From Isoptericola dokdonensis DS-3 (GTDB lineage Bacteria > Actinomycetota > Actinomycetes > Actinomycetales > Cellulomonadaceae): a stretch of 64,000 nucleotides of DNA. The stretch covers positions 2,418,001 to 2,482,000 of the forward strand of contig NZ_CP014209.1 in the NCBI RefSeq assembly GCF_001636295.1, in the 5' to 3' direction. The notes under the pieces were generated by a model. The model was not told the DNA's origin and did no database searches. It saw nothing but the letters and a program-made list of their open reading frames with translations. Within the stretch, counting starts at the first letter, position 1, and the number at the start of each line of letters is the position of its first letter. The translations under genes and the position numbers were made by a program. Of this stretch, positions 1 to 64,000 are shown piece by piece.

Positions 1-404
1 ACCAGCACGGGCAGGTCGTGCTCGCCGGCCAGCTCGAGCTGGCGCACGAACACCCGCTCCTCGTCGTCGGTCATCGAGTCGAAGCCCGTCTCGCCGACCG
101 CGACCACGCCGTCCTTCTCCAGGTAGCGGGGCAACAGGTCGAGCACGCCGTGGCAGCGCGGGTCGTTGGCCTCCTTCGGGTTCAGGGCGATCGTCGCGTG
201 GTGCACGATCCCGAACTGCGCGGCCCGGAACCTCTCCCAGCCGAGCAGCGCGTCGAAGTAGTCGACGAACGAGCCGACCGACGTGCGGGGCTGTCCGAGC
301 CAGAACGCCGGCTCGACGAGCGCGCGCACCCCGGCGTCGCGCATGCGCTCGTAGTCGTCGGTGGTCCGGGACGTCATGTGGATGTGGGGGTCGAAGATGC
401 GCAC
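1..404 (-). CDS. TatD-like metal-dependent hydrolase (EboB-type), C-terminus cut by window edge
   Basis: Only the N-terminal 134 residues are present. The protein opens with a His-x-His metal motif (HIH, residues 7-9), and a GETGFD block near residue 125 supplies the conserved metal-binding Glu; both are typical of TatD/amidohydrolase TIM barrels. The GTG start at 404 is chosen because AAGGAG lies 7 nt upstream. It is the fifth minus-strand gene of the ebo-like cluster, 85 nt after the EboA gene. In ebo clusters this position is held by EboB, whose substrate is unknown. Family assignment is firm; the role is inferred from context. Confidence 0.85.
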   Translation of the reverse strand, partial: MRIFDPHIHMTSRTTDDYERMRDAGVRALVEPAFWLGQPRTSVGSFVDYFDALLGWERFRAAQFGIVHHATIALNPKEANDPRCHGVLDLLPRYLEKDGVVAVGETGFDSMTDDEERVFVRQLELAGEHDLPVL

Positions 405-489
405 GGGCCGTCTCCTTGTCGGGGGCCGAGCGTCTCTGGAGGTCGGCCATGAGACGCGCACGGCGGACCTTCAGAGGCGCTCGGCGGGG

Positions 490-1080
490 TCAGGGGGTGG
501 TGGCGAGCAGGTCGAGGGCGTCGGCGGGGACGTCCCGGCCGGCCGCGCGCCGCTCGGCCGCGTAGGCGGCGACCATGCGGTCGAGCTCGGCGTCCCGGCG
601 GGCGGGCAGGTCGGCGACGACGGCCAGCGGCACGCCGGTGAACAGGCACTTGAGCACACCGTGCCGCCAGGCGTCGTCCGGCAGGTGGGCGGCCGCGTAC
701 GGTCCCATCGCGGCGGCCACCAGCCGGGAGTCGTTGGTGCGCAGCGCGTCGTGCAGCAGCGGCACCGCGGCGTCGCCCACGTCGAGGTCGGGCAGGGCGA
801 GCAGGACGGCGCGGCGCTCGTCCGCGTCGCCCGTGCGGTACAGGTCGTCGGCGACGGCGGCCGTCCCGTCCGGCCCGGCGCCCTGCGTCGCCGCGACCAG
901 CAGCCGCACGCGGGCGACGTCCTGCACCGCGTGGCCGCCCGGTCCGGGGCCGCGGCCGACCGCGCGGGCCGCGCGGGCGAACGCCCCGGGCAGCGTGTCC
1001 GGGGAGGCGCGCACCTGCGCCACCAGGGCGACGAGCCGCGCCTCCGCGGCCGGGTCGAGCGTCGTGCGTGCCAGGGTCAT
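490..1080 (-). CDS. eboA: EboA domain protein
   Basis: A 196-residue, Ala/Arg-rich helical protein without transmembrane segments. It resembles EboA, a HEAT-like helical protein of unknown activity found with a UbiA prenyltransferase and a TatD hydrolase in ebo clusters of cyanobacteria, algae plastids, Bacteroidetes and actinobacteria. The start ATG overlaps the stop of the TIM-barrel gene (4 nt), so the two are translationally coupled. The call rests on overall sequence character plus gene order rather than on a catalytic motif. No enzymatic function can be assigned. Confidence 0.8.
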   Translation of the reverse strand: MTLARTTLDPAAEARLVALVAQVRASPDTLPGAFARAARAVGRGPGPGGHAVQDVARVRLLVAATQGAGPDGTAAVADDLYRTGDADERRAVLLALPDLDVGDAAVPLLHDALRTNDSRLVAAAMGPYAAAHLPDDAWRHGVLKCLFTGVPLAVVADLPARRDAELDRMVAAYAAERRAAGRDVPADALDLLATTP

Positions 1081-1979
1081 CCGGTCACCCCCACCTCGTC
1101 GTGGACCTCGTGCCTGCCCGCGGACGCCGGCCGGACCGGCACCCCGGCGGTCGTGGCGGCGTCCCGCAGCGCGGTCATGCTGGTCGTCGCGAGCCGGGCG
1201 GCGGCGTGCGAGTGCCGCGGCAGCTCGATCGACGCGAGCCCGTCGTACCCGACCTCGTCGAGCGCGGCGAGCACGCCCGGCAGGTCGACCTCTCCCGCGC
1301 CGAGCTCCAGGTGCTCGTGGACGCCCGGCAGCATGTCGTCCACCTGGACGTGCGCGACCAGCGCACCCGCGGCGCGCACGACGTCCGGTCCGGGCGCGTC
1401 CTCGACGCAGGTGAGGTGGCCGACGTCGATCGTCAGGCGCAGCCGGTCGGGGTTCCCGAGCGCGTCACGCAGCCGCACGACGTCCGCGACCTTCTCGACC
1501 AGCATCCCGGGCTCCGGCTCGAACGCGAGGTCGACCCCCGCGTCGTCGGCGAGCATCAGCACCTCCGCGGTCCCGGCGACGAGACGGTCCCAGCCGGTCG
1601 CGGGCGACGTGCCCGCGGGGAGCACCCCCGACCAGAGGTGCACGGCGGGGGCGCCGAGGTCGACGGCGACCCGCACCGCGGTGGCGAGCAGCTCGACGCG
1701 ACGCTCGCGCCCGGCGTCGGACACGAGCGTCGGCTCGTGCTTGCGGCGCGGGTCGAGCACGTAGCGGGCGCCGGTCTCGACGACGACGGCGAGCCCGTGC
1801 CGGTCCAGCAGCCGCGCGACGTCGCCGGTACGCCGCGCCAGGTCGGGGGCGTGCGGGTCGAGGTGCATGTGGTCGAGCGTCAGCGCGACCCCGCCGTAGC
1901 CGAGGTCCGCGAGCAAGGCGAGGCAGTCCTCGAGGCGGTGGTCGGCGAATCCGTTGGTGCCGTAGCCGAGCGTGATCAC
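1077..1979 (-). CDS. Sugar phosphate isomerase/epimerase-like TIM barrel (EboE-type)
   Basis: A 300-residue AP-endonuclease-2/xylose-isomerase-like TIM barrel. It begins with a typical first strand (MITLGYGTNGF), and metal-ligand-type acidic and His residues lie in FEPEPG, TIDVGHL and ASIELP, as in IolE/IolI-like isomerases. It starts in a 4-nt overlap with the prenyltransferase stop and overlaps eboA at its own end. In ebo clusters the equivalent gene is EboE. Acting on an inositol- or sugar-phosphate-derived intermediate would fit the cluster, but that is inference. Confidence 0.85.
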   Translation of the reverse strand: MITLGYGTNGFADHRLEDCLALLADLGYGGVALTLDHMHLDPHAPDLARRTGDVARLLDRHGLAVVVETGARYVLDPRRKHEPTLVSDAGRERRVELLATAVRVAVDLGAPAVHLWSGVLPAGTSPATGWDRLVAGTAEVLMLADDAGVDLAFEPEPGMLVEKVADVVRLRDALGNPDRLRLTIDVGHLTCVEDAPGPDVVRAAGALVAHVQVDDMLPGVHEHLELGAGEVDLPGVLAALDEVGYDGLASIELPRHSHAAARLATTSMTALRDAATTAGVPVRPASAGRHEVHDEVGVTG

Positions 1980-2818
1980 GTGGGGCTCACCGCCCGGGCG
2001 CCGAGGCGGGCCAGCGGGACCGCGGCGAGCAGCCCCACGGCGGCCGCCACGGCCCCGTGCCCCGCCAGCAGGGCGGCCTGCAGGGGCACCATCCCGCGGA
2101 TGCCGACGCCCGTGGCGCGCCGGGCGGTGGCCGCGTCGGGCCGGCGCACGACGTCCACCTGGGCGGGCAGGACGGCCGCGGCGTACGTCGCGGCGAGCGC
2201 GACGGCGGGCACGCGGGCACGGCCCGGGGCGAGGGCGGCTCCCGCGGCCGCGGCGACGGTCGTGGCGACGGCCGCCCGGCCCTGGCCGGTGGTGGTGCCG
2301 TGCACCTCGCCGCGGCTGACCGCCGTCACGGCGAGGGTGTGCACGCCCATCACGGCGGCGGGCACCAGCCCGGCGCGGCGCCCCGCGGCGCCCATGAGCA
2401 CGTCGAGGAACCGGGTCGCGGCCATGACGGCCGGGCCCGCCGGCGTCGGCTTGGCGACGACGTCGTAGGTCCAGACGGTCGCGGCGAGCGCGGCGGCGAC
2501 GGCGAGGGGCCGCCGCCCCGCGACCGCGGCGGCCCCGAGACCCGCGGCGGTCAGGCCCCCCGCGAGCGCCAGCGCCTCCCCCGGCCGCACCCGCCCCGAC
2601 GGCAGGGGCCGCTCGGGGCGTTCGGTCGCGTCGAGCTCACGGTCGGCCCAGTCGTTGAGGGCCATGCCCGCCCAGTAGAGGCACGCCGAGGCCACCGGGA
2701 GCGCGGCGGTGCGCTTCCCGCACGGCCAGCCGGCCGCGGCGGCACCCGCGAGCGTGTCGCCGGGCACGGTGAGCGCGGCGGGCAGCCGGACCAGCTCGGC
2801 GGCGTCCCGCCACCTCAT
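1976..2818 (-). CDS. SCO3242-family UbiA prenyltransferase (EboC-type)
   Basis: A 280-residue polytopic membrane protein of the UbiA superfamily. The first Asp-rich motif is clear at residues 55-63 (NDxxDxxxD), followed by ERPERPLPSG, a hallmark of the family; about eight hydrophobic helices follow. UbiA enzymes transfer a polyprenyl group to an acceptor using Mg2+ bound by the Asp motifs. The second Asp motif looks weak (region WTYDVVAK). The start ATG overlaps the stop of the inositol phosphate synthase gene. The acceptor could be the product of that upstream enzyme (inference). Confidence 0.88.
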   Translation of the reverse strand: MRWRDAAELVRLPAALTVPGDTLAGAAAAGWPCGKRTAALPVASACLYWAGMALNDWADRELDATERPERPLPSGRVRPGEALALAGGLTAAGLGAAAVAGRRPLAVAAALAATVWTYDVVAKPTPAGPAVMAATRFLDVLMGAAGRRAGLVPAAVMGVHTLAVTAVSRGEVHGTTTGQGRAAVATTVAAAAGAALAPGRARVPAVALAATYAAAVLPAQVDVVRRPDAATARRATGVGIRGMVPLQAALLAGHGAVAAAVGLLAAVPLARLGARAVSPT

Positions 2819-4026
2819 GCGGCACCGTCGGACGCGGCGGCGCCGCCCGCGTCCGGCGCGCCGTCGCCCAGGGTCGCGCACCACCGGGTCAGCGTCTGCC
2901 ACTGTGCTGCCAGGGCGTGCTCGGTGCTGCCGAGGGGGTCCTTGAAGAAGAACCCCAGCTCTCCCAGCGGTCCGGCGAGCCCGACCTCGTGGGCGCGGGC
3001 GACGAGGCGGGCGAGGTCGAGCACGAGCGGCGCGGCGAGGGCCGAGTCGCAGCCCTCCCACGTGACCTGCATCCGCATGCGGGTGCCGAGGAAGCCCTCG
3101 AAGGTCACGTGGTCCCAGGCGGTCTTCCAGTCGCCCAGGTCGGCGACGTGGTCGATGCGGACGGGACCCTCGACGGGGTAGCCGAGCACCGCCTCGACCG
3201 TCATCGCCTTGGTGGCCGTCTTGCTGGCCGCCGCGGCCGGGTCGGCGAGGGTGCGGCCGTCGCCGCCGCCGAGGATGTTGAACGCGGACCACGACCTCAC
3301 CGCCAGGGCACGGGTCGCGAACATCGGCGCGAGGGTCGCCTTGAGCAGCGTCTCGCCGGTCTTGCCGTCGCGGCCCGCCCACGGCAGGTGCAGGGTCTTG
3401 GCCAGCTCCTCCAGCGCGGGGGTGCGCGGCCCGGTGGACGGCGTGAAGCAGACGACGGGGCAGCCGGCGCGGAACGACGCGTACGCGTAGAGCGACGACG
3501 GCGGCAGCGGCGCGGTGCCGTCGTCGAGGCGGCGTTCCAGCTCGGCGAGGGTGCCCACGGTGTGGGCCTGCGGTGCGGGCGGCTCGGTGCTGGTGAGGTC
3601 GACGACGACGACGCGCTCCAGGTCGTGCGCGGCGCGGAACTCCTCCAGGTCGGCCTGGAGCCGGTCGGCGGTCGCCCGGTCGGCGGTCCCGGTGGCACCG
3701 GGGCGGACGCGGGCGTCGACGGCGGCGAGGTCGTCGGCCAGCGCGGCCACCGTGGCGGCGGGCACCACGCCCGAGGCGGCGAGCTCGTGGGCGCGGTCGA
3801 GCATGCTGCCGCCGACGTCGTGGCCGCCGATCACGAGGTCGCCGATGCCGACCAGACCGGCGCGAGCGACCTCGGGCAGCTCGCTGACCAGGCCGGTCAC
3901 GGGGGCTTGGCCGCGCGCGAGCGCGAGGGCGCCGAGGGTGGCTGTCGTGGCGACCGACCCGCGGGCACCGAGGAACCACAGGCCGGTGCGTCGTCGCGGC
4001 GGCGTGCTGGAGTCGTCGTAGACCAT
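2815..4026 (-). CDS. Inositol-3-phosphate synthase-like protein
   Basis: A 403-residue protein with an N-terminal Rossmann-like NAD site (GARGSVA, residues 20-26) and the inositol-1-phosphate synthase core: SAFNILGGGDGRTL, the SKTATK lysines, GDWKTAWD and GCDSALAAPLVLDL. Such enzymes cyclise glucose-6-phosphate to myo-inositol-3-phosphate with NAD. It is first in the ebo-like operon, where many bacteria instead carry EboD, a dehydroquinate-synthase-like protein. The ATG at 4026 is chosen because a -10 hexamer lies 7 nt upstream and there is no ribosome binding site. The open frame continues upstream but crosses this promoter. Confidence 0.87.
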   Translation of the reverse strand: MVYDDSSTPPRRRTGLWFLGARGSVATTATLGALALARGQAPVTGLVSELPEVARAGLVGIGDLVIGGHDVGGSMLDRAHELAASGVVPAATVAALADDLAAVDARVRPGATGTADRATADRLQADLEEFRAAHDLERVVVVDLTSTEPPAPQAHTVGTLAELERRLDDGTAPLPPSSLYAYASFRAGCPVVCFTPSTGPRTPALEELAKTLHLPWAGRDGKTGETLLKATLAPMFATRALAVRSWSAFNILGGGDGRTLADPAAAASKTATKAMTVEAVLGYPVEGPVRIDHVADLGDWKTAWDHVTFEGFLGTRMRMQVTWEGCDSALAAPLVLDLARLVARAHEVGLAGPLGELGFFFKDPLGSTEHALAAQWQTLTRWCATLGDGAPDAGGAAASDGAA

Positions 4027-4033
4027 GGTCCGC

Positions 4034-4061
4034 ACGCTACGCCACTTATGATTTCTGTCAA
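4034..4061 (-). promoter_or_regulatory. Leaderless promoter of the ebo-like operon
   Basis: Reading the minus strand, TTGACA (4061-4056), a 16-nt spacer and TAGCGT (4039-4034) form a good housekeeping promoter. Only 7 nt separate the -10 box from the ATG at 4026, so the transcript should begin at or next to the start codon. The surrounding bases are unusually AT-rich for this window. Confidence 0.65.
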
Positions 4062-4138
4062 GCAAATGTCGATGGGCTGACGACAAATCTGTACGCAGCG
4101 CCCTTGCGGGTGGAGCGCAGCCCCGGCACAGTCGGGGC

Positions 4139-5281
4139 GTGGACGTCTCGCCCGCGGCGCTCGGACGCGCCACCCTGGCCCGCCAGCACCTGCTGGGACG
4201 GAGCGACCTGCCCGTGCCCGAGGCCGTGCGCGCCGTCGCCGCCGTCCAGGCGCAGGAGCCCGCCGCACCGTACCTTGCCCTGTGGAACCGCGTGGCCGGG
4301 TTCGACCCGGCCGACCTCGACGACGCGTTCGCCACCGGCACCGTCGTGCGCTCCACCCTCGTGCGGGTCACCCTGCACGCCGTCCACGCCGACGACTGGG
4401 CGTCGTTCCACCGCGCCGTCACCGACCCGCTGCGCGGGTCCCGGCTGTACGACCGCCGGTTCGCGCCCGCCGAGCTCACCCCCGCCGAGGTGAACGACGT
4501 CCGCGACGCCCTGCTCGCCTTCGCCGCCGAGCCCCGGACGCAGGACGAGCTGACGGCCGAGCTGACGCGGATGCTGGGCGCCGAGCGCGCCCCGGCCGCC
4601 TGGTTCGCGCTGCGCACCTTCGCACCGCTGCACCACGTCCCCACCGGGCCACCCTGGTCGTACACACCCACCCGCCGCCGGTACCGGGCCGGTGCGACGA
4701 CGGGCGCCGACGCCTCCCCGCCCGGCGACGACCCCGCCGTCGTGCACCTGCTGCGCCGCTACCTCGAGGCGTTCGGCCCGGCGTCGGAGGCGGACTTCGG
4801 GCGGTTCGCCCTGCTGCGCCGCCCCTTCACCGGCCCGGCCGTCGAGGCGCTGCGCGACGAGCTCGTCGTCCTGTCCGGGAAGGGCCCGAGGGCACTGCTC
4901 GACCTGCCCGACGCCCCGCGACCGCCCGCCGACACCCCCGCCCCGCCGCGGCTGCTCGGCATGTGGGACTCCGTGCTGCTCGCGCACGCCGACCGCACGC
5001 GCGTGCTGCCCGAGGAGCACCGCACGCACGTCATCCGCCGCAACGGCGACACCCTGCCCGCCGTGCTCGTCGGCGGGCGGGTCGTCGGGGTGTGGCGCGC
5101 CACCGTCGACGGCGTCGACGCGGCGCTGTTCGAGCCGGTCGGGCGCGCGGACCTCGACGGTCTCGAAGCGGAGGCCGCCGCCCTGCGCACCTTCCTCGCC
5201 GACCGCGAGCCCGCCGTGTTCAGCCGGTACCGCCGCTGGTGGGAGCAGCTCCCCGCCGACGACGTCCGGCACCTCGCGTGA
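4139..5281 (+). CDS. AlkZ-like winged-helix DNA glycosylase (HTH_42 family)
   Basis: A 380-residue protein of the HTH_42/AlkZ family, whose characterised members unhook alkylated or cross-linked bases with tandem winged helices. The AVQAQEPAAPYLALW segment near residues 34-48 carries the QxQ signature of this family's catalytic site. The GTG start is preceded by little Shine-Dalgarno; a CACAGT hexamer 6 nt upstream suggests a leaderless start. It is divergent from the ebo-like operon and alone in its transcription unit. Whether it acts on cross-links or simple alkyl lesions cannot be told. Confidence 0.8.
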   Translation: MDVSPAALGRATLARQHLLGRSDLPVPEAVRAVAAVQAQEPAAPYLALWNRVAGFDPADLDDAFATGTVVRSTLVRVTLHAVHADDWASFHRAVTDPLRGSRLYDRRFAPAELTPAEVNDVRDALLAFAAEPRTQDELTAELTRMLGAERAPAAWFALRTFAPLHHVPTGPPWSYTPTRRRYRAGATTGADASPPGDDPAVVHLLRRYLEAFGPASEADFGRFALLRRPFTGPAVEALRDELVVLSGKGPRALLDLPDAPRPPADTPAPPRLLGMWDSVLLAHADRTRVLPEEHRTHVIRRNGDTLPAVLVGGRVVGVWRATVDGVDAALFEPVGRADLDGLEAEAAALRTFLADREPAVFSRYRRWWEQLPADDVRHLA

Positions 5282-5312
5282 TGACGCCCTTCCTCAAGGT
5301 GTACATCAGACG

Positions 5313-5318
5313 TAAGAT
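5313..5318 (+). promoter_or_regulatory. -10 element of the toxin-antitoxin operon
   Basis: TAAGAT ends 6 nt before the antitoxin ATG, suggesting a leaderless mRNA. A small dyad, CAGA (5307-5310) and TCTG (5318-5321), straddles it and could be an autoregulatory operator, but the arms are short. Confidence 0.45.
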
Positions 5319-5324
5319 CTGTCC

Positions 5325-5636
5325 ATGAAGACGGTTCCTGTACCGGAGGACCTCGACTCCCTCCCGCGCCTGAAGGTCTCCGAGTTCCGCAGCCGGCTCA
5401 ACGACGTCAACGCGGACAGCGGCCCGGTCCTGGTCGTCGCCCGAGACCGACCCAAGTTCGTCGTGGTGCCGGTCGCCGACATCGACGAGCTGACGAACGA
5501 GCGGTTCGCCGCCGCGATGGGAGTCCTGCGCCGTCTCATGCCCCCGGAGGCCGTCGAGTCCGAGCTCGCCGAGCTCGAGGCCCTGCGCGACTCCGAGGGC
5601 ACCGTCCTCGACCTGGCCGAGGACCTCGACCGGTGA
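5325..5636 (+). CDS. Phd/YefM-type antitoxin
   Basis: A 103-residue protein with the Phd/YefM N-terminal fold: LKVSEFRSRLNDV (residues 16-28) followed by VLVVARDRPKFVVVPVADIDEL, then an acidic, helical C-terminus (ESELAELEALRDSEG) of the kind that wraps a toxin. It precedes the PIN-domain gene with a 4-nt GTGA overlap, the classic antitoxin-first arrangement. It probably binds its own promoter and neutralises the toxin by occupying its active site; the pairing is inferred from family and synteny. Confidence 0.85.
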   Translation: MKTVPVPEDLDSLPRLKVSEFRSRLNDVNADSGPVLVVARDRPKFVVVPVADIDELTNERFAAAMGVLRRLMPPEAVESELAELEALRDSEGTVLDLAEDLDR

Positions 5637-6031
5637 GAGCGCTGCTCGACACGAACGTCCTCGTCTCGATGCCCGACGTCGTCGTCCAGGAGATCGACCG
5701 GTATCGAGCCTCGACGGTGTCGCGCGCCGAGCTGGAGTTCGGCGTCAGCGCGGCAGCGCTGCGCGGGCAGGAACAGATCGCGACCATGCGTCGCCTGCGG
5801 CTCGACGCCTTGGACGACGCCGGGATCTGGCTCCCTTTCGACGCGCGCGCCTCCCGGGAGTACGGCGCTGCCGCAGCGCGGGTGCTGGCCGGCGGGGCGG
5901 TCGCCTCACGTGCCCGCCACAAGGACGGCCTCATCGCCGCCCATGCGCTCGCGCTGGAGGCACCGGTCATGACGTACAACGTCGCCGACCTCGAGCGTCT
6001 CGGGGTACGGGTCCTGCTGCCGCCGGCCTGA
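5633..6031 (+). CDS. PIN-domain toxin (VapC-like ribonuclease)
   Basis: A 132-residue PIN domain. The Mg2+-binding acidic residues are visible: D6 in LLDTNV, E33 in SRAELEFG, D98 in HKDGLIAAHAL and D119 in the final VADLERLG strand. VapC toxins cleave tRNA or rRNA and arrest growth. The GTG start overlaps the antitoxin stop, so production is coupled to the antitoxin. All acidic residues are intact, so it is probably active. It converges on the DUF2255 gene with only an 8-nt gap. Confidence 0.87.
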   Translation: MRALLDTNVLVSMPDVVVQEIDRYRASTVSRAELEFGVSAAALRGQEQIATMRRLRLDALDDAGIWLPFDARASREYGAAAARVLAGGAVASRARHKDGLIAAHALALEAPVMTYNVADLERLGVRVLLPPA

Positions 6032-6039
6032 CGCCGAGG

Positions 6040-6504
6040 TCAGCAGGCGACGCAGGGCACCTCGTCGCCCGCCGCCGTGCCGGTGCGACCGGCACCGACG
6101 AACCGGCGACGATCACGGACCGCGGCGCGAGCGACGGCCGCCCGCTCGGCCCAGGTGAGGCGGCGGGCGTCGAGCCGGAACGTCGTCGCGGCGGCCGCGT
6201 CGGACGTCAGCGCCCGCACCTTCTCCGGCGTGCAGCGGCCGTACTTGGCCCGGAAGGCCGCGTCCAGCGGGCCGTGCACCTCCGGCGCCACCTCGGCCAG
6301 CAGCACCGGGTGCTCGACACCGGCCACGACCACGTGGGCCCGCTGCCCGTGCGTCCCCGACGAGCGCGTACCGCCGGGCATCGACCGGACGTACAGGTGC
6401 CGGCCGAGCGCGACCAGCCACGTGGTGACCCCCGGCCCGTCGTCGGTGCGCAGGCGCACGGTGGGCGTCGTCGCGAGGTCTCGCAGGCTGGTGGTGGCAG
6501 ACAT
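6040..6504 (-). CDS. DUF2255 family protein
   Basis: A 154-residue soluble protein matching DUF2255: an N-terminal TVRLRTDDGPG segment, WLVALGRHLYVRS, and the mid-protein block DAAFRAKYGR. The fold and function of DUF2255 are unknown; its layout recalls small FMN/F420-binding split barrels, but that is a guess. The ATG at 6504 is preceded by GAGGAG 7 nt upstream. The C-terminus carries a CVAC dipeptide-like pair. It appears to be a single gene. Confidence 0.7.
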   Translation of the reverse strand: MSATTSLRDLATTPTVRLRTDDGPGVTTWLVALGRHLYVRSMPGGTRSSGTHGQRAHVVVAGVEHPVLLAEVAPEVHGPLDAAFRAKYGRCTPEKVRALTSDAAAATTFRLDARRLTWAERAAVARAAVRDRRRFVGAGRTGTAAGDEVPCVAC

Positions 6505-6678
6505 GGTCGTCTCCTCGCGGTGGTGCGGTCGGGTGGTCGTCACGGGCGTCGGATGGATAGAGGTGTCCTTCGTCAGGGGTGGGGGTCGACGTGTCCAACC
6601 CCGCGGGACGCCACCGCATTCCCCGCCACCCGGCACCTCGTCGTCACCGCGGGGGCCCGGGTGGGTAGCGTGCGGTCC

Positions 6679-7047
6679 ATGACCACCCACGACCTCCCGT
6701 CCTCCCCCGGCTCGGTGGTGGCGCACGCCGCCGGCGCCGCGCTGCTGGTCAACGCGGTGCCGCACGGCGTGCACGCCCTGTCCGGCTCGTCGTTCCCGAG
6801 CCCGTTCGCCGACCCTCCGGGCGTCGGTCCGTCGACGCCGACCGAGAACCTCGTGTGGTCCGGCACCAACGCGGTCGCCGGCGCCTGCCTGCTGCTGGGT
6901 GTGGGCCGGTTCCGGTTCGGGGCGAACCTCGACACGCTGGTCACCGTGACCGCGGGGCTGCTCGCCGCCTACGGCATCTCGCGCCACTTCACGGGCGTCG
7001 CGGCGCGGGCGGCGTCCGACGACGTCACCCCGGGAACGGCAGCCTGA
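6679..7047 (+). CDS. Small membrane protein, unknown function
   Basis: A 122-residue protein with about three hydrophobic segments (roughly residues 13-33, 55-75 and 80-100). I do not recognise a functional family. The ATG is 7 nt after a TAGCGT -10 box (6666-6671), the same spacing as at the ebo-like operon, so translation is probably leaderless. Its 3' end overlaps the convergent membrane-protein gene by 23 nt, which would allow sense-antisense interference. Confidence 0.6.
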   Translation: MTTHDLPSSPGSVVAHAAGAALLVNAVPHGVHALSGSSFPSPFADPPGVGPSTPTENLVWSGTNAVAGACLLLGVGRFRFGANLDTLVTVTAGLLAAYGISRHFTGVAARAASDDVTPGTAA

Positions 7048-7914
7048 ACCGCACGTCGGACACCGGGACGACGAGGGTGGAACCGTCGTCCGTCCACCGC
7101 TCGGGGACGAGGAACAGCGTCCCGTCCCCCTCCGCGAGCAGCCGCAGACCGGTGTAGCGGAACCGGAACCGGTCGCCGTCGTCGGCCCGCAGCGGCTCCT
7201 GGGTGACGACGTCGTCGCCGAGCTGGAGCCGCTGCTCCGTGTCCAGGACGACGGCGGGCAGCACACCGAGGTCGGCGGCGAGGTCCGACGCCTGCGTGTA
7301 CCCGGCCCACTGCGCGATCGTGGCCGTCGCCCAGAACAGGGCGGCCACCACCGTGAGCACCAGCAGCACCTCGACCGTCCGCACCGGGTCCGCCGCGCGC
7401 ACCACCCCCGTGCGGCCGCTCCCGGGCGCGTGGCTCGCCAGCACCAGCCCGTAGGTCGCCAGCGCCGCCCCGCAACCCAGCACCGTCGGCGCGACGAGCG
7501 GGTACAGGACCCAGTCGCCCACCGCCGGGAAGGCCAGCACCAGCGCGACGCCGAGCAGCAGCACGACCGACCCGACGGCCACCAGGGTGCGGGCCGTGCG
7601 CCGGTGCCGCGCGGCGTCCGCGGCGGCCAGGCGGCGACGCACCACGCCGTCGGCGAGCAGCAGCGCCGCCCCGCCGAGCAGCAGCACGAGCATCGGGACG
7701 AGCAGCACGCCGGGACTGCGCATGACGAAGTCCTGCGTGCCGAGCCCGAGCAGGTCGACGTCGACCCCGAAGTACTCCAGCTGGGCCTGCGTGTGCACGT
7801 ACCCGAAGTAGAACAGCACCGCCGTCACCAGGGTCACCGGCGCGACGACGCCGCCCACCACCGACCAGACGTGCGCGAACGTCCCGCGGCGGGTGTCGTC
7901 CGCGGCGGGGCCGG

Positions 7915-7918
<4 letters not shown>
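7025..7918 (-). CDS. Polytopic membrane protein, unknown function
   Basis: A 297-residue protein with about five transmembrane helices (around residues 15-40, 70-90, 110-130, 135-160 and 185-205) and a soluble C-terminal domain of roughly 90 residues. The GTG start overlaps the stop of the upstream lipoprotein gene in a GTGA junction, so the two are made together. No known family is recognised. A membrane protein plus surface lipoprotein pair suggests a cell-envelope complex (inference). Confidence 0.6.
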
Positions 7919-8595
<677 letters not shown>

Positions 8596-8621
8596 CGTCC
8601 GTCACCCCCCTGCCTCGTGGT

Positions 8622-8649
8622 GGCCGGGGCGCCCACGGGCGCACCGGCC
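8622..8649. terminator. Hairpin downstream of the P-type ATPase gene
   Basis: GGCCGG and CCGGCC enclose GCGCCC and GGGCGC, giving a nearly continuous GC-rich stem. It lies 40-67 nt past the ATPase stop on the minus strand. There is no T-run, so intrinsic termination is plausible but not certain. Confidence 0.45.
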
Positions 8650-8688
8650 CTCGTCTCTGGGGAGGCGGGCCCGGGACCTGCTGATACG

Positions 8689-11427
8689 TCAGTGCCGGCG
8701 ACGCCCCAGCCACTTGACGGCCTCGACGAGGCCGAACACGACGACGGACAGGCCGGCGCACCTGGCCCAGGCCCCGATGCCGATGGCGGCGGAGTCGAAC
8801 CAGTCGTGCATGACGGGCACGTAGACGAACACGCACTGCAGCACGACGAGCGCGACGGCGGAGATCCAGATGACGCGGTTCCCGCGCAGCACGTCGAGGG
8901 TGAGGCTGGAGCGGTCGAGGAACCGGCAGTTGAACAGGTAGGCGAGCTGGCCGAGGGCGAGCATGGTGACGGCGGTGGTCTGCGCCTCGGCCAGCGGGGC
9001 GCCCTGGGCCCGCTCCCAGGAGAACAGCGCCATGGTGGCGCCGCCGATGAGCAGCGACACGACGAGGATGCGGCGCAGGAACACGGCGTCGAGGATGTTC
9101 GCGGCCGGGTCGCGGGGGGCGCGGCGCATGACGTCGGGCTCGGCGCGCTCGTACGCGAGGCCGAGGGACAGGGTGACGGCGGTGATCATGTTGATCCACA
9201 GCACCTGCACGGGCGAGAGCGGCAGGGTGAGGCCGAACAGCACCGCGACGAGGATGACGAGCGACTGGGCGCCGTTGGTCGGCAGGAGGAACAGCACCGA
9301 CTTGCGGATGTTGTCGTAGATCCGCCGCCCCTCCTCGACGGCCCGCTCGATGGTCGCGAAGTTGTCGTCCGCGAGCACGACCTCCGCGGCCTCCTTGGTG
9401 GCCTCGGTGCCCTTGATGCCCATGGCGACGCCCACGTCGGCCTGGGTGAGCGCGGGGGCGTCGTTGACGCCGTCGCCCGTCATCGCGACGACCTCGCCGT
9501 GGGCCTGGAGGGCGGAGACGATGCGGATCTTGTGCTCGGGGCTGGTGCGGGCGTAGACGTCGACGTCGCGGACGACGGCGCGCAGCTTCTCGGTGCTCAT
9601 CGCCTCGAGCTCGGGGCCGGTGAGGACGGCCGGGGCGTCATCGCCGTCGGCACCTCCGACGGGACGGTCGACGATCCCCATCTCCCGGCCGATCGCCACG
9701 GCGGTGCCGGCGTGGTCGCCGGTGATCATCTTGACGCGGATGCCGGCCCGACGGCACTCCGCGATGGCGTCGACCGCCTCCGGGCGGGGCGGGTCCACGA
9801 TCCCGACGAGCCCGCACAGCTCGAGGCCGCGGTCGACGTCGTCGGCGTCGAGGCGGCCCGCGTCGTCGGGCGCGGTGGTGCGGGCGGCGGCGAGGACGCG
9901 CAGCCCCTGCCCGCCGAGCTCGTCGATGTGCGCCTCCCACGCCGCGCGGTCGAGCGGTTCGGCGCCGCCGTCGGGCGTGGTCTGCGTGGCGCAGCGGTCG
10001 AGCACCCGGTCGGGTGCCCCCTTGAGGTGCACGAACGTCGCGCCGGACGGGTCGCGGTCGAGGGTGGCCATGAACTTGTTCGCCGACTCGAACGGCACGA
10101 CGGCGACGCGCGTCCAGCCGGCGGGGTCGACACCCGCCTTGGTGCCGAGGGTGCGCAGCGCGCCCTCGGTGGGCTCGCCGACGAGCCGCCAGCCGTCGGC
10201 GTCCTCGTCGTCGGGCACGAGGCGGGCGTCGTTGCACAGCATCATCACGGTGGCCAGCGCCGCGAGGTCCCGGTGCGCGTCGAGCGTCGCGGCGGTGCCG
10301 TCGGCCGTGGTCAGCGCGCCGACCGGCGCGTACCCGATGCCCTCGACGGCGTAGGTGCCGCGTCCGGTGCGGACGGTGCGGGCCGTCATCTCGTTCTTCG
10401 TCAGCGTGCCCGTCTTGTCGGAGCAGATCGTCGTCACCGAGCCGAGCGTCTCGACGGCCGGGAGCTTGCGCGTGATCGCGCGCCGCCGCGCCATCTGCTG
10501 CACGCCGAGGGCGAGGGTGATGGTGACGAGCGCGGGCAGGCCCTCCGGCACGGCCGCGACGGCGAACCCGATGGACGCCGAGATCAGCTCCGGCACGTCG
10601 AAGTCGTGCAGCACGCGGCCCACCAGCACCATCACCAGCGCCATCGCGAGGATGACGACGGCCAGCACCTTGCCGAACCGGTCGAGCTGCTTCGTCAGCG
10701 GCGTCTCCAGGCTCTGGACCTCGGAGATCATGGTCTGGATGCGGCCGATCTCCGTGCCCTGACCGGTCGCCGTGACGACGCCCACGCCCTGGCCCGCCGC
10801 GACCAGGGTGCCGGAGAACAGCATGCTCGTGCGGTCCCCCACCCCCGAGTCCGCCGGGACCGCCGCGGCGTCCTTCGACGCGGGCACCGACTCCCCGGTG
10901 AGCGCCGACTCCTCCACCCGCAGGTTCGTCGCGTCGATCAGGCGCACGTCCGCGGGCACGCGATCGCCGGAGCGCACGCGCACCACGTCGCCCGGGACGA
11001 CGTCGTCGGCGTCCACCGCCGCCCACGCGCCGTCGCGGCGCACCTCCGCGGTCGTCGACAGCATCTGGCGGATGCCGTCCAGCGCGCTCTCGGCGCGTCC
11101 CTCCTGGATGAACCCGATCGCCGCGTTGATGACCGCGACGGCGAGGATCACCGTGAAGTCCACCCAGTCGCCCAGCACCGCCTTGAGTGCCGCCGCGACC
11201 AGCAGGATGTAGATGAGGATGTCGTCGAAGTGCACGAGGACCCGCTTCCACAGCGGGTCGCGCTGCGGCGGCGGCAGCCGGTTGGGGCCGGCGTCGGCCC
11301 GTCGCGCCGCCGCGTCGGCGGAGGTCAGGCCGTCGCGCGAGCCGTGGAGACCGGCGAGCACGGCGGCCGGGTCGGACGCCCAGGGCGTCGACGTGGTCCC
11401 GGTCGTGGCGTCGGACGTGGAGGACAT
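8689..11427 (-). CDS. Cation-transporting P-type ATPase (P2A-like)
   Basis: A 912-residue P-type ATPase with all core motifs: actuator LTGES, phosphorylation site DKTGTLT (in [13 protein letters not shown]), nucleotide-domain KGAPDRV, MITGDH and hinge [10 protein letters not shown], plus about ten membrane helices. M4 has PEGLP, as in Ca2+ pumps and PacL-like ATPases. By my alignment, however, the SERCA E771 position in M5 is Gln (NGAQ) and the D800 position in M6 is Ala (NMITA), so a Ca2+ specificity is doubtful. It sits alone, divergent from the DUF2975 operon. An N-terminal cation ATPase domain ([13 protein letters not shown]) is intact. Confidence 0.9.
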
Positions 11428-11557
11428 GAGCCCATTCGACCCTCGGTCCCGCGGCGGCGCGCGGCGAACCTCGCGCCGCCCGCCCGGCGCGACGGCGCGG
11501 GTTCGCGCTGCTCGGCCGACGGCAGGCCGGGGAGCAACCGTGAAGGGGTCGAGGGCA

Positions 11558-11593
11558 TATCGTGCAGCGATCCATACCTATTGACTTTCGATA
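11558..11593. promoter_or_regulatory. Two operator dyads, probably for the XRE regulator, overlapping the DUF2975 promoter
   Basis: TATCG-N5-CGATC (11558-11572) and TATTG-N5-CGATA (11579-11593) have the same architecture and centres 21 bp apart, that is, two helical turns on one face. The second covers a TTGACT -35 box (11581-11586), which pairs with GAGAGT (11605-11610), 6 nt before the DUF2975 start. The small Cro/C1-type protein encoded in the same operon is the natural candidate repressor. Confidence 0.6.
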
Positions 11594-11616
11594 GGCGCAG
11601 GCGCGAGAGTCACGTC

Positions 11617-12096
11617 ATGTCCCGGACCTCACGCCTCGTCGTCCCGCTCCGCGCCGTCCTCGCCGCTGTCCTCGTCGCGCTGCTCGCCACCCAGGTCGTC
11701 GTGCTGCCCGCCGTGTTCGCGCGGATGGCTGAGCAGACCCCGGAGCTCGCCGGGCTGCGCTGGCCGCTCCTGGCCCTGACCGTCGTCGTCCTCGCGTGCG
11801 TCGAGGTCGTCGTCGTGTGCTCCTGGCGGCTCCTGACGATGGTCCACGAGGACCGGATCTTCAGCACCCAGGCCCTCGGCTGGGTCGACACCATCCTGGG
11901 TTCCGTCGCCGTGGCGTGGCTGCTCGTCGCCCTCGCCGGCGTGCTGGTGGTCGCGGCCGCCGGACCCACCGGGGTCGCCGCCCTGCTGCTGGTCGTCGTG
12001 CTGGTCGGCGCCGCCGTCGGGCTGCTCATGGTGGTCATGCGGGCGCTGCTCGTCCAGGCGACCACCCTGCGCACCGACCTCGACGGGGTGATCTGA
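11617..12096 (+). CDS. DUF2975 membrane protein
   Basis: A 159-residue protein with four transmembrane helices (about residues 10-30, 48-70, 88-112 and 118-142). DUF2975 proteins are nearly always encoded next to a small YozG-like XRE regulator, as here; their biochemical role is not established. The short soluble loop VHEDRIFSTQALGWVD between helices 2 and 3 is typical. The ATG is the first of a three-gene operon and its stop shares one base with the next start (TGATG). Confidence 0.85.
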   Translation: MSRTSRLVVPLRAVLAAVLVALLATQVVVLPAVFARMAEQTPELAGLRWPLLALTVVVLACVEVVVVCSWRLLTMVHEDRIFSTQALGWVDTILGSVAVAWLLVALAGVLVVAAAGPTGVAALLLVVVLVGAAVGLLMVVMRALLVQATTLRTDLDGVI

Positions 12097-12323
12097 TGCC
12101 GATCGTCGTCCGCCTCGACGTCGAGCTGGCCCGCCGCAAGATGAGCGTCGGCGAGTTCGCCGAGCGGGTCGGCCTCACCCCCGCCAACGTCGCCGTCCTG
12201 AAGAACGGCCGGGCGAAGGCCGTCCGGTTCTCCACCCTGGAGGCCATGTGCCGGGTCCTGGGCTGCCAGCCCGGCGACCTGCTCGAGTGGGTCGAGGACG
12301 ACACGACCGAGGAGGACCGATGA
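12096..12323 (+). CDS. Small XRE/Cro-type transcriptional regulator (YozG-like)
   Basis: A 75-residue protein that is essentially one helix-turn-helix domain: VELARRKMSVGEFAERVG, then LTPANVAVLKNGRA, then FSTLEAMCRVLGCQPGDLLEW, matching the Xre_26/YozG family. It starts in a 1-base overlap with the DUF2975 stop and ends in an ATGA overlap with the oxidoreductase gene. It probably represses its own operon through the two dyads upstream; the pairing of regulator and site is inference. Confidence 0.88.
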   Translation: MPIVVRLDVELARRKMSVGEFAERVGLTPANVAVLKNGRAKAVRFSTLEAMCRVLGCQPGDLLEWVEDDTTEEDR

Positions 12324-13468
12324 CCGCCCGGATCCCGTCCGCGGACGTCCTCGTCGTCGGCGCCGGCCTGGCCGGACTGCACACCGCCACCGGGCTGGCG
12401 CAGCGCGGCCACGACGTCGTCTTGGCCGAGCGTCGCCCCGACCTGGGCGGCACGGTGCGCACCACCGGGATCTTCGTGCGCCGCACCCTGGAGGACTTCC
12501 ACCTGCCGCCCGCGCTGCTCGGGCCGGCGGTCCGCCGCATGGTCCTCTACCCGCCGTCCCACCGGCGCCCCGTCGTGCTGGACAGCCCCCGCGACGAGTA
12601 CCGCGTCGGGGACATGCGGGGCCTCTACCGCGACGGCGCCGAGCAGGCCGCTGCGGCCGGCGTGCGGATCCTGCTCGGCACCCGGTACCTGGGACGCGCG
12701 GACGGGCGGCACGTCCTGGAGGGTCCGGACGGCACGGTCGAGGTCGGCGCCCGGTACGTCGTCGGGGCGGACGGCGCCCGGTCGGGCGTGGCCCGCGAGC
12801 TCGGCCTCGACCGCAACCGCGAGCTCCTGGTCGGCGCCGAGCACGTGTTCGCCGTGCCCCGCCGGGACGTCGTGCCCGCGTTCCACTGCGTCGTCGACCC
12901 GCGGCTCGCACCCGGGTACCTCGCGTGGGTGCTCGACGACGGCGAGCACGCGCACGTCGGCGTCGCCGGGTACGCGCGCCGCTTCCCGCACGGCATGCAC
13001 CACGCGCTGCGGCAGTTCGCCGCGACGGCCCCCGGGCTGCGCGGGACCACCCGCCCCGAGCACGTCGAGCACCGCGCGGGGCCGATCCCCGTCGGCGGCC
13101 TGCTGCGGCGCATCGCGTCGCCCGACGGCCTGCTCGTCGGCGACGCCGCCGGTGCCGTGTCCCCGCTCACCGCGGGCGGCCTCGACCCGTGCCTGCGCCA
13201 GTCCGCGCACGCCGTCGACGTCCTCGACCAGGCGCTGCGCACCGGACGGCCCGACCCGCTGCGCCGCTACGACGGCGCCGCCCTGCGGACGCAGTTCCGC
13301 GGCCGGATCGCCATGCGACGGGGTCTCGGCCTCGTGCGCACGCCCGCCGTCGCCGAGGCCGGGGTCGCAGCCCTGCGCACGCCCCCGGGGCGCGCCGCGG
13401 CCCGGCGGATCCTGTTCGGCGACGGGTCGTTCCCCGACCCGGTGCCTGTCCCCGCGCTCGTCCGGTGA
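12320..13468 (+). CDS. Geranylgeranyl-reductase-like FAD-dependent oxidoreductase
   Basis: A 382-residue flavoprotein with an N-terminal Rossmann FAD motif (VLVVGAGLAGLHTATGLA, residues 10-27), the RxGGxxR-type DLGGTVR segment, a YVVGADGARSGVAR block (the DG motif of group A monooxygenases and reductases) and the FAD-ribityl motif VGDAAGAVSPLTAGG. Relatives hydrogenate isoprenoid double bonds or hydroxylate aromatic compounds. The gene is coupled to the XRE regulator by ATGA. The link to the DUF2975 membrane protein is unexplained and could mean lipid or quinone modification. Confidence 0.82.
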   Translation: MTARIPSADVLVVGAGLAGLHTATGLAQRGHDVVLAERRPDLGGTVRTTGIFVRRTLEDFHLPPALLGPAVRRMVLYPPSHRRPVVLDSPRDEYRVGDMRGLYRDGAEQAAAAGVRILLGTRYLGRADGRHVLEGPDGTVEVGARYVVGADGARSGVARELGLDRNRELLVGAEHVFAVPRRDVVPAFHCVVDPRLAPGYLAWVLDDGEHAHVGVAGYARRFPHGMHHALRQFAATAPGLRGTTRPEHVEHRAGPIPVGGLLRRIASPDGLLVGDAAGAVSPLTAGGLDPCLRQSAHAVDVLDQALRTGRPDPLRRYDGAALRTQFRGRIAMRRGLGLVRTPAVAEAGVAALRTPPGRAAARRILFGDGSFPDPVPVPALVR

Positions 13469-13591
13469 GCGCGGTGCCGGCCCGCACCGACCGCGCAGCC
13501 TCCGTCAGCGCCCTCGGAGATGCTCCACCAGGAGCTCCAGTCCGACGACCTCCACGCGATCCACGGTGGAGCGGTCGGTGCCACCGTGCCG

Positions 13592-13990
13592 TCAGGGGCG
13601 TGCGTACTCGTCGTCCGTGACGTGCTCCAGCCAGGTGGTCGTGGACGCGGGGTCGTCGGCGTTCTCCAGCATGGCGAGGTGCTCCATGAAGTCGTCCGGG
13701 GTGGCGCCGTGCCAGTGCTCCTCGCCGGGCGGGCAGTAGACCGTCCCTCCGGCGGGCACCTCCACGACGCCGTCCCGCGTCCCGACGAGCGCGACCCCGG
13801 ACGTCACGTGCAGCGACTGCCCGCGCGCGTGGGAGTGCCAGGCGGTGCGGGCGCCGGGCGCGAACCGGACGAGCGCCACGACCATCCGCTGGTCGGCGTC
13901 CTGCGGCACCACGATCGGGTCGAGCCACACGTCCCCGGTGAACTGCTCGGGCGGGTTCTTCATGGTGGCGGGCTTGGGCAGCACCTGCAC
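13592..13990 (-). CDS. Cupin-domain protein
   Basis: A 132-residue single cupin. Motif 1 is GARTAWHSHARGQSLHVTSG with the HxH metal ligands; motif 2 is PAGGTVYCPPGEEHWHG. The GTG at 13990 is preferred because AGGAGG lies 5 nt upstream; an in-frame ATG ten codons on (MKNPPEQF) is the alternative. It follows the MmyB-type regulator on the same strand after 35 nt and is probably co-transcribed. Small cupins of this type accompany aldo/keto reductases and MmyB regulators in actinomycetes, suggesting a role in aldehyde or hydroxynitrile metabolism (inference). Confidence 0.85.
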   Translation of the reverse strand: MQVLPKPATMKNPPEQFTGDVWLDPIVVPQDADQRMVVALVRFAPGARTAWHSHARGQSLHVTSGVALVGTRDGVVEVPAGGTVYCPPGEEHWHGATPDDFMEHLAMLENADDPASTTTWLEHVTDDEYARP

Positions 13991-14025
13991 GGTGACCTCC
14001 TGGTCGGTCGGGTGGGGATGCGGGG

Positions 14026-14961
14026 TCAGTCGACCCGGCCGGGGGCCGCGTCCTGCGCGCCCGGAGCCGCCGCGGTGGCGGACTCCGCGAGCGCCGTGGC
14101 GGCCCAGGTCGCGAGAAGCTTCAGGCCGTCGTCGGACGGCGAGCCGGGCGCGGCGGTGTAGACGTTCAGCTGGAGCCCCGGGTCCCCGGGGAGCTCGAGG
14201 GCCTCGTAGTCGAGCTCGAGCGCACCGACCTGCGGGTGGTGGAACACCTTGGTGCCGGTGCGGTGGAGCCGCACGTCGTGGGAGGCCCACAGCCGCCGGA
14301 AGTCCTCGCTGCGGGTCGAGAGCTCGCCGACGAGCGCGGTGAGCGTCGAGTCGTAGGGGTTGCGCCCGGCCTCGGTGCGCAGGATCGCGACGGCGTCGTG
14401 CGCGACCTTCGGCCACTTGTCCCCCCAGTAGACCTGGGCGGCGGCGGTGTCGAGGAAGTGGAAGCGCGCGGTGTTGAGCGGCTCGCCGGGCACGAACGAC
14501 GGCGAGTCGTACATGGGCGCGTACAGGGCGCGGCCGAGCGCGTTGGTGGCGAGCACGTCGAGCCGACCGTTGCGGACGACGGCCGCGGCGCCCGTCATGG
14601 CGTCGACCACCCGCTGCACGACGGGACGCACGGTGGCGGGTCGACGACGCCGGGCGCGGGTGCGGGCGGCGCCGGTCGTGTTCGCGGCCCGCGCGAGGTC
14701 GGCCAGGTGGGCGCGCTCGGCCTCGTCGAGCTGGAGCGCCTCGGCGAGCGACTCCAGCACCGACTCGGACACGCCGCCGAGGTTCCCCCGCTCCAGGCGG
14801 GTGTAGTAGTCGACGCTCACGCCCGCGAGCATCGCGACCTCCTCGCGGCGCAGCCCCGGCACCCGCCGGTTGCCGCCGTAGGCGGGCAGCCCAGCGCGGT
14901 CCGGGGTGATCCGGGCACGGCGCGAGGCGAGGAACTCTCGTGTCTCGGCCTTCAGGTCCAT
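14026..14961 (-). CDS. XRE-type regulator with MmyB-like ligand-binding domain
   Basis: A 311-residue regulator: helix-turn-helix at about residues 30-65 (LRREEVAMLAGVSVDYYTRLERG) and a C-terminal PAS-like MmyB domain (about 110-285, including NALGRALYAP, NTARFHFLD and DFRRLWASHDV). MmyB-type domains bind fatty-acid-like ligands in some members. The ATG has no Shine-Dalgarno but a TACCGT hexamer ends 6 nt upstream, and the divergent aldo/keto reductase gene has the same arrangement, so both are probably leaderless and jointly controlled from the 156-nt region between them. Confidence 0.87.
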   Translation of the reverse strand: MDLKAETREFLASRRARITPDRAGLPAYGGNRRVPGLRREEVAMLAGVSVDYYTRLERGNLGGVSESVLESLAEALQLDEAERAHLADLARAANTTGAARTRARRRRPATVRPVVQRVVDAMTGAAAVVRNGRLDVLATNALGRALYAPMYDSPSFVPGEPLNTARFHFLDTAAAQVYWGDKWPKVAHDAVAILRTEAGRNPYDSTLTALVGELSTRSEDFRRLWASHDVRLHRTGTKVFHHPQVGALELDYEALELPGDPGLQLNVYTAAPGSPSDDGLKLLATWAATALAESATAAAPGAQDAAPGRVD

Positions 14962-15104
14962 GCCTCGACGGTACGTCCGGGCCGCCGGGCATGGGAGGTC
15001 CTGGCAGTACCCGGGACGGCCGGCGCTCTCCCGCTCCGCCAGGTCGTGACGGGTTCCCGGCAACGGGGTACCAGCAGGGCCTCCCGCGACACCGCGCCAC
15101 GACC

Positions 15105-15110
15105 TAGCGT
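15105..15110 (+). promoter_or_regulatory. -10 element of the redox island
   Basis: TAGCGT ends 7 nt before the aldo/keto reductase ATG at 15118. The opposite-facing regulator gene has TACCGT 6 nt before its own ATG, so the 14962-15117 gap holds two divergent leaderless promoters. No obvious operator palindrome was found there. Confidence 0.45.
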
Positions 15111-15117
15111 CGAAGGC

Positions 15118-16020
15118 ATGACCGTGAACGAGATCCCCACCCTCACCCTGAGCAACGGGGTCGAGATGCCCGCCCTCGGGTTCGGCGTCTTCCAGACCCC
15201 GCCCGACGAGACGACCACCGCCGTGACCGAGGCGTTGCGGGTCGGCTACCGGCACGTCGACACGGCCGCCGCGTACGGCAACGAGGCGGGCGTCGGCGAG
15301 GCGCTGCGCCGTTCCGGGCTGGACCGGTCGGACGTCGTCGTGGAGACGAAGGTCTGGGCGAGCGACTACGGCTACGACGAGACGCTGCACGCGTTCGAGA
15401 AGTCGTCGGCCAAGCTCGGCCTCGAGCAGATCGACGTGCTCATCCTCCACCAGGTCGCGGCGAACCTGTTCGACCGGACGATCGACGCGTACCGCGCGCT
15501 CGAGCGGCTGCTGGCCGACGGCCGTGTGCGCGCCATCGGCGTCAGCAACTTCCCCGTCGCGCGTCTGACGCAGCTCATGGACGCGACCGACGTCGTGCCG
15601 CACCTCAACCAGGTCGAGCTGCACCCGTACCACTCGCAGCCGGCTCTGCAGGAGTTCCACCGCGAGCACGGCATCCTCACGCAGGCGTGGTCGCCCATCG
15701 GCGGCATCACGTTCTACCCCGGACCGTGGGGCGACGAGCGGCGCAGCGTCATGGACGACCCGACGATCACCGAGATCGCCGCGGCCCACGGCGCGTCCCC
15801 GGCGCAGGTCATGCTGCACTGGCACCTGCAGCAGGGCCGTTCGGCGATCCCCAAGTCGGTCAACCCCGACCGGATCCGGCAGAACCTCGACGTCATGGGC
15901 TTCACCCTGTCGGCCGAGGACCTGGCCCGTATCGACGCCCTGGACACGGGCACGGGCAGCGGCCCGGACCCGGAGCGGGAGTTCGACGAGCCCCAGCTCT
16001 TCCCGATCCCCGAGGCCTGA
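15118..16020 (+). CDS. Aldo/keto reductase (2,5-diketogluconate-reductase-like)
   Basis: A 300-residue AKR TIM barrel. The catalytic tetrad is present: D in HVDTAAAYGNE, Y in the same motif, K in VETKVW and H in LILHQV. NADPH-binding features IPKSVNPDRIRQN and the ASPAQVMLHWHLQ segment are intact. It reduces aldehydes or ketones with NADPH. It is divergent from the MmyB regulator and followed by a zinc alcohol dehydrogenase and a second AKR on the same strand. The substrate is unknown. Confidence 0.93.
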   Translation: MTVNEIPTLTLSNGVEMPALGFGVFQTPPDETTTAVTEALRVGYRHVDTAAAYGNEAGVGEALRRSGLDRSDVVVETKVWASDYGYDETLHAFEKSSAKLGLEQIDVLILHQVAANLFDRTIDAYRALERLLADGRVRAIGVSNFPVARLTQLMDATDVVPHLNQVELHPYHSQPALQEFHREHGILTQAWSPIGGITFYPGPWGDERRSVMDDPTITEIAAAHGASPAQVMLHWHLQQGRSAIPKSVNPDRIRQNLDVMGFTLSAEDLARIDALDTGTGSGPDPEREFDEPQLFPIPEA

Positions 16021-16066
16021 GCCGGAGCGAGCTTGCGAGTGCAGGCTCAGGCCGACCAGACAACCC

Positions 16067-16094
16067 GAGGCCCGAGGCCTGAGGCCTGAGGCCT
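16067..16094. repeat. Tandem 7-mer GAGGCCT, about four copies
   Basis: One degenerate (GAGGCCC) and three perfect copies lie in the gap after the AKR gene. The same 7-mer occurs at the AKR gene's last codons (about 16012-16018), so the array looks like slippage copies of the gene's own 3' end. Confidence 0.8.
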
Positions 16095-16138
16095 GCCGTC
16101 CAGCTTCACGACGACCGCACCACCGAGAGGCATCACCC

Positions 16139-17176
16139 ATGCGAGCAACGTTCATGTACGGCGCGGGCGACGTCCGCGTCGACGAGGTCCCGGACCCGAC
16201 GATCGTCGAACCGACGGACGCGGTCGTCCGCGTCACGCTGGCCTGCGTGTGCGGGTCGGACCTGCACCCGTACCACTCGATGCCGGCGTCCGAGGAGGGT
16301 GTCCCGATGGGGCACGAGTTCCTCGGTGTCGTGGAGCAGGTCGGTGACGCCGTCACGGACCTCGCTCCCGGGGACCTGGTCGTGTCCCCCTTCGCGTTCT
16401 CGGACAACACCTGCCCGTTCTGCCGGGAGGGCTTCCACACGGCCTGCCGGCACGGCGGCTGGTACGGAGCCGGGGGCGTCGGCGGTGCGCAGGCGGAGAA
16501 GATCCGCGTCCCGCAGGCGTCGGGCACGCTGGTGAGGCTGCCCGCCGACGTCGACGAGAAGCTGCTGCCGTCGCTGCTGACCCTCGCCGACGTCTACCTG
16601 ACCGGCTACCACGCCGCGTTCATGGCGAAGGTCTCCCCGGGCCAGACCGTCACCGTGATCGGTGACGGCGCCGTGGGCCTGTCCGCCGTGCTCGCGGCGC
16701 AGCGGATGGGTGCCTCGACGATCATCCTCATGGGCCGTCACCAGGACCGCACGGACCTGGGTCGGAAGTGGGGCGCCACCGACGTGGTCGCCGAGCGTGG
16801 CGAGGAGGGCATCGCGAAGGTCCTCGAGCTCACCGGCGGCGAGGGCTCGCACGCCGTGCTGGAGGCCGTGGGCCACATGCCCGCCTACGAGCAGGCGTAC
16901 CGGATCGTGCGCCCCGGCGGGGTCGTCTCCCGCGTCGGCGTGCCGCAGTACGAGGACGCGCCCGTCGGCTTCGGGTCGCTCTTCGGCAAGAACGCGACCC
17001 TGAACGGCGGCCCGGCCCCGGTGCGCGCCTACCTCGAGGACGCCATCGCCCAGGTGCTCGCCGGCGAGCTCGACCCGGGCGCCGTGTTCGACGCCGAGGT
17101 GTCCCTCGACGACGTCGCGGAGGGCTACCGCCTCATGGACTCGCGCGAGCGCATCAAGGTCCTCGTGCGTCCCTGA
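16139..17176 (+). CDS. Zinc-dependent alcohol dehydrogenase
   Basis: A 345-residue medium-chain dehydrogenase. The catalytic zinc site is CVCGSDLHPYH (Cys and Asp) plus GHEFLG; the structural zinc loop retains C-x2-C-x7-C (CPFCREGFHTAC) with the first of the usual four Cys replaced. The nucleotide motif VIGDGAVGLSAVLAA (about residue 175) marks the Rossmann fold. Similar proteins oxidise or reduce small alcohols and aldehydes. It lies between two aldo/keto reductase genes on the same strand and probably belongs to the same aldehyde-detoxification island. Confidence 0.92.
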   Translation: MRATFMYGAGDVRVDEVPDPTIVEPTDAVVRVTLACVCGSDLHPYHSMPASEEGVPMGHEFLGVVEQVGDAVTDLAPGDLVVSPFAFSDNTCPFCREGFHTACRHGGWYGAGGVGGAQAEKIRVPQASGTLVRLPADVDEKLLPSLLTLADVYLTGYHAAFMAKVSPGQTVTVIGDGAVGLSAVLAAQRMGASTIILMGRHQDRTDLGRKWGATDVVAERGEEGIAKVLELTGGEGSHAVLEAVGHMPAYEQAYRIVRPGGVVSRVGVPQYEDAPVGFGSLFGKNATLNGGPAPVRAYLEDAIAQVLAGELDPGAVFDAEVSLDDVAEGYRLMDSRERIKVLVRP

Positions 17177-22534
<5,358 letters not shown>

Positions 22535-22637
22535 CCGTCTACCTCTCAACATCGTTGTCGATCGGGGATGTGTCTTTCCTTGCCACCCGTCGGGCAGGTG
22601 CGCCCGGCGGGAGTCGGGGTGGCTGCGCGCGCAGCCA

Positions 22638-22675
22638 CCACCGGTGCCCGGTTCGACGGTCACGGGCACCGGTGG
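22638..22675. terminator. Hairpin terminator after the liv operon
   Basis: Perfect 13-bp arms (22638-22650 and 22663-22675) with a 12-nt loop lie about 60 nt past the livF stop on the minus strand, before the secreted-protein gene. The rest of this 200-nt gap holds a LacI-like dyad, CAAC-ATC-GTTG at 22547-22557, just upstream of the secreted-protein start. Confidence 0.6.
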
Positions 22676-22734
22676 GGTCTCGGTGTGGGCGGTGGTCGCC
22701 GCTGCTGCTCAGCGGTACGTCGTCAGGGCTGGGG

Positions 22735-23505
22735 TCATGCGACCGCCGAGCCCGACGGGCGCCCGCCCAGGTACAGCTCGGAGAGCTGCGGGTCGGCGAG
22801 GAGCTCGGGCGCCGGCCCGGTGATGTGGACGCGGCCGAGGTCGAGCACGCAGCCGATGTCCGCCGTCTCGAGCGCCCGGCGGGCGTTCTGCTCCACGAGC
22901 AGCACCGCTACGCCGGCGTCGCGCATCCGCACGACCTGCTCGAACACGGTGCCCGTCGTCTTGGGGTCGAGGCCCATCGACGGCTCGTCGAGCAGCACGA
23001 CCCGCGGGCTCACCATGAGCGAGCGCGCGAACTCGACCTGCTTCTGCTGCCCGCCGGACAGCAGGCCGGCGAGCTGCTTCCACCGCTCCCCGACGATGGG
23101 GAACAGCTCCTGGACGAACGCGACGCGCTCGGCGACCTCCTCCTTGTCGCCGATCGTGTAGGCGCCGAGCAGCACGTTCTCCGCGACCGTCATCTCCCGG
23201 AACACGCTGTGCCCCTGGAGCACGTGCGCCAGCCCCGAGGACAGCATCTCCTGCGGGCCCTGGCCGGTGACGTCCTCGCCGCCGACGAGCACGCGCCCCG
23301 ACCGCGGCTTGAGCAGGCCGCTGGCCACCTTCAGGACGGTGGACTTGCCGGCGCCGTTCGGGCCGACGAGGCACACGACCGTGGAGGCCGGCACCCGGAT
23401 CGTCAGGCCGCGCAGCACCATCGCCGCCCGGCCGTACCCGGCCTGGACGTCGTCCAGCTCCAGCAGGTACTCGGACCCCTGCGCGGGGTTCTGGTCAGAC
23501 GCCAA
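22735..23505 (-). CDS. livF: Branched-chain-amino-acid-type ABC transporter ATPase LivF
   Basis: A 256-residue ATPase with Walker [10 protein letters not shown], signature LLSGGQQKQV and Walker B RVVLLDEPS, followed by MGLDPK. The QNARRALETAD segment is typical of LivF. The TTG start at 23505 is supported by GGAGG 6 nt upstream and overlaps the livG stop by 11 nt. It is the last gene of the five-gene liv operon. Confidence 0.92.
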   Translation of the reverse strand: MASDQNPAQGSEYLLELDDVQAGYGRAAMVLRGLTIRVPASTVVCLVGPNGAGKSTVLKVASGLLKPRSGRVLVGGEDVTGQGPQEMLSSGLAHVLQGHSVFREMTVAENVLLGAYTIGDKEEVAERVAFVQELFPIVGERWKQLAGLLSGGQQKQVEFARSLMVSPRVVLLDEPSMGLDPKTTGTVFEQVVRMRDAGVAVLLVEQNARRALETADIGCVLDLGRVHITGPAPELLADPQLSELYLGGRPSGSAVA

Positions 23506-24253
23506 GGTAGGCCTCCAGGACTCGCGGGTCGGACTGCACGACGGCGGGGGTGCCCTCGGCGATGGGCGCACCGCGGTCGAACACGATGACGTGGTGCGAC
23601 AGGCTCATCACCATGTCCATGTTGTGCTCGACGACGAGGAACGTGCGGCCCTCGGCGTTGAGCTCCTGGACGAGGGTCCCGATGCGCCCGATGAGGGCGG
23701 GGTTCACGCCGCCGGCGGGCTCGTCGAGCATGATCGTGTCGGGGTCGCCCATGAGCACCCCGGCGAGCTCGAGGAGCTTCTGCTGCCCGTAGGACAGGTT
23801 GCGCGCCTCGACGTTCTCCAGGTGGTCGATGCCGACCCGCACCAGCAGCGCGCGGGCCTTGTCGATCTCCTCCGCGTTGCGGGCCCCGCGCAGCAGCTCG
23901 CGGAGCCTGCTGTTGCGGACGGCGACCAGCATGTTCTCCAGCACGGTCATGCGGGGGAAGATGCGGCACAGCTGGAAGCTGCGGCCGATCCCGGCCCGCG
24001 CGATCTTGTGCGATGCCTTGCCGGTGATGTCCTCGCCCTTGAACGTGACCGTGCCGGAGTCGGGCTTGATCATGCCGGTGACGCAGTTGAAGAACGTCGT
24101 CTTGCCGGACCCGTTGGGCCCGATGAGGGCGTTGATCTTGCCGTGGTGGAAAGTCACGGTGGCGTCCTGCACGGCGTGCACCCCACCGAAGGACTTCGTG
24201 AGCCCGACGGTCTCGAGGTTGCGGGTCGTGGGTGGTGCGGTCGTGGTGCTCAT
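23495..24253 (-). CDS. livG: Branched-chain-amino-acid-type ABC transporter ATPase LivG
   Basis: A 252-residue ATPase: Walker A IGPNGSGKTT, NCVTGMIKPDSG, the LivG-type FQLCRIFPRMTVLENM, signature LSYGQQKLLEL, and Walker B DTIMLDEPAGGVNP. The C-terminal VLEAYLGV is the usual LivG ending. It starts in an ATGA overlap with livM. With LivF it energises import of an amino-acid-like or amide-like solute. Confidence 0.93.
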   Translation of the reverse strand: MSTTTAPPTTRNLETVGLTKSFGGVHAVQDATVTFHHGKINALIGPNGSGKTTFFNCVTGMIKPDSGTVTFKGEDITGKASHKIARAGIGRSFQLCRIFPRMTVLENMLVAVRNSRLRELLRGARNAEEIDKARALLVRVGIDHLENVEARNLSYGQQKLLELAGVLMGDPDTIMLDEPAGGVNPALIGRIGTLVQELNAEGRTFLVVEHNMDMVMSLSHHVIVFDRGAPIAEGTPAVVQSDPRVLEAYLGV

Positions 24254-25431
24254 CGTCCCTCCTCGTCGGTCGGGGTGGTGGGGGTCGCGGCGGGCTCGGC
24301 GTCGGGCGTGGCGCCCGAGGACGCCGACGACGCGGCGCGGTTGTGCTCCAGGAGCTCGGCGGCGGTCATCTCCCGGATGGAGGAGTCCTGCGGGCCGAAC
24401 CTCTGGACGAGGCTCTTGACCGCCGGGATGATCCCGTCGGGCATGAAGAGCACGACGACGCCGAGGAGCACCGCGGTCGCGACGAGGTGGAGCTGCGTGT
24501 CCCCGAACTCGAGCTTGAAGTACTCCAGCCCGGTACCGACGATGAGGGCGCCCAGGAGCGGGCCGAACAGGTTCCGGACGCCGCCGAGCAGCGCCATCAG
24601 CACCATGTACGTGCCGAGCATGATGGAGAACTGGAAGATCGGGTCCAGGTCGCCGAACCACAGCGCGTACAGGCCGCCGGCCAGGCCCGTGAAGGTGGCC
24701 GAGACGACGTAGGCGACGAGCTTGTAGTTGCGGGTCGGCACGCCGAGGGCCTGCGCCTTGTCCTCGTCCTCCCGCACGGCCTTGAGGCCGGTGCCGAACC
24801 GCGAGCGGTCGATGACCCACCAGCAGACGAGCATGACGGCCAGCAGGGCGGCGAACAGGTAGAAGAACACCTGGTGGTGCTCGGGGCGCAGCAGGTCCGG
24901 GAACGGCCGCGGCACGACGAGACCGTCGGACCCGCCGGTGAACGAGCCCCAGCCCTGGAAGACCAGGAGCATGATGAGCACGAACGAGATGGACACGATG
25001 ACGAACGACGCGCCCCGGACCCGCAGCGCGGCGATGCCGACGGGGATCGTCACGAGGAGCACGACGAGCGCCCCGACCAGCAGCGCGACGAAGCTCGGCA
25101 GGCCGACGTCGCGGATCAGCAGCCCGGTGGCGTACGCCCCGAGCCCGAAGAACGCGGCGTGACCGAGCGAGACGTAGCCGGTGAACCCGCCCATGAAGTT
25201 CCAGGCGGTGGCGGTGCAGGCGTAGCTGAGGATGACGACGCCCGCGGACAGGATGTACGGGTTGGGCGCGATCGTGGGGAAGGACAGGACGAGCGCGGCG
25301 CCGACGACGAGCGCGACGAGGCGCACGACGCGCCCGGTGCCGGACCGCCGCGGGGCGGCGGTCGTGGCGGCACCGGCCGGGGAGCCGGCGGAGACGTCCT
25401 GGGTGGGCCGGGTGTCAGAAGCGTTGGGCAA
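24250..25431 (-). CDS. livM: Branched-chain-amino-acid-type ABC permease LivM
   Basis: A 393-residue permease with about ten helices; FMGGFTGYVSLGHAAFFGLGAY is the diagnostic LivM block and VREDEDKAQALGVPTRNYKL the coupling loop facing the ATPases. The TTG start (25431) has GGAGG 5 nt upstream and overlaps livH by 17 nt. The C-terminus is extended by a Pro/Ala/Thr-rich tail of about 40 residues beyond the usual end. Confidence 0.93.
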   Translation of the reverse strand: MPNASDTRPTQDVSAGSPAGAATTAAPRRSGTGRVVRLVALVVGAALVLSFPTIAPNPYILSAGVVILSYACTATAWNFMGGFTGYVSLGHAAFFGLGAYATGLLIRDVGLPSFVALLVGALVVLLVTIPVGIAALRVRGASFVIVSISFVLIMLLVFQGWGSFTGGSDGLVVPRPFPDLLRPEHHQVFFYLFAALLAVMLVCWWVIDRSRFGTGLKAVREDEDKAQALGVPTRNYKLVAYVVSATFTGLAGGLYALWFGDLDPIFQFSIMLGTYMVLMALLGGVRNLFGPLLGALIVGTGLEYFKLEFGDTQLHLVATAVLLGVVVLFMPDGIIPAVKSLVQRFGPQDSSIREMTAAELLEHNRAASSASSGATPDAEPAATPTTPTDEEGR

Positions 25432-26299
25432 GGCGACCTCCGAAGAATCCCTGGGGCCGCAGCATCAGCGTCGCGAAGAGGGCGACGTAGAAGATGGTCT
25501 GCGCCCACGTGGTGCCCAGCGGCACCTGGAGCAGGCTCTGGCCGATGCCGAGCACCATGGCGGCGACGGCGGCACCCGGGATGGAGCCCAGGCCGCCGAC
25601 GACGATGATCGCCATGAGCGGGCCGATCCAGTGCCAGTGCAGCGACGGGTAGATCGTCGCGTCGAGGGAGAGCGCCGTGCCGCCGATCGCGGCGGTCGCG
25701 AGGCCGAGGCCGAAGCCGAAGCCGGCGACCCGGTCGGTCTTGATGCCGACGAGCTGTGCCGCCTCCTTGTGCTGGATGGTGGCCCGCAGGGCGAGGCCGA
25801 ACCGGCTGTGCTTGAGCAGCAGGTACAGCAGGCCGAGCGACAGCGCGGCGAGGGCGAACGCGACGAGCTTGACGACGGCGACCTGGGCGCCGAGGAAGTT
25901 CAGGCTCTCCCCCGAGTACGGGAGCTGGATGCGGCGCTGGGTGCCGCTCCACACGAAGCCGATCATGCCCTCGATGAAGAGCGCGACGGCGAACGTCAGG
26001 AGCACCGACATCATGGTCAGCGTGGCGGGCCGCAGCCGGGTGATGAGGAGCCGCTGCATGCCGACCCCGACGAGGAAGAACAGCGGCACCGTGACCACGA
26101 GGGAGAGCAGCGGGTCCATGCCCGTCTGCTCGTTGAAGTACCAGGCGAGGTAGGCGGCCAGGATGAGGAACGCCGAGTGGGCGATCATCACCACGCGCAT
26201 CACGCCGAAGTACAGGGTGAGGCCCGCTGCCAGGAGGGCGTAGAGCCCTCCCAGCAGCACGCCGAGCACGAGGCTCTGGAAGAGGAGCGTGGTCGTCAC
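25415..26299 (-). CDS. livH: Branched-chain-amino-acid-type ABC permease LivH
   Basis: A 294-residue membrane protein with about eight helices. GLYALLAAGLTLYFGVMRVV and HSAFLILAAY mark LivH, and ATIQHKEAAQLVGIKTDRV is the cytoplasmic coupling loop. It starts with GTG, only 4 nt after the binding-protein stop. It forms the heteromeric channel with LivM. Confidence 0.93.
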   Translation of the reverse strand: MTTTLLFQSLVLGVLLGGLYALLAAGLTLYFGVMRVVMIAHSAFLILAAYLAWYFNEQTGMDPLLSLVVTVPLFFLVGVGMQRLLITRLRPATLTMMSVLLTFAVALFIEGMIGFVWSGTQRRIQLPYSGESLNFLGAQVAVVKLVAFALAALSLGLLYLLLKHSRFGLALRATIQHKEAAQLVGIKTDRVAGFGFGLGLATAAIGGTALSLDATIYPSLHWHWIGPLMAIIVVGGLGSIPGAAVAAMVLGIGQSLLQVPLGTTWAQTIFYVALFATLMLRPQGFFGGRLAQRF

Positions 26300-26303
26300 G
26301 TGC

Positions 26304-27551
26304 TCACCACTCCGGCTTCGGGAAGATCAGGTCGGCTTCCTTGGTGTCCTCGGGCAGGACGATCTGGATCTCGCCGTCGACGTACTGCTGGATGAGGTGG
26401 GCGCCCTGCGGCTTACCCGTCTCGTCCCAGGTCAGCGGCCCGACGACGGTGTCGACCTCGTTGGAGTGGAGCCAGTCGACGAGCTGCTGCTGGCAGTCGC
26501 CCTGCTCGGCGCAGCCGACGGCCTCGACGGCGGCGGCGACGACCTGGCCGGTGGTGTACGCGTTGGCCTCGTCCTCGCCGGGCGGGTTGCCGTGGAGCTC
26601 GGTGTACCGCTCGACGAAGTCGACGTTGGACGGCCAGGTGGCGGTCTCGGTGTAGCCGGTCGGGGAGAGGATGCCCTCGGTCTTGTCACCGATGGCGGCG
26701 GCGAACTCGGGGTTGGTCGGCGCGGTGGAGAACGCGGCGAGCTTCGGCTGGTAGTCGAGCTGCTGCAGCGACACGATGAGGTTCACCGCGTCCTGGTACT
26801 GGGTGCCGCCGATGACCATGTCGGCGCCGGAGTCGTTGATCTTCGCCGCGATGGACGAGAAGTCCGTGGTGTTGGGCGGGTAGACCTCGTCGACGACGAT
26901 CTCCAGGCCGCCCTCGGCGAGCTTGTCCCGCAGGCCGTAGGCGGTGCCCTGCGCGAACGGGTCGTCCATGGAGGCGACGGCGACGGTCTGCGGCCGCTCG
27001 CCCTCGGGCATCGCGAGGATCTCCTCGGCGAGGTAGTTGTAGTGGTCGTCGGCGACGGCGGGCGCGGCGTAGAACAGGTTCTCGAAGCCCTGCTCGAAGA
27101 CCTCGGCGGCGGCGCCGGCCGGTTCGACGAACAGCATCCCGTACTCCTGGGCGACGCGGGCGCTGGGCACGACGAGGCGGGTGGAGAACGGGCCGAAGAC
27201 GAGGTCGACCTGGTCCTGGGCGATGAGCGCCTCGTAGTCCTGGACGACGCGGTCGGCGTTGGACTGGTCGTCGAGGATCTTGAGCTCGACCTGCCGGCCG
27301 AGGAGCCCGCCGTCCTCGTTGACGAACTGGGCCCACGCCTCGTAGCCGCGCTGGACGCCCTTGCCGGGCTCGGAGAAGTCGCCGGTGAGGGGCAGGGAGA
27401 TGCCGACGACGATGGGGTCGTCCGACCCGCCACCACCCGGCTCCTCGGCGTCGCCGGAGCACGCGGTGAGGACGAGGGCGGCGGCGGACAGACCGGCGAC
27501 GGCGGCGAGGGCGCGCCGGGGGTGGCGGCGCGGGGTCATCCGTGGGGACAT
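26304..27551 (-). CDS. ABC transporter substrate-binding lipoprotein (Leu/Ile/Val/amide type)
   Basis: A 415-residue type I periplasmic-binding protein with signal peptide and lipobox (LTAC, Cys near residue 31). PIVVGISLPLTGDFSEPGKG is the typical N-terminal strand and loop, and VDLVFGPFSTRLVVPSARVAQEY the ligand-site region. Upstream AGGAG precedes the ATG. As first gene of the liv operon, it faces a LacI regulator across tandem palindromes, so the ligand may be something other than an amino acid. Confidence 0.9.
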   Translation of the reverse strand: MSPRMTPRRHPRRALAAVAGLSAAALVLTACSGDAEEPGGGGSDDPIVVGISLPLTGDFSEPGKGVQRGYEAWAQFVNEDGGLLGRQVELKILDDQSNADRVVQDYEALIAQDQVDLVFGPFSTRLVVPSARVAQEYGMLFVEPAGAAAEVFEQGFENLFYAAPAVADDHYNYLAEEILAMPEGERPQTVAVASMDDPFAQGTAYGLRDKLAEGGLEIVVDEVYPPNTTDFSSIAAKINDSGADMVIGGTQYQDAVNLIVSLQQLDYQPKLAAFSTAPTNPEFAAAIGDKTEGILSPTGYTETATWPSNVDFVERYTELHGNPPGEDEANAYTTGQVVAAAVEAVGCAEQGDCQQQLVDWLHSNEVDTVVGPLTWDETGKPQGAHLIQQYVDGEIQIVLPEDTKEADLIFPKPEW

Positions 27552-27609
27552 GAACTGTCTCTCCTACTTCGTCGTAGTGAAGACCAACTGGGGAGGTACG
27601 TCGGTGTAC

Positions 27610-27634
27610 GAAAGCGCTTTCCGTAAGCGCTTTC
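27610..27634. promoter_or_regulatory. Tandem LacI-type operators between liv operon and regulator
   Basis: A perfect 12-bp palindrome, GAAAGCGCTTTC (27610-27621), is followed by AAGCGCTT (27625-27632) with centres 13 bp apart. Both have the central CG and AAAGCGCTTT core typical of LacI-family sites. A TACAGT hexamer at 27637-27642 may be the -10 box of the lacI gene. Confidence 0.75.
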
Positions 27635-27710
27635 GCTACAGTACGACGCGGGGGGCCGCTGTGGCAAGCGTCACAGCGACACCGAGCAGGGTGATCCCGG
27701 AGGGACACGG

Positions 27711-28757
27711 ATGGCACGAGAGACGAAGAGGTCTCAGGGACGCAGCGCGCTGCGCCTCGTCGACGTCGCCGAGCGCGCGGGCGTCTCGCTCGCGACGGCG
27801 TCGCGCTCGCTGTCGGGCAGCGACGGCGTGTCCCAGGCGGTCGCCGCGCACGTCAGGCACGTCGCGCAGCAGATGGGCTACGTCGCCAACGCGCACGCCC
27901 GCACCCTCGCCGGCGGCACCACGTCGGTCGCCGGGCTGCTCGTGTACGAGGTCGGCGACCCCTACTTCGCCGAGATCGCCAGCGGCGTGGTCAAGGTCGC
28001 CGCCACGCACGGCTGGAGCGTGCAGATCGGGCACACCGAACGCCGGGCCAGCGACGAGGCCGTCCAGCTGCGCCTCATGCGCGCGCACCGCGTCGGCGCC
28101 ATCGTCATGGCCGGCTCCGGGTACGTCGACGCCGCCATGGAGGCCGAGGCCGAGAAGGAGCTCACCGCCTTCGAGGACGACGGCGGACGGGTGGTCGTCA
28201 TCGGCCGGCACCACGTGCGCGCCGACGCCGTGCTCGCCGACAACACCGCCGGCGGCGAGGCCGTCGCCGCCCACGTGCTGGGGCTCGGGCACCGACGGCT
28301 CGCGGTCGCCGCGGGACCCGACCACCTCACGACCATCGCCGACCGCCTGACGGGCATCCGTGCCGCCGTCGCGGCGGCGGGCCTCGACCCGGGCGCGCTG
28401 CCCGTCGTGCACGCACCCTTCACCCGCGAGGGTGGCCGCGACGCCGTGGCCCGGATCCTCGCCGAGCACCCGGGCACCACCGCCGTCCTCGCCCTCAACG
28501 ACGCGATGGCCACCGGCGTGGTCTCCGGCCTGCGCGACCGCGGGCTCGCCGTCCCCGGTGATGTCTCGGTGACCGGGTTCGACGACATCCAGGTCGCCCA
28601 GGACCTCAGTCCCGCGCTCACCACCGTGCGGCTGCCCATGACCGAGATGGGTGCCGTCGCGCTCGAGCTGGCGCTGCGCCCCGCCGCCGCCCGGCCACGG
28701 CGGCGGCACCTCGCCCACGCCCTCGTCGTGCGGGACTCGACGGCGCCGCCGCCCTGA
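27711..28757 (+). CDS. LacI-family transcriptional regulator
   Basis: A 348-residue regulator: N-terminal helix-turn-helix and hinge (LRLVDVAERAGVSLATASRSL, residues 15-35), then a periplasmic-binding-protein-like sensor domain ending in VTGFDDIQVAQDLSPALTTV, which is diagnostic. The ATG has GGAGG 7 nt upstream. It is divergent from the liv operon and probably represses both through the tandem operators at 27610-27634, releasing on binding its inducer. The inducer is unknown. Confidence 0.92.
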   Translation: MARETKRSQGRSALRLVDVAERAGVSLATASRSLSGSDGVSQAVAAHVRHVAQQMGYVANAHARTLAGGTTSVAGLLVYEVGDPYFAEIASGVVKVAATHGWSVQIGHTERRASDEAVQLRLMRAHRVGAIVMAGSGYVDAAMEAEAEKELTAFEDDGGRVVVIGRHHVRADAVLADNTAGGEAVAAHVLGLGHRRLAVAAGPDHLTTIADRLTGIRAAVAAAGLDPGALPVVHAPFTREGGRDAVARILAEHPGTTAVLALNDAMATGVVSGLRDRGLAVPGDVSVTGFDDIQVAQDLSPALTTVRLPMTEMGAVALELALRPAAARPRRRHLAHALVVRDSTAPPP

Positions 28758-28768
28758 CCCTGCGCGTC

Positions 28769-28823
28769 GAGCGTCTCTGAACGTCCCTGATCCGCGGCCG
28801 ATGCGCGACGTGCAGAGACGCTC
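28769..28823. terminator. Long-loop hairpin between convergent genes
   Basis: Perfect 11-bp arms (28769-28779 and 28813-28823) separated by a 33-nt loop lie between the lacI stop and the convergent symporter stop. A bidirectional terminator is likely, though the loop is long. Confidence 0.45.
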
Positions 28824-28851
28824 GCCGGCCGGCGGCGCCCGACGGAGCGGG

Positions 28852-29877
28852 TCAGGACCTGGCGGCCGCCGGTTCCGGCTCGTGGCCGAGCCGCCGGGCG
28901 AGCACCGAGCAGACGACGAGCTGGATCTGGTGGAACACCACCAGCGGCACCACGACGGCACCCAGGGTCGCCGCGGGCAGCAGCGCCGACGCCATCGGCA
29001 GGCCGGTGGCCAGCGACTTCATGGAGCCGATGAGCAGGAACGTGATGTTCTGGTCGCGGGGCAGGCGTAGCGCACGGCCGCCCCACCACGTGATCGCGAG
29101 CATGACGGCGAGCAGCACGACGGCGGAGCCGACGATGACCAGCACCGCCCACACCGTCATGTCGTCCCAGATCCCCTCGGCGGTGGCGCCGCTGATCGCG
29201 GTGAGCACGATGAGCAGGATCGTGCCGCGGTCCACGGCCTGGGTGACGCCCTTGTGGCGGCGCACCAGGTCGCCCACCCACGGCTGGAGCAGCTGGCCCA
29301 CCACGAGCGGCACGAGGAGCTGCAGCAGCACCTTCTCGATGCCGCCCACGCCGACGGCTGCGCCGTCCTGCGCCGCCACGCCACCCAGGAGGCCGATGAC
29401 GAGCAGCGGCGTGGCCACGAGGCCGACGACGTTCGACAGGGTCGCGCCGCAGATCGCCCCGGCGACGTCGCCGCGCGCCACGGACGTGAAGGCGACCGCC
29501 GAGTTCACGGTGGACGGCAGGAGCGAGACGCACAGCAGGCCGATGGCGATGCTCTGCCCCACGAGCGGCCCGACGACGGCCGACAGCCCCAGCCCGACCA
29601 GCGGGAACACGACGAACGTCGCGACCAGCAGCGCGCCCTGGAGCTTCCAGTTCGTCAGCGACCGCAGGATCTCCCGCGTCGGGAGCCGCGCCCCGTACAG
29701 CAGGAACAGCAGCGCCACGGCGACGTCCGCGACGACGTCGAGCGTGCCCCGCACCCCGTCCGGGATCGGCACGACGATGCCCACGACGAGCGCCAGGAGG
29801 ATCGCGACGACGAACGGGTCGACCCACTTCTTCAGGTGCGCCCACCACCGGGTCGGTCGGCCGGGTCGTCGTGTCAT
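28852..29877 (-). CDS. Bile acid:sodium symporter family transporter (SBF-like, YfeH type)
   Basis: A 341-residue protein with nine to ten helices. The motifs LCVSLLPSTVNSAVAFTSVA and FLLIGSMKSLATGLPMA contain the two discontinuous-helix crossings of the BASS fold. Family members carry organic anions with Na+, though in bacteria the substrate is usually unknown. It is a single gene, separated from the downstream ABC operon by 88 nt that show no clear signal. Confidence 0.88.
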   Translation of the reverse strand: MTRRPGRPTRWWAHLKKWVDPFVVAILLALVVGIVVPIPDGVRGTLDVVADVAVALLFLLYGARLPTREILRSLTNWKLQGALLVATFVVFPLVGLGLSAVVGPLVGQSIAIGLLCVSLLPSTVNSAVAFTSVARGDVAGAICGATLSNVVGLVATPLLVIGLLGGVAAQDGAAVGVGGIEKVLLQLLVPLVVGQLLQPWVGDLVRRHKGVTQAVDRGTILLIVLTAISGATAEGIWDDMTVWAVLVIVGSAVVLLAVMLAITWWGGRALRLPRDQNITFLLIGSMKSLATGLPMASALLPAATLGAVVVPLVVFHQIQLVVCSVLARRLGHEPEPAAARS

Positions 29878-29965
29878 GCGGAGGTCCTCTCGTGCGGTCG
29901 TGACGAGGTTACGCGCCGTCCGCGCGGAGCCGTGCCTCGGCCGCGGCCGGTGGCGTGCGGGAGCG

Positions 29966-30763
29966 TCACGCGGCGGCCGTGGCCGGGAGCGGTGCGTGCA
30001 CGAGGGTCTCGAGGCGGCGCTCGAGCGCGTGGAACGCCGGCGCCGTGGTGTCGCGGTGCTCGCCCAGCTCGACGGGCACGACCTCCCGGACGTGGCCCGG
30101 GACGCCGTGGGAGGCGCCGCCGGCCATGACGACGACCCGGTCGGCGAGGTAGACGGCCTCCTCGATGGAGTGGGTGACCAGGATGATCGTCGTGCCGACG
30201 CGGCGCCGGATCGCCGCGAGCTCGTCCTGCATCTGCCGGCGGGTGAGGGCGTCCAGCGCGCCGAGCGGCTCGTCCATGAGCAGGACGGACGGGTGCAGCG
30301 CGAGGACGCGGGCGATGCCGACCCGCTGCTGCATCCCGCCGGAGAGCTGGTGCGGGTACGCCTCGGTGAAGCGCGACAGCCCCACGAGCTCCGCGTGCTC
30401 CGCGGCGCTCTCCTTCGCCTCGCGGCGGGACGCGCCCGCCTGCCGGAGCCCGTAGGCGATGTTCTCGCGCACGGTCAGCCAGGGGAACAGCCCGTAGTCC
30501 TGGAAGACGACGCCACGGTCGGGGCCGGGCCCGGTGACGGGGACGCCGTCGACGAGGACCCGGCCCGCGGTGGGCCGCTCGAACCCGGCGACCATCCGCA
30601 GCAGGGTGGACTTGCCGCAGCCGCTGGCACCGACGATCGCGACCGACTCCCCGGGCGCGATGTCGAGCGTCACGTCCTGCATCGCGGCGGTGGGGCCGCC
30701 GTAGCTCTTGGCGAGGGCGTCGACGACGACCGCCCCCGCGGCGGTACCGGTGCTCGTGGTCAT
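29966..30763 (-). CDS. Nitrate/sulfonate/taurine-type ABC transporter ATPase
   Basis: A 265-residue ATPase of the SsuB/TauB family: Walker A GASGCGKST, VVFQDYGLFPWLTVRENI, signature LSGGMQQRVGIARVL, Walker B VLLMDEPLGALD. The ATG at 30763 is preferred because GGGAGA lies 5 nt upstream; an ATG at 30784 overlapping the permease stop is the alternative. The His residue after Walker B (THSIEEAVYLADRV) is intact. It is the last gene of a three-gene importer operon. Confidence 0.9.
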   Translation of the reverse strand: MTTSTGTAAGAVVVDALAKSYGGPTAAMQDVTLDIAPGESVAIVGASGCGKSTLLRMVAGFERPTAGRVLVDGVPVTGPGPDRGVVFQDYGLFPWLTVRENIAYGLRQAGASRREAKESAAEHAELVGLSRFTEAYPHQLSGGMQQRVGIARVLALHPSVLLMDEPLGALDALTRRQMQDELAAIRRRVGTTIILVTHSIEEAVYLADRVVVMAGGASHGVPGHVREVVPVELGEHRDTTAPAFHALERRLETLVHAPLPATAAA

Positions 30764-30780
30764 GATGTCTCCCGGGGTGG

Positions 30781-31743
30781 TCATCGGTCGTCCCGCAGGA
30801 GGGGACGGCCGCGGGCGGCGAGGCGGACCAGCCCGACGAGCAGGCGGTCCGTGGCGAAGCCGAGCAGACCGATGACGATCATCCCGGCGACGATGAGGTC
30901 GGTCTGGGCGATGACCTTGGCCTCGGTGATCATGGCGCCGAGGCCGAGGTTGATGCCCGTCATCTCGCCGACGACGAGCAGCGCCCAGGCCAGCCCGAGG
31001 GACACCCGCAGGCCGGAGACGATCCCCGGGACGGCGGCCGGCACCACGACGGTGGTCAGCCGCCGCCACCGGGGCGCCCCGAGCATCGCGGACGCCTCCA
31101 GCAGGCGCGGGGGCACCTGCTGCACGGCGGTCACGGTGTTGACCAGCACGGGGAAGAACGCGGCGAGGAACACCAGGAAGATCGCCTGGTTGTCGCCGAT
31201 GCCGATCATGATGAGCGCGAGCGGCGCCCAGGCGGTGACGGGGATGGGGCGGACGACGTTGAGGGTCGGTTCGAGCATCCGGCTCAGCCGCGCCGAGCGC
31301 CCCATGAGGACGCCGAGCGGGATCGCCAGGACGGCCGCGAGGAGGAAGCCCCACAGCGCCCGCACGAGGCTCGCCCAGGCGTGCTGCCAGAGCCGGCCGC
31401 TGTACGAGTCGTCGATCGAGCCCAGCCCGACGAGGTCGACGAGCCGCGCGAGCACCTCCCCGGGGGTCGGCAGCTCGCCCATCCGGATCCCGCCGGGGAA
31501 CGTCCAGCCCTGGGTGGCGCCGAGGTACCAGAGCGCCACGACGACCACCGGGACGGGCAGTGCCCACAGCCAGCCGGTGAGGTGCCGCCCGGCGCCCCCG
31601 CGGGCGCGCCCGCCGGGCGGGTCCGACGGGGCCGGCACCTCGCCGGGTGCCGGTGGCGTTCCGGGTGCCGGCGGCACGCCGGTGCCGGTGCCCGTGCCGG
31701 TGGTCACGTCCTCGGTCCGGGTGCTCGTCCCGGCGGAGGTCAT
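30781..31743 (-). CDS. Nitrate/sulfonate/taurine-type ABC transporter permease
   Basis: A 320-residue BPD_transp_1 permease with six helices after an unusually long Thr/Gly/Pro-rich cytoplasmic leader of about 65 residues. The coupling motif EASAMLGAPRWRRL is present. It starts in a TGATG overlap with the binding-protein stop. It pairs with the SsuB-type ATPase. Confidence 0.9.
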   Translation of the reverse strand: MTSAGTSTRTEDVTTGTGTGTGVPPAPGTPPAPGEVPAPSDPPGGRARGGAGRHLTGWLWALPVPVVVVALWYLGATQGWTFPGGIRMGELPTPGEVLARLVDLVGLGSIDDSYSGRLWQHAWASLVRALWGFLLAAVLAIPLGVLMGRSARLSRMLEPTLNVVRPIPVTAWAPLALIMIGIGDNQAIFLVFLAAFFPVLVNTVTAVQQVPPRLLEASAMLGAPRWRRLTTVVVPAAVPGIVSGLRVSLGLAWALLVVGEMTGINLGLGAMITEAKVIAQTDLIVAGMIVIGLLGFATDRLLVGLVRLAARGRPLLRDDR

Positions 31744-32702
31744 CAGTCGCCCTCGCCGGCGAACGTGTCGGCGACGACGTCGGTGACGGCGGGCGCCTCG
31801 TCGATGACGGCGAGGTCGACCATCTCCCCGGCCAGCGCCTCCACCTGCGCGAGGTACTCGTCGTCCAGGTCGGCCCGCAGCCAGATGTTCTCCGTCGCGC
31901 TGTCCAGCACCTCGGGCTCGAACGAGAACTGGTCGGCGACGCCCTCCTTCCACGCCTCGGGGTCGGCCAGGAGCGCGTCGACCGCTGCCGCGTGGGTGTC
32001 GACGACCTCCTGGACGAGCTCGGGGTCCTCCTCGACGAGGGTGCCGGTGGTCGCGAGGCCGATGTTGACCGGCCCGATGGCCGTGTCGTAGATCGAGGTG
32101 ACCTCGTGGGCGCCGGCGAGCAGGGCGACGGAGACGTTGACCTCGGCGCCGGCGAACGCGTCGATGTCGCCACGGGCCAGCGCGTCGGCCATGTCGGCGT
32201 AGCCCAGGTTGACCAGCTCGACGTCCGTCTCCGGGTCGATGCCGGCGGCCTCCAGGGTCAGGCGCAGCGCGATCTCCTGCGACGAGCCGGGCACGATGCC
32301 GATCCGCGCCCCGGCGAGGTCCTCGACGCCCGCGACGTCGGGCGAGCCGATGATCCCGGAGCCGCCGTCCGCGCCCGAGGCGACCAGCCGCACGTCCTTG
32401 CCCTGCGCGACACCGGAGATCACCGTCGGGACGCCCATGAGGGCGAAGTCGACGTCGCCGGTGAGCACCGCGTTGAGCTGGTCCGTGGAGTTCGCCATGG
32501 GGACGACCTGGATCGTCATGCCGTCGGGCGCGTGGTCGGCGTAGGTGTACGGCGCGTAGAGGTGCGGCTGGCGCTGGGTGGCGACGCGGACCACCTCGCC
32601 GTCAGCGTCGGAGGCGGTGGCCTCCCCGGTGCAGGCGGTGAGCGTCGCGAGGGCTGCGACGGCGGCGAACGGGGCGAGGGCGCGGGCGTGGTGGCGGTTC
32701 AC
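31743..32702 (-). CDS. ABC transporter substrate-binding lipoprotein (SsuA/NMT1-like)
   Basis: A 319-residue type II binding protein: signal peptide with lipobox LTAC (Cys near residue 24), then RVATQRQPHLYAPYTYADH and the NMT1/SsuA-type region TDQLNAVLTGDVDFALMG. The GTG start has AAGGA 6 nt upstream. As the first gene of the importer operon, divergent from a FadR-type regulator, it is probably induced by the solute or a breakdown product. Sulfonates, nitrate, taurine and thiamine-precursor-like solutes are all possible. Confidence 0.88.
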   Translation of the reverse strand: MNRHHARALAPFAAVAALATLTACTGEATASDADGEVVRVATQRQPHLYAPYTYADHAPDGMTIQVVPMANSTDQLNAVLTGDVDFALMGVPTVISGVAQGKDVRLVASGADGGSGIIGSPDVAGVEDLAGARIGIVPGSSQEIALRLTLEAAGIDPETDVELVNLGYADMADALARGDIDAFAGAEVNVSVALLAGAHEVTSIYDTAIGPVNIGLATTGTLVEEDPELVQEVVDTHAAAVDALLADPEAWKEGVADQFSFEPEVLDSATENIWLRADLDDEYLAQVEALAGEMVDLAVIDEAPAVTDVVADTFAGEGD

Positions 32703-32798
32703 GAGGGGTCCTTCCGAGGAGGTTCCGAGCGACTTCCGACGGGTCAGGGAGCGGGACTCGGGGACCTGGCGAGGGCACGGGGTGCGCACTTCTCAAGA

Positions 32799-32811
32799 TT
32801 GGTCCGACCAA
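32799..32811. promoter_or_regulatory. FadR/GntR-type operator
   Basis: TTGGT-CCG-ACCAA is a perfect dyad of the TTGGTnnnACCAA kind bound by FadR-subfamily GntR regulators such as PdhR. A second cluster of half-sites, ATTGGT twice at about 32911-32925, lies nearer the regulator gene. The 265-nt divergent region is otherwise unmarked but relatively AT-rich. Confidence 0.7.
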
Positions 32812-32967
32812 GTGATCGTCACGCTAGGTGCGCCGGACATCGAAAAACTAGGGCTCAACACGCTTCGAAACAGGAGTTTTACCTCGACGGAACACGCCCG
32901 ACCAGGAAGGATTGGTCTGATTGGTACACCACGGGGCCGTAAAACCCCACGAGAGCCGAGGAACGAC

Positions 32968-33681
32968 ATGACCGACCCGCTCACCGCCCCGCCCCCGGCC
33001 AGGCAGACCCTCGCCGTGACGCTCGCCGCCCGCCTGGAACGCATGATCGCCACCGGAGAGCTCGGCCCCGGGCAGCGGCTGCCCGCCGAACGCGACCTCG
33101 CCCGGGACCTCGACGTCTCCCGGACGACGCTGCGCGAAGCCCTGCAGAAGCTCGACGAGAAGGGGCTCGTCGAGCGACGCCAGGGGCGCGGCACGACCGT
33201 CGTCGAGCGGCCCGTCGAGGCCCTGCAGATCCTCGGCCTCCACCAACCCGCCGACGCCCTCGGCGCCGCGGCCGAGCTGCGCGCCCTCGTCGAGCCGTCC
33301 GTCGCGGCGCTCGCCGCCACCCGGGCGACCCGTGCCAACCGGCTCCAGCTCGCGGACGTGCTCGCCCGCACCACCGACGACCTCACCGCCCGGCAGTCGC
33401 TCGAGCGCGACACCGAGTTCCACCTGCTCCTCGCGCACGCCACGTCGAACCCGCTGGTCACGGCCCTGCACGGCCTGATGACGGAGTGGACGCTCCCGCA
33501 GCGGCTGCGGTCCCACGCCACCCCGGAGTCACGCGCCACCTCGCTGCGGGGCCACCGGGAGATCTACGCGGCGATCGAGGCCCGGGACGCCGACGCCGCC
33601 CAGGACGCCATGCGCCGGCACCTCGACGACGTCACCACCACCGGACCGCGCACGGACGTCGGCGTCGAAGCCGTCGGATGA
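32968..33681 (+). CDS. FadR-subfamily GntR transcriptional regulator
   Basis: A 237-residue regulator. The winged helix-turn-helix runs through GELGPGQRLPAERDLARDLDVSRTTLREAL (about residues 28-57) and LVERRQGRGTTV; the FCD effector domain follows (about 85-225) with LRALVEPSVAALAA and HLLLAHATSNPLV. Its His/Asp pattern could bind a metal and a carboxylate ligand. It is divergent from the SsuABC-like operon and very likely regulates it through the dyad at 32799-32811. Confidence 0.92.
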   Translation: MTDPLTAPPPARQTLAVTLAARLERMIATGELGPGQRLPAERDLARDLDVSRTTLREALQKLDEKGLVERRQGRGTTVVERPVEALQILGLHQPADALGAAAELRALVEPSVAALAATRATRANRLQLADVLARTTDDLTARQSLERDTEFHLLLAHATSNPLVTALHGLMTEWTLPQRLRSHATPESRATSLRGHREIYAAIEARDADAAQDAMRRHLDDVTTTGPRTDVGVEAVG

Positions 33682-33715
33682 CCGGTGCGCCGGGCGGCCT
33701 GCCAGGATGTCGGCC

Positions 33716-34489
33716 ATGCCGTACTTCCGTCGCACCGACGCCACGACGTTCGAGCCCACCGCCCAGGTCGGGGGCGCCTGGAACACCGCCGAGCAGCACG
33801 TCGCGCCGACGTTCGGGCTGCTGGCGCACCTGGTCGAGGCCGACCGGGTGGCGCGCGGCCGCCACGACCTGGCGGTGACGCGGCTGTCGTACGACATCTG
33901 GGGCCCGTACCCCCTCTCGACGATGACGACGGCCGTGCGGGTGCTGCGCCCGGGGCGCGGCGTGGAGCTGGTCGAGGCGGAGACGTGGTGCGGGGGGCGG
34001 CGCAGCGTGACGCTGCGCGCCTGGCTCGCCGCCGGGGGCGACACGTCCGACCTCGCCGCGGGGGCGCCGGCGTCGGTGCCGGGGCCGCAGGACGTGCCCG
34101 CGTGGGACCCGACGACCGACTGGCCGGGCGGGTTCGTCGCGTCGATCGAGGTCCGCCGCGACCTCGTCGAGCCGGGTCGGGGCGTGGTCTGGGTACGCAC
34201 GGACGTCCCGCTGCTCGACGACGAGGACGTGTCGCCGCTGGCGCGCACGGCCGGGCTGCTGGACGTCGCGAACGGCATGTCGGTGCGGGCCGACCCGCGC
34301 CGGGTCGCGTTCCCGAACCTCGACCTCGCTGCCCACCTGCACCGGCAGCCGGACGGCGGGTGGCTCGGCCTGGACACGTCGGTGACGTTCGGGGCGGGCG
34401 GCGCCGGGCTGACCGCCGCCGTCCTGCACGACGTCTCGGGTGCGTTCGGCTCCCTCGCGCAGTCGCTCGTGGTGCGCCGAATGCCCTGA
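33716..34489 (+). CDS. Acyl-CoA thioesterase-like double hot-dog protein
   Basis: A 257-residue protein resembling TesB-like thioesterases with two hot-dog halves: PTFGLLAHLVEADRVARGRHDL and MTTAVRVLRPGRGVELVEAE in the first, PNLDLAAHLHRQPDGGWLGLDTSVTFG in the second. It would hydrolyse acyl-CoA thioesters. The ATG at 33716 is preferred because a CAGGAT -10-like hexamer ends 7 nt upstream (leaderless); an ATG 9 nt earlier is in frame. Confidence 0.8.
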   Translation: MPYFRRTDATTFEPTAQVGGAWNTAEQHVAPTFGLLAHLVEADRVARGRHDLAVTRLSYDIWGPYPLSTMTTAVRVLRPGRGVELVEAETWCGGRRSVTLRAWLAAGGDTSDLAAGAPASVPGPQDVPAWDPTTDWPGGFVASIEVRRDLVEPGRGVVWVRTDVPLLDDEDVSPLARTAGLLDVANGMSVRADPRRVAFPNLDLAAHLHRQPDGGWLGLDTSVTFGAGGAGLTAAVLHDVSGAFGSLAQSLVVRRMP

Positions 34490-34595
34490 CCTCCGGGGCC
34501 GTGACCAGCGGCGACGGGCCCGCCGTGCGTCCTGCCGGGCGACGTGCCTACGGTGGGCGGCCTGACGGAGACCCCGACGGAGAAGGAGCACCACC

Positions 34596-35159
34596 GTGCC
34601 GACCACCGACCTGACCGGACGCACCGTGCTGGCCATCGTGACGAACTACGGCGTCGAGCAGGACGAGCTCGTCGTCCCGCTCGAGCACCTGCGGGAGCGG
34701 GGTGCGATCGTCACGGTCGCGGCCACGAGCACGGACCCCGTCGAGACCCTCGTCGGCGACAAGGACCCGGGGCGGACGGTCGCGCCGGACGTCCTGCTCG
34801 ACGACGTCGACCCCGCGGACTTCGACCTGCTGCTCGTCCCGGGCGGCACCCTCAACGCCGACACGCTGCGCCTCCAGCAGGCCGCATCGCGCATCGTGCG
34901 GGACTTCACCGGCTCGGGCCGGCCGGTCGCGGCCATCTGCCACGGGCCGTGGGCGCTGGTCGAGGCAGGCGTGGTCGCGGGCAAGACGCTCACGTCCTAC
35001 GCGTCGCTGCAGACCGACGTCCGCAACGCCGGCGCGGCCGCCTGGCGCGACGAGCCCGTCGTCGTGGACGACGCCGAGGGCTGGCGCCTCATCACGTCGC
35101 GCGACCCCGGCGACCTGGACGCGTTCCTCGGCGCGATCGACGACACGCTCGCCGGCTGA
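34596..35159 (+). CDS. DJ-1/PfpI-family type 1 glutamine amidotransferase-like protein
   Basis: A 187-residue single-domain protein. The nucleophile elbow AICHGPWAL (Cys near residue 110 followed by His) and the early ELVVPLEHLRERGA acidic residue make the DJ-1/PfpI site; members act as proteases, deglycases, glyoxalases or stress chaperones. The GTG start has AGGAG about 8 nt upstream. It is transcribed alone. Confidence 0.9.
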   Translation: MPTTDLTGRTVLAIVTNYGVEQDELVVPLEHLRERGAIVTVAATSTDPVETLVGDKDPGRTVAPDVLLDDVDPADFDLLLVPGGTLNADTLRLQQAASRIVRDFTGSGRPVAAICHGPWALVEAGVVAGKTLTSYASLQTDVRNAGAAAWRDEPVVVDDAEGWRLITSRDPGDLDAFLGAIDDTLAG

Positions 35160-35277
35160 CGTCGCCCCGATCGCTCGGGCTGCATCCACGGCACCTCTCC
35201 GGGGCGAACAGCAGGCACGGGTGCGACCGCACCCGCGGCCACCCGGCCGCCGAGCTCGAGCACTTCGGGAGTCGATG

Positions 35278-35934
35278 ATGTCGTCGCTTCGCCACACCGT
35301 CCGCCGCGCCACCGCCGCCGCGTCGATCGCCGCCCTCGGCCTGGTCGGGGCCGCCCTCGCCGCGCCGCCGGCCACGGCCGCCCCCTCCGGCACCACGAGC
35401 CTCGCCGCCGTCCTCGCGGCCGACGGCGACACGTTCGACCGCAACTGGTACGACTTCGACATCGTCGACCAGGCCGTGGCCGCCGTCCTGGCCGCGAAGC
35501 CGGACAGCCCGGTCGCGGTGCTGGCGGACGGCACCGTCCCGGTGACGGCGTTCCTGCCGAACGACCGGGCGTTCCAGCTGCTCGCCCACGACCTCACCCA
35601 CCGGTGGGAGCGCACCGAGCAGGGGGTGCTGAACCGGATCGCGGGCGCCGTCGGCATCGACGCCGTCGAGCAGGTGCTGCTGTACCACGTGGTCCCCGGG
35701 GCGACCATCACGTCGCGTCAGGCGCTGCGGTCCGACGACGCCGTCCTGACCACCGCGCAGGGCGCGACGTTCCGCGTGGACGTCCTCAGCCGCTCGTGGG
35801 GGCTGGTGCGGCTCGTCGACCAGGACCGCAACGACCTCAACCCGTTCCTCGTGCGGAGCAAGCTCGACCTGAACAAGGGCAACGTGCAGATCGCGCACGG
35901 CATCAGCGCCGTCCTGCGGCCGCTCGACCTCTGA
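35278..35934 (+). CDS. Secreted fasciclin-domain protein
   Basis: A 218-residue exported protein: a signal peptide (about residues 1-38, ending ATAAPSG) and one FAS1 domain with the conserved TVPVTAFLPNDRAFQLLAHDL and VEQVLLYHVVPGATITSRQAL blocks. FAS1 domains mediate adhesion at the cell surface. No lipobox or sortase signal is seen, so it is probably released. Two adjacent ATG codons exist; the second (35278) has the better spacing to GGGAG. Confidence 0.87.
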   Translation: MSSLRHTVRRATAAASIAALGLVGAALAAPPATAAPSGTTSLAAVLAADGDTFDRNWYDFDIVDQAVAAVLAAKPDSPVAVLADGTVPVTAFLPNDRAFQLLAHDLTHRWERTEQGVLNRIAGAVGIDAVEQVLLYHVVPGATITSRQALRSDDAVLTTAQGATFRVDVLSRSWGLVRLVDQDRNDLNPFLVRSKLDLNKGNVQIAHGISAVLRPLDL

Positions 35935-35952
35935 CCGCGCCGTCGGCGGTGA

Positions 35953-35985
35953 CGAGGGTCCTCGGCCGCGCGCCGAGGACCCTCG
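35953..35985. terminator. Terminator of the fasciclin gene
   Basis: Perfect 14-bp GC-rich arms (35953-35966 and 35972-35985) enclose a 5-nt loop, starting 19 nt after the fasciclin stop. It separates this gene from the following ABC exporter operon. Confidence 0.8.
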
Positions 35986-36061
35986 CCCGCCCCACCCCGC
36001 CGTTCGCGGCGCGCGGAGCCGGATCTCTGGGGAGACTGGGCAGCGAGGCGAGGAGGACCGC

Positions 36062-37027
36062 ATGGCACAGGCCGCGATCGTCACGCACGGCGTCGGGCGC
36101 ACGTTCGGCGACAAGGTCGCCGTCGACGACGTCGACCTCACCGTCGAGACCGGCGAGGTGTACGGGTTCCTCGGACCGAACGGCGCCGGGAAGTCGACAC
36201 TGACCCGGATGCTGTGCACGTTGCTCGCCCCGACCAGCGGCCGGGCGACGGTGGCCGGGCACGACGTCGTGCGCCGACCCACCGACGTCCGGCTCGACAT
36301 CGGCGTCGCCCTCCAGGACGCCGCGCTCGACGAGAAGCAGACCGGTGTGGAGATGCTCCGCCTGCAGGGACGCTTCTACGGGCTGACCGCGCGGGAGACG
36401 GACCGTCGGCTGGCCGAGCTGCGGGAGCTCATCGACATCGGCGACGCGCTCGACCAGCGCGTTTCCACCTACTCGGGCGGCATGAAGCGGCGGCTGGACC
36501 TGGCGCTCGCCCTCGTGCACAACCCCCGGGTCCTGTTCCTCGACGAGCCGACCACGGGGCTCGACCCCCTCAGCCGGTCCGCCGTCTGGTCCGAGGTCCG
36601 GCGGCTCAACACCGAGCTGGGCATGACGGTCTTCCTCACCACCCAGTACCTGGAGGAGGCCGACGCGCTCGCCGACCGCGTCGGCATCATCAACCGGGGT
36701 GCGATCGTCGCCGAGGGCACCCCCGCCGACCTCAAGCGGTCGATCGGCACCGACGTGCTGGTCGTGGACGTCGGCGACCAGGTCGAGCAGGCGCGCTCGG
36801 CCCTCGCGCGGCTCGACGCCGCGGCGGGGATCGGCGGTGTCGAGACGGACGGCCGGACGATCATGGTGTCGGTCGAGCACGGGACCCGCGCCGTGAGCCC
36901 GATCGCCCTCGCCCTGGACCGGGAGGGCATCGCCGTGCGCGAGCTCGCGCTGCGCCGCCCGACCCTGGACGACGTGTTCTTCCGTGTGACGGGGCAACGG
37001 ATCCAGGACGACGAGGGGCCGGCATGA
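36062..37027 (+). CDS. ABC exporter ATPase, DrrA (daunorubicin-resistance) type
   Basis: A 321-residue ATPase: Walker [10 protein letters not shown], the DrrA-like GVALQDAALDEKQTG, signature YSGGMKRRLDLAL, Walker B VLFLDEPTTGLDP, and the C-terminal domain ending LALRRPTLDDVFFRVTGQ typical of DrrA. It overlaps the permease gene by ATGA. Such pairs export drugs, lipids or glycopeptide-like molecules; the substrate is unknown. Confidence 0.92.
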   Translation: MAQAAIVTHGVGRTFGDKVAVDDVDLTVETGEVYGFLGPNGAGKSTLTRMLCTLLAPTSGRATVAGHDVVRRPTDVRLDIGVALQDAALDEKQTGVEMLRLQGRFYGLTARETDRRLAELRELIDIGDALDQRVSTYSGGMKRRLDLALALVHNPRVLFLDEPTTGLDPLSRSAVWSEVRRLNTELGMTVFLTTQYLEEADALADRVGIINRGAIVAEGTPADLKRSIGTDVLVVDVGDQVEQARSALARLDAAAGIGGVETDGRTIMVSVEHGTRAVSPIALALDREGIAVRELALRRPTLDDVFFRVTGQRIQDDEGPA

Positions 37028-37836
37028 GCGAGGACGTCACCGCCCGACACCAGGACGCACCCGTCACGGCGCGGCCCGCCGGGTTCCGGCGGGACCTGAC
37101 GTCGGTCGCGCTGCGCGCTCTGCGGCAGATCCCCCGGGAACCCGAGGCGATCGTCCCCGCCCTGGTCATCCCGCTGTTCTTCTTCGTCGTCAACGTAGGA
37201 GCGCTCGGTGACGTCGCGACCCTCACCGGGGTCGAGGACTTCAAGGCGTTCCAGATCCCCGTGGCGATCATCTTCGCCGTCACGGGCGTCTCCCGGGCGA
37301 GCGCGCTCGTGACCGACATCACGGGCGGCTACTTCGACCGGCTGCTGGTCACCCCCGTGCACCGCACCGCCCTGCTGCTCGGCCTCATGGTCGCCGACCT
37401 CGCGCTCGTCGTGGCGCTCTCGGTGCCGGTGCTCGTCCTCGGCTTCGTGCTGGGGGTGCAGTTCGTGACGGGGGTCGCGGGCGTCCTCGTGTTCCTCCTC
37501 CTCGCCGGCCTGTGGGGGCTGGCCTTCACCGGCTTCCCCTACGCCATCGCCCTGCGCACCGGAAACCCCGCAGCGGTCAACTCGAGCTTCCTGCTCTTCT
37601 TCCCCTTCGCGTTCCTCACCACCACGTTCCTGCCCCTGGAGGCGATGACGGGGTGGCTCGCCACGATCGCGGAGCTCAACCCCGTCACCTACCTGCTCGC
37701 CGCGTTGCGCTCGCTCATCACGGACGGCTGGGACGTCACCGCGCTGTGGCAGGGCGTCGCCGCGATCCTCGTGGTGGGCACCCTCAGCTTCGTCCTCGCG
37801 TTCCGGGCGTTGCAGGGCCGGACGGCACGCAGCTGA
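37024..37836 (+). CDS. ABC-2 type exporter permease, DrrB type
   Basis: A 270-residue ABC-2 permease with six helices. ITGGYFDRLLVTPVHRTALLLG is the DrrB coupling loop and PLEAMTGWLATIAELNPVTYLLAALR the C-terminal signature. It starts in a 4-nt overlap with the ATPase stop. It ends 12 nt before the convergent flavoprotein gene. Confidence 0.92.
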   Translation: MSEDVTARHQDAPVTARPAGFRRDLTSVALRALRQIPREPEAIVPALVIPLFFFVVNVGALGDVATLTGVEDFKAFQIPVAIIFAVTGVSRASALVTDITGGYFDRLLVTPVHRTALLLGLMVADLALVVALSVPVLVLGFVLGVQFVTGVAGVLVFLLLAGLWGLAFTGFPYAIALRTGNPAAVNSSFLLFFPFAFLTTTFLPLEAMTGWLATIAELNPVTYLLAALRSLITDGWDVTALWQGVAAILVVGTLSFVLAFRALQGRTARS

Positions 37837-37848
37837 CCGACGCCGGGG

Positions 37849-39537
37849 TCAGGTCCCGTACTCCTGCTCGCGCAGCAGCGCGAGGTGGGCGTGCACGAGC
37901 GGCATGACGGACGCGCCCTCGCCGGACGCGGAGGCGACCCGCTTCATGGACCCGGCGCGCACGTCACCGACCGCGAAGACGCCGCGCAGGGTGGTCTCCA
38001 GGCTGGCGGGCGGCACGCCGTCCGGCCAGAGGTCGCGGGGGACGTCGCGGCCGGTGAGCACGAACCCGTGGTCGTCGAGGGCGAGCCCGTCGGGCAGCCA
38101 CGCGCAGTCGGGTTCGGCACCCAGCAGGCAGAACAGCCCGTCGGCGTGGGTCTTGGTGCGCTCCCCGGTGTCCAGGTCCTGGGTCCACAGGTACTGGAGG
38201 CGGCCGTCGCCTCCGCCGTCGACGACCGCCGTGCGCGTGGACACGCTGATGGTGGGGGTCGCGGCGATCTCGCGGACCAGGTAGTCGGACATCGTCTCGG
38301 CCAGGCTCGCCCGGCGCACGAGCATCGTGACGGACCCGGCGAACTTCGCGAGGTGCACGGCCGCCTGCCCCGCCGAGTTCCCGCCGCCGACGACGTAGAC
38401 GTCGAGGTCCGTCATCTCCCGCGCCATGGACGTCGCCGCACCGTAGTGGACGCCCGCGCCCACGAGGTCGTCGATGGCGGGCACGCCGAGGCGCCGGTAG
38501 GTGACGCCGGTGGCGAGGACGACGGTGCGGGCGCACATCTGCACGCCGTCGACGTGCACGTGGTGGTGCTCGGGCTCGTCGGCGGGGCCGGGCTCGATCC
38601 TCCGGGCGGGCCGGCCGGTGTAGAACCGGGCGCCGAACCGGCCGGCCTGGACGCGGGACCGCTGCGCGAGCCGCATCCCGGAGATGCCGCGCGGGAACCC
38701 CAGGTAGTTGCGGATCATCGAGCTGGACCCCGCCTGCCCGCCGATGGCCTCCCGTTCGAGCACCACGGTGGACAGCCCCTCGGACGCCGCGTAGACGGCG
38801 GCGGCGAGCCCGGCCGGCCCGGCGCCGACCACCACGACGTCCGCGATCTGGCCGGGCGGGATGGAGTCGTACCCGCCGTACATCGCCTCGGCGACGGCGG
38901 CGGGCGTCGCGGCGGCCAGCACCCGGCCGTTGAAGGCCCGCACGACGGGCAGCTCGGCGTCGGGGCCGACCGACTCCACGAGCGCCCGGCCCTCGTCGTC
39001 GCGGGGGTCGAGGGTGCGGTTCGGGATGCCGAGGCGGTCGAGGAGGTCGTGGATCGCGGTGGCCGTGCGGTCGCCGGGCAGCGCCACGACGTCGGTCGCC
39101 GTGACGGTGGGGCGCGCCACGGACCAGCCCCACTCGGACAGCAGCTCGATGAGCGCGACGTGGAACTCCTCGTCGCGGGCGCCGCGCGGGATGCCCACGA
39201 ACGTGTCCATGTCGCGGCGCAGCAGCGCGGCCCGCATCTCGTCGAGGGCGTCGGCGTACTCCTCGCCGGGCACGAGGGCGACCCGCCGGGCGGTCGACGT
39301 CACCGCGGGCACCTGGTGCAGCAGCTCGACGGCGGGGGCGTCGGGCAGCCGCCGCTCGGCGGCGACCATGGCGACCTGGACGCCGTCGGCGACGTGGGTG
39401 CGCAGCCGGTCGAGCGCGGCGGCGCTGCCACCGACGAGCTCGATGCGGTAGTCGCGGTCGTACCGGGCACGGAACTCGCCCTCGACGAGGTCGGCGTGCT
39501 CGTGCGCGACGAGCAGGATCACGGGACGGTCACCCAT
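37849..39537 (-). CDS. Thioredoxin-reductase-like flavoprotein with N-terminal receiver-like domain, no CxxC
   Basis: A 562-residue protein with three parts: a response-regulator-like region (residues 1 to about 125, starting VILLVAHEHADLVEGEFRARY), a glutaredoxin-like segment (about 150-235) lacking a CxxC, and a thioredoxin-reductase-like FAD/NADPH module (from VVVVGAGPAGLAAAVYAAS). Where thioredoxin reductase has CATCDG this protein has GVHYGAATS, so it cannot pass electrons through that disulfide. NADPH motif GGGNSAGQAA is intact. A TACGCT -10 box 7 nt upstream makes the ATG at 39537 leaderless. It is divergent from a UBP zinc-finger gene. Confidence 0.88.
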   Translation of the reverse strand: MGDRPVILLVAHEHADLVEGEFRARYDRDYRIELVGGSAAALDRLRTHVADGVQVAMVAAERRLPDAPAVELLHQVPAVTSTARRVALVPGEEYADALDEMRAALLRRDMDTFVGIPRGARDEEFHVALIELLSEWGWSVARPTVTATDVVALPGDRTATAIHDLLDRLGIPNRTLDPRDDEGRALVESVGPDAELPVVRAFNGRVLAAATPAAVAEAMYGGYDSIPPGQIADVVVVGAGPAGLAAAVYAASEGLSTVVLEREAIGGQAGSSSMIRNYLGFPRGISGMRLAQRSRVQAGRFGARFYTGRPARRIEPGPADEPEHHHVHVDGVQMCARTVVLATGVTYRRLGVPAIDDLVGAGVHYGAATSMAREMTDLDVYVVGGGNSAGQAAVHLAKFAGSVTMLVRRASLAETMSDYLVREIAATPTISVSTRTAVVDGGGDGRLQYLWTQDLDTGERTKTHADGLFCLLGAEPDCAWLPDGLALDDHGFVLTGRDVPRDLWPDGVPPASLETTLRGVFAVGDVRAGSMKRVASASGEGASVMPLVHAHLALLREQEYGT

Positions 39538-39651
39538 GCGGGCCAGCGTAGGAGGACGGCCGGGGTTCGGCGCGTCCGCGCCGCGCCCGGGCCGCGCCCG
39601 GCCGCCGTGCCTACACTCGAGGCCACCTGGACCGAGCGGAGGGCGGAAGCC

Positions 39652-39942
39652 ATGACCGTCGACTGTTCCCACCTGGCCGGGGTCGTCCCGGTCGCCCCGG
39701 AGGCGCAGGGCGTGTGCCCGGAGTGCGTGGCGGCGGGGGGCACCTGGGTGCACCTGCGGGCGTGCCTGGGGTGCGGCCACGTCGGCTGCTGCGACTCGTC
39801 GCCGAGCCGGCACGCCACGCAGCACTTCCGGACGACGGACCACCCGTTGGTCCGGTCGCTGGAGCCGGGCGAGCACTGGGGGTGGTGCTACGCGGACGAG
39901 GTGCTGGTCCCCGGCCGGGAGATGCCGCCCGAGGTGTCCTGA
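39652..39942 (+). CDS. UBP-type zinc-finger protein
   Basis: A 96-residue protein that is almost entirely a ZnF-UBP domain: CSHL at residue 5, then CPECV, WVHLRACLGCGHVGCC, and HATQHFRTTDHPLVRSLEPGEHWGWCY. Cys and His zinc ligands are all present. In eukaryotes this fold binds the ubiquitin C-terminus; free-standing bacterial versions have no established partner. It faces the thioredoxin-reductase-like gene across a 114-nt gap, suggesting joint function. Confidence 0.9.
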   Translation: MTVDCSHLAGVVPVAPEAQGVCPECVAAGGTWVHLRACLGCGHVGCCDSSPSRHATQHFRTTDHPLVRSLEPGEHWGWCYADEVLVPGREMPPEVS

Positions 39943-40000
39943 GCGGCACGCCGGGCCGACCTGCACGGACGTCCTGACCTGGCGGAGGCGTTTGGAGCGG

Positions 40001-40016
40001 ATACCCCCTGGGGTAT
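40001..40016. promoter_or_regulatory. CsoR/CstR-family operator inside the promoter
   Basis: ATACCCC-CT-GGGGTAT is a perfect 7-bp-arm dyad of the type bound by CsoR/CstR proteins. It fills the spacer between a TTGGAG -35 (39992-39997) and the TACAAT -10 (40016-40021), which lies 6 nt before the ATG. Binding should block transcription of the operon that encodes the CstR-like regulator. Confidence 0.8.
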
Positions 40017-40027
40017 ACAATCGAGGC

Positions 40028-41716
40028 ATGAAGATCGTGATCGTGGGTGGGGTCGGCGGCGGCATGAGCGCCGCCGCGCGCGCCCGCCGCCTGTCCGAGG
40101 ACGCCGAGATCGTCGTCCTCGACCGCGGCGAGCACGTGTCGTTCGCGGGCTGCGGCCTGCCGTACCACGTGGGCGGGGAGGTGCCCGAGGACGACCTGCT
40201 CGTCCAGACCCCGGCGTCGCTCCAGGCGTCGCTCGCCCTCGACGTCCGCCCCCGGCATGACGTCGTCGGCCTCGACCCGGCGACCCGCACCCTCACCGTC
40301 CGCACGGCGTCCGGCGAGGAGCGGATCGCCTACGACGCCCTGCTGCTGTCACCCGGCGCCCGGGCCGTCCGGCCGCCCGTCCCCGGCCTCGACTCGCCGC
40401 GCGTGCGCACCCTGCGCACCGTCGCCGACGCCACCGCCCTGCGGTCCGCCGTCGACGCCGGGGCCCGCCGCGCCGTCGTCCTCGGCGCCGGTTTCATCGG
40501 CCTGGAGGCCGCCGAGGCGCTCGCCTCCCAGGGCCTCGACGTCACGGTGGTCGAGACGGCCGGGCACCCGCTGCCCCCGCTGGAGCCCGAGCTCGGCGCC
40601 CTGGTCGCCGACGAGCTCCGCCGCCTCGGCGTCACCGTCCGCACCGGCGTCGCCGCGACCGCCGTCGCGCACGGCGCGGACCACGACGTCGTCGCCCTCG
40701 CCGACGGCACCCGCGTGGACGCCGACGTCGTCGTGCTCGCCGTCGGGGTCCGCCCCGACACCGACGTGGTCGCCGCCGCCGGGATCCGCGTCGAGCGCGG
40801 CGCCATCGTCGTGGACGAGCGCGGCCGCACCAGCGCCGAGGGCATCTGGGCCGTCGGTGACGCCACCGTCGCCACGGATGCGGTGACGGGCGAACGACGA
40901 CCCGTCGCCCTCGCCGGGCCGGCGGCGCGCGCGGGCCGGCTCGTCGCCGACCAGATCCTGCGCCCCGCCACCGCCCGGCCGCTGCCGACCGCGCTCGCGA
41001 CCGCCGTCGTGCGGGTCGGCGACCTCACCGCCGCGACCACCGGGGCGAACCGCGCCGCCCTCACCCGGGCCGGCGTCGACCACCGCACCGTGCACCTGCA
41101 CCCCGCCCACCACGTCGGCTGGTTCCCGGGCGCCGAGCAGATCCACCTGGTCGTGCACGTCGCCGCCGCGGACGGTCGCGTCCTCGGCGCGCAGGCCGTC
41201 GGCCGGGCCGGGGTCGACAAGCGGATCGACGTGCTCGCCACGGCGATCCGGGCAGGCTTCACCGCCGACGACCTCGTCGACCTCGACCTCGCCTACGCCC
41301 CGCCGTTCGGCGCCGCGAAGGACCCGGTGAACCTCGCCGGGATGGTCGCCGCGAACGTCCTCGACGGCACCCTGCGCCTCTGGTACCCCGAGGACGTCGA
41401 CGACGCCCTGGCGACCGCGCTCGTCCTCGACGTGCGCAGCGGGGCCGAGTTCGCCGCCGGGCACTTGCCGGGATCGCTGCTCGTGCCGCACACCGAGCTG
41501 CGCGATCGCCTCGACGAGGTGGTCGCCGCCGCCGCGGGCCGCCCCGTGCGCGTCCTGTGCGGGTCGGGCGTGCGCTCGCACATCGCCCACCGCGTGCTGG
41601 AGCAGGCGGGGCTGGACTCCGCGTCGCTGTCGGGCGGCATGCTGACCCTGCGGGCCGCGCTCGACGCCCGCGGCTCCGACCTGATCGTCACCGCCGAGCC
41701 GGCGCTCGCCCGCTGA
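40028..41716 (+). CDS. CoA-disulfide-reductase/rhodanese fusion flavoprotein
   Basis: A 562-residue fusion. The N-terminal part is a class I pyridine-nucleotide disulfide oxidoreductase with VGGVGGGMSAA at the FAD site and the single active Cys, C42, in FAGCGLPYHVGG, as in CoA-disulfide and CoA-persulfide reductases. The C-terminal 100 residues are a rhodanese domain with active Cys about 511 in LCGSGVRSH. Such CoADR-Rhd proteins reduce low-molecular-weight persulfides using NAD(P)H. It is the first gene of the operon controlled by the dyad at 40001-40016 and is probably leaderless. Confidence 0.92.
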   Translation: MKIVIVGGVGGGMSAAARARRLSEDAEIVVLDRGEHVSFAGCGLPYHVGGEVPEDDLLVQTPASLQASLALDVRPRHDVVGLDPATRTLTVRTASGEERIAYDALLLSPGARAVRPPVPGLDSPRVRTLRTVADATALRSAVDAGARRAVVLGAGFIGLEAAEALASQGLDVTVVETAGHPLPPLEPELGALVADELRRLGVTVRTGVAATAVAHGADHDVVALADGTRVDADVVVLAVGVRPDTDVVAAAGIRVERGAIVVDERGRTSAEGIWAVGDATVATDAVTGERRPVALAGPAARAGRLVADQILRPATARPLPTALATAVVRVGDLTAATTGANRAALTRAGVDHRTVHLHPAHHVGWFPGAEQIHLVVHVAAADGRVLGAQAVGRAGVDKRIDVLATAIRAGFTADDLVDLDLAYAPPFGAAKDPVNLAGMVAANVLDGTLRLWYPEDVDDALATALVLDVRSGAEFAAGHLPGSLLVPHTELRDRLDEVVAAAAGRPVRVLCGSGVRSHIAHRVLEQAGLDSASLSGGMLTLRAALDARGSDLIVTAEPALAR

Positions 41717-41739
41717 GGCCCCACCGAGAGGAGACCCCC

Positions 41740-42018
41740 GTGGTCGTCAACGACCCCGACGCGCAGCGTCGCGTGCTCAACCGTCTCAAGCGTGCCCGCG
41801 GGCAGCTCGACGCCGTCATCGCGTCCGTCGAGTCCGGCGGCCGCTGCCGCGACGTCGTCACCCAGCTGTCCGCCGTGTCCAGCGCGCTGGACCGGGCGGG
41901 TTTCGCGATCATCGCGACCGCGATGAAGGACTGCGTCACCGACCCTGAGCAGGCCGCCGCCGACGAGGACGGCCTGACCACCGCCGAGCTCGAGAAGCTC
42001 TTCCTCAGCCTCGCCTGA
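41740..42018 (+). CDS. CstR-like persulfide-sensing repressor (CsoR family)
   Basis: A 92-residue all-helical DUF156 protein. Both sensing Cys residues are present, C36 (GGRCRDVV) and C65 (MKDCVTD), but the position of the CsoR copper ligand His61 is Ala. Loss of that His with retention of both Cys is the CstR pattern, where persulfides form a di- to tetrasulfide bridge and release DNA. The GTG start has GAGGAG upstream. It is 23 nt after the CoADR-Rhd gene and very likely represses the operon. Confidence 0.88.
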   Translation: MVVNDPDAQRRVLNRLKRARGQLDAVIASVESGGRCRDVVTQLSAVSSALDRAGFAIIATAMKDCVTDPEQAAADEDGLTTAELEKLFLSLA

Positions 42019-42044
42019 GGCGAACCGACGAAGGAGAACCACCC

Positions 42045-42209
42045 ATGTGCCAGCCCGTCACCTGCCGCACCTGCGGCAAGACCACCTGGACCGGCTGCGG
42101 GATGCACGTCGACGACGTCCGCCGCGCCGTCCCCGCCGCGCAGTGGTGCGACGGCCACGACGAGCCCGCCCGCGGCGGGTTTCTGTCGCGCCTGTTCGGC
42201 GGCCGCTGA
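42045..42209 (+). CDS. 54-residue Cys-rich protein, unknown function
   Basis: A short gene with AAGGAG 8 nt before its ATG, 26 nt after the cstR-like stop. The protein begins MCQPVTCRTCGKTTWTGCG and has five Cys (positions 2, 7, 10, 18, 35) plus His at 21 and 38: a CxxC knuckle with further ligands, suggesting a small zinc ribbon or a sulfur carrier. The C-terminus is basic and hydrophobic (FLSRLFGGR). No family is recognised by name. Its place in the operon suggests a role in persulfide handling. Confidence 0.75.
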   Translation: MCQPVTCRTCGKTTWTGCGMHVDDVRRAVPAAQWCDGHDEPARGGFLSRLFGGR

Positions 42210-42332
42210 GCCACCGGTAGCTGACGCCGGTCGAGGTGGAACCTGCCCGGCCGGGAGATGCTTCTCGGGTCGCGGCGTCCCAGCTGACGATCACGACGTG
42301 AATGTTCCGGCGGCACCCGGGACGATTGCCCG

Positions 42333-42650
42333 GTGCACACGAGACGGACCGGACGAAGAACCCCCGAGGGCGCGATCCGGACCGTCCGCTTCTGGCTTCC
42401 CGTCGTGGCGACCGTGTCCTTCCTCCTCGCCGGCGCGCTGCTCGTCGGACTGCTCACCGACGCGTGGGGCGACGAGCCCAAGAACGTCGCGCGGTGGTTC
42501 GGTGTCGTCATGACCACGGGTCTGGGCGTCACCGCGACGTGGGTGCGCGTGCTGGCCATGCGCGAGATCCGCAGCGGCCGGTACCCGCGTGCGCCCGGGC
42601 CGTCGGGCACCGGCCCGGACGCACGCCGGCAGGAGCCGATGACCCGATGA
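42333..42650 (+). CDS. Small membrane protein, unknown function
   Basis: A 105-residue protein with two predicted helices (about residues 20-42 and 53-73) and a charged, Pro/Arg-rich tail. GTG start; no clear Shine-Dalgarno, but GACGAT lies 6 nt upstream. No family is recognised. The preceding 123-nt gap holds no recognisable signal. It could be a minor envelope protein. Confidence 0.5.
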   Translation: MHTRRTGRRTPEGAIRTVRFWLPVVATVSFLLAGALLVGLLTDAWGDEPKNVARWFGVVMTTGLGVTATWVRVLAMREIRSGRYPRAPGPSGTGPDARRQEPMTR

Positions 42651-42710
42651 CCGGTGCGCGGCGCGTACCGTCCATCCCGGTCGCCGCGGCCGGGCGGGTA
42701 GGTTGACCGC

Positions 42711-42941
42711 ATGACACGCTCGACCCGCCGTCCTTGGCTCGCGCTCCTGGGGGCGCTGCTGTTCTGGGGCGGGACCGTCATGACGGTCCTGTTCGTCGCC
42801 GCGGCCGTGTGGCTGCTGGCTGACGACGGTCAGCCCGCCTGGGTGGTGCTGCTCGCGTCCGTCCTGGTCGCCGCACTCGGTGCAGGCGTCGTCCGGCTCA
42901 GCCGGGTGCCGTTCTCGGACGCGCTCAACGTCGGGTTCTAG
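42711..42941 (+). CDS. Small membrane protein, unknown function
   Basis: A 76-residue protein with two hydrophobic segments (about residues 9-36 and 43-63). TAGGTT ends 6 nt before the ATG, so it is probably leaderless. No family is recognised. Confidence 0.55.
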   Translation: MTRSTRRPWLALLGALLFWGGTVMTVLFVAAAVWLLADDGQPAWVVLLASVLVAALGAGVVRLSRVPFSDALNVGF

Positions 42942-42977
42942 GGCCGGCGGGGTTGCTCCCGGTCGACGACGCCCGCG

Positions 42978-43301
42978 TCAGTCGGTGACCTCGGCCGCGG
43001 AGCGCCCGTCGATCCAGCCCCGGACGACGGCGACGATGCGGCCGAGATTGACCGCCCAGCCGACGCCGAACACCTTGGGGCCGACGATCTTCGGGTTGTC
43101 CGGCGACCACCACCGCTCCTTGACCCGTTCCAGGGTGGGGAAGCGGAGCTCGTAGGGCACGAACCCGAGCTTTCCGTGCCACGTCCGGTCCTCGGGGTCC
43201 TGGCGGAGCTCCTTGACGACCGCCGCCGCGAGCAGGGCGAGGGTCACCACCCGCACCGCCGCGTTGAACCCGCTCTTCTTCTTCATGCCGCCGGCCGTCA
43301 T
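42978..43301 (-). CDS. DUF5808 domain protein
   Basis: A 107-residue protein: one N-terminal helix (about residues 12-28, FNAAVRVVTLALLAAAVVKEL) and a soluble part ending in the DUF5808 motif WWSPDNPKIVGPKVFGVGWA, which in other actinobacteria reads roughly N-x-D-P-R-x-x-V-P-K-R-x-G-x-G-W. The function is unknown. The ATG at 43301 has GGAGG 6 nt upstream. Confidence 0.75.
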   Translation of the reverse strand: MTAGGMKKKSGFNAAVRVVTLALLAAAVVKELRQDPEDRTWHGKLGFVPYELRFPTLERVKERWWSPDNPKIVGPKVFGVGWAVNLGRIVAVVRGWIDGRSAAEVTD

Positions 43302-43377
43302 CGGTGTCCTCCGTCGTCGTCGGGTGTCCCGCCACCCATCGTGCCCCCTGCGGGGCTCCACGGCCATGGCGTCGGTG

Positions 43378-43422
43378 CTGCGGATCCTCACGGATCGGCT
43401 CGCGATCCGTGAGGATCCGCAG
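43378..43422. repeat. Perfect 20-bp inverted repeat with 5-nt loop
   Basis: Arms 43378-43397 and 43403-43422 are exact reverse complements, 45 nt in total. It sits between the adenosine deaminase stop (75 nt away) and the DUF5808 start. It may terminate the adenosine deaminase operon, but the stem is longer than the window's other hairpins and there is no T-run. Confidence 0.9.
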
Positions 43423-43496
43423 CGTGGCGCCTGCCGACGCCGTGGACTCTCCGGCATCAGCGGGTCATGCGCCAGGAAGCGCGGCGCCGTCGACGG

Positions 43497-44507
43497 TCAG
43501 GAGGCAGCCGCGATCTCGGCCAGCAGCGCGTCCCGGCGGTCCGCGGGCAGGAACGACGACCGCACGGAGTTCGCCGCGAGCGTCGCCCGCTGCTCGGCGG
43601 TGAGACCGTGGGCGCCCTCCAGCGCGGCGAGGTTGTCGTCGAGGTGGCCGCCGAAGTAGGCAGGGTCGTCCGAGTGGACGGACACGTTGAGTCCGCGGTC
43701 CAGCATCTCCAGCAGCGGGTGCTCGTGGATCGAGCCGACGGCGCGCAGCGCCACGTTCGACAGCGGGCACACCGTCAGCGGCACCTGCTCGGCCACCAGG
43801 CGCTCGACGAGGGCGTCGTCGTCGAGGCAGCGGATGCCGTGGTCGATGCGCTCGGCGCCGAGCAGGTCCAGGGCGTCGGCGACGTACGACGCCGGGCCCT
43901 CCTCCCCCGCGTGCGCCACGCGCCGCAGCCCGGCCTCGCGGGCGCGGGCGTACAGCCGGACGAACTTCGACGGCGGGTTGCCGACCTCGGCGGAGTCGAG
44001 GCCGATGCCGACGATCGGCGCGTCCATCGCCAGCAGCCGCTCCAGGACGTCGAGCGCCTCGTCCTCGTCGCGGTCGCGCAGGAACGCGGCGATCAGCAGC
44101 GTCGAGACGCCGAACTCCTCCTCGCTGGTGGCCAGGACCGACGCGATGCCGTCCACGACCGTCTCCAGCGGCACCCCGCGCACCAGGTGGGCCTGCGGGT
44201 CGAACATGATCTCCGCGTGCCGCACCCCCGCGGCGGCGGCCCGGCGCAGGTAGGCGCGCGTCATGTCCGCGAAGTCCTCGGCCGTGCGCAGCACCGCCAT
44301 GTTCGCGTAGTACAGGTCGAGGAACGACTGCAGGTCCGTGAAGTCGTAGGCGCTGCGCAGCGACTCGACGTCCGGGTACGGCAGCGTGACGCCGTGGCGC
44401 GCGGCGAGCTCCATGACCAGCTCGGGCTCCAGCGTGCCCTCGACGTGCAGGTGGAGCTCGGCGTGGGGCAGCGGGGCGGGCTCGGGGTGCGGGTGCGCGG
44501 TGGTCAC
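43497..44507 (-). CDS. add: Adenosine deaminase
   Basis: A 336-residue TIM-barrel amidohydrolase. The zinc ligands HLH (residues 19 and 21), HAGEEGP (catalytic Glu and His), ERIDHGIRC and the HSDDPAYFGG Asp pair are all present, matching adenosine deaminase rather than adenine deaminase in length and order. It converts adenosine or deoxyadenosine to inosine. The GTG start overlaps the transporter stop (GTGA), making it the last gene of a four-gene operon. Confidence 0.9.
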   Translation of the reverse strand: MTTAHPHPEPAPLPHAELHLHVEGTLEPELVMELAARHGVTLPYPDVESLRSAYDFTDLQSFLDLYYANMAVLRTAEDFADMTRAYLRRAAAAGVRHAEIMFDPQAHLVRGVPLETVVDGIASVLATSEEEFGVSTLLIAAFLRDRDEDEALDVLERLLAMDAPIVGIGLDSAEVGNPPSKFVRLYARAREAGLRRVAHAGEEGPASYVADALDLLGAERIDHGIRCLDDDALVERLVAEQVPLTVCPLSNVALRAVGSIHEHPLLEMLDRGLNVSVHSDDPAYFGGHLDDNLAALEGAHGLTAEQRATLAANSVRSSFLPADRRDALLAEIAAAS

Positions 44508-45769
44508 GCCTCGATGGTGCCAGCCCGACGACGGCCCGGCAGCATCGCCCCGGCCACCACGACCGTGAGGCCCGCCACGGGCACCACGAGCAGCGCGACG
44601 CGCAGGGAGGTCGCGTCGGCGAGGATCCCGATGACGGGCGGCATGACCAGGAACCCGACCCGCAGCAGCAGGGACACGACGGCGAGCCCGGTGCCGGCCC
44701 GCAGGCCGGGCAGCTCGTCGGCGGCGTGCATCGCGGCGGGGATGACGGTGGCGACGCCGAACCCGGCGAGCGCGAACCCGAGGATCGTCGTCGGGACGGA
44801 CGGGAACGCCAGCGCGAGGCCCATCGCGACGGCGACGAGCACGCCGCCCGCGCGGGCGACGGCGGCCTGGCCGAACCGGTCGACGAACCGGTCGCCGGTG
44901 GCGCGGCCGAGGAACTCCATCGCCATGAACGCGACGAACCCGGTCGCGGCGACGGCCCCGACGGCGTCGAGCGACCCGGACAGGTACAGGGTCGCCCACG
45001 AGTTCGCGCCGTCCTCGATGATGGCGCCCGCGATCGCGACGACGACGAACGCCGCCAGCAGGAGCCCGACCCGCCCCCGGCGGGACACCGGCGCCGCCGC
45101 CGGGCCGGACCCGACCTCGAGGGGTCCGGTGGCCCGGGCGGCCGCGGCCGCGTCGTCGGCGGCGCGCACGTCGGCGTCGTGGCCGGGCAGGCGGAACCGG
45201 AACGCGACGAGCGCGACCAGGACGAAGATCGCGCCGGAGATCGTCAGGTGCACGCCGAGCGGCAGGTCCAGCGCGATGGCGGCGGCCGCCATGCCGCCGC
45301 CGACCACGGCACCGGCGGACCACAGGGCGTGGAACGAGTTGAAGATCGAGCGGCCGTACCGGCGCTGGACGCGCAGGCCGTGCGCGTTCTGCCCGACGTC
45401 CGTCACGGCGTCGGCCGCGCCGCCCAGGAACAGCGCCACCGCGACCAGGGCCAGCGACGGCGCGAACCCGACGCCGACCATCGCGAGGGCCGTGAGGACG
45501 GTGCCGGCCACGGCGACGGCCGCCGAGCCGAAGCGTCGGATGATCGCCGCGGCGGCGAGGCCGGACAGCATCGCGCCCGCGGGGAACGCGACCACCATGA
45601 GCCCGTACACCGTGTTCGACAGGTCGAGCGCGTCCTTGATCTCCGGGTAGCGCGGCAGGAGGTTGGCGAACAGCGCGCCGTTGGTGAGGAACAGGGCGGA
45701 CACCGCGGCACGTGCCCGGCGGTCGGCGCGGGTCGGGCCGGCGAGGGTCGGCTCGTCGCTGATGGTCAT
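44504..45769 (-). CDS. MFS transporter
   Basis: A 421-residue major facilitator protein with 12 helices and a central loop rich in Ala/Asp (about residues 195-230). ALFANLLPRYPEIKDALDLSNTVYGLM at the N-terminus resembles the YbjJ/fucose-permease-like branch. Coupled with adenosine deaminase it could move nucleosides, purines or sugars; the direction is not evident. It is 22 nt downstream of the TetR gene. Confidence 0.85.
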   Translation of the reverse strand: MTISDEPTLAGPTRADRRARAAVSALFLTNGALFANLLPRYPEIKDALDLSNTVYGLMVVAFPAGAMLSGLAAAAIIRRFGSAAVAVAGTVLTALAMVGVGFAPSLALVAVALFLGGAADAVTDVGQNAHGLRVQRRYGRSIFNSFHALWSAGAVVGGGMAAAAIALDLPLGVHLTISGAIFVLVALVAFRFRLPGHDADVRAADDAAAAARATGPLEVGSGPAAAPVSRRGRVGLLLAAFVVVAIAGAIIEDGANSWATLYLSGSLDAVGAVAATGFVAFMAMEFLGRATGDRFVDRFGQAAVARAGGVLVAVAMGLALAFPSVPTTILGFALAGFGVATVIPAAMHAADELPGLRAGTGLAVVSLLLRVGFLVMPPVIGILADATSLRVALLVVPVAGLTVVVAGAMLPGRRRAGTIEA

Positions 45770-45791
45770 GCGCAGGACTTCCTTCGGTGGT

Positions 45792-46334
45792 TCACGGGAC
45801 CAGGAGACGGCGGACACCCGCCCGGACGACGGCGTCGTCGGGCGGCTCCGTGTCCAGGGCACGGTGGATGGTGACGCCCTCGACGAACGCGTCGAGCATC
45901 CGGCAGGTCAGGGGGTCGAAGTGGCGGGCGAGCGCGGCGCGACTGCGCGCCATCCACTCGTTGGTCAGGGTGCGGAACGCGGGCTCGCGCGCCGCGAGGG
46001 TGTAGAGCTCGTGGGTGAGCACCAGGTCGCGCTGGGTGGCGAACACGTCCGTGGTGATGATCGCGACGACGGCGTCCGCCGCCGCCTCGGCACCGGTCGC
46101 CTCGCTCATGCGGCGCTCGAACGCCGCGGCCTGCTGCTCCGCGAACCGGCCGAACGCCTCCCGCAGCAGGTCGTCCATCCCGGCGAAGTGGTACGTCATC
46201 GACCCGAGCGGCACGTCCGCCACCGCGGCGACCCGGCGGTGCGACGTCCCGGCCACGCCGTGCTCGGCGACGACGTCGAGGCACGCGTCGACGATGCGGT
46301 CGCGGCGGTGCGGGTCGTGGCGGCGGGTGGTCAC
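45792..46334 (-). CDS. TetR-family transcriptional regulator
   Basis: A 180-residue regulator with an N-terminal helix-turn-helix (RIVDACLDVVAEHGVAGTSHRRVAAVADVPLGSMTYHF, about residues 13-49) and a helical ligand domain. GTG start overlapping the acetyltransferase stop. It is encoded inside the operon it probably regulates; twin dyads in the operon promoter are likely sites. Confidence 0.88.
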   Translation of the reverse strand: MTTRRHDPHRRDRIVDACLDVVAEHGVAGTSHRRVAAVADVPLGSMTYHFAGMDDLLREAFGRFAEQQAAAFERRMSEATGAEAAADAVVAIITTDVFATQRDLVLTHELYTLAAREPAFRTLTNEWMARSRAALARHFDPLTCRMLDAFVEGVTIHRALDTEPPDDAVVRAGVRRLLVP

Positions 46335-46948
46335 GGCGTGGGCTCCGGCGGCGTGGGCCGGTCGATGTTCTCCCGGATCACCCGGGCCGGGTTGCCGACG
46401 GCGACGACGTTCGCCGGGAGGTCCCGGGTGACGACGGCGCCCGCGCCGACGACGGTGTTGTCGCCGATGGTGACGCCTGGGCAGACGATCACCCCGCCGC
46501 CGAGCCAGACGTTGTCGCCGAGGGTGATCGGCCGTGCGGCCTCGAGCTTGTCGCGGCGCGGACCCGGGTCGATCGGGTGCGTCGGCGTGAGGAGCTGGAC
46601 GTTCGGGCCGATCTGGCAGTCTGCGCCGAGGGTGATGGTCGCGACGTCGAGGGCGACGAGACCGACGTTGACGAACGTGCGCTCCCCGACGTGCAGGTTC
46701 TCGCCGTAGTCGACGGCCAGCGGCGGCCGGACGTGGGCGCCCTCACCGAGGGTGCCGAGCACGTCGGCGAGGATCTCGCGGGCTCCCGGCTCGCCGCGGA
46801 CGACGGCGAGGCGGTAGTCCTCGAGGCGTGCGGTGGCCCGCTGCGCGATGCGGTGGCTCTCCGGGTCGTCGGCGACGTAGAGGTCGCCCGCCAGCATCCG
46901 CTCACGGTTGGTCCGCGGGTCGCCGGCGAAGTGGTCGGTCGTCGTCAT
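46331..46948 (-). CDS. Maltose/galactoside O-acetyltransferase family protein
   Basis: A 205-residue left-handed-beta-helix acetyltransferase: N-terminal NRERMLAGDLYVADDPE, then hexapeptide repeats with the catalytic His in LLTPTHPIDPG and the C-terminal VVAVGNPARVIRE. It transfers acetyl from acetyl-CoA to a sugar or nucleoside hydroxyl. The ATG lies 7 nt after a TACGAT -10 box, so it is probably leaderless and first in the operon. Confidence 0.9.
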   Translation of the reverse strand: MTTTDHFAGDPRTNRERMLAGDLYVADDPESHRIAQRATARLEDYRLAVVRGEPGAREILADVLGTLGEGAHVRPPLAVDYGENLHVGERTFVNVGLVALDVATITLGADCQIGPNVQLLTPTHPIDPGPRRDKLEAARPITLGDNVWLGGGVIVCPGVTIGDNTVVGAGAVVTRDLPANVVAVGNPARVIRENIDRPTPPEPTP

Positions 46949-46950
46949 GC

Positions 46951-46983
46951 GGACGATCGTACCCACGATGCGTACGAACGTAC
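46951..46983. promoter_or_regulatory. Twin TetR-type dyads over the acetyltransferase promoter
   Basis: GTACG-AA-CGTAC (46972-46983) is a perfect dyad; GGACG-AT-CGTAC (46951-46962) is a second with one mismatch. Centres are 21 bp apart. The second covers the minus-strand TACGAT -10 box (46961-46956), which is 7 nt from the ATG at 46948. The TetR encoded in this operon is the likely ligand. Confidence 0.6.
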
Positions 46984-47159
46984 ACATCTCCTGGCGATGT
47001 GCGTCGCGCCGTCGAACCTCACGCATGAGGTGGTGATGTCGGAGGAATCCCGACGCCGACCCGAGTCGCGCCGGGAAGCATCCGTCGACCCCGGGCCGTG
47101 TCGCACGCGCGGATCACTGGCCACGTTAGACACGCAGATGAGGTACTAGAGTCGTCGTC

Positions 47160-47564
47160 GTGCCGACGATGAGGGTGAGCGAGGCTGCCGTCTACCTGGG
47201 CGTCAGCGACGACACGGTCCGCCGCTGGATCGACCGCGGGCTGCTGACCGCGACCACGGACGACGCGGGCCGCAAGGTCGTGGACGGGTACGAGGTCGCG
47301 ATGGTCGCGCGCGAGCACGCGACGCCGCCCGGCCTGCCGCCGGGGATGAGGAGCTCCGCGCGCAACCGGTTCGTCGGGCTCGTCACCGACCTCACGGTCG
47401 ACACCGTGATGGCGCAGGTCGAGCTCCAGTGCGGACCGTTCCGCGTCGTCTCCCTCATGAGCGCGGAGGCCGTGCGCGACCTCGGGCTGGAGCGCGGGTC
47501 CGTCGCGGTGGCCGTCATCAAGTCCACGAACGTCGTCGTCGAGACGCCCGAAGGGTCCGCGTGA
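47160..47564 (+). CDS. Helix-turn-helix regulator with Mop/TOBE molybdate-binding domain
   Basis: A 134-residue one-component regulator: a MerR/excisionase-like HTH ([26 protein letters not shown], residues 4-29) and a Mop domain (about 67-131, [24 protein letters not shown] ... [12 protein letters not shown]), which binds molybdate or tungstate. It overlaps modA by GTGA and surely regulates the operon. TAGAGT ends 7 nt before the GTG, so it is leaderless; an ATG at 47169 is in frame. Confidence 0.9.
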
Positions 47565-48358
47565 TCCCCGTCGGCGGCCGGCGGCCCTCCCTCATCGCGG
47601 CGGTGGCCCTCGTCGTCGGCGCGACGGCGACGCTCACCGGATGCTCGCCGGACGGCGCGGCAGGTGCCGACGACGCGGGCACCACGACACTCACGGTCTT
47701 CGCGGCGGCGTCGCTCACCGAGGCGTTCGAGCAGGTCGCCGCCGACTTCGAGGCCACGCACGACGGCGTGGACGTGCAGCTGTCGTTCGCGGGGTCGTCG
47801 GACCTCGTCGCGCAGATCCAGCAGGGGGCGCCGGCCGACGTCATCGCGACGGCCGACACCGCGACCATGGACAGGCTGGTGGCCGACGACCTGGTCGACG
47901 ACCCCCGCGACGTCGCCACGAACACGTTGACGATCGCCGTCCCGGCGGGCAACCCGGCCGGAGTGAGGGGCCTGGCGGACCTCGCCGACCCCGCCCGCAC
48001 CGTGGTGCTGTGCGCCCCGGAGGTGCCGTGCGGCGCCGCCGCAGCGCGCGTCGCGGACGCGGCGGGTGTCGTCCTCGCCCCGGACAGCGAGGAGCAGAGC
48101 GTCACGGACGTGCTCGGCAAGGTCACCGCGGGCGAGGCGGACGCCGGGCTCGTCTACGTCACCGACGTCGTCCGCGGGGGCGACGCCGTCGAGGGCGTCG
48201 ACGTCCCGGAGGCCGCGCGCGCCGTCAACACGTACCCGATCGCCACGGTCTCGGGCGCCGCGCAGGCGGACCTCGCCGCGCAGCTCGTCGACGCCGTCCT
48301 GTCGCCGGAGGGTCAGGCCGTGCTGGCGGACCTGGGCTTCGCGCCGCCGTCGTCGTGA
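47561..48358 (+). CDS. modA: Molybdate ABC transporter substrate-binding lipoprotein
   Basis: A 265-residue binding protein with signal peptide and lipobox (LTGC), then the ModA start [45 protein letters not shown] (oxyanion-contact Ser residues), and GLVYVTDVV. It captures molybdate or tungstate for ModBC. GTG start in an overlap with the regulator, GTGA overlap with modB. Confidence 0.93.
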
Positions 48359-49200
48359 CCACGTCGACGACGGCAGGGCCCCGGGCGGAGCGCGGCGCCA
48401 CGCCCCGCACGACGTCCGGCGAGGTCGCCGTCGGGCTGCCGCGGTGGGCGTACGTGCCCGCGGCGCTGGGCGGGCTGCTGATCCTGCTCCCGCTGGTGGC
48501 GATGACGACGCGTGTCGACTGGCGCGACTGGTGGTCGCTCGTGACGAGCGAGTCGGCGCGGGCGGCGCTGGTGCTGAGCCTGCAGACCGCGGGCGCGAGC
48601 ACGGTGGCGTGCCTGGTGCTCGGCGTGCCGATGGCGCTGGTGCTGGCGCGTTCGGGGTCCCGGCTGCTGCGGCGGCTGCGTCCGCTGGTGCTGGTGCCGC
48701 TGGTGCTGCCGCCGGTGGTGGGCGGCATCGCGCTGCTCGCGACGTTCGGGCGGCGCGGGCTGCTGGGCGAGACGCTGGAGTTTGCAGGCGTCCAGGTCGC
48801 GTTCTCGACGGCGGCGGTGGTGATCGCGCAGACGTTCGTGGCGCTGCCGTTCCTCGTGGTGAGCCTGGAGGGGGCGCTGCGCACGGCGGGGTCGCGGTAC
48901 GACGTCGTCGCGGCATCCCTGGGCGCCCGCCCGACGACGGTGCTGCGGCGCGTGACGCTGCCGCTGGTGTGGCCGGGGCTGGTGTCGGGGGCGGTGCTGT
49001 CGTTCGCGCGGGCGCTGGGCGAGTTCGGCGCGACGATCACGTTCGCGGGCAGCCTCCAGGGGACCACCCGCACGCTGCCGCTGGAGATCTACCTGGCGCG
49101 CGAGACGGACCCGGACGCGGCGGTGGCACTGTCGCTGCTGCTCGTCGTGGTGGCGGTCGCGGTCATCGCGCTGGCCCGCCCGCGCGGGGGTGCGTGGTGA
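48355..49200 (+). CDS. modB: Molybdate ABC transporter permease
   Basis: A 281-residue permease with about six helices. The [21 protein letters not shown] and [20 protein letters not shown] blocks are diagnostic of ModB. GTG start overlapping modA's stop, and its own TGA overlaps modC's GTG. Confidence 0.93.
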
Positions 49201-50249
49201 CGCTCGACCTCGACGTCCGGCTCGCCGCGCGCGGCCTCGACGTGGCGCTGGAGGTCGCCGACGGCGAGACCTTGGCGCTGCTGGGGCCGAACGGCGCGGG
49301 CAAGTCGACGACGCTGGGGGCCGTCGCGGGGACGTTGCGCCCGGACGACGGGCGGGTGGCCCTGGACGGCCGCACGCTCGCGCACGTCGAGAGCGGGCGC
49401 CTCCGGGCGTGGGTCGCACCGCACGACCGGCACGTCGCGCTGCTCGCGCAGGAGCCGCTGCTGTTCCCGCACCTGAGCGTGGCCGACAACGTGGCGTTCG
49501 GGCCGCGCGCGCAGGGGGCGGGCCGGCGGGAGGCCGCCGCGCGGGCGGCGGAGTGGCTGGACCGGGTGGGTGTCGCCGGCCTCGCCGCGCGGCGCCCGTC
49601 CACGCTGTCCGGCGGGCAGGCGCAGCGGGTCGCGGTGGCCCGTGCCCTGGCCGCGCGCCCGAGGCTGCTGCTGCTGGACGAGCCGATGGCGGCGCTCGAC
49701 GTCGACGTCGCGCCCGCGCTGCGCCAGACGTTGCGTCACGTGCTGGCCGACCAGACCACGGTGATCACGACGCACGACGTGCTGGACGCGCTGCTGCTGG
49801 CCGACCGGGTCGCGGTGGTGGACGACGGCCGCGTCGTGGAGCAGGGCCCGACGGCGCAGGTCCTGGGCCGGCCGCGCAGCGCGTTCGCGGCGTCGCTGGC
49901 CGGGCTGAACCTGTGGACGGGGGTGTGGACGGGCGACGGGGTGCGCACCGACGCGGGCGCCGTGGTCCACGGTCACCACGACCCGCAGGTGCCCGCCGGC
50001 GCGGCGGCGGTGGCCGCATTCCGCCCGGCCGCCGTGGCGGTGTTCCTCGCCCCGGTGCCCGGGTCGCCCCGCAACCTGCTGCCCGGCACGGTCCGCACGG
50101 TGGAACCGCACGGCGACCTGCTGCGCGTCCGCGGGGACCGGGTCGCGGCCGACGTCACGCCGCAGGCCGTCGCCGAGCTCGGCCTGGCCCCCGGCGTCGA
50201 CGTCTGGTTCTCCGTCAAGGCCGCCGAGGTGGACGTCTACCCGGCGTGA
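49197..50249 (+). CDS. modC: Molybdate ABC transporter ATPase with TOBE domain
   Basis: A 350-residue ATPase: Walker [10 protein letters not shown], signature [15 protein letters not shown], Walker [13 protein letters not shown] and a C-terminal TOBE domain (about 285-348) that can bind molybdate and inhibit transport. The GTG start overlaps modB. The 3' end overlaps the convergent ATPase gene by 13 nt. Confidence 0.92.
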
Positions 50250-51724
50250 TCCCCGTCGGCCGCTCGCCCGGGCGTCCAGGCCGCCAGGAGGTCGTCGGCA
50301 CCCAGCACCAGGTCGATGCCGGGCGCCGGTTCCCCGCCGGGGGTGATCGCCGCGAGCACGGCGTCCTGGGCGCGAAGCACCCGCTCCCGGGCGGTGACCA
50401 GCGCCCGCACCTCGGCGGCGGTGAGGCCGCCCGAGGGCCGCCACTTCACGGACCCGACGACGGCGGACCGTTCTGCCGTGGTCGCGACGACGTCGACCTC
50501 GACCCGGCCGTCGCGGGTCCACCAGGGCAGCACCTGCTCGACCCCGGCGAGCCGCGGGTCCGTCCGGCCCAGGCGGGTGAGAGCCTCACGGACGACCGGT
50601 TCGACGGTCCGGCCGCGCCAGCTCGACCAGTCGCGGTCGAACGCCGCCACGGCGAGGTCGGCGCGACCCCGGGCGATCTGCTCGACACGGCGCTCGACGT
50701 AGCGGAACCAGAACCGCAGGTAGGGGTCGGTGACGCGGTAGCGCCGGAGCCGCCCGGACGGGGCAGCCCACGCGGGCGCCTCCCGCTCGACGAGCCGCTT
50801 CGTCTCCGTGAGGGTCTTGAGCGCGCGCGTCGTGGCGGTCTCCAGCGCCTTGCGCTCGGAGGCGTCCTGCACGGCGGAGAGCACGGCCGTGAAGCCGGGG
50901 TGCGCGGTGTCGTCGGCGCCGATCGCGGACAGCACCCGGTAGGCCGCCGGGGCGTCGGGGAACTCGGCGTCGAGCGTGAGCCGGGCCGTCGCGACGAGAG
51001 GGCTGTACGGGTCGGCGAGCGACGACCGCACATAGTCCTGGGCGCTGCCGCCGTGCGCGGCGAGGTCGGTCACGAGCCGCGGGTACCCACCCGTGACCAG
51101 GTAGGCGTCGAACACGTCGACGGCGCGGTGCCCCGGCAGCGCGGACGCGACCTCCGCCGGGTCGAGCGCCGGCACCACGCACGGGCGCAGCCGGCCGAAC
51201 AGCGGGCGGTCGTGGCCTGCCAGGCGCTCCATCATCGTGACGTCCGACCCGATGAGGACCAGCAGCACGGGGAGCTTCTCCAGCGCGCGGTCCCACTGGA
51301 CCTGGAGCTCGCCCTCGAGGGTCGGGTCGGCGGCGACCATCCAGGGGAACTCGTCGAGCACCGCGACGACGGGACCCGAGCGGGCCGCGACGGCGAGCCG
51401 GCCGAGCCACTCCCGCCAGGACGTCGCCGGGGAGGCGGTCAGGAGGTCGGCGTCGGGCAGCGGGGTCCGGGACTCCGCGATCGCGCGGGTCGCGTCGGCG
51501 AGCTGCCGGTGCAGCGGCGACCCGTAGACGCCGGGGACGAACACGCTGGGGACGCCCGCCTGCTCGACGAGCTGCTCGACGAGCGTGGACTTGCCGACCT
51601 GTCGGCGCCCCCGCAGCGCCACGATGCGACCCCTGCCCGCGCCGACGACAGCGGCGAGGTGCTCGCGGAGCGCCGCGGCCGCCGCGGGGCGGCGGACAAG
51701 ACCTTCATCGTGAGCATCATTCAC
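50237..51724 (-). CDS. AAA+ ATPase with DUF234 C-terminal domain
   Basis: A 495-residue protein of the archaeal-type ATPase family. Walker A is GRRQVGKST (residues 39-47), Walker B VVAVLDEFPW, and the DUF234 C-terminus contains EVDVVATT ... VGSVKW, a PD-(D/E)xK-nuclease-like site with the acidic and Lys residues in place. The middle HTH-like region (YRVTDPYLRFWFRYVERRVEQI) is typical. Known relatives have no settled role; defence, mobile-element or stress functions have been proposed. The GTG start is 7 nt after a TAGGCT -10-like box. Confidence 0.82.
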   Translation of the reverse strand: MNDAHDEGLVRRPAAAAALREHLAAVVGAGRGRIVALRGRRQVGKSTLVEQLVEQAGVPSVFVPGVYGSPLHRQLADATRAIAESRTPLPDADLLTASPATSWREWLGRLAVAARSGPVVAVLDEFPWMVAADPTLEGELQVQWDRALEKLPVLLVLIGSDVTMMERLAGHDRPLFGRLRPCVVPALDPAEVASALPGHRAVDVFDAYLVTGGYPRLVTDLAAHGGSAQDYVRSSLADPYSPLVATARLTLDAEFPDAPAAYRVLSAIGADDTAHPGFTAVLSAVQDASERKALETATTRALKTLTETKRLVEREAPAWAAPSGRLRRYRVTDPYLRFWFRYVERRVEQIARGRADLAVAAFDRDWSSWRGRTVEPVVREALTRLGRTDPRLAGVEQVLPWWTRDGRVEVDVVATTAERSAVVGSVKWRPSGGLTAAEVRALVTARERVLRAQDAVLAAITPGGEPAPGIDLVLGADDLLAAWTPGRAADGDHAG

Positions 51725-51771
51725 GGGTCGTAGCCTACAGACAGTGTATGTTCGGCGCCAGGGTCGCCAGG

Positions 51772-52359
51772 TCAGCGCTCGGCGGCACCCAGGAGCTCGA
51801 GCGCGCCGTCGAGCGCCCCGGTCGCACTGGCAGGGTCAACGCGCACGAGGGCGAAGGCGCTCACCACGAGCGCCGCGCACAGGTCGGCCAGCCGGGCCCG
51901 CTCGGCGGCGTCGCGGTCGGGGAACCGGGCGTCGACCCCGCGCCCGAGCGCGGCGCGCAGCTCGGCCCGGTAGTCGGCCACGACCTGGCGCACGGCGGCG
52001 TCGCGGGCGATGGGGGCGCCGGAGGCGTTGACGAGCAGGCAGCCGCTGTCGGCCTGGATCTCCCCGGTGGCGCCGAGCGCCGCGCGCAGCCCGGTGAAGT
52101 AGCGCACGACGGCGTCGGGGTCGACGGGGTCGGCGAGCAGCTCGCGCAGCCGGGGTCGGACGACGTCGTCGAGGTAGGTCTGGACGGCGGCGTCGAACAG
52201 GCCGCGCTTGGAGCCGAAGGCGTGGTAGATGCTGGAGCGGTTGAGGCCGGTGGCCTCCTCCAGGGCGGGGACGGAGGCGGCCTCGTAGCCGGAGCGCCAG
52301 AACACGCCGAGCGCGGCGCGTACGGCGCGGTGCGTGTCGAACGTCTGCGCTCTGCCCAT
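51772..52359 (-). CDS. TetR-family transcriptional regulator
   Basis: A 195-residue regulator: HTH at about residues 10-50 (RAALGVFWRSGYEAASVPALEEATGLNRSSIYHAF), then a helical effector domain. It is divergent from the DUF1304-CurA-like genes across a 99-nt gap holding two matched dyads. It probably represses both directions until an aldehyde or quinone-like inducer binds; this is inferred from the neighbours. Confidence 0.9.
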   Translation of the reverse strand: MGRAQTFDTHRAVRAALGVFWRSGYEAASVPALEEATGLNRSSIYHAFGSKRGLFDAAVQTYLDDVVRPRLRELLADPVDPDAVVRYFTGLRAALGATGEIQADSGCLLVNASGAPIARDAAVRQVVADYRAELRAALGRGVDARFPDRDAAERARLADLCAALVVSAFALVRVDPASATGALDGALELLGAAER

Positions 52360-52379
52360 CGTTGACCCCCAGTTGCTGA

Positions 52380-52415
52380 AACGCTCGTTCCACTATAGTT
52401 TGTGAAACGAGCGTT
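52380..52415. promoter_or_regulatory. Two TetR-type operator dyads
   Basis: AACG-CT-CGTT (52380-52389) and AACG-AG-CGTT (52406-52415) share the context GAAACGnnCGTTsC and are themselves reverse complements of each other. Between them lies ACTATAGT, giving a TATAGT hexamer (52394-52399), so binding would cover the promoter. Confidence 0.7.
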
Positions 52416-52458
52416 GCACAATCGCGACGCCGTCCGAGAGCAGCGCAGGGAGCACCCG

Positions 52459-52842
52459 ATGATCGTCGCCGGACTCGTCCTGGCAGGCCTGGCCGCCGTG
52501 CTGCACGTCTACATCTTCTGGCTCGAGTCCGTCGTGTGGACCACGCGCGCCCGCGCCGTGTTCGGCACCACCGAGGCCGAGGCCGCCGCCACCCGCGAGA
52601 TGGCCTTCAACCAGGGCTTCTACAACCTGTTCCTGGCGATCGTCACCGCGATCGGCATCGCGCTGCACGCCACCGGGTCCGACGCCGCCGGCGCCGCGCT
52701 CGTGCTCGCCGGCACCGGTTCGATGCTCGCCGCGGCCCTCGTGCTGCTGCTCTCCTCCCCCGACAAGCGGGGCGCCGCGATCAAGCAGGGCGCGCTGCCG
52801 CTGCTCGCCGTCGTCGCCCTCGCCGTCGGCCTCACGCTCTGA
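52459..52842 (+). CDS. DUF1304 membrane protein
   Basis: A 127-residue protein with four helices; HVYIFWLESVVWTT and MAFNQGFYNLFLAIVTAIG are the DUF1304 signatures. The function is unknown, but such genes often accompany TetR and oxidoreductase genes. The ATG at 52459 has AGGGAG 6 nt upstream; an upstream in-frame extension begins inside the operator region and is not used. Confidence 0.87.
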   Translation: MIVAGLVLAGLAAVLHVYIFWLESVVWTTRARAVFGTTEAEAAATREMAFNQGFYNLFLAIVTAIGIALHATGSDAAGAALVLAGTGSMLAAALVLLLSSPDKRGAAIKQGALPLLAVVALAVGLTL

Positions 52843-52865
52843 CCGCACCACCGAAAGCAGGCCCC

Positions 52866-53888
52866 ATGACCGACGTCGTCTCCACCCAGGTCCAGCTCGC
52901 CGCCCGCCCCACCGGCTGGCCGGACGCCGACACGTTCCGCACCGTCCACGTCACCTACGGCGACCTCGCCCCCGGCCAGGTGCGCGTCGTCAACGAGTTC
53001 GTGTCCGTCGACCCGTACATGCGCGGCCGCATGAACGACGTCCGCAGCTACACCCCGCCGTACGCGCTGGGCGAGACGATGACGGGCGGTGCCATCGGGC
53101 GCGTCGTGGAGTCGGCGTCCGACGACGTCCCCGTCGGCGCGGTCGTCCAGCACCAGTACGGCTGGCGCGACGTCGTCCAGGAGGACGCGAAGGGCTTCCA
53201 GGTCGTGCCGGAGATCCCCGGCGTGCCGCTGTCGCTGCGGCTCGGGATGCTCGGGATGACGGGCATGACCGCGTACGTGGGCCTCACCGCGATCGCCGGC
53301 CTGCGCGAGGGCGACACCGTGTTCGTCTCCGGGGCCGCGGGCGCCGTCGGGACCGCCGTCGGGCAGGTCGCCCGCCTCCTCGGGGCGTCGCGCGTCGTCG
53401 GGTCCGCCGGGTCGGCGGAGAAGGTCGAGCTCCTCACCTCCAAGTACGGCTACGACGCCGCCCTGAACTACAAGGACGCCCCCGTCCGCGAGCAGCTGCG
53501 CGACCTCACGCCGGACGGCATCGACGTGTTCTTCGACAACGTCGGCGGCGACCACCTCGAGGCGGCCCTCGACCGCATGAACGACGGCGGACGGCTCGCC
53601 CTGTGCGGCGCCATCGCGCAATACAACGACACCACGCGCACGCCCGGGCCCGACAACCTGGGCAACGTCGTGACCCGCGGCCTGACGATCCAGGGCTTCA
53701 CCCTGCCGAGCTACCTGCACCTCGGGGCCGAGTTCCAGGCCCGCATGACCGAGTGGTTCACCGCCGGGAAGATCGCCTGGGACGAGACCGTCGTGGACGG
53801 CATCGAGAACGCCCCGCAGGCGTTCCTCGACATGATGCGCGGCGGGAACATCGGCAAGATGGTCGTCCGCGTCGGCGCTCCGGCCTGA
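52866..53888 (+). CDS. NADP-dependent oxidoreductase, curcumin/prostaglandin-reductase (CurA-like) MDR
   Basis: A 340-residue zinc-free medium-chain reductase. SVDPYMRGRMNDVRSYTPPYALGE is the CurA/PTGR signature, and VFVSGAAGAVGTAVGQVARLLG the NADPH site. It reduces alkenal or alkenone double bonds. It lies 23 nt after the DUF1304 gene and is probably its co-transcribed partner under the TetR operators. Confidence 0.92.
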   Translation: MTDVVSTQVQLAARPTGWPDADTFRTVHVTYGDLAPGQVRVVNEFVSVDPYMRGRMNDVRSYTPPYALGETMTGGAIGRVVESASDDVPVGAVVQHQYGWRDVVQEDAKGFQVVPEIPGVPLSLRLGMLGMTGMTAYVGLTAIAGLREGDTVFVSGAAGAVGTAVGQVARLLGASRVVGSAGSAEKVELLTSKYGYDAALNYKDAPVREQLRDLTPDGIDVFFDNVGGDHLEAALDRMNDGGRLALCGAIAQYNDTTRTPGPDNLGNVVTRGLTIQGFTLPSYLHLGAEFQARMTEWFTAGKIAWDETVVDGIENAPQAFLDMMRGGNIGKMVVRVGAPA

Positions 53889-53900
53889 CCCTTCGGCAGA

Positions 53901-53931
53901 GCCCGCCCGTCAATCACCGTGACGGGCGGGC
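53901..53931. terminator. Terminator after the CurA-like gene
   Basis: Perfect 12-bp arms (53901-53912 and 53920-53931) with a 7-nt loop, 12 nt beyond the stop codon and before arfB. Confidence 0.8.
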
Positions 53932-53954
53932 GCCGACGGCGGCACGATGGAGCC

Positions 53955-54401
53955 ATGCCCTCGCACCTCCGCCCCGGACTCGCCGTCGGCCCCGCCCTGA
54001 CGATCCCCCGCGCGGAGCTGACCGAGCGGTTCTCGCGGTCCTCCGGCCCGGGCGGTCAGGGCGTCAACACCACCGACTCGCGGGTCGAGCTGTCCTGGGA
54101 CGTGGCCGGCTCCGCGGTGCTGAGCGACGTCCAGCGGGAACGGCTCGTCGCCCGTCTCGGGCACCGCCTGGTCGACGGCGTCCTCACCGTCACGGCGTCC
54201 GAGCACCGCGAGCAGCGCCGCAACCGGGACGCCGCCGCGCACCGCCTGGCGGCGCTCGTCGCCGACGCCGTCGCCCCGCCCGGCCCGGCCCGCCGCGCCA
54301 CCCGCCGCACGCGCGGCTCCCAGGAACGCCGGCTGACCTCCAAGAAGCAGCGGTCCGCGACGAAGCAGATGCGCTCGTCCCGGCCCTCCCGGGACGACTG
54401 A
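53955..54401 (+). CDS. arfB: Alternative ribosome-rescue factor B (peptidyl-tRNA hydrolase)
   Basis: A 148-residue protein with the catalytic GGQ (residues 33-35, SSGPGGQGVNTTDSRVEL) and a C-terminal basic tail (TRGSQERRLTSKKQRSATKQMRSS) that inserts into the empty mRNA channel of stalled ribosomes. It releases nascent chains without a stop codon. The ATG lies 6 nt after a CACGAT hexamer. A longer GTG-type start is unlikely. Confidence 0.93.
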   Translation: MPSHLRPGLAVGPALTIPRAELTERFSRSSGPGGQGVNTTDSRVELSWDVAGSAVLSDVQRERLVARLGHRLVDGVLTVTASEHREQRRNRDAAAHRLAALVADAVAPPGPARRATRRTRGSQERRLTSKKQRSATKQMRSSRPSRDD

Positions 54402-54508
54402 CCTCCCCGAGGGCGCGCAGGGTCGTCGACGCCGGCCGAGGCGTTCGCCAGGTTCGCGACACGCGGACAGGGATCTCGCGATACGGACGGACCTTGTTAG
54501 TGTTTAAT

Positions 54509-54527
54509 TCCGATCGATACGGTCGGA
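54509..54527. promoter_or_regulatory. Dyad in the promoter of the sulfate-ester operon
   Basis: TCCGA (54509-54513) and TCGGA (54523-54527) flank a 9-nt spacer, inside a locally AT-rich stretch (54494-54533). TTAGT and ACTAA further out (54497-54501 and 54527-54531) extend the symmetry. The regulator is unknown; a sulfur-starvation regulator is plausible. Confidence 0.45.
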
Positions 54528-54568
54528 CTAATAGGGAACGACTCCAGAGCGTCGCGAGAGGCCCACCC

Positions 54569-55477
54569 ATGACGGCACCACCCGGCACACCTGCCGGCAC
54601 CCGCACCCCACCCACCCGGGCGTCCGTCCTGCGCACCGTGCCGCCCGACGAGTCCCTGCGCGTCGGCGTCGACGACCGCTTCACCAAGCCGCCGCGCCGG
54701 CCCGACCGCGGACGCCGCACCAAGGACCTCGCCGGGCGCGTCGCCGGCCCGCTGGCCGTCCTGCTGCTGTGGTGGCTCGCCACCGCGCTCGACTGGGTCT
54801 CCCCGCTCCTGCTGCCCTCGCCCGGCACCGTGCTCGCCACCGGCGTCGACCTCGTCACCTCCGGCGTCCTCGGCGAGAACCTCCTGGTCTCGCTCGGCCG
54901 CGCCGGCACCGGCCTCGTCATCGGCATCACCGTCGGCGTGCTGCTGGCCCTGCTGACCGGCCTCAGCCGCGTGGGCGAGCTGCTCATCGACTCGAACGTG
55001 CAGATGCTGCGCGCCATGCCGATCCTCGCGCTCCAGCCGCTCGTCATCGTCTGGTTCGGCATCGGGGAGCCCACCAAGATCCTGCTCGTCGCCCTCGCCG
55101 TGACGTTCCCCGTCTACATCAACACGCACGCCGCGATCCGCGCCGTCGACGTCCGCTTCGTCGAGCTCGCCCACACCGTCGACCTGTCGCGGTGGTCGCT
55201 CGTGCGCCGCGTCGTCCTGCCCGGCGCCCTGCCCGGGTTCCTCACCGGCCTGCGCTTCGCCACCGCGATCTCGTGGCTCGTGCTGGTCGTCGCCGAGCAG
55301 ATCAACGCCACCGCCGGCATCGGGTTCCTCATGACCCAGGCCCGCACCGTGGCCCGCACCGACGTCATCATCGTCGGCCTCGTCGTCTACGCCCTGCTGG
55401 GCCTGCTCTCCGACATCCTCGTCCGCACCCTCGAGAGGAAGGCGCTCGTATGGGCACCCCGACTGCAGGCACGCTGA
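54569..55477 (+). CDS. ABC permease for sulfate-ester/sulfonate-type importer
   Basis: A 302-residue permease with about six helices and a charged 50-residue N-terminal leader. LLLPSPGTVLATGVDL and ELAHTVDLSRWSLVRRVVLPGALPGFLTGL (coupling loop) are typical of SsuC/AtsB. It overlaps the ATPase gene by 28 nt. The operon's sulfatase suggests the cargo is a sulfate ester. Confidence 0.9.
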   Translation: MTAPPGTPAGTRTPPTRASVLRTVPPDESLRVGVDDRFTKPPRRPDRGRRTKDLAGRVAGPLAVLLLWWLATALDWVSPLLLPSPGTVLATGVDLVTSGVLGENLLVSLGRAGTGLVIGITVGVLLALLTGLSRVGELLIDSNVQMLRAMPILALQPLVIVWFGIGEPTKILLVALAVTFPVYINTHAAIRAVDVRFVELAHTVDLSRWSLVRRVVLPGALPGFLTGLRFATAISWLVLVVAEQINATAGIGFLMTQARTVARTDVIIVGLVVYALLGLLSDILVRTLERKALVWAPRLQAR

Positions 55478-56217
55478 GCACCTCGGCCGCCTCCCCCCGC
55501 CGCGACGGCGAGAGCCCCGTCGTCGTCGACGCCCGCGGCGTCGCCCGCTCCTTCGACGGCCGCGGCGTGCTGCACGACATCACGCTGCAGATCCGGCGCG
55601 GCGAGTTCGTCGCCCTGCTGGGCCGGTCCGGCTCCGGCAAGTCGACGCTGCTGCGGATCCTCGCCCAGCTCGACACGGAGCACGACGGCGACCTGCGCGT
55701 CCCGGAACGACGCGCCGTCGCGTTCCAGGACTCCCGGCTCCTGCCCTGGGCCCGCGTGCTGCCCAACGTGCTGCTCGGGCTCAAGGACGCCCGGAGCAGG
55801 GCCCGCGGCGAGGCCCTGCTCGCCGAGGTCGGGCTGGCCGACCACGCCAGGGCCTGGCCGAAGACCCTGTCGGGCGGCGAGCAGCAGCGCGTCGCCCTGG
55901 CCCGGGCGCTCGCCCGCGACCCCGAGCTGCTCCTCATGGACGAGCCGTTCGGCGCGCTGGACGCCCTGACCCGGATCCGCATGCACCGCCTGCTGCGGGG
56001 CCTCGTCGCACGGCACTCGCCCGGCGTCCTGCTCGTCACCCACGACGTCGACGAGGCCGTGCTGCTCGCCGACCGCGTCATCGTCCTCACCGACGGCCAC
56101 CTGTCGCTCGACGAGCCGATCGACCTCCCCGAGGTCGGGCGGCGCTCGCACCCCGGCTTCACCGCCCTGCGCTCCCGCCTGCTCACCGAGCTGGGCGTCG
56201 GCGACGACGACCACTGA
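55450..56217 (+). CDS. ABC ATPase for sulfate-ester/sulfonate-type importer
   Basis: A 255-residue ATPase: Walker A GRSGSGKST, AVAFQDSRLLPWARVLPNV, signature LSGGEQQRVALARAL, Walker B LLLMDEPFGALDALT. It belongs to the SsuB/AtsC branch. It lies between the permease and the binding protein. Confidence 0.91.
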   Translation: MGTPTAGTLSTSAASPRRDGESPVVVDARGVARSFDGRGVLHDITLQIRRGEFVALLGRSGSGKSTLLRILAQLDTEHDGDLRVPERRAVAFQDSRLLPWARVLPNVLLGLKDARSRARGEALLAEVGLADHARAWPKTLSGGEQQRVALARALARDPELLLMDEPFGALDALTRIRMHRLLRGLVARHSPGVLLVTHDVDEAVLLADRVIVLTDGHLSLDEPIDLPEVGRRSHPGFTALRSRLLTELGVGDDDH

Positions 56218-56260
56218 CCGACCGCACCCCCGACCCACCCGACAGAAGGGTTCCTCCGTC

Positions 56261-57292
56261 ATGCCCAGAACACGCCCGTCCGGCCCCCTCACCCGCCGGA
56301 CCGCACGGTCCGCCGCGGCCGCCGTCTCCGTCTCCGTCGTCGCGCTCGGCCTGGCCGCCTGCGGCGGTGACTCCGCCGCCACGGAGTCGGGCGAGGACGT
56401 CGTCCTGCGGGTCGGCGAGCTCGGCACCGCGATCACCCAGGAGACCCAGCTCGAGTCGGCGGGCGAGGGCGACGACCTCGGCTACGAGGTCGAGTACTCG
56501 CTGTTCGGCAACGGCCCGGCGTTCATGGAGGCGGTGCCGTCCGGCGCCGTCGACCTCGCGATCATGGCCGACACGCCGTCGATCTTCGCCCAGGTGGGGA
56601 ACATCCCCGTGAAGGTCGTCGCCGTCCAGGACACGCTGAAGGACGGCGAGTCGTTCGTCGAGATCGTCACGAACCCGGGCTCGGGGATCGAGTCGGTGGC
56701 CGATCTGGCCGGCAAGAGGGTCGCCGTCCAGCCGGCGACGATCCTCCAGTACACGATCGTCCGCGCCCTGGAGGCCGAGGGCCTGAGCTACGACGACATC
56801 ACCCCGGTCGAGCTGCCCCTGCCCGACGCCGCGGCCGCGCTGGCGAACGGCGACATCGACGCCGCGGCGTCCCTCGACCCCACGCTCCAGCAGCTCAAGG
56901 CGAACGGGGCCGTGACGATCGGGGACGGCGAGGGCTTCACCACCGGCTACTCGTACGTCGTCGCGACGGAGGCGGCGCTGGCCGACCCGGCGAAGGCGGA
57001 CGCCATCGGCGACTACCTGACCCGCCTGGGCCGCGCCTACGAGTGGGCGGCGGCCAACCCGGCCCGGTGGGCGGCGACGAGCTCGCAGCTCACCGGGCTG
57101 CCGGAGCCCATCGCGCTGGCCTCCCAGGAGCGGCGCGGCGCCGGCTGGGTGCCCCTCGACGACGACGTGATCGCCAAGCAGCAGGAGCAGGCCGACGTCT
57201 ACACGGCGCTCGGCCTGATCGCCGAGCCGCTCGACGTGTCCACGCAGTACGACGACCGCTACGACGACCTGCTGACCGGAGGCGACCAGTGA
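56261..57292 (+). CDS. ABC substrate-binding lipoprotein (SsuA/AtsR-like)
   Basis: A 343-residue binding protein with signal peptide and lipobox LAAC (Cys near residue 34). EYSLFGNGPAFMEAVPSGAVDLAIMADTPSI is the SsuA-type ligand region, and PDAAAALANGDIDAAASLDP the hinge side. It overlaps the sulfatase start by GTGA, tying uptake to hydrolysis. Confidence 0.88.
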   Translation: MPRTRPSGPLTRRTARSAAAAVSVSVVALGLAACGGDSAATESGEDVVLRVGELGTAITQETQLESAGEGDDLGYEVEYSLFGNGPAFMEAVPSGAVDLAIMADTPSIFAQVGNIPVKVVAVQDTLKDGESFVEIVTNPGSGIESVADLAGKRVAVQPATILQYTIVRALEAEGLSYDDITPVELPLPDAAAALANGDIDAAASLDPTLQQLKANGAVTIGDGEGFTTGYSYVVATEAALADPAKADAIGDYLTRLGRAYEWAAANPARWAATSSQLTGLPEPIALASQERRGAGWVPLDDDVIAKQQEQADVYTALGLIAEPLDVSTQYDDRYDDLLTGGDQ

Positions 57293-59607
57293 GCACCCAG
57301 CACCCCGACGTCCCCGCGGACGCCCGCGGCTACGAGCGGTTCCCCGGCCGGATCGGCGAGACGGTCGCCGACTCCACCCGGGCCTGGCCGCGCCCCCGCG
57401 GCGCCCGTCCCGGCGCCCCGAACGTCATCGTCGTCGTCCTCGACGACATGGGCTACTCCGACGTCGCCCCGTTCGGCTCGGAGATCGCCACGCCCACGCT
57501 GTCCGCGCTGGCGGACCGCGGCTACCGGCTGACGAACTATCACACGACGCCCGTCTGCTCCCCGGCGCGCGCCGCCCTGCTCACCGGGCTCAACCCCCAC
57601 CGGGCCGGGTTCGCGTCCGTCGCGAACTCCGACCCCGGGTTCCCCAACCTGCGCCTCGAGATCGACCCGGACGTCGCGACGCTGCCGGAGTCGCTGCGGG
57701 CCGCCGGGTACGCGACCTACGCGTTCGGCAAGTGGCACCTGACGCGCGACGCGCTCATGCACGACGGCGCCGACAAGGCGTCCTGGCCGCTCCAGCGCGG
57801 GTTCGACCACTTCTACGGGACGCTCGAGGGCTGCAACTCGTTCTTCCACCCGAACCAGCTCGTGCGGGACAACACGCCCGTCGACCAGGACGACCGTCCG
57901 GACGACTACTACCTGACCGACGACCTCACGGACGACGCGATCGCCCAGCTCGCGACGCTGCGCGCCCAGGAGCCGGACAAGCCGTTCTTCCTGTACTTCG
58001 CGCACCACGCGATGCACGGGCCGCTCGGCGCGAAGCCCGCGGACATCGCGGACCAGCGCGGCCGGTACGACGCCGGCTGGGACGAGGTGCGGCGTGCCCG
58101 CCACGCCCGCCAGCTCGAGCTCGGGCTGTTCCCGCCGAGCACCCCGCTGCCGCCGTCGGCCTCCGAGCCGGGCTTCGACGTGCCCGCGTGGGACTCGCTG
58201 CCCGCCGACACCCGCGACCTGTACGCCCGGTACATGGAGGTGTACGCCGCGATGGTGGCGAACGTCGACGAGAACCTGGGGCGGCTGCTCCAGGTCGTCG
58301 ACGACCTCGGCGAGCTCGACGACACGGTCGTCGTCTTCACCTCGGACAACGGCGGCACCGCCGAGGGTGGGCCCGAGGGCACCCGCTCGTACTTCTCGCG
58401 GTTCGTCCACATCGCGGGGCTCCCGCAGGACTGGGAGGCGGACGTCGAGCGTGAGCCGGACCTCATCGGTGGACCCCGCACGATGGTGCACTACCCGCGC
58501 GGCTGGGGGCAGGTGTCCAACACGCCGTTCCGGTTCTACAAGGGTCAGACCCACGCCGGTGGCGTGCGGGTGCCGTTCTTCGTGTCGTGGCCCGCCGGGA
58601 TCCCGCGCGCCGCCGACGACGACGGGCTGCGCCACCAGTACCAGTACGTCACCGACCTCACGCCGACGATCCTCGACCTCGTCGGGGCGGAGCGGCTGAC
58701 CGAGCGGCAGGGCCGCCCGACGCAGGAGATCGACGGGGTGTCGCTGCGCCCGGTCCTGGACGACGGCGGGGCCGCGTCCACCCACCCCGAGCAGTACGCC
58801 GAGTTCGGCGGGTCCCGCGGCTACTACCGCGACGGCTGGAAGCTCGTGTCCCTGCACACCCGCGGGCGTTCGCTCACGGAGCCGCAGTGGGAGCTCTACC
58901 ACGTGGACGCCGACCCGAACGAGCTCGTGGACCTCGCCGAGAAGGAGCCCGACCGGGTGGCCGAGTTCGCCGAGGCCTGGCGGGCCGCGGCCTGGCGCAA
59001 CACCGTGTTCCCGCTGGGCGCGTCGTTCACCCCGGGGCGTCGGCCCGCCGAGAAGGCGCTGGAGCGGCCCGTCCGGCTGCACCCCCGCACCCGCCGCCTG
59101 GAGCGGTACCGCTCCGCGAAGCTCACCTCGCTGCGGTCCTTCACCGTGGAGGCCGAGGTCACGGAGGCCGGCGACGGGTTCCTCGTCGCGCACGGCGACC
59201 AGGGCGGCGGCTACGCCCTGTACGTCGAGGACGGCGTGCTGCACCTCGCGTACAACGAGTACGGCCGCCTGCACGACGCACCGCTGGGCACGTTCGGCAC
59301 GGGCACCGTGCATGCCGCGTTCTCCTGGCTGCCGGACTTCCGGTGGAACATCGAGGTGAGCGTCGACGGCGAGGCCCGGGGCGGGCTCGCCGACGTCACC
59401 ATGCTGCTCGGCATGGCCCCGTTCAGCGGCATCGACGTGGGGGTGAACCGCGGCGGCCCCGTCCACTGGGACGTGTCGCAGCGGCACGGGTCGTTCCGGT
59501 TCTCCGGGCGGCTCCAGGGCGTCACCTACACGCCCGGCGAGCACGCCGCCTACGACCCGGAGCTCGTCGCCCAGGTCACCGAGGACGTCGCGGAGTTCTA
59601 CGACTGA
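57289..59607 (+). CDS. Type I sulfatase (arylsulfatase/alkylsulfatase-like)
   Basis: A 772-residue alkaline-phosphatase-fold sulfatase. Metal ligands D52-D53 (VLDDMGYSD), formylglycine site C90 in the consensus CSPAR ... LLTG, and FGKWHL, with FTSDNGG further on. A C-terminal jelly-roll-like domain (from about residue 620) follows. No signal peptide is seen, so it is cytoplasmic, as expected if the importer brings the ester in; a formylglycine-generating enzyme would be needed and is not in the window. The GTG start overlaps the binding-protein stop. Confidence 0.9.
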   Translation: MSTQHPDVPADARGYERFPGRIGETVADSTRAWPRPRGARPGAPNVIVVVLDDMGYSDVAPFGSEIATPTLSALADRGYRLTNYHTTPVCSPARAALLTGLNPHRAGFASVANSDPGFPNLRLEIDPDVATLPESLRAAGYATYAFGKWHLTRDALMHDGADKASWPLQRGFDHFYGTLEGCNSFFHPNQLVRDNTPVDQDDRPDDYYLTDDLTDDAIAQLATLRAQEPDKPFFLYFAHHAMHGPLGAKPADIADQRGRYDAGWDEVRRARHARQLELGLFPPSTPLPPSASEPGFDVPAWDSLPADTRDLYARYMEVYAAMVANVDENLGRLLQVVDDLGELDDTVVVFTSDNGGTAEGGPEGTRSYFSRFVHIAGLPQDWEADVEREPDLIGGPRTMVHYPRGWGQVSNTPFRFYKGQTHAGGVRVPFFVSWPAGIPRAADDDGLRHQYQYVTDLTPTILDLVGAERLTERQGRPTQEIDGVSLRPVLDDGGAASTHPEQYAEFGGSRGYYRDGWKLVSLHTRGRSLTEPQWELYHVDADPNELVDLAEKEPDRVAEFAEAWRAAAWRNTVFPLGASFTPGRRPAEKALERPVRLHPRTRRLERYRSAKLTSLRSFTVEAEVTEAGDGFLVAHGDQGGGYALYVEDGVLHLAYNEYGRLHDAPLGTFGTGTVHAAFSWLPDFRWNIEVSVDGEARGGLADVTMLLGMAPFSGIDVGVNRGGPVHWDVSQRHGSFRFSGRLQGVTYTPGEHAAYDPELVAQVTEDVAEFYD

Positions 59608-59619
59608 CCGGTCGACGCA

Positions 59620-59649
59620 GGGGCGGCGCACGTCACCGTGCGCCGCCCC
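59620..59649. terminator. Terminator of the sulfatase operon
   Basis: Perfect 13-bp arms (59620-59632 and 59637-59649) with a 4-nt loop, 12 nt after the sulfatase stop; it also faces the convergent VOC gene. Confidence 0.85.
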
Positions 59650-59692
59650 GTGGTGTGCGGGTGCCCGTCACGCGCCCCGACGTTGCGCCTGC

Positions 59693-60100
59693 TCAGTCGA
59701 GGCAGAACTCGTTGCCCTCGACGTCCTGCATGGTCAGGCACGACTCGTTCTCATCGTCCGCGAGCTGGATGTAGAGCCGCGTCGCGCCGAGCGCCACGAG
59801 CCGCGCGCCCTCGGCCTCCAGCACGGCGACCCGCTCGTCGCCCACGAGGCCGGTCCCGGCCCGCACGTCCAGGTGCACCCGGTTCTTGACGACCTTGCCC
59901 TCCGGCACCCGCTGGAAGTACAGGCGCGGCCCGGCACCGGTCGGGTCCTCGGCCACGGCCCACGCGCCGTCGTCGTCCGCCGGCAGCGTCGGCGCGTAGC
60001 CGAGCGCCTCGCACCAGAATCGGGCGACCAGCACGGGGTCCGCGCAGTCGAACGTGACCTGCACCTGCCGGACCTGCCTGACCTGCTCGCTCGTCGTCAT
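59693..60100 (-). CDS. VOC/glyoxalase-like protein
   Basis: A 135-residue vicinal-oxygen-chelate protein: VQVTFDCADPVLVARFWCEALGY at the N-terminus, LYFQRVPEGKVVKNRVHLDV in the middle and a final QDVEGNEFCLD supplying the metal Glu. Actinobacterial VOC proteins of this type are often resistance or detoxification factors of unknown substrate. The ATG lies 6 nt after a TACGGT hexamer and also has GGAGGG. Confidence 0.82.
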   Translation of the reverse strand: MTTSEQVRQVRQVQVTFDCADPVLVARFWCEALGYAPTLPADDDGAWAVAEDPTGAGPRLYFQRVPEGKVVKNRVHLDVRAGTGLVGDERVAVLEAEGARLVALGATRLYIQLADDENESCLTMQDVEGNEFCLD

Positions 60101-60178
60101 CCCTCCACCGTAACGACGGGCACGACAAGGGGGCGAAACGTTATTCTTCAGCGACCGCAACCACGACGAGGAGGCTCG

Positions 60179-62434
60179 ATGGCGGAGCAGGCGTTCCTCG
60201 CCCCCGGCGCGGCCGTCGACCTCGACAACTGCGCGAGGGAACCGATCCACATCCCGGGGCTCGTGCAGCCCCGGGGGGCGCTCCTCGCCCTGCGCACCGA
60301 CGACGCCGTGGTCACCCAGTGCTCGGCCAACCTCGCCGACGTGCTCGGCATCAGCGCCGACGACGCCCTCGGGGCGCCGCTCGGCGACGTCCTGGGCGCC
60401 GACGCCGCCCGCACCGTCCTGGACCACGTCGCCGCCGGTGACCCGCGGCTGCGCAACCCGCTCGAGCTCGAGATCCCCGTGCAGGGGGTCGCGACGCGCT
60501 TCGAGGCGATGCTGCACCACGCTCCCTCGGCGAGCGGCCCCGGCCGCCCGCCCGTGCTCGTCGTCGAGCTCGAACCGTTCTCCGGGCACGCGTCCCTCAC
60601 CTACACGACCACCTACGAGCCGGTCCGCGACGCCCTCACCGCGCTCGACCGCGCCACGTCGATGGCCGAGCTCTACGAGGTCGCCGTGACCCGGGTCCGG
60701 GAGCTCACCGGCTTCGACCGCGTGATGCTCTACCACTTCGACGCCGACTACAACGGCGAGGTCGTCGCGGAGGCGAAGCGCGAGGACCTCAACGCGTTCC
60801 GCGGGCTGCACTACCCGGCGTCCGACATCCCCCCGCAGGCCCGCGCGCTGTACGAGAAGAACTGGATCCGGCTCATCTCGGACATCGGCTACACGCCCGT
60901 GCCGATCGTGCCGACCGACGACCCCGTGACGGGGCAGCCGCTGGACCTCACCTACTCGACCCTGCGCAGCGTCTCCCCCATCCACGTCGAGTACCTGCAG
61001 AACATGGGCGTCGGGGCGTCCATGTCGATCTCCCTGCTGCGCGACGGCCGCCTGTGGGGGCTCATCGCGTGCCACCACTACTCCGGCGCGCACGCGCCCT
61101 CGTACGCGGCACGCACCGCCGCGGAGTTCCTCGGGTCGGTGCTGTCGGTGCGCCTCGTCACGCAGGCGGAGGACGACCGCGCGTCGGCGGCGCGCCGCTC
61201 CGCCGGTGTCCTCGCCCGCCTGGTCGCGCTCACCCGTGACGACGACGTGCCCCTGGTGTCGGCGCTCACCGGCGACCCCGGGCTGCTCGACCTCGTGCCG
61301 GCCGACGGCGTGTTCGTCGCCGCGGAGGGACGCACCGCCCGGCAGGGCGCCGCCCCGGACGACGACGTCTGCCTGCGGCTGGCGCACGCCGTCGCCGACC
61401 TGGGCGTCGAGGTGCTGGTCACCGACCGGCTCGCCGCGGAGCACCCCGACCTCGCCGCGATCGTGCCCGACGCGGCCGGGCTGCTCGCGATCCGCGTGCC
61501 CGGCGGCGCCGCGGCCCTGTGGCTGCGCACCGAGGTGCTGCAGACCGTCGACTGGGGCGGGGACCCGCACAACAAGGCGATCGCCCGGCGTGAGGGCGAC
61601 ACGGTGCGGCTCTCCCCGCGCAGGTCGTTCGACCGGTGGCGCGAGGTCGTGCGGGGCACCAGCGAGCCGTGGACGGAGGAGCAGGTGGACGTCGCCACGT
61701 CCCTGCGCTCGTACCTCGGGGAGGGGCTGCTGCTGCGCGGGCGCCGGGACATCCGCGCCGCCACCACCCTGCAGCGCAGCCTCCTGCCCACGTCCCTGCC
61801 CGAGGTGGACGGCTGGACCGTCGAGGCCCTGTACGCACCCTCCGGCGGCGGCCTCGCGGGTGGCGACTGGTACGACGCGCTGCCACTGGGGGACGGACGT
61901 GTCGTCCTCAGCGTCGGCGACGTGTCCGGGCACGGGCTCGGCGCCGCCGCCACCATGGGACAGCTGCGCAACGCCCTGCGTGCGCTGCTGCTCAGCGGGA
62001 GCGACCTCGTCCAGGCCGTCGCGCAGGTCGACCACCTGCTCCGGGCCACGCTGCCCGGCCAGGCGGCGACGCTCGTGCTGGCGGCGGTCGAACCCGGGTC
62101 GGACGACGTCACCTACGTGACCGCCGGCCACCCGCCACCCGTCGTGGTGGGACCCGACGGCGCGCACGTCGCGGACGTCCTGCGCGAGCCGCCGCTCGGC
62201 GTCGGTCGGCGCGCGGGCCGGTCCGGGTCGGTGCACGTCGGCCCCGGCGGGGCCGTCGTGCTGTTCAGCGACGGGCTCGTGGAGCGCCGCGACGAGTCGA
62301 TCGTCGACTCCCTGGAGCGGCTCCGGGTCGCCGCGACGCAGACCCTCGACCCGGCCGGGCTGGTCGCCCGCGTCCGGGCGCCGTCGTCGGGCGACGACGC
62401 CACCGTCGTGGTCGTACGCCGCGCGACGACCTGA
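60179..62434 (+). CDS. Bacteriophytochrome fused to SpoIIE/PP2C serine phosphatase
   Basis: A 751-residue photoreceptor phosphatase. The biliverdin Cys is C18 in CAREPIHIPGLVQPRG (PAS domain, about 10-110); the GAF domain (about 150-310) has PASDIPPQAR with the DIP motif and the two chromophore-contact His in SPIHVEYLQNMGVG and ACHHY; the PHY domain (about 340-510) carries WGGDP and the tongue PRxSF (LSPRRSF). The C-terminal 220 residues are a PP2C/SpoIIE domain with GGDWYDA and GDVSGHG. It should dephosphorylate the anti-anti-sigma factor encoded nearby in a light-dependent way. GAGGAGG lies 4 nt upstream. Confidence 0.93.
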   Translation: MAEQAFLAPGAAVDLDNCAREPIHIPGLVQPRGALLALRTDDAVVTQCSANLADVLGISADDALGAPLGDVLGADAARTVLDHVAAGDPRLRNPLELEIPVQGVATRFEAMLHHAPSASGPGRPPVLVVELEPFSGHASLTYTTTYEPVRDALTALDRATSMAELYEVAVTRVRELTGFDRVMLYHFDADYNGEVVAEAKREDLNAFRGLHYPASDIPPQARALYEKNWIRLISDIGYTPVPIVPTDDPVTGQPLDLTYSTLRSVSPIHVEYLQNMGVGASMSISLLRDGRLWGLIACHHYSGAHAPSYAARTAAEFLGSVLSVRLVTQAEDDRASAARRSAGVLARLVALTRDDDVPLVSALTGDPGLLDLVPADGVFVAAEGRTARQGAAPDDDVCLRLAHAVADLGVEVLVTDRLAAEHPDLAAIVPDAAGLLAIRVPGGAAALWLRTEVLQTVDWGGDPHNKAIARREGDTVRLSPRRSFDRWREVVRGTSEPWTEEQVDVATSLRSYLGEGLLLRGRRDIRAATTLQRSLLPTSLPEVDGWTVEALYAPSGGGLAGGDWYDALPLGDGRVVLSVGDVSGHGLGAAATMGQLRNALRALLLSGSDLVQAVAQVDHLLRATLPGQAATLVLAAVEPGSDDVTYVTAGHPPPVVVGPDGAHVADVLREPPLGVGRRAGRSGSVHVGPGGAVVLFSDGLVERRDESIVDSLERLRVAATQTLDPAGLVARVRAPSSGDDATVVVVRRATT

Positions 62435-62435
62435 C

Positions 62436-62453
62436 GCCCACCCCGCGGTGGGC
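62436..62453. terminator. Short hairpin between convergent genes
   Basis: GCCCACC (62436-62442) and GGTGGGC (62447-62453) with a 4-nt loop fill the 23-nt gap between the phytochrome and kinase stops. Confidence 0.5.
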
Positions 62454-62457
62454 GCCG

Positions 62458-62907
62458 TCAGACCACGGCGGGTGTTGCCGCGCGGACCCGGAACCGGGCC
62501 CACACGTGCTTGGCGCCGTCGGTGGTGAACCAGCCCACGGCGTCCGCGAGGCGCACGACGAGCTGCATGCCGAAGCCGCCGCCACCGCGGGTGCTGCCCT
62601 CGTCGATCCGGGGCGCCGTGGACGGCTTGCGGTCCTGCACCTCCAGCAGGAACCCGTCCGGGCGGGCGCTCAGGCGGACCAGCGCGGCGCCGTCACCGTG
62701 CTGCAGCGCGTTCGTCGCGAGCTCGCTGGCGACGAGCAGGACCGACTCGGGGATCTCCTCCAGGCTGGGCCGACCGCCCGGCGCCGGAGGCAGTGACGCG
62801 ACCAGGTCGGCGCGCAGGACAGCCAGGTCGTCGAGCGTCCGCAAGGGCCAGGCGCGGACCTCGGTGAACCCGTCCGGCGCGGGCGAGGCGGCGAGTCGAG
62901 GTGCCAT
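62458..62907 (-). CDS. RsbW-like anti-sigma serine kinase (HATPase)
   Basis: A 149-residue GHKL ATPase: N box SELATNALQHGDG, D in LEVQDRKP, and GGGGFGMQLVVRLAD. Such proteins bind a sigma factor or phosphorylate a STAS antagonist. The ATG at 62907 has AGAGGA about 8 nt upstream; an ATG at 62913 is the alternative. It lies 16 nt after the STAS gene on the same strand and converges with the phytochrome phosphatase. Confidence 0.88.
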   Translation of the reverse strand: MAPRLAASPAPDGFTEVRAWPLRTLDDLAVLRADLVASLPPAPGGRPSLEEIPESVLLVASELATNALQHGDGAALVRLSARPDGFLLEVQDRKPSTAPRIDEGSTRGGGGFGMQLVVRLADAVGWFTTDGAKHVWARFRVRAATPAVV

Positions 62908-62923
62908 GATCATGTTCCTCTCG

Positions 62924-63274
62924 TCAGCTCTGCAGGACGAACAGCGTATCCACCCCGCTGAGCCGCAGCAGGTCGAGGACCTTCGGGGGCGTCCCCACCA
63001 GCACCGGAGGGGTCGGCTTCGCCGCGGCCGCGTCGTAGAGCAGCCGCAGCCCGCCCGAGTCGAGGAACGTGACCTCCGTCAGGTCGACCGTCAGGGCCTC
63101 GTCCGCCGTCTGGCGCAGGTGCGACGCGAGCTCCGGCGCCACCCGCGTCTGCACCGCGGCGTCCACCTCGCCCCACATGGTCCAGCGGGCGCGCCCCGGG
63201 TCCACGCGGACACCGCCGTGCGTCACCTTCTCGTCCACCGTCACTCCGTCCGGGCCTGCCAGCATCGCGACCAT
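62924..63274 (-). CDS. STAS-domain anti-sigma factor antagonist
   Basis: A 116-residue STAS protein. The phosphorylatable Ser is in TFLDSGGLRLLYDA (conserved DSxG), preceded by VDLTEV. It should be phosphorylated by the RsbW-like kinase and dephosphorylated by the phytochrome-PP2C. The ATG at 63274 is preferred because a TATAGG -10 box ends exactly 7 nt upstream; GTG at 63277 is in frame. Confidence 0.88.
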   Translation of the reverse strand: MVAMLAGPDGVTVDEKVTHGGVRVDPGRARWTMWGEVDAAVQTRVAPELASHLRQTADEALTVDLTEVTFLDSGGLRLLYDAAAAKPTPPVLVGTPPKVLDLLRLSGVDTLFVLQS

Positions 63275-63281
63275 CACGACC

Positions 63282-63310
63282 CCTATATCTTGCCGGACGG
63301 TCGGTCACAA
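63282..63310 (-). promoter_or_regulatory. Leaderless promoter of the STAS-kinase pair
   Basis: On the minus strand TTGTGA (63310-63305), a 17-nt spacer and TATAGG (63287-63282) form a housekeeping-type promoter; 7 nt separate it from the STAS ATG. The -35 box overlaps the stop codon of the upstream oxidoreductase. Confidence 0.6.
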
Positions 63311-63790
63311 GGGTGAATCGGCAGGCCGGAGCAGCAGGAAGTCCGTCGCCCCGAAGAAGCGCGCGACCCGCAGCTCGCGCGCCGACAGCAGCGGCGCCGC
63401 CTCGTCCAGCCCGATGACGCGCGGCGACGTCACCTCCAGCGACTCCCCGTCGATCGTCAGCACCGCTCCGCCCGCCGCCAGCACGTTGCGCGCCCAGTCG
63501 GTGCCCGGCCCGTACGGCAGCGTCACCAGCAGCCCCGCCGGCGTGCGCTCGACCCCGATCGGCGTCGCGTACGACCGCCCGGACCGGCGCCCCGTGTGAT
63601 GGACGACGACGTGCGCGTCCCCAGGACGGCCCGAGCGCGCCAGCTCCCCGGCACGGCTGCGCCTCTGCATCTGCCGCACGACCCGCAGACCCGGGTCCCA
63701 CTTCGTCCGCAACGTCACGACCAGCGCGGCGAACGCCGCGAGCGCCAGCCCGACGATCGTGCCCACCACGCGCAGGATCCACCGGACCAT
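63305..63790 (-). CDS. Nitroreductase-family deazaflavin (F420)-dependent oxidoreductase (Ddn-like)
   Basis: A 161-residue split-barrel protein with one N-terminal helix (about residues 5-27) and the DUF385 core HVVVHHTGRRSGRSYATPIGVE ... VTLPYGPGTDWARNVLAAGGAVL. Ddn-like enzymes use reduced F420. The N-terminal helix probably anchors it to the membrane. GGGGGA precedes the ATG. It is upstream of the STAS gene on the same strand. Confidence 0.88.
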   Translation of the reverse strand: MVRWILRVVGTIVGLALAAFAALVVTLRTKWDPGLRVVRQMQRRSRAGELARSGRPGDAHVVVHHTGRRSGRSYATPIGVERTPAGLLVTLPYGPGTDWARNVLAAGGAVLTIDGESLEVTSPRVIGLDEAAPLLSARELRVARFFGATDFLLLRPADSPL

Positions 63791-63904
63791 GAGGTCCCCC
63801 CTCGTTCGGACTGTCCGTCAGCCTACGAGGGGTGCAAGTGACCGGCGAGCGGACCTCGACCGGCCGACCGTAGCCTGCGCGGGCTGCCGGCCGACGCGGC
63901 GCCG

Positions 63905-64000
63905 TTACCGGACCCGGAAGTAGCGGGTCGGTGACTCCCCGTACTTCGTCGTGGCGCTCCCCACGAGCACGACCTTGAGCCTGTGGTGCTCCTGGGACAA
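63905..64000 (-). CDS. C-terminal fragment of an unidentified protein
   Basis: Only the last 31 residues before a TAA are present (ending GESPTRYFRVR); the gene runs off the right edge. The alternating hydrophobic pattern RLKVVLVGSATTKYG suggests a beta-strand-rich C-terminus, such as an exported enzyme's terminal domain. No family can be named. The preceding gap 63791-63904 holds no other signal. Confidence 0.5.
   Translation of the reverse strand: MSQEHHRLKVVLVGSATTKYGESPTRYFRVR

Follow-up and report, generated by a model that had tools for sequence, protein, structure and literature searches.

The window analysed here, a stretch of 64,000 nucleotides from Isoptericola dokdonensis DS-3, contains a gene cluster of a probable light-gated partner switch. 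The cluster codes for a phytochrome-PP2C phosphatase fusion, a STAS protein and an RsbW-like kinase; a presumed third partner would not be of the SigB/F type. The cluster comprises the following features.

60179..62434, + strand: bacteriophytochrome-SpoIIE phosphatase fusion (P0001, 751 aa; Pfam PAS_2-GAF-PHY-SpoIIE)
60230..61720, + strand: PAS-GAF-PHY photosensory module, residues 18-514 (Pfam; structure matches)
60230..60232, + strand: Cys18 codon, expected biliverdin attachment site (alignment; role transferred from PadC)
61676..61783, + strand: predicted continuous output helix from PHY to phosphatase, residues 500-535 (AlphaFold2 model m249349627b47)
61892..62422, + strand: SpoIIE/RsbU-type PP2C domain, residues 572-748 (Pfam SpoIIE, 129.6 bits, cut-off 25)
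62436..62453, no strand assigned: GC-rich hairpin between the convergent fusion and kinase genes (RNA fold)
62458..62907, - strand: SpoIIAB/RsbW-like Ser kinase (P0002, 149 aa; HATPase_c_2 over cut-off; fold)
62924..63274, - strand: STAS-domain antagonist (P0003, up to 116 aa; STAS_2 and STAS over cut-off)

An earlier note on this DNA had described a PAS-GAF-PHY bacteriophytochrome fused to a PP2C/SpoIIE phosphatase without a histidine kinase, convergent genes for an RsbW-like kinase and a STAS antagonist, and a window free of sigma factor and heme oxygenase genes. This description has held up in all parts, as judged from four Pfam domains over cut-off in the 751-aa protein, the absence of any histidine-kinase domain in it at E 0.01 (Pfam), HATPase_c_2, STAS_2 and STAS matches over cut-off together with a SpoIIAB/RsbW fold, and searches of the window with the Sigma70_r2 and Heme_oxygenase models. 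The previously noted end of the region, 63310, falls slightly past the STAS gene.

Architecture of the fusion protein and of the locus

The photosensory half of the fusion matches PAS_2 at residues 18-133 (70.8 bits, cut-off 21.4), GAF at 163-305 (54.8 bits, cut-off 22.4) and PHY at 348-514 (138.4 bits, cut-off 27), and its top-scoring solved structures are phytochromes both by sequence (best 60 of 122) and by fold (best 50 of 1247). The pocket residues Cys18, D216 (DIP), H269, Y272 and H299 are kept in the fusion and its close homologues, and the PRxSF tongue motif (R481, S483, F484) occurs in all 202 alignment rows; we assume that the conserved His and Tyr residues have their customary pocket roles. 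Cys18 is present in 198 rows, while the remaining four start downstream of it. Its apparent loss in L064, L040 and L045 was rejected because the called gene starts are too late, and that in P0065 because the database protein begins downstream of the position. By analogy with the PadCs, in which the corresponding Cys has this role according to PMC9587094, Cys18 is expected to be the biliverdin attachment site of the fusion. The PAS_2-GAF-PHY module combined with the N-terminal Cys, DIP, His/Tyr and PRxSF is that of a bacteriophytochrome, and the comparison supports a phytochrome of the biliverdin type. The NCBIfam BphP equivalog NF041576, which represents the histidine-kinase type, aligned with residues 11-513 but scored only 354.4 bits versus a threshold of 1040.

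In the phosphatase half, a GGDWYD motif (residues 561-566) stands just ahead of the SpoIIE match. D563, D566 and D581 are found in 202 of 202 rows, D698, D739 and D740 in 201 (one gap), and these residues, which we take to be PP2C metal ligands, together with the SpoIIE domain indicate an enzyme of the SpoIIE/RsbU type. The closest solved relative by sequence is represented by the RsbU-RsbW domains of Rv1364c (PDB 3ke6), which, by the title of the entry, carries kinase and phosphatase domains in one chain, whereas they are encoded by separate genes here. Of 185 distinct sequences, 183 have 73 residues between PRxSF..W and GGDWYD, one has 72 and another 74. The PadC linkers, in contrast, have several lengths, 54% differing by multiples of seven (PMC9587094). 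A corresponding heptad pattern was rejected for the fusion, because the spacing shows no usable variation.

The GC3 values of the fusion, kinase and STAS frames are 0.97, 0.92 and 0.95, respectively, and AGGAGG precedes the start codon of the fusion at 60179. The hairpin between the convergent genes (-22.1 kcal/mol for 46 nt, z -2.35) lacks a T run and is a possible shared terminator of both; scans of the locus for terminator patterns and promoters gave no matches.

The kinase, the STAS protein and their proposed action

P0002 matches HATPase_c_2 with 32.8 bits (cut-off 27.4), and its predicted structure (pLDDT 86.7) finds SpoIIAB and RsbW as best fold matches in the PDB, with 3ke6 also matching; its profile gave no match by sequence among solved structures at E 0.001. 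All 22 aligned sequences share E62, N66, D92 and G110/G111/G113 of the N-box and the G-box, and a GHKL (HATPase_c_2) fold with these boxes is that of an RsbW/SpoIIAB kinase. The genome contains further kinase genes besides P0002.

P0003 exceeds the cut-offs of both STAS_2 (44.1 bits versus 29.2) and STAS (32.6 bits versus 22.6), and its profile matches SpoIIAA and RsbV. Ser73 within its DS[GSA]GLR motif is invariant in 19 of 19 aligned sequences, so that the protein has the STAS domain with a phosphorylatable Ser of RsbV/SpoIIAA antagonists. The protein may actually begin some residues further downstream, like most of the relatives compared. Because the genome encodes six further SpoIIE matches over cut-off and eight other STAS_2 matches (four over cut-off), cross-talk with these proteins is possible.

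From the genome's own match numbers, the chance of finding a STAS_2 or a HATPase_c_2 match among four neighbours amounts to about 1.0% and 1.3%, respectively, assuming 1,060 bp per gene and including the window's own matches. As the linkage also recurs in other genomes, the adjacency of fusion, STAS and kinase genes is not due to chance.

In the mechanism that we infer, which includes biliverdin binding, dimerisation, light control of the phosphatase and its sign, the STAS protein as substrate and the very existence of a third partner, the fusion would bind biliverdin provided by the heme oxygenase of the genome. Its Pr/Pfr state would travel via the continuous helix (residues 500-535) to the PP2C phosphatase, a dimer whose activity it would set. 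This enzyme would dephosphorylate the adjacent STAS protein at the serine that the adjacent RsbW-like kinase would phosphorylate. Unphosphorylated STAS protein would then capture the kinase, thereby freeing the third partner of the latter.

Sigma factors and the third partner

The earlier note had predicted in addition that light sets the STAS phosphorylation state and thereby sigma-factor activity. For the first step, a phytochrome-gated PP2C acting on the STAS/kinase pair is supported by comparison, but the usual SigB/F sigma step is not supported. The best match of the SigB/F/G model in the complete genome is the housekeeping factor, which stays below cut-off, no match reaches the cut-off, and sigma region 3 is confined to the same housekeeping factor. 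Three of the four parts of a SigB-type partner-switching module are present at the locus, and the SigB/F-family partner of an RsbW/SpoIIAB kinase was not found in the complete genome. The genome contains 19 Sigma70_r2 matches, of which the housekeeping factor, 11 loci by eye and one ECF-like protein were read; the non-housekeeping ones read are of the ECF type, including L118, which by Pfam scan is an ECF factor with SnoaL, and L122, where the gene caller had taken the wrong strand and the frame was read by eye. A SigB/F-like factor hidden among these matches was rejected on the basis of the 13 read out of 19 and of region 3, which was detected in the housekeeping factor alone. The kinase may instead act on RpoD, on one of the ECF factors or on a protein other than a sigma factor.

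It is therefore unlikely here that the kinase is an anti-sigma factor through which light sets a dedicated alternative sigma factor, although the components are of the SigB/SpoIIA type and an ECF gene adjoins a GAF-SpoIIE-HATPase gene elsewhere in the genome. The same pattern extends to the Micrococcales, where none of 33 fusion-bearing genomes (partly drafts) has a SigB/F/G match over cut-off and 18 have a further, weaker full-length sigma match of 81-129 bits. The classical model may hold in the fusion-bearing mycobacteria and Geodermatophilaceae, where all 17 genomes tested contain a SigB/F/G match over cut-off.

Relatives, known systems and meaning

The bacteriophytochrome-SpoIIE architecture is a catalogued one that occurs widely among Actinobacteria, and the 120 best of 4,485 homologues of the fusion all share the same four domains. 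A PAS-GAF-PHY module with a SpoIIE/PPM phosphatase forms one phytochrome effector class in the distance tree of PMC9587094, the accessible part of which names neither a substrate nor partner genes nor a function of this class, and the literature searched yielded no functional study of a phytochrome with a serine-phosphatase output.

A phytochrome scaffold which relays another signal, with an incidental chromophore, so that the protein would not be, or not only be, a light sensor, appears quite improbable. It would be in line with three relatives (L146, L147, L148) which lost Cys18, H269, Y272, R231 and PRxSF and yet kept the PP2C ligands and adjoining kinase and STAS genes, but the window protein and its close homologues keep the pocket residues checked, and heme oxygenase is a recurrent neighbour. 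Of 14 further loci from the family, 13 entered the residue comparison, the gene calls having missed the L156 fusion; one of the three altered relatives sits beside L-rhamnose genes. Isoptericola dokdonensis DS-3 itself has a heme oxygenase gene at 2868737, outside the window, and a heme-oxygenase-type gene adjoins the fusion in 18 of 80 related loci (10 mycobacterial, 8 from Geodermatophilaceae; identity tested by Pfam in one member of each) and lies close to it in no fewer than 5 of the 14 further family loci.

STAS and/or kinase genes adjoin the fusion in 31 of the 80 loci, in five gene orders, as counted by tblastn, since the first gene calls had missed some of them; for the order labelled C, the Pfam test covered a single gene, one of the two kinases. 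No such neighbour was counted in the other 49, which include L043 with STAS and kinase genes about 3.4 kb upstream and L026, L074 and L078 with weaker or more distant matches. Among 121 sampled genomes of the family, a close kinase relative (at least 118 bits) is encoded by 49 of the 52 that carry the fusion versus 8 of the 69 that lack it (z = 4.4 when stratified by genus, which deals with genome kinship only in part), and a close STAS relative (at least 100 bits) in 38 of 52 versus 2 of 69, so that three fusion genomes are without a close kinase and 14 without a close STAS protein. These cuts were chosen after seeing the match lists, the best match below the cut having 72.9 bits for the kinase and, for STAS, 93.4 bits, from a genome that the count already included; at most 32 kinase and 40 STAS candidates were scored per genome, and the 52 genomes include three (G052, G134, G153) with the form lacking light-sensing residues. 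In 13 of the 49 kinase-bearing fusion genomes the kinase is encoded away from the fusion. The recurrence of the linkage in varied gene orders and the joint presence of kinase and fusion across genomes support the view that fusion, kinase and STAS protein form one pathway. An alternative, in which other STAS proteins of the cell are the substrates of the fusion and the adjacent pair forms a switch of its own whose proximity merely reflects common descent, is very improbable in view of the differing gene orders and the co-variation within genera, even though the genome holds other STAS, SpoIIE and kinase genes and two genomes (L159, L160) contain a STAS-kinase pair like that of the window without the fusion.

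The probable light-gated switch resembles the RsbU/RsbP-RsbV-RsbW-SigB system of Bacillus (PMC12143880) in its PP2C with an N-terminal helical linker, its STAS antagonist and its RsbW-type kinase, but differs in that the sensor of the fusion is a phytochrome not regulated by RsbT/RsbQ and that no SigB-family factor was found in the genome. Coiled-coil linkers have been proposed there as exchangeable control elements of PP2C, GGDEF and kinase outputs, and the phytochrome-activated diguanylate cyclases, PadC, likewise have a phytochrome joined to the output domain via a helical linker (PMC9587094). As in the LOV-STAS protein YtvA, light would enter a STAS/partner-switch pathway leading to SigB in that case without a histidine kinase; however, YtvA is a blue-light flavin sensor fused to STAS in the stressosome, whereas a bilin-type sensor is fused to the phosphatase here (PMC3019169, PMC4844311).

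To the catalogued architecture, the present analysis adds the partner genes with their linkage and the missing SigB/F factor. If the pathway works as proposed, a well-studied kind of red-light receptor would be joined to partner switching, yielding a natural red/far-red phosphatase. The missing SigB/F factor raises the testable question of what an RsbW-like kinase holds without such a sigma factor, and the relatives that lost light-sensing residues could serve as a natural control by which light input is told apart from signalling through the scaffold. It is a tentative possibility that the kinase-STAS pair was re-aimed in the Isoptericola lineage at another, perhaps non-sigma, target, and that the three altered relatives were rewired away from light; if this re-aiming is true, the chemistry of SpoIIE, STAS and RsbW would carry the red-light signal to an output of a new kind.

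Gene layout and integrity of the proteins

The window covers positions 2418001–2482000 of a complete, one-contig genome of 3.83 Mb, and the locus shows the following layout in window coordinates.

60179–62434, + strand: fusion, one frame with PAS_2, GAF, PHY and SpoIIE domains (Pfam)
62458–62907, − strand: HATPase_c_2 gene (kinase), convergent to the fusion, 23 bases past its stop
62924–63274, − strand: STAS gene, same strand as the kinase gene and 16 bases upstream of it
upstream of the STAS gene, − strand: nitroreductase-like (deazaflavin) gene, slightly under model cut-offs
upstream of the fusion: glyoxalase-like gene

The union of a PAS-GAF-PHY phytochrome with a PP2C/SpoIIE phosphatase in one protein, as claimed in the earlier note, is borne out by a single frame, and the RsbW-like kinase and STAS genes were likewise found convergent to the fusion. 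A fold calculation places a GC hairpin between the convergent stops, and a terminator scan of the locus that required a T run gave no match. Further upstream of the locus (54769–59607), ORF translations read by eye point to a gene for an ABC-transporter ATPase, to one resembling that of a periplasmic binding protein, and to a large sulfatase-like gene.

The fusion alignment had 202 rows, 185 of them distinct: 120 sequences from databases, 80 from the loci of relatives, and the window's protein twice, once by itself and once with the loci (81 in total). Cys18 is present in 198/202 rows, the four gaps belonging to rows starting downstream of it, while Y185, D216, R231, R263, H269, Y272, H299, R481, S483 and F484 occur in all 202. 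The phosphatase residues D563, D566 and D581 are equally complete, and D698, D739 and D740 are found in 201 rows, with one gap. We take Y185, R231, R263, H269, Y272 and H299 to be chromophore-pocket residues and the conserved PP2C aspartates to be metal ligands. For PadCs, the accessible part of PMC9587094 names the Cys, DIP and PRxSF as chromophore-pocket features. E62, N66, D92 and the glycine box of the kinase are invariant across 22 aligned sequences, as is Ser73 of the STAS protein across 19. The predicted kinase structure (pLDDT 86.7) has SpoIIAB and RsbW as top matches among PDB chains. In the predicted fusion structure (pLDDT 85.1, but <50 at residues 1–20 and most of the tongue, 463–487), a single helix of residues 500–535 connects PHY to the phosphatase. 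Because of this modeled helix and a spacing of 73 residues between PRxSF..W and GGDWYD in 183/185 distinct sequences, signal transfer via a register-fixed helix appears plausible, in agreement with the linker mechanism described in the accessible part of PMC12143880.

Distribution and association with kinase and STAS genes

A protein search with the fusion scored 7,990 candidates, 4,485 at E 0.001, and the best 120 listed all contain the four domains; nearest among the matches listed are a metagenome-contig protein (99% identity) and one named for Isoptericola jiangsuensis (89%). A genome-contig scan yielded 239 confirmed relatives, the best 80 of which were kept (loci L010–L089); genera among these 80 include Isoptericola, Cellulosimicrobium, Oerskovia, Cellulomonas, Sanguibacter and Georgenia as well as Mycobacterium/Mycolicibacterium, Blastococcus and Modestobacter. 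As judged by tblastn, STAS and/or kinase genes adjoin the fusion in 31/80 loci, in five layouts.

Layouts of STAS and kinase genes beside the fusion
A: kinase and STAS convergent to the fusion, in that order after it (the window's layout); 15 loci (L010–L019, L021–L024, L027; gap of ~1.2 kb in L014)
B: convergent STAS followed by a kinase gene on the same strand as the fusion; 3 loci (L020, L031, L038)
C: all genes on the same strand, with STAS and one kinase upstream of the fusion and another kinase downstream of it; 1 locus (L025)
D: STAS upstream, divergent; 8 mycobacterial loci (L040, L041, L045, L046, L048, L062, L064, L068)
E: both genes convergent to the fusion, STAS first and kinase second; 4 mycobacterial loci (L057, L059, L063, L066)

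A Pfam cut-off was passed by STAS and kinase alike in L031 and L057, by the STAS in L040, and by one of the kinases in L025. The 49/80 loci without a counted neighbor include L043, with both genes ~3.4 kb away, and L026, L074 and L078, with weaker or more distant matches. The recurrence of the association in different gene orders favors a functional connection over descent alone.

Among 121 sampled genomes of the window's family, 52 of which hold the fusion, a close kinase relative is found in 49/52 genomes with the fusion versus 8/69 without, and a close STAS relative in 38/52 versus 2/69, with "close" meaning ≥118 and ≥100 bits, respectively, cut-offs set after the lists had been seen. The close kinase adjoins the fusion in 36 genomes and occurs only elsewhere in 13. 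Its association with the fusion persists when stratified by genus (z = 4.4, same-genus genomes not being independent).

Chromophore supply and sigma factor end-point

Searches of the window's genome found no PHY protein besides the fusion, and a single Heme_oxygenase match (at 2868737), which is followed by a periplasmic binding protein gene, a FecCD permease gene and an ATPase over the heme-transporter cut-off. Among the 80 loci, 18 have a heme-oxygenase-type gene directly next to the fusion, 10 of them mycobacterial and 8 from Geodermatophilaceae; these neighbors form two clusters, of which one member each was Pfam-tested, that of the Geodermatophilaceae only just over the cut-off. Of 14 further family loci, at least 5 (L145, L152, L153, L154, L158) also have such a gene within ~3 kb of the fusion.

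The sigma-factor output predicted earlier was not supported in the SigB/F sense. The best match to the SigB/F/G model TIGR02980 in the window's complete genome (425031–425714, 133.8 bits against a cut-off of 234.35) was read as the primary sigma factor, no match over the cut-off was obtained there, and Sigma70_r3 occurs nowhere in this genome beyond the primary sigma factor gene. ECF sigma factors lack Sigma70_r3; 13 of the 19 Sigma70_r2 matches in the genome were read. Of the 80 fusion genomes, 50 were tested, and the SigB/F/G cut-off was exceeded in 17 (9/9 mycobacterial, 8/8 Geodermatophilaceae) versus 0/33 of the remainder, which we take to be Micrococcales and many of which are drafts. 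Further full-length sigma matches to the SigB/F/G model, below the cut-off (81–129 bits), occur in 18 of these 33 (the L018–L040 genomes and others); of the 15 layout-A genomes, one has such a match (G014, 88 bits). In these searches, a SigB/F-type factor as the classical end-point was thus not found in the window's lineage. An ECF sigma factor is a possible target, because elsewhere in the same genome (2919020–2922460, L129:2021–5461) a GAF-GAF-SpoIIE-HATPase fusion gene is followed after 42 bases by an ECF-SnoaL sigma gene, a pair that may itself represent an ECF-directed partner switch. A separate gene run (3029546–3035552, L130:3047–9053) resembles an RsbR/S/T/U cluster: besides a hybrid histidine kinase and a receiver-SpoIIE protein, it holds two HATPase-type proteins and two STAS-type matches that stay below cut-off.

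Novelty and relatives without light-sensing residues

The phytochrome-SpoIIE architecture has been published as an effector class (PMC9587094, accessible part). For a B12/bilin photoreceptor, STAS and SpoIIE proteins were named as candidate partners (PMC10979010), and a cyanobacterial GAF-SpoIIE phosphatase was described (PMC9430166); as far as the accessible parts of these papers go, neither is a phytochrome-SpoIIE protein. A literature search of mostly freely available papers, judged mainly from result lists, found functional work neither on a phytochrome-SpoIIE protein nor on a partner switch driven by a phytochrome. The parts are thus known and the fusion is catalogued; within the scope of that search the pathway appears unstudied, and in this lineage the genome searches found no sigma factor of the SigB/F family.

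Three phytochrome-SpoIIE proteins of the family (L146:6031–8310 and L147:5997–8258 in the window's genus, L148:5990–8260 in another; 44–45% identity) are devoid of Cys18, H269, Y272, R231 and the PRxSF motif, key chromophore-binding residues among them. H299 is kept in all three and D216 in two, and the L147 protein is over the Pfam cut-offs for PAS_2, GAF, PHY and SpoIIE. Genes near the L148 fusion include one over the cut-off for L-rhamnose isomerase and a rhamnulokinase-like one that falls short of its cut-off. RsbW-like kinases without a phytochrome adjoin rhamnulokinase-like genes, read by eye, at L167:5702–6298 and L168:5617–6273, and a second such kinase of the window's genome (L170:5796–6290, ~1955325) has an L-rhamnose mutarotase gene nearby. 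STAS-kinase pairs without a fusion (L159:5700–6471, L160:5706–6480), whose kinases group with layout A, are also present in the L146 and L147 genomes. L146–L148 retain all six PP2C aspartates and adjoining, convergent kinase and STAS genes, and the pairs at L159 and L160 stand without a fusion; in this family the output hardware can thus persist after the light sensor is lost.
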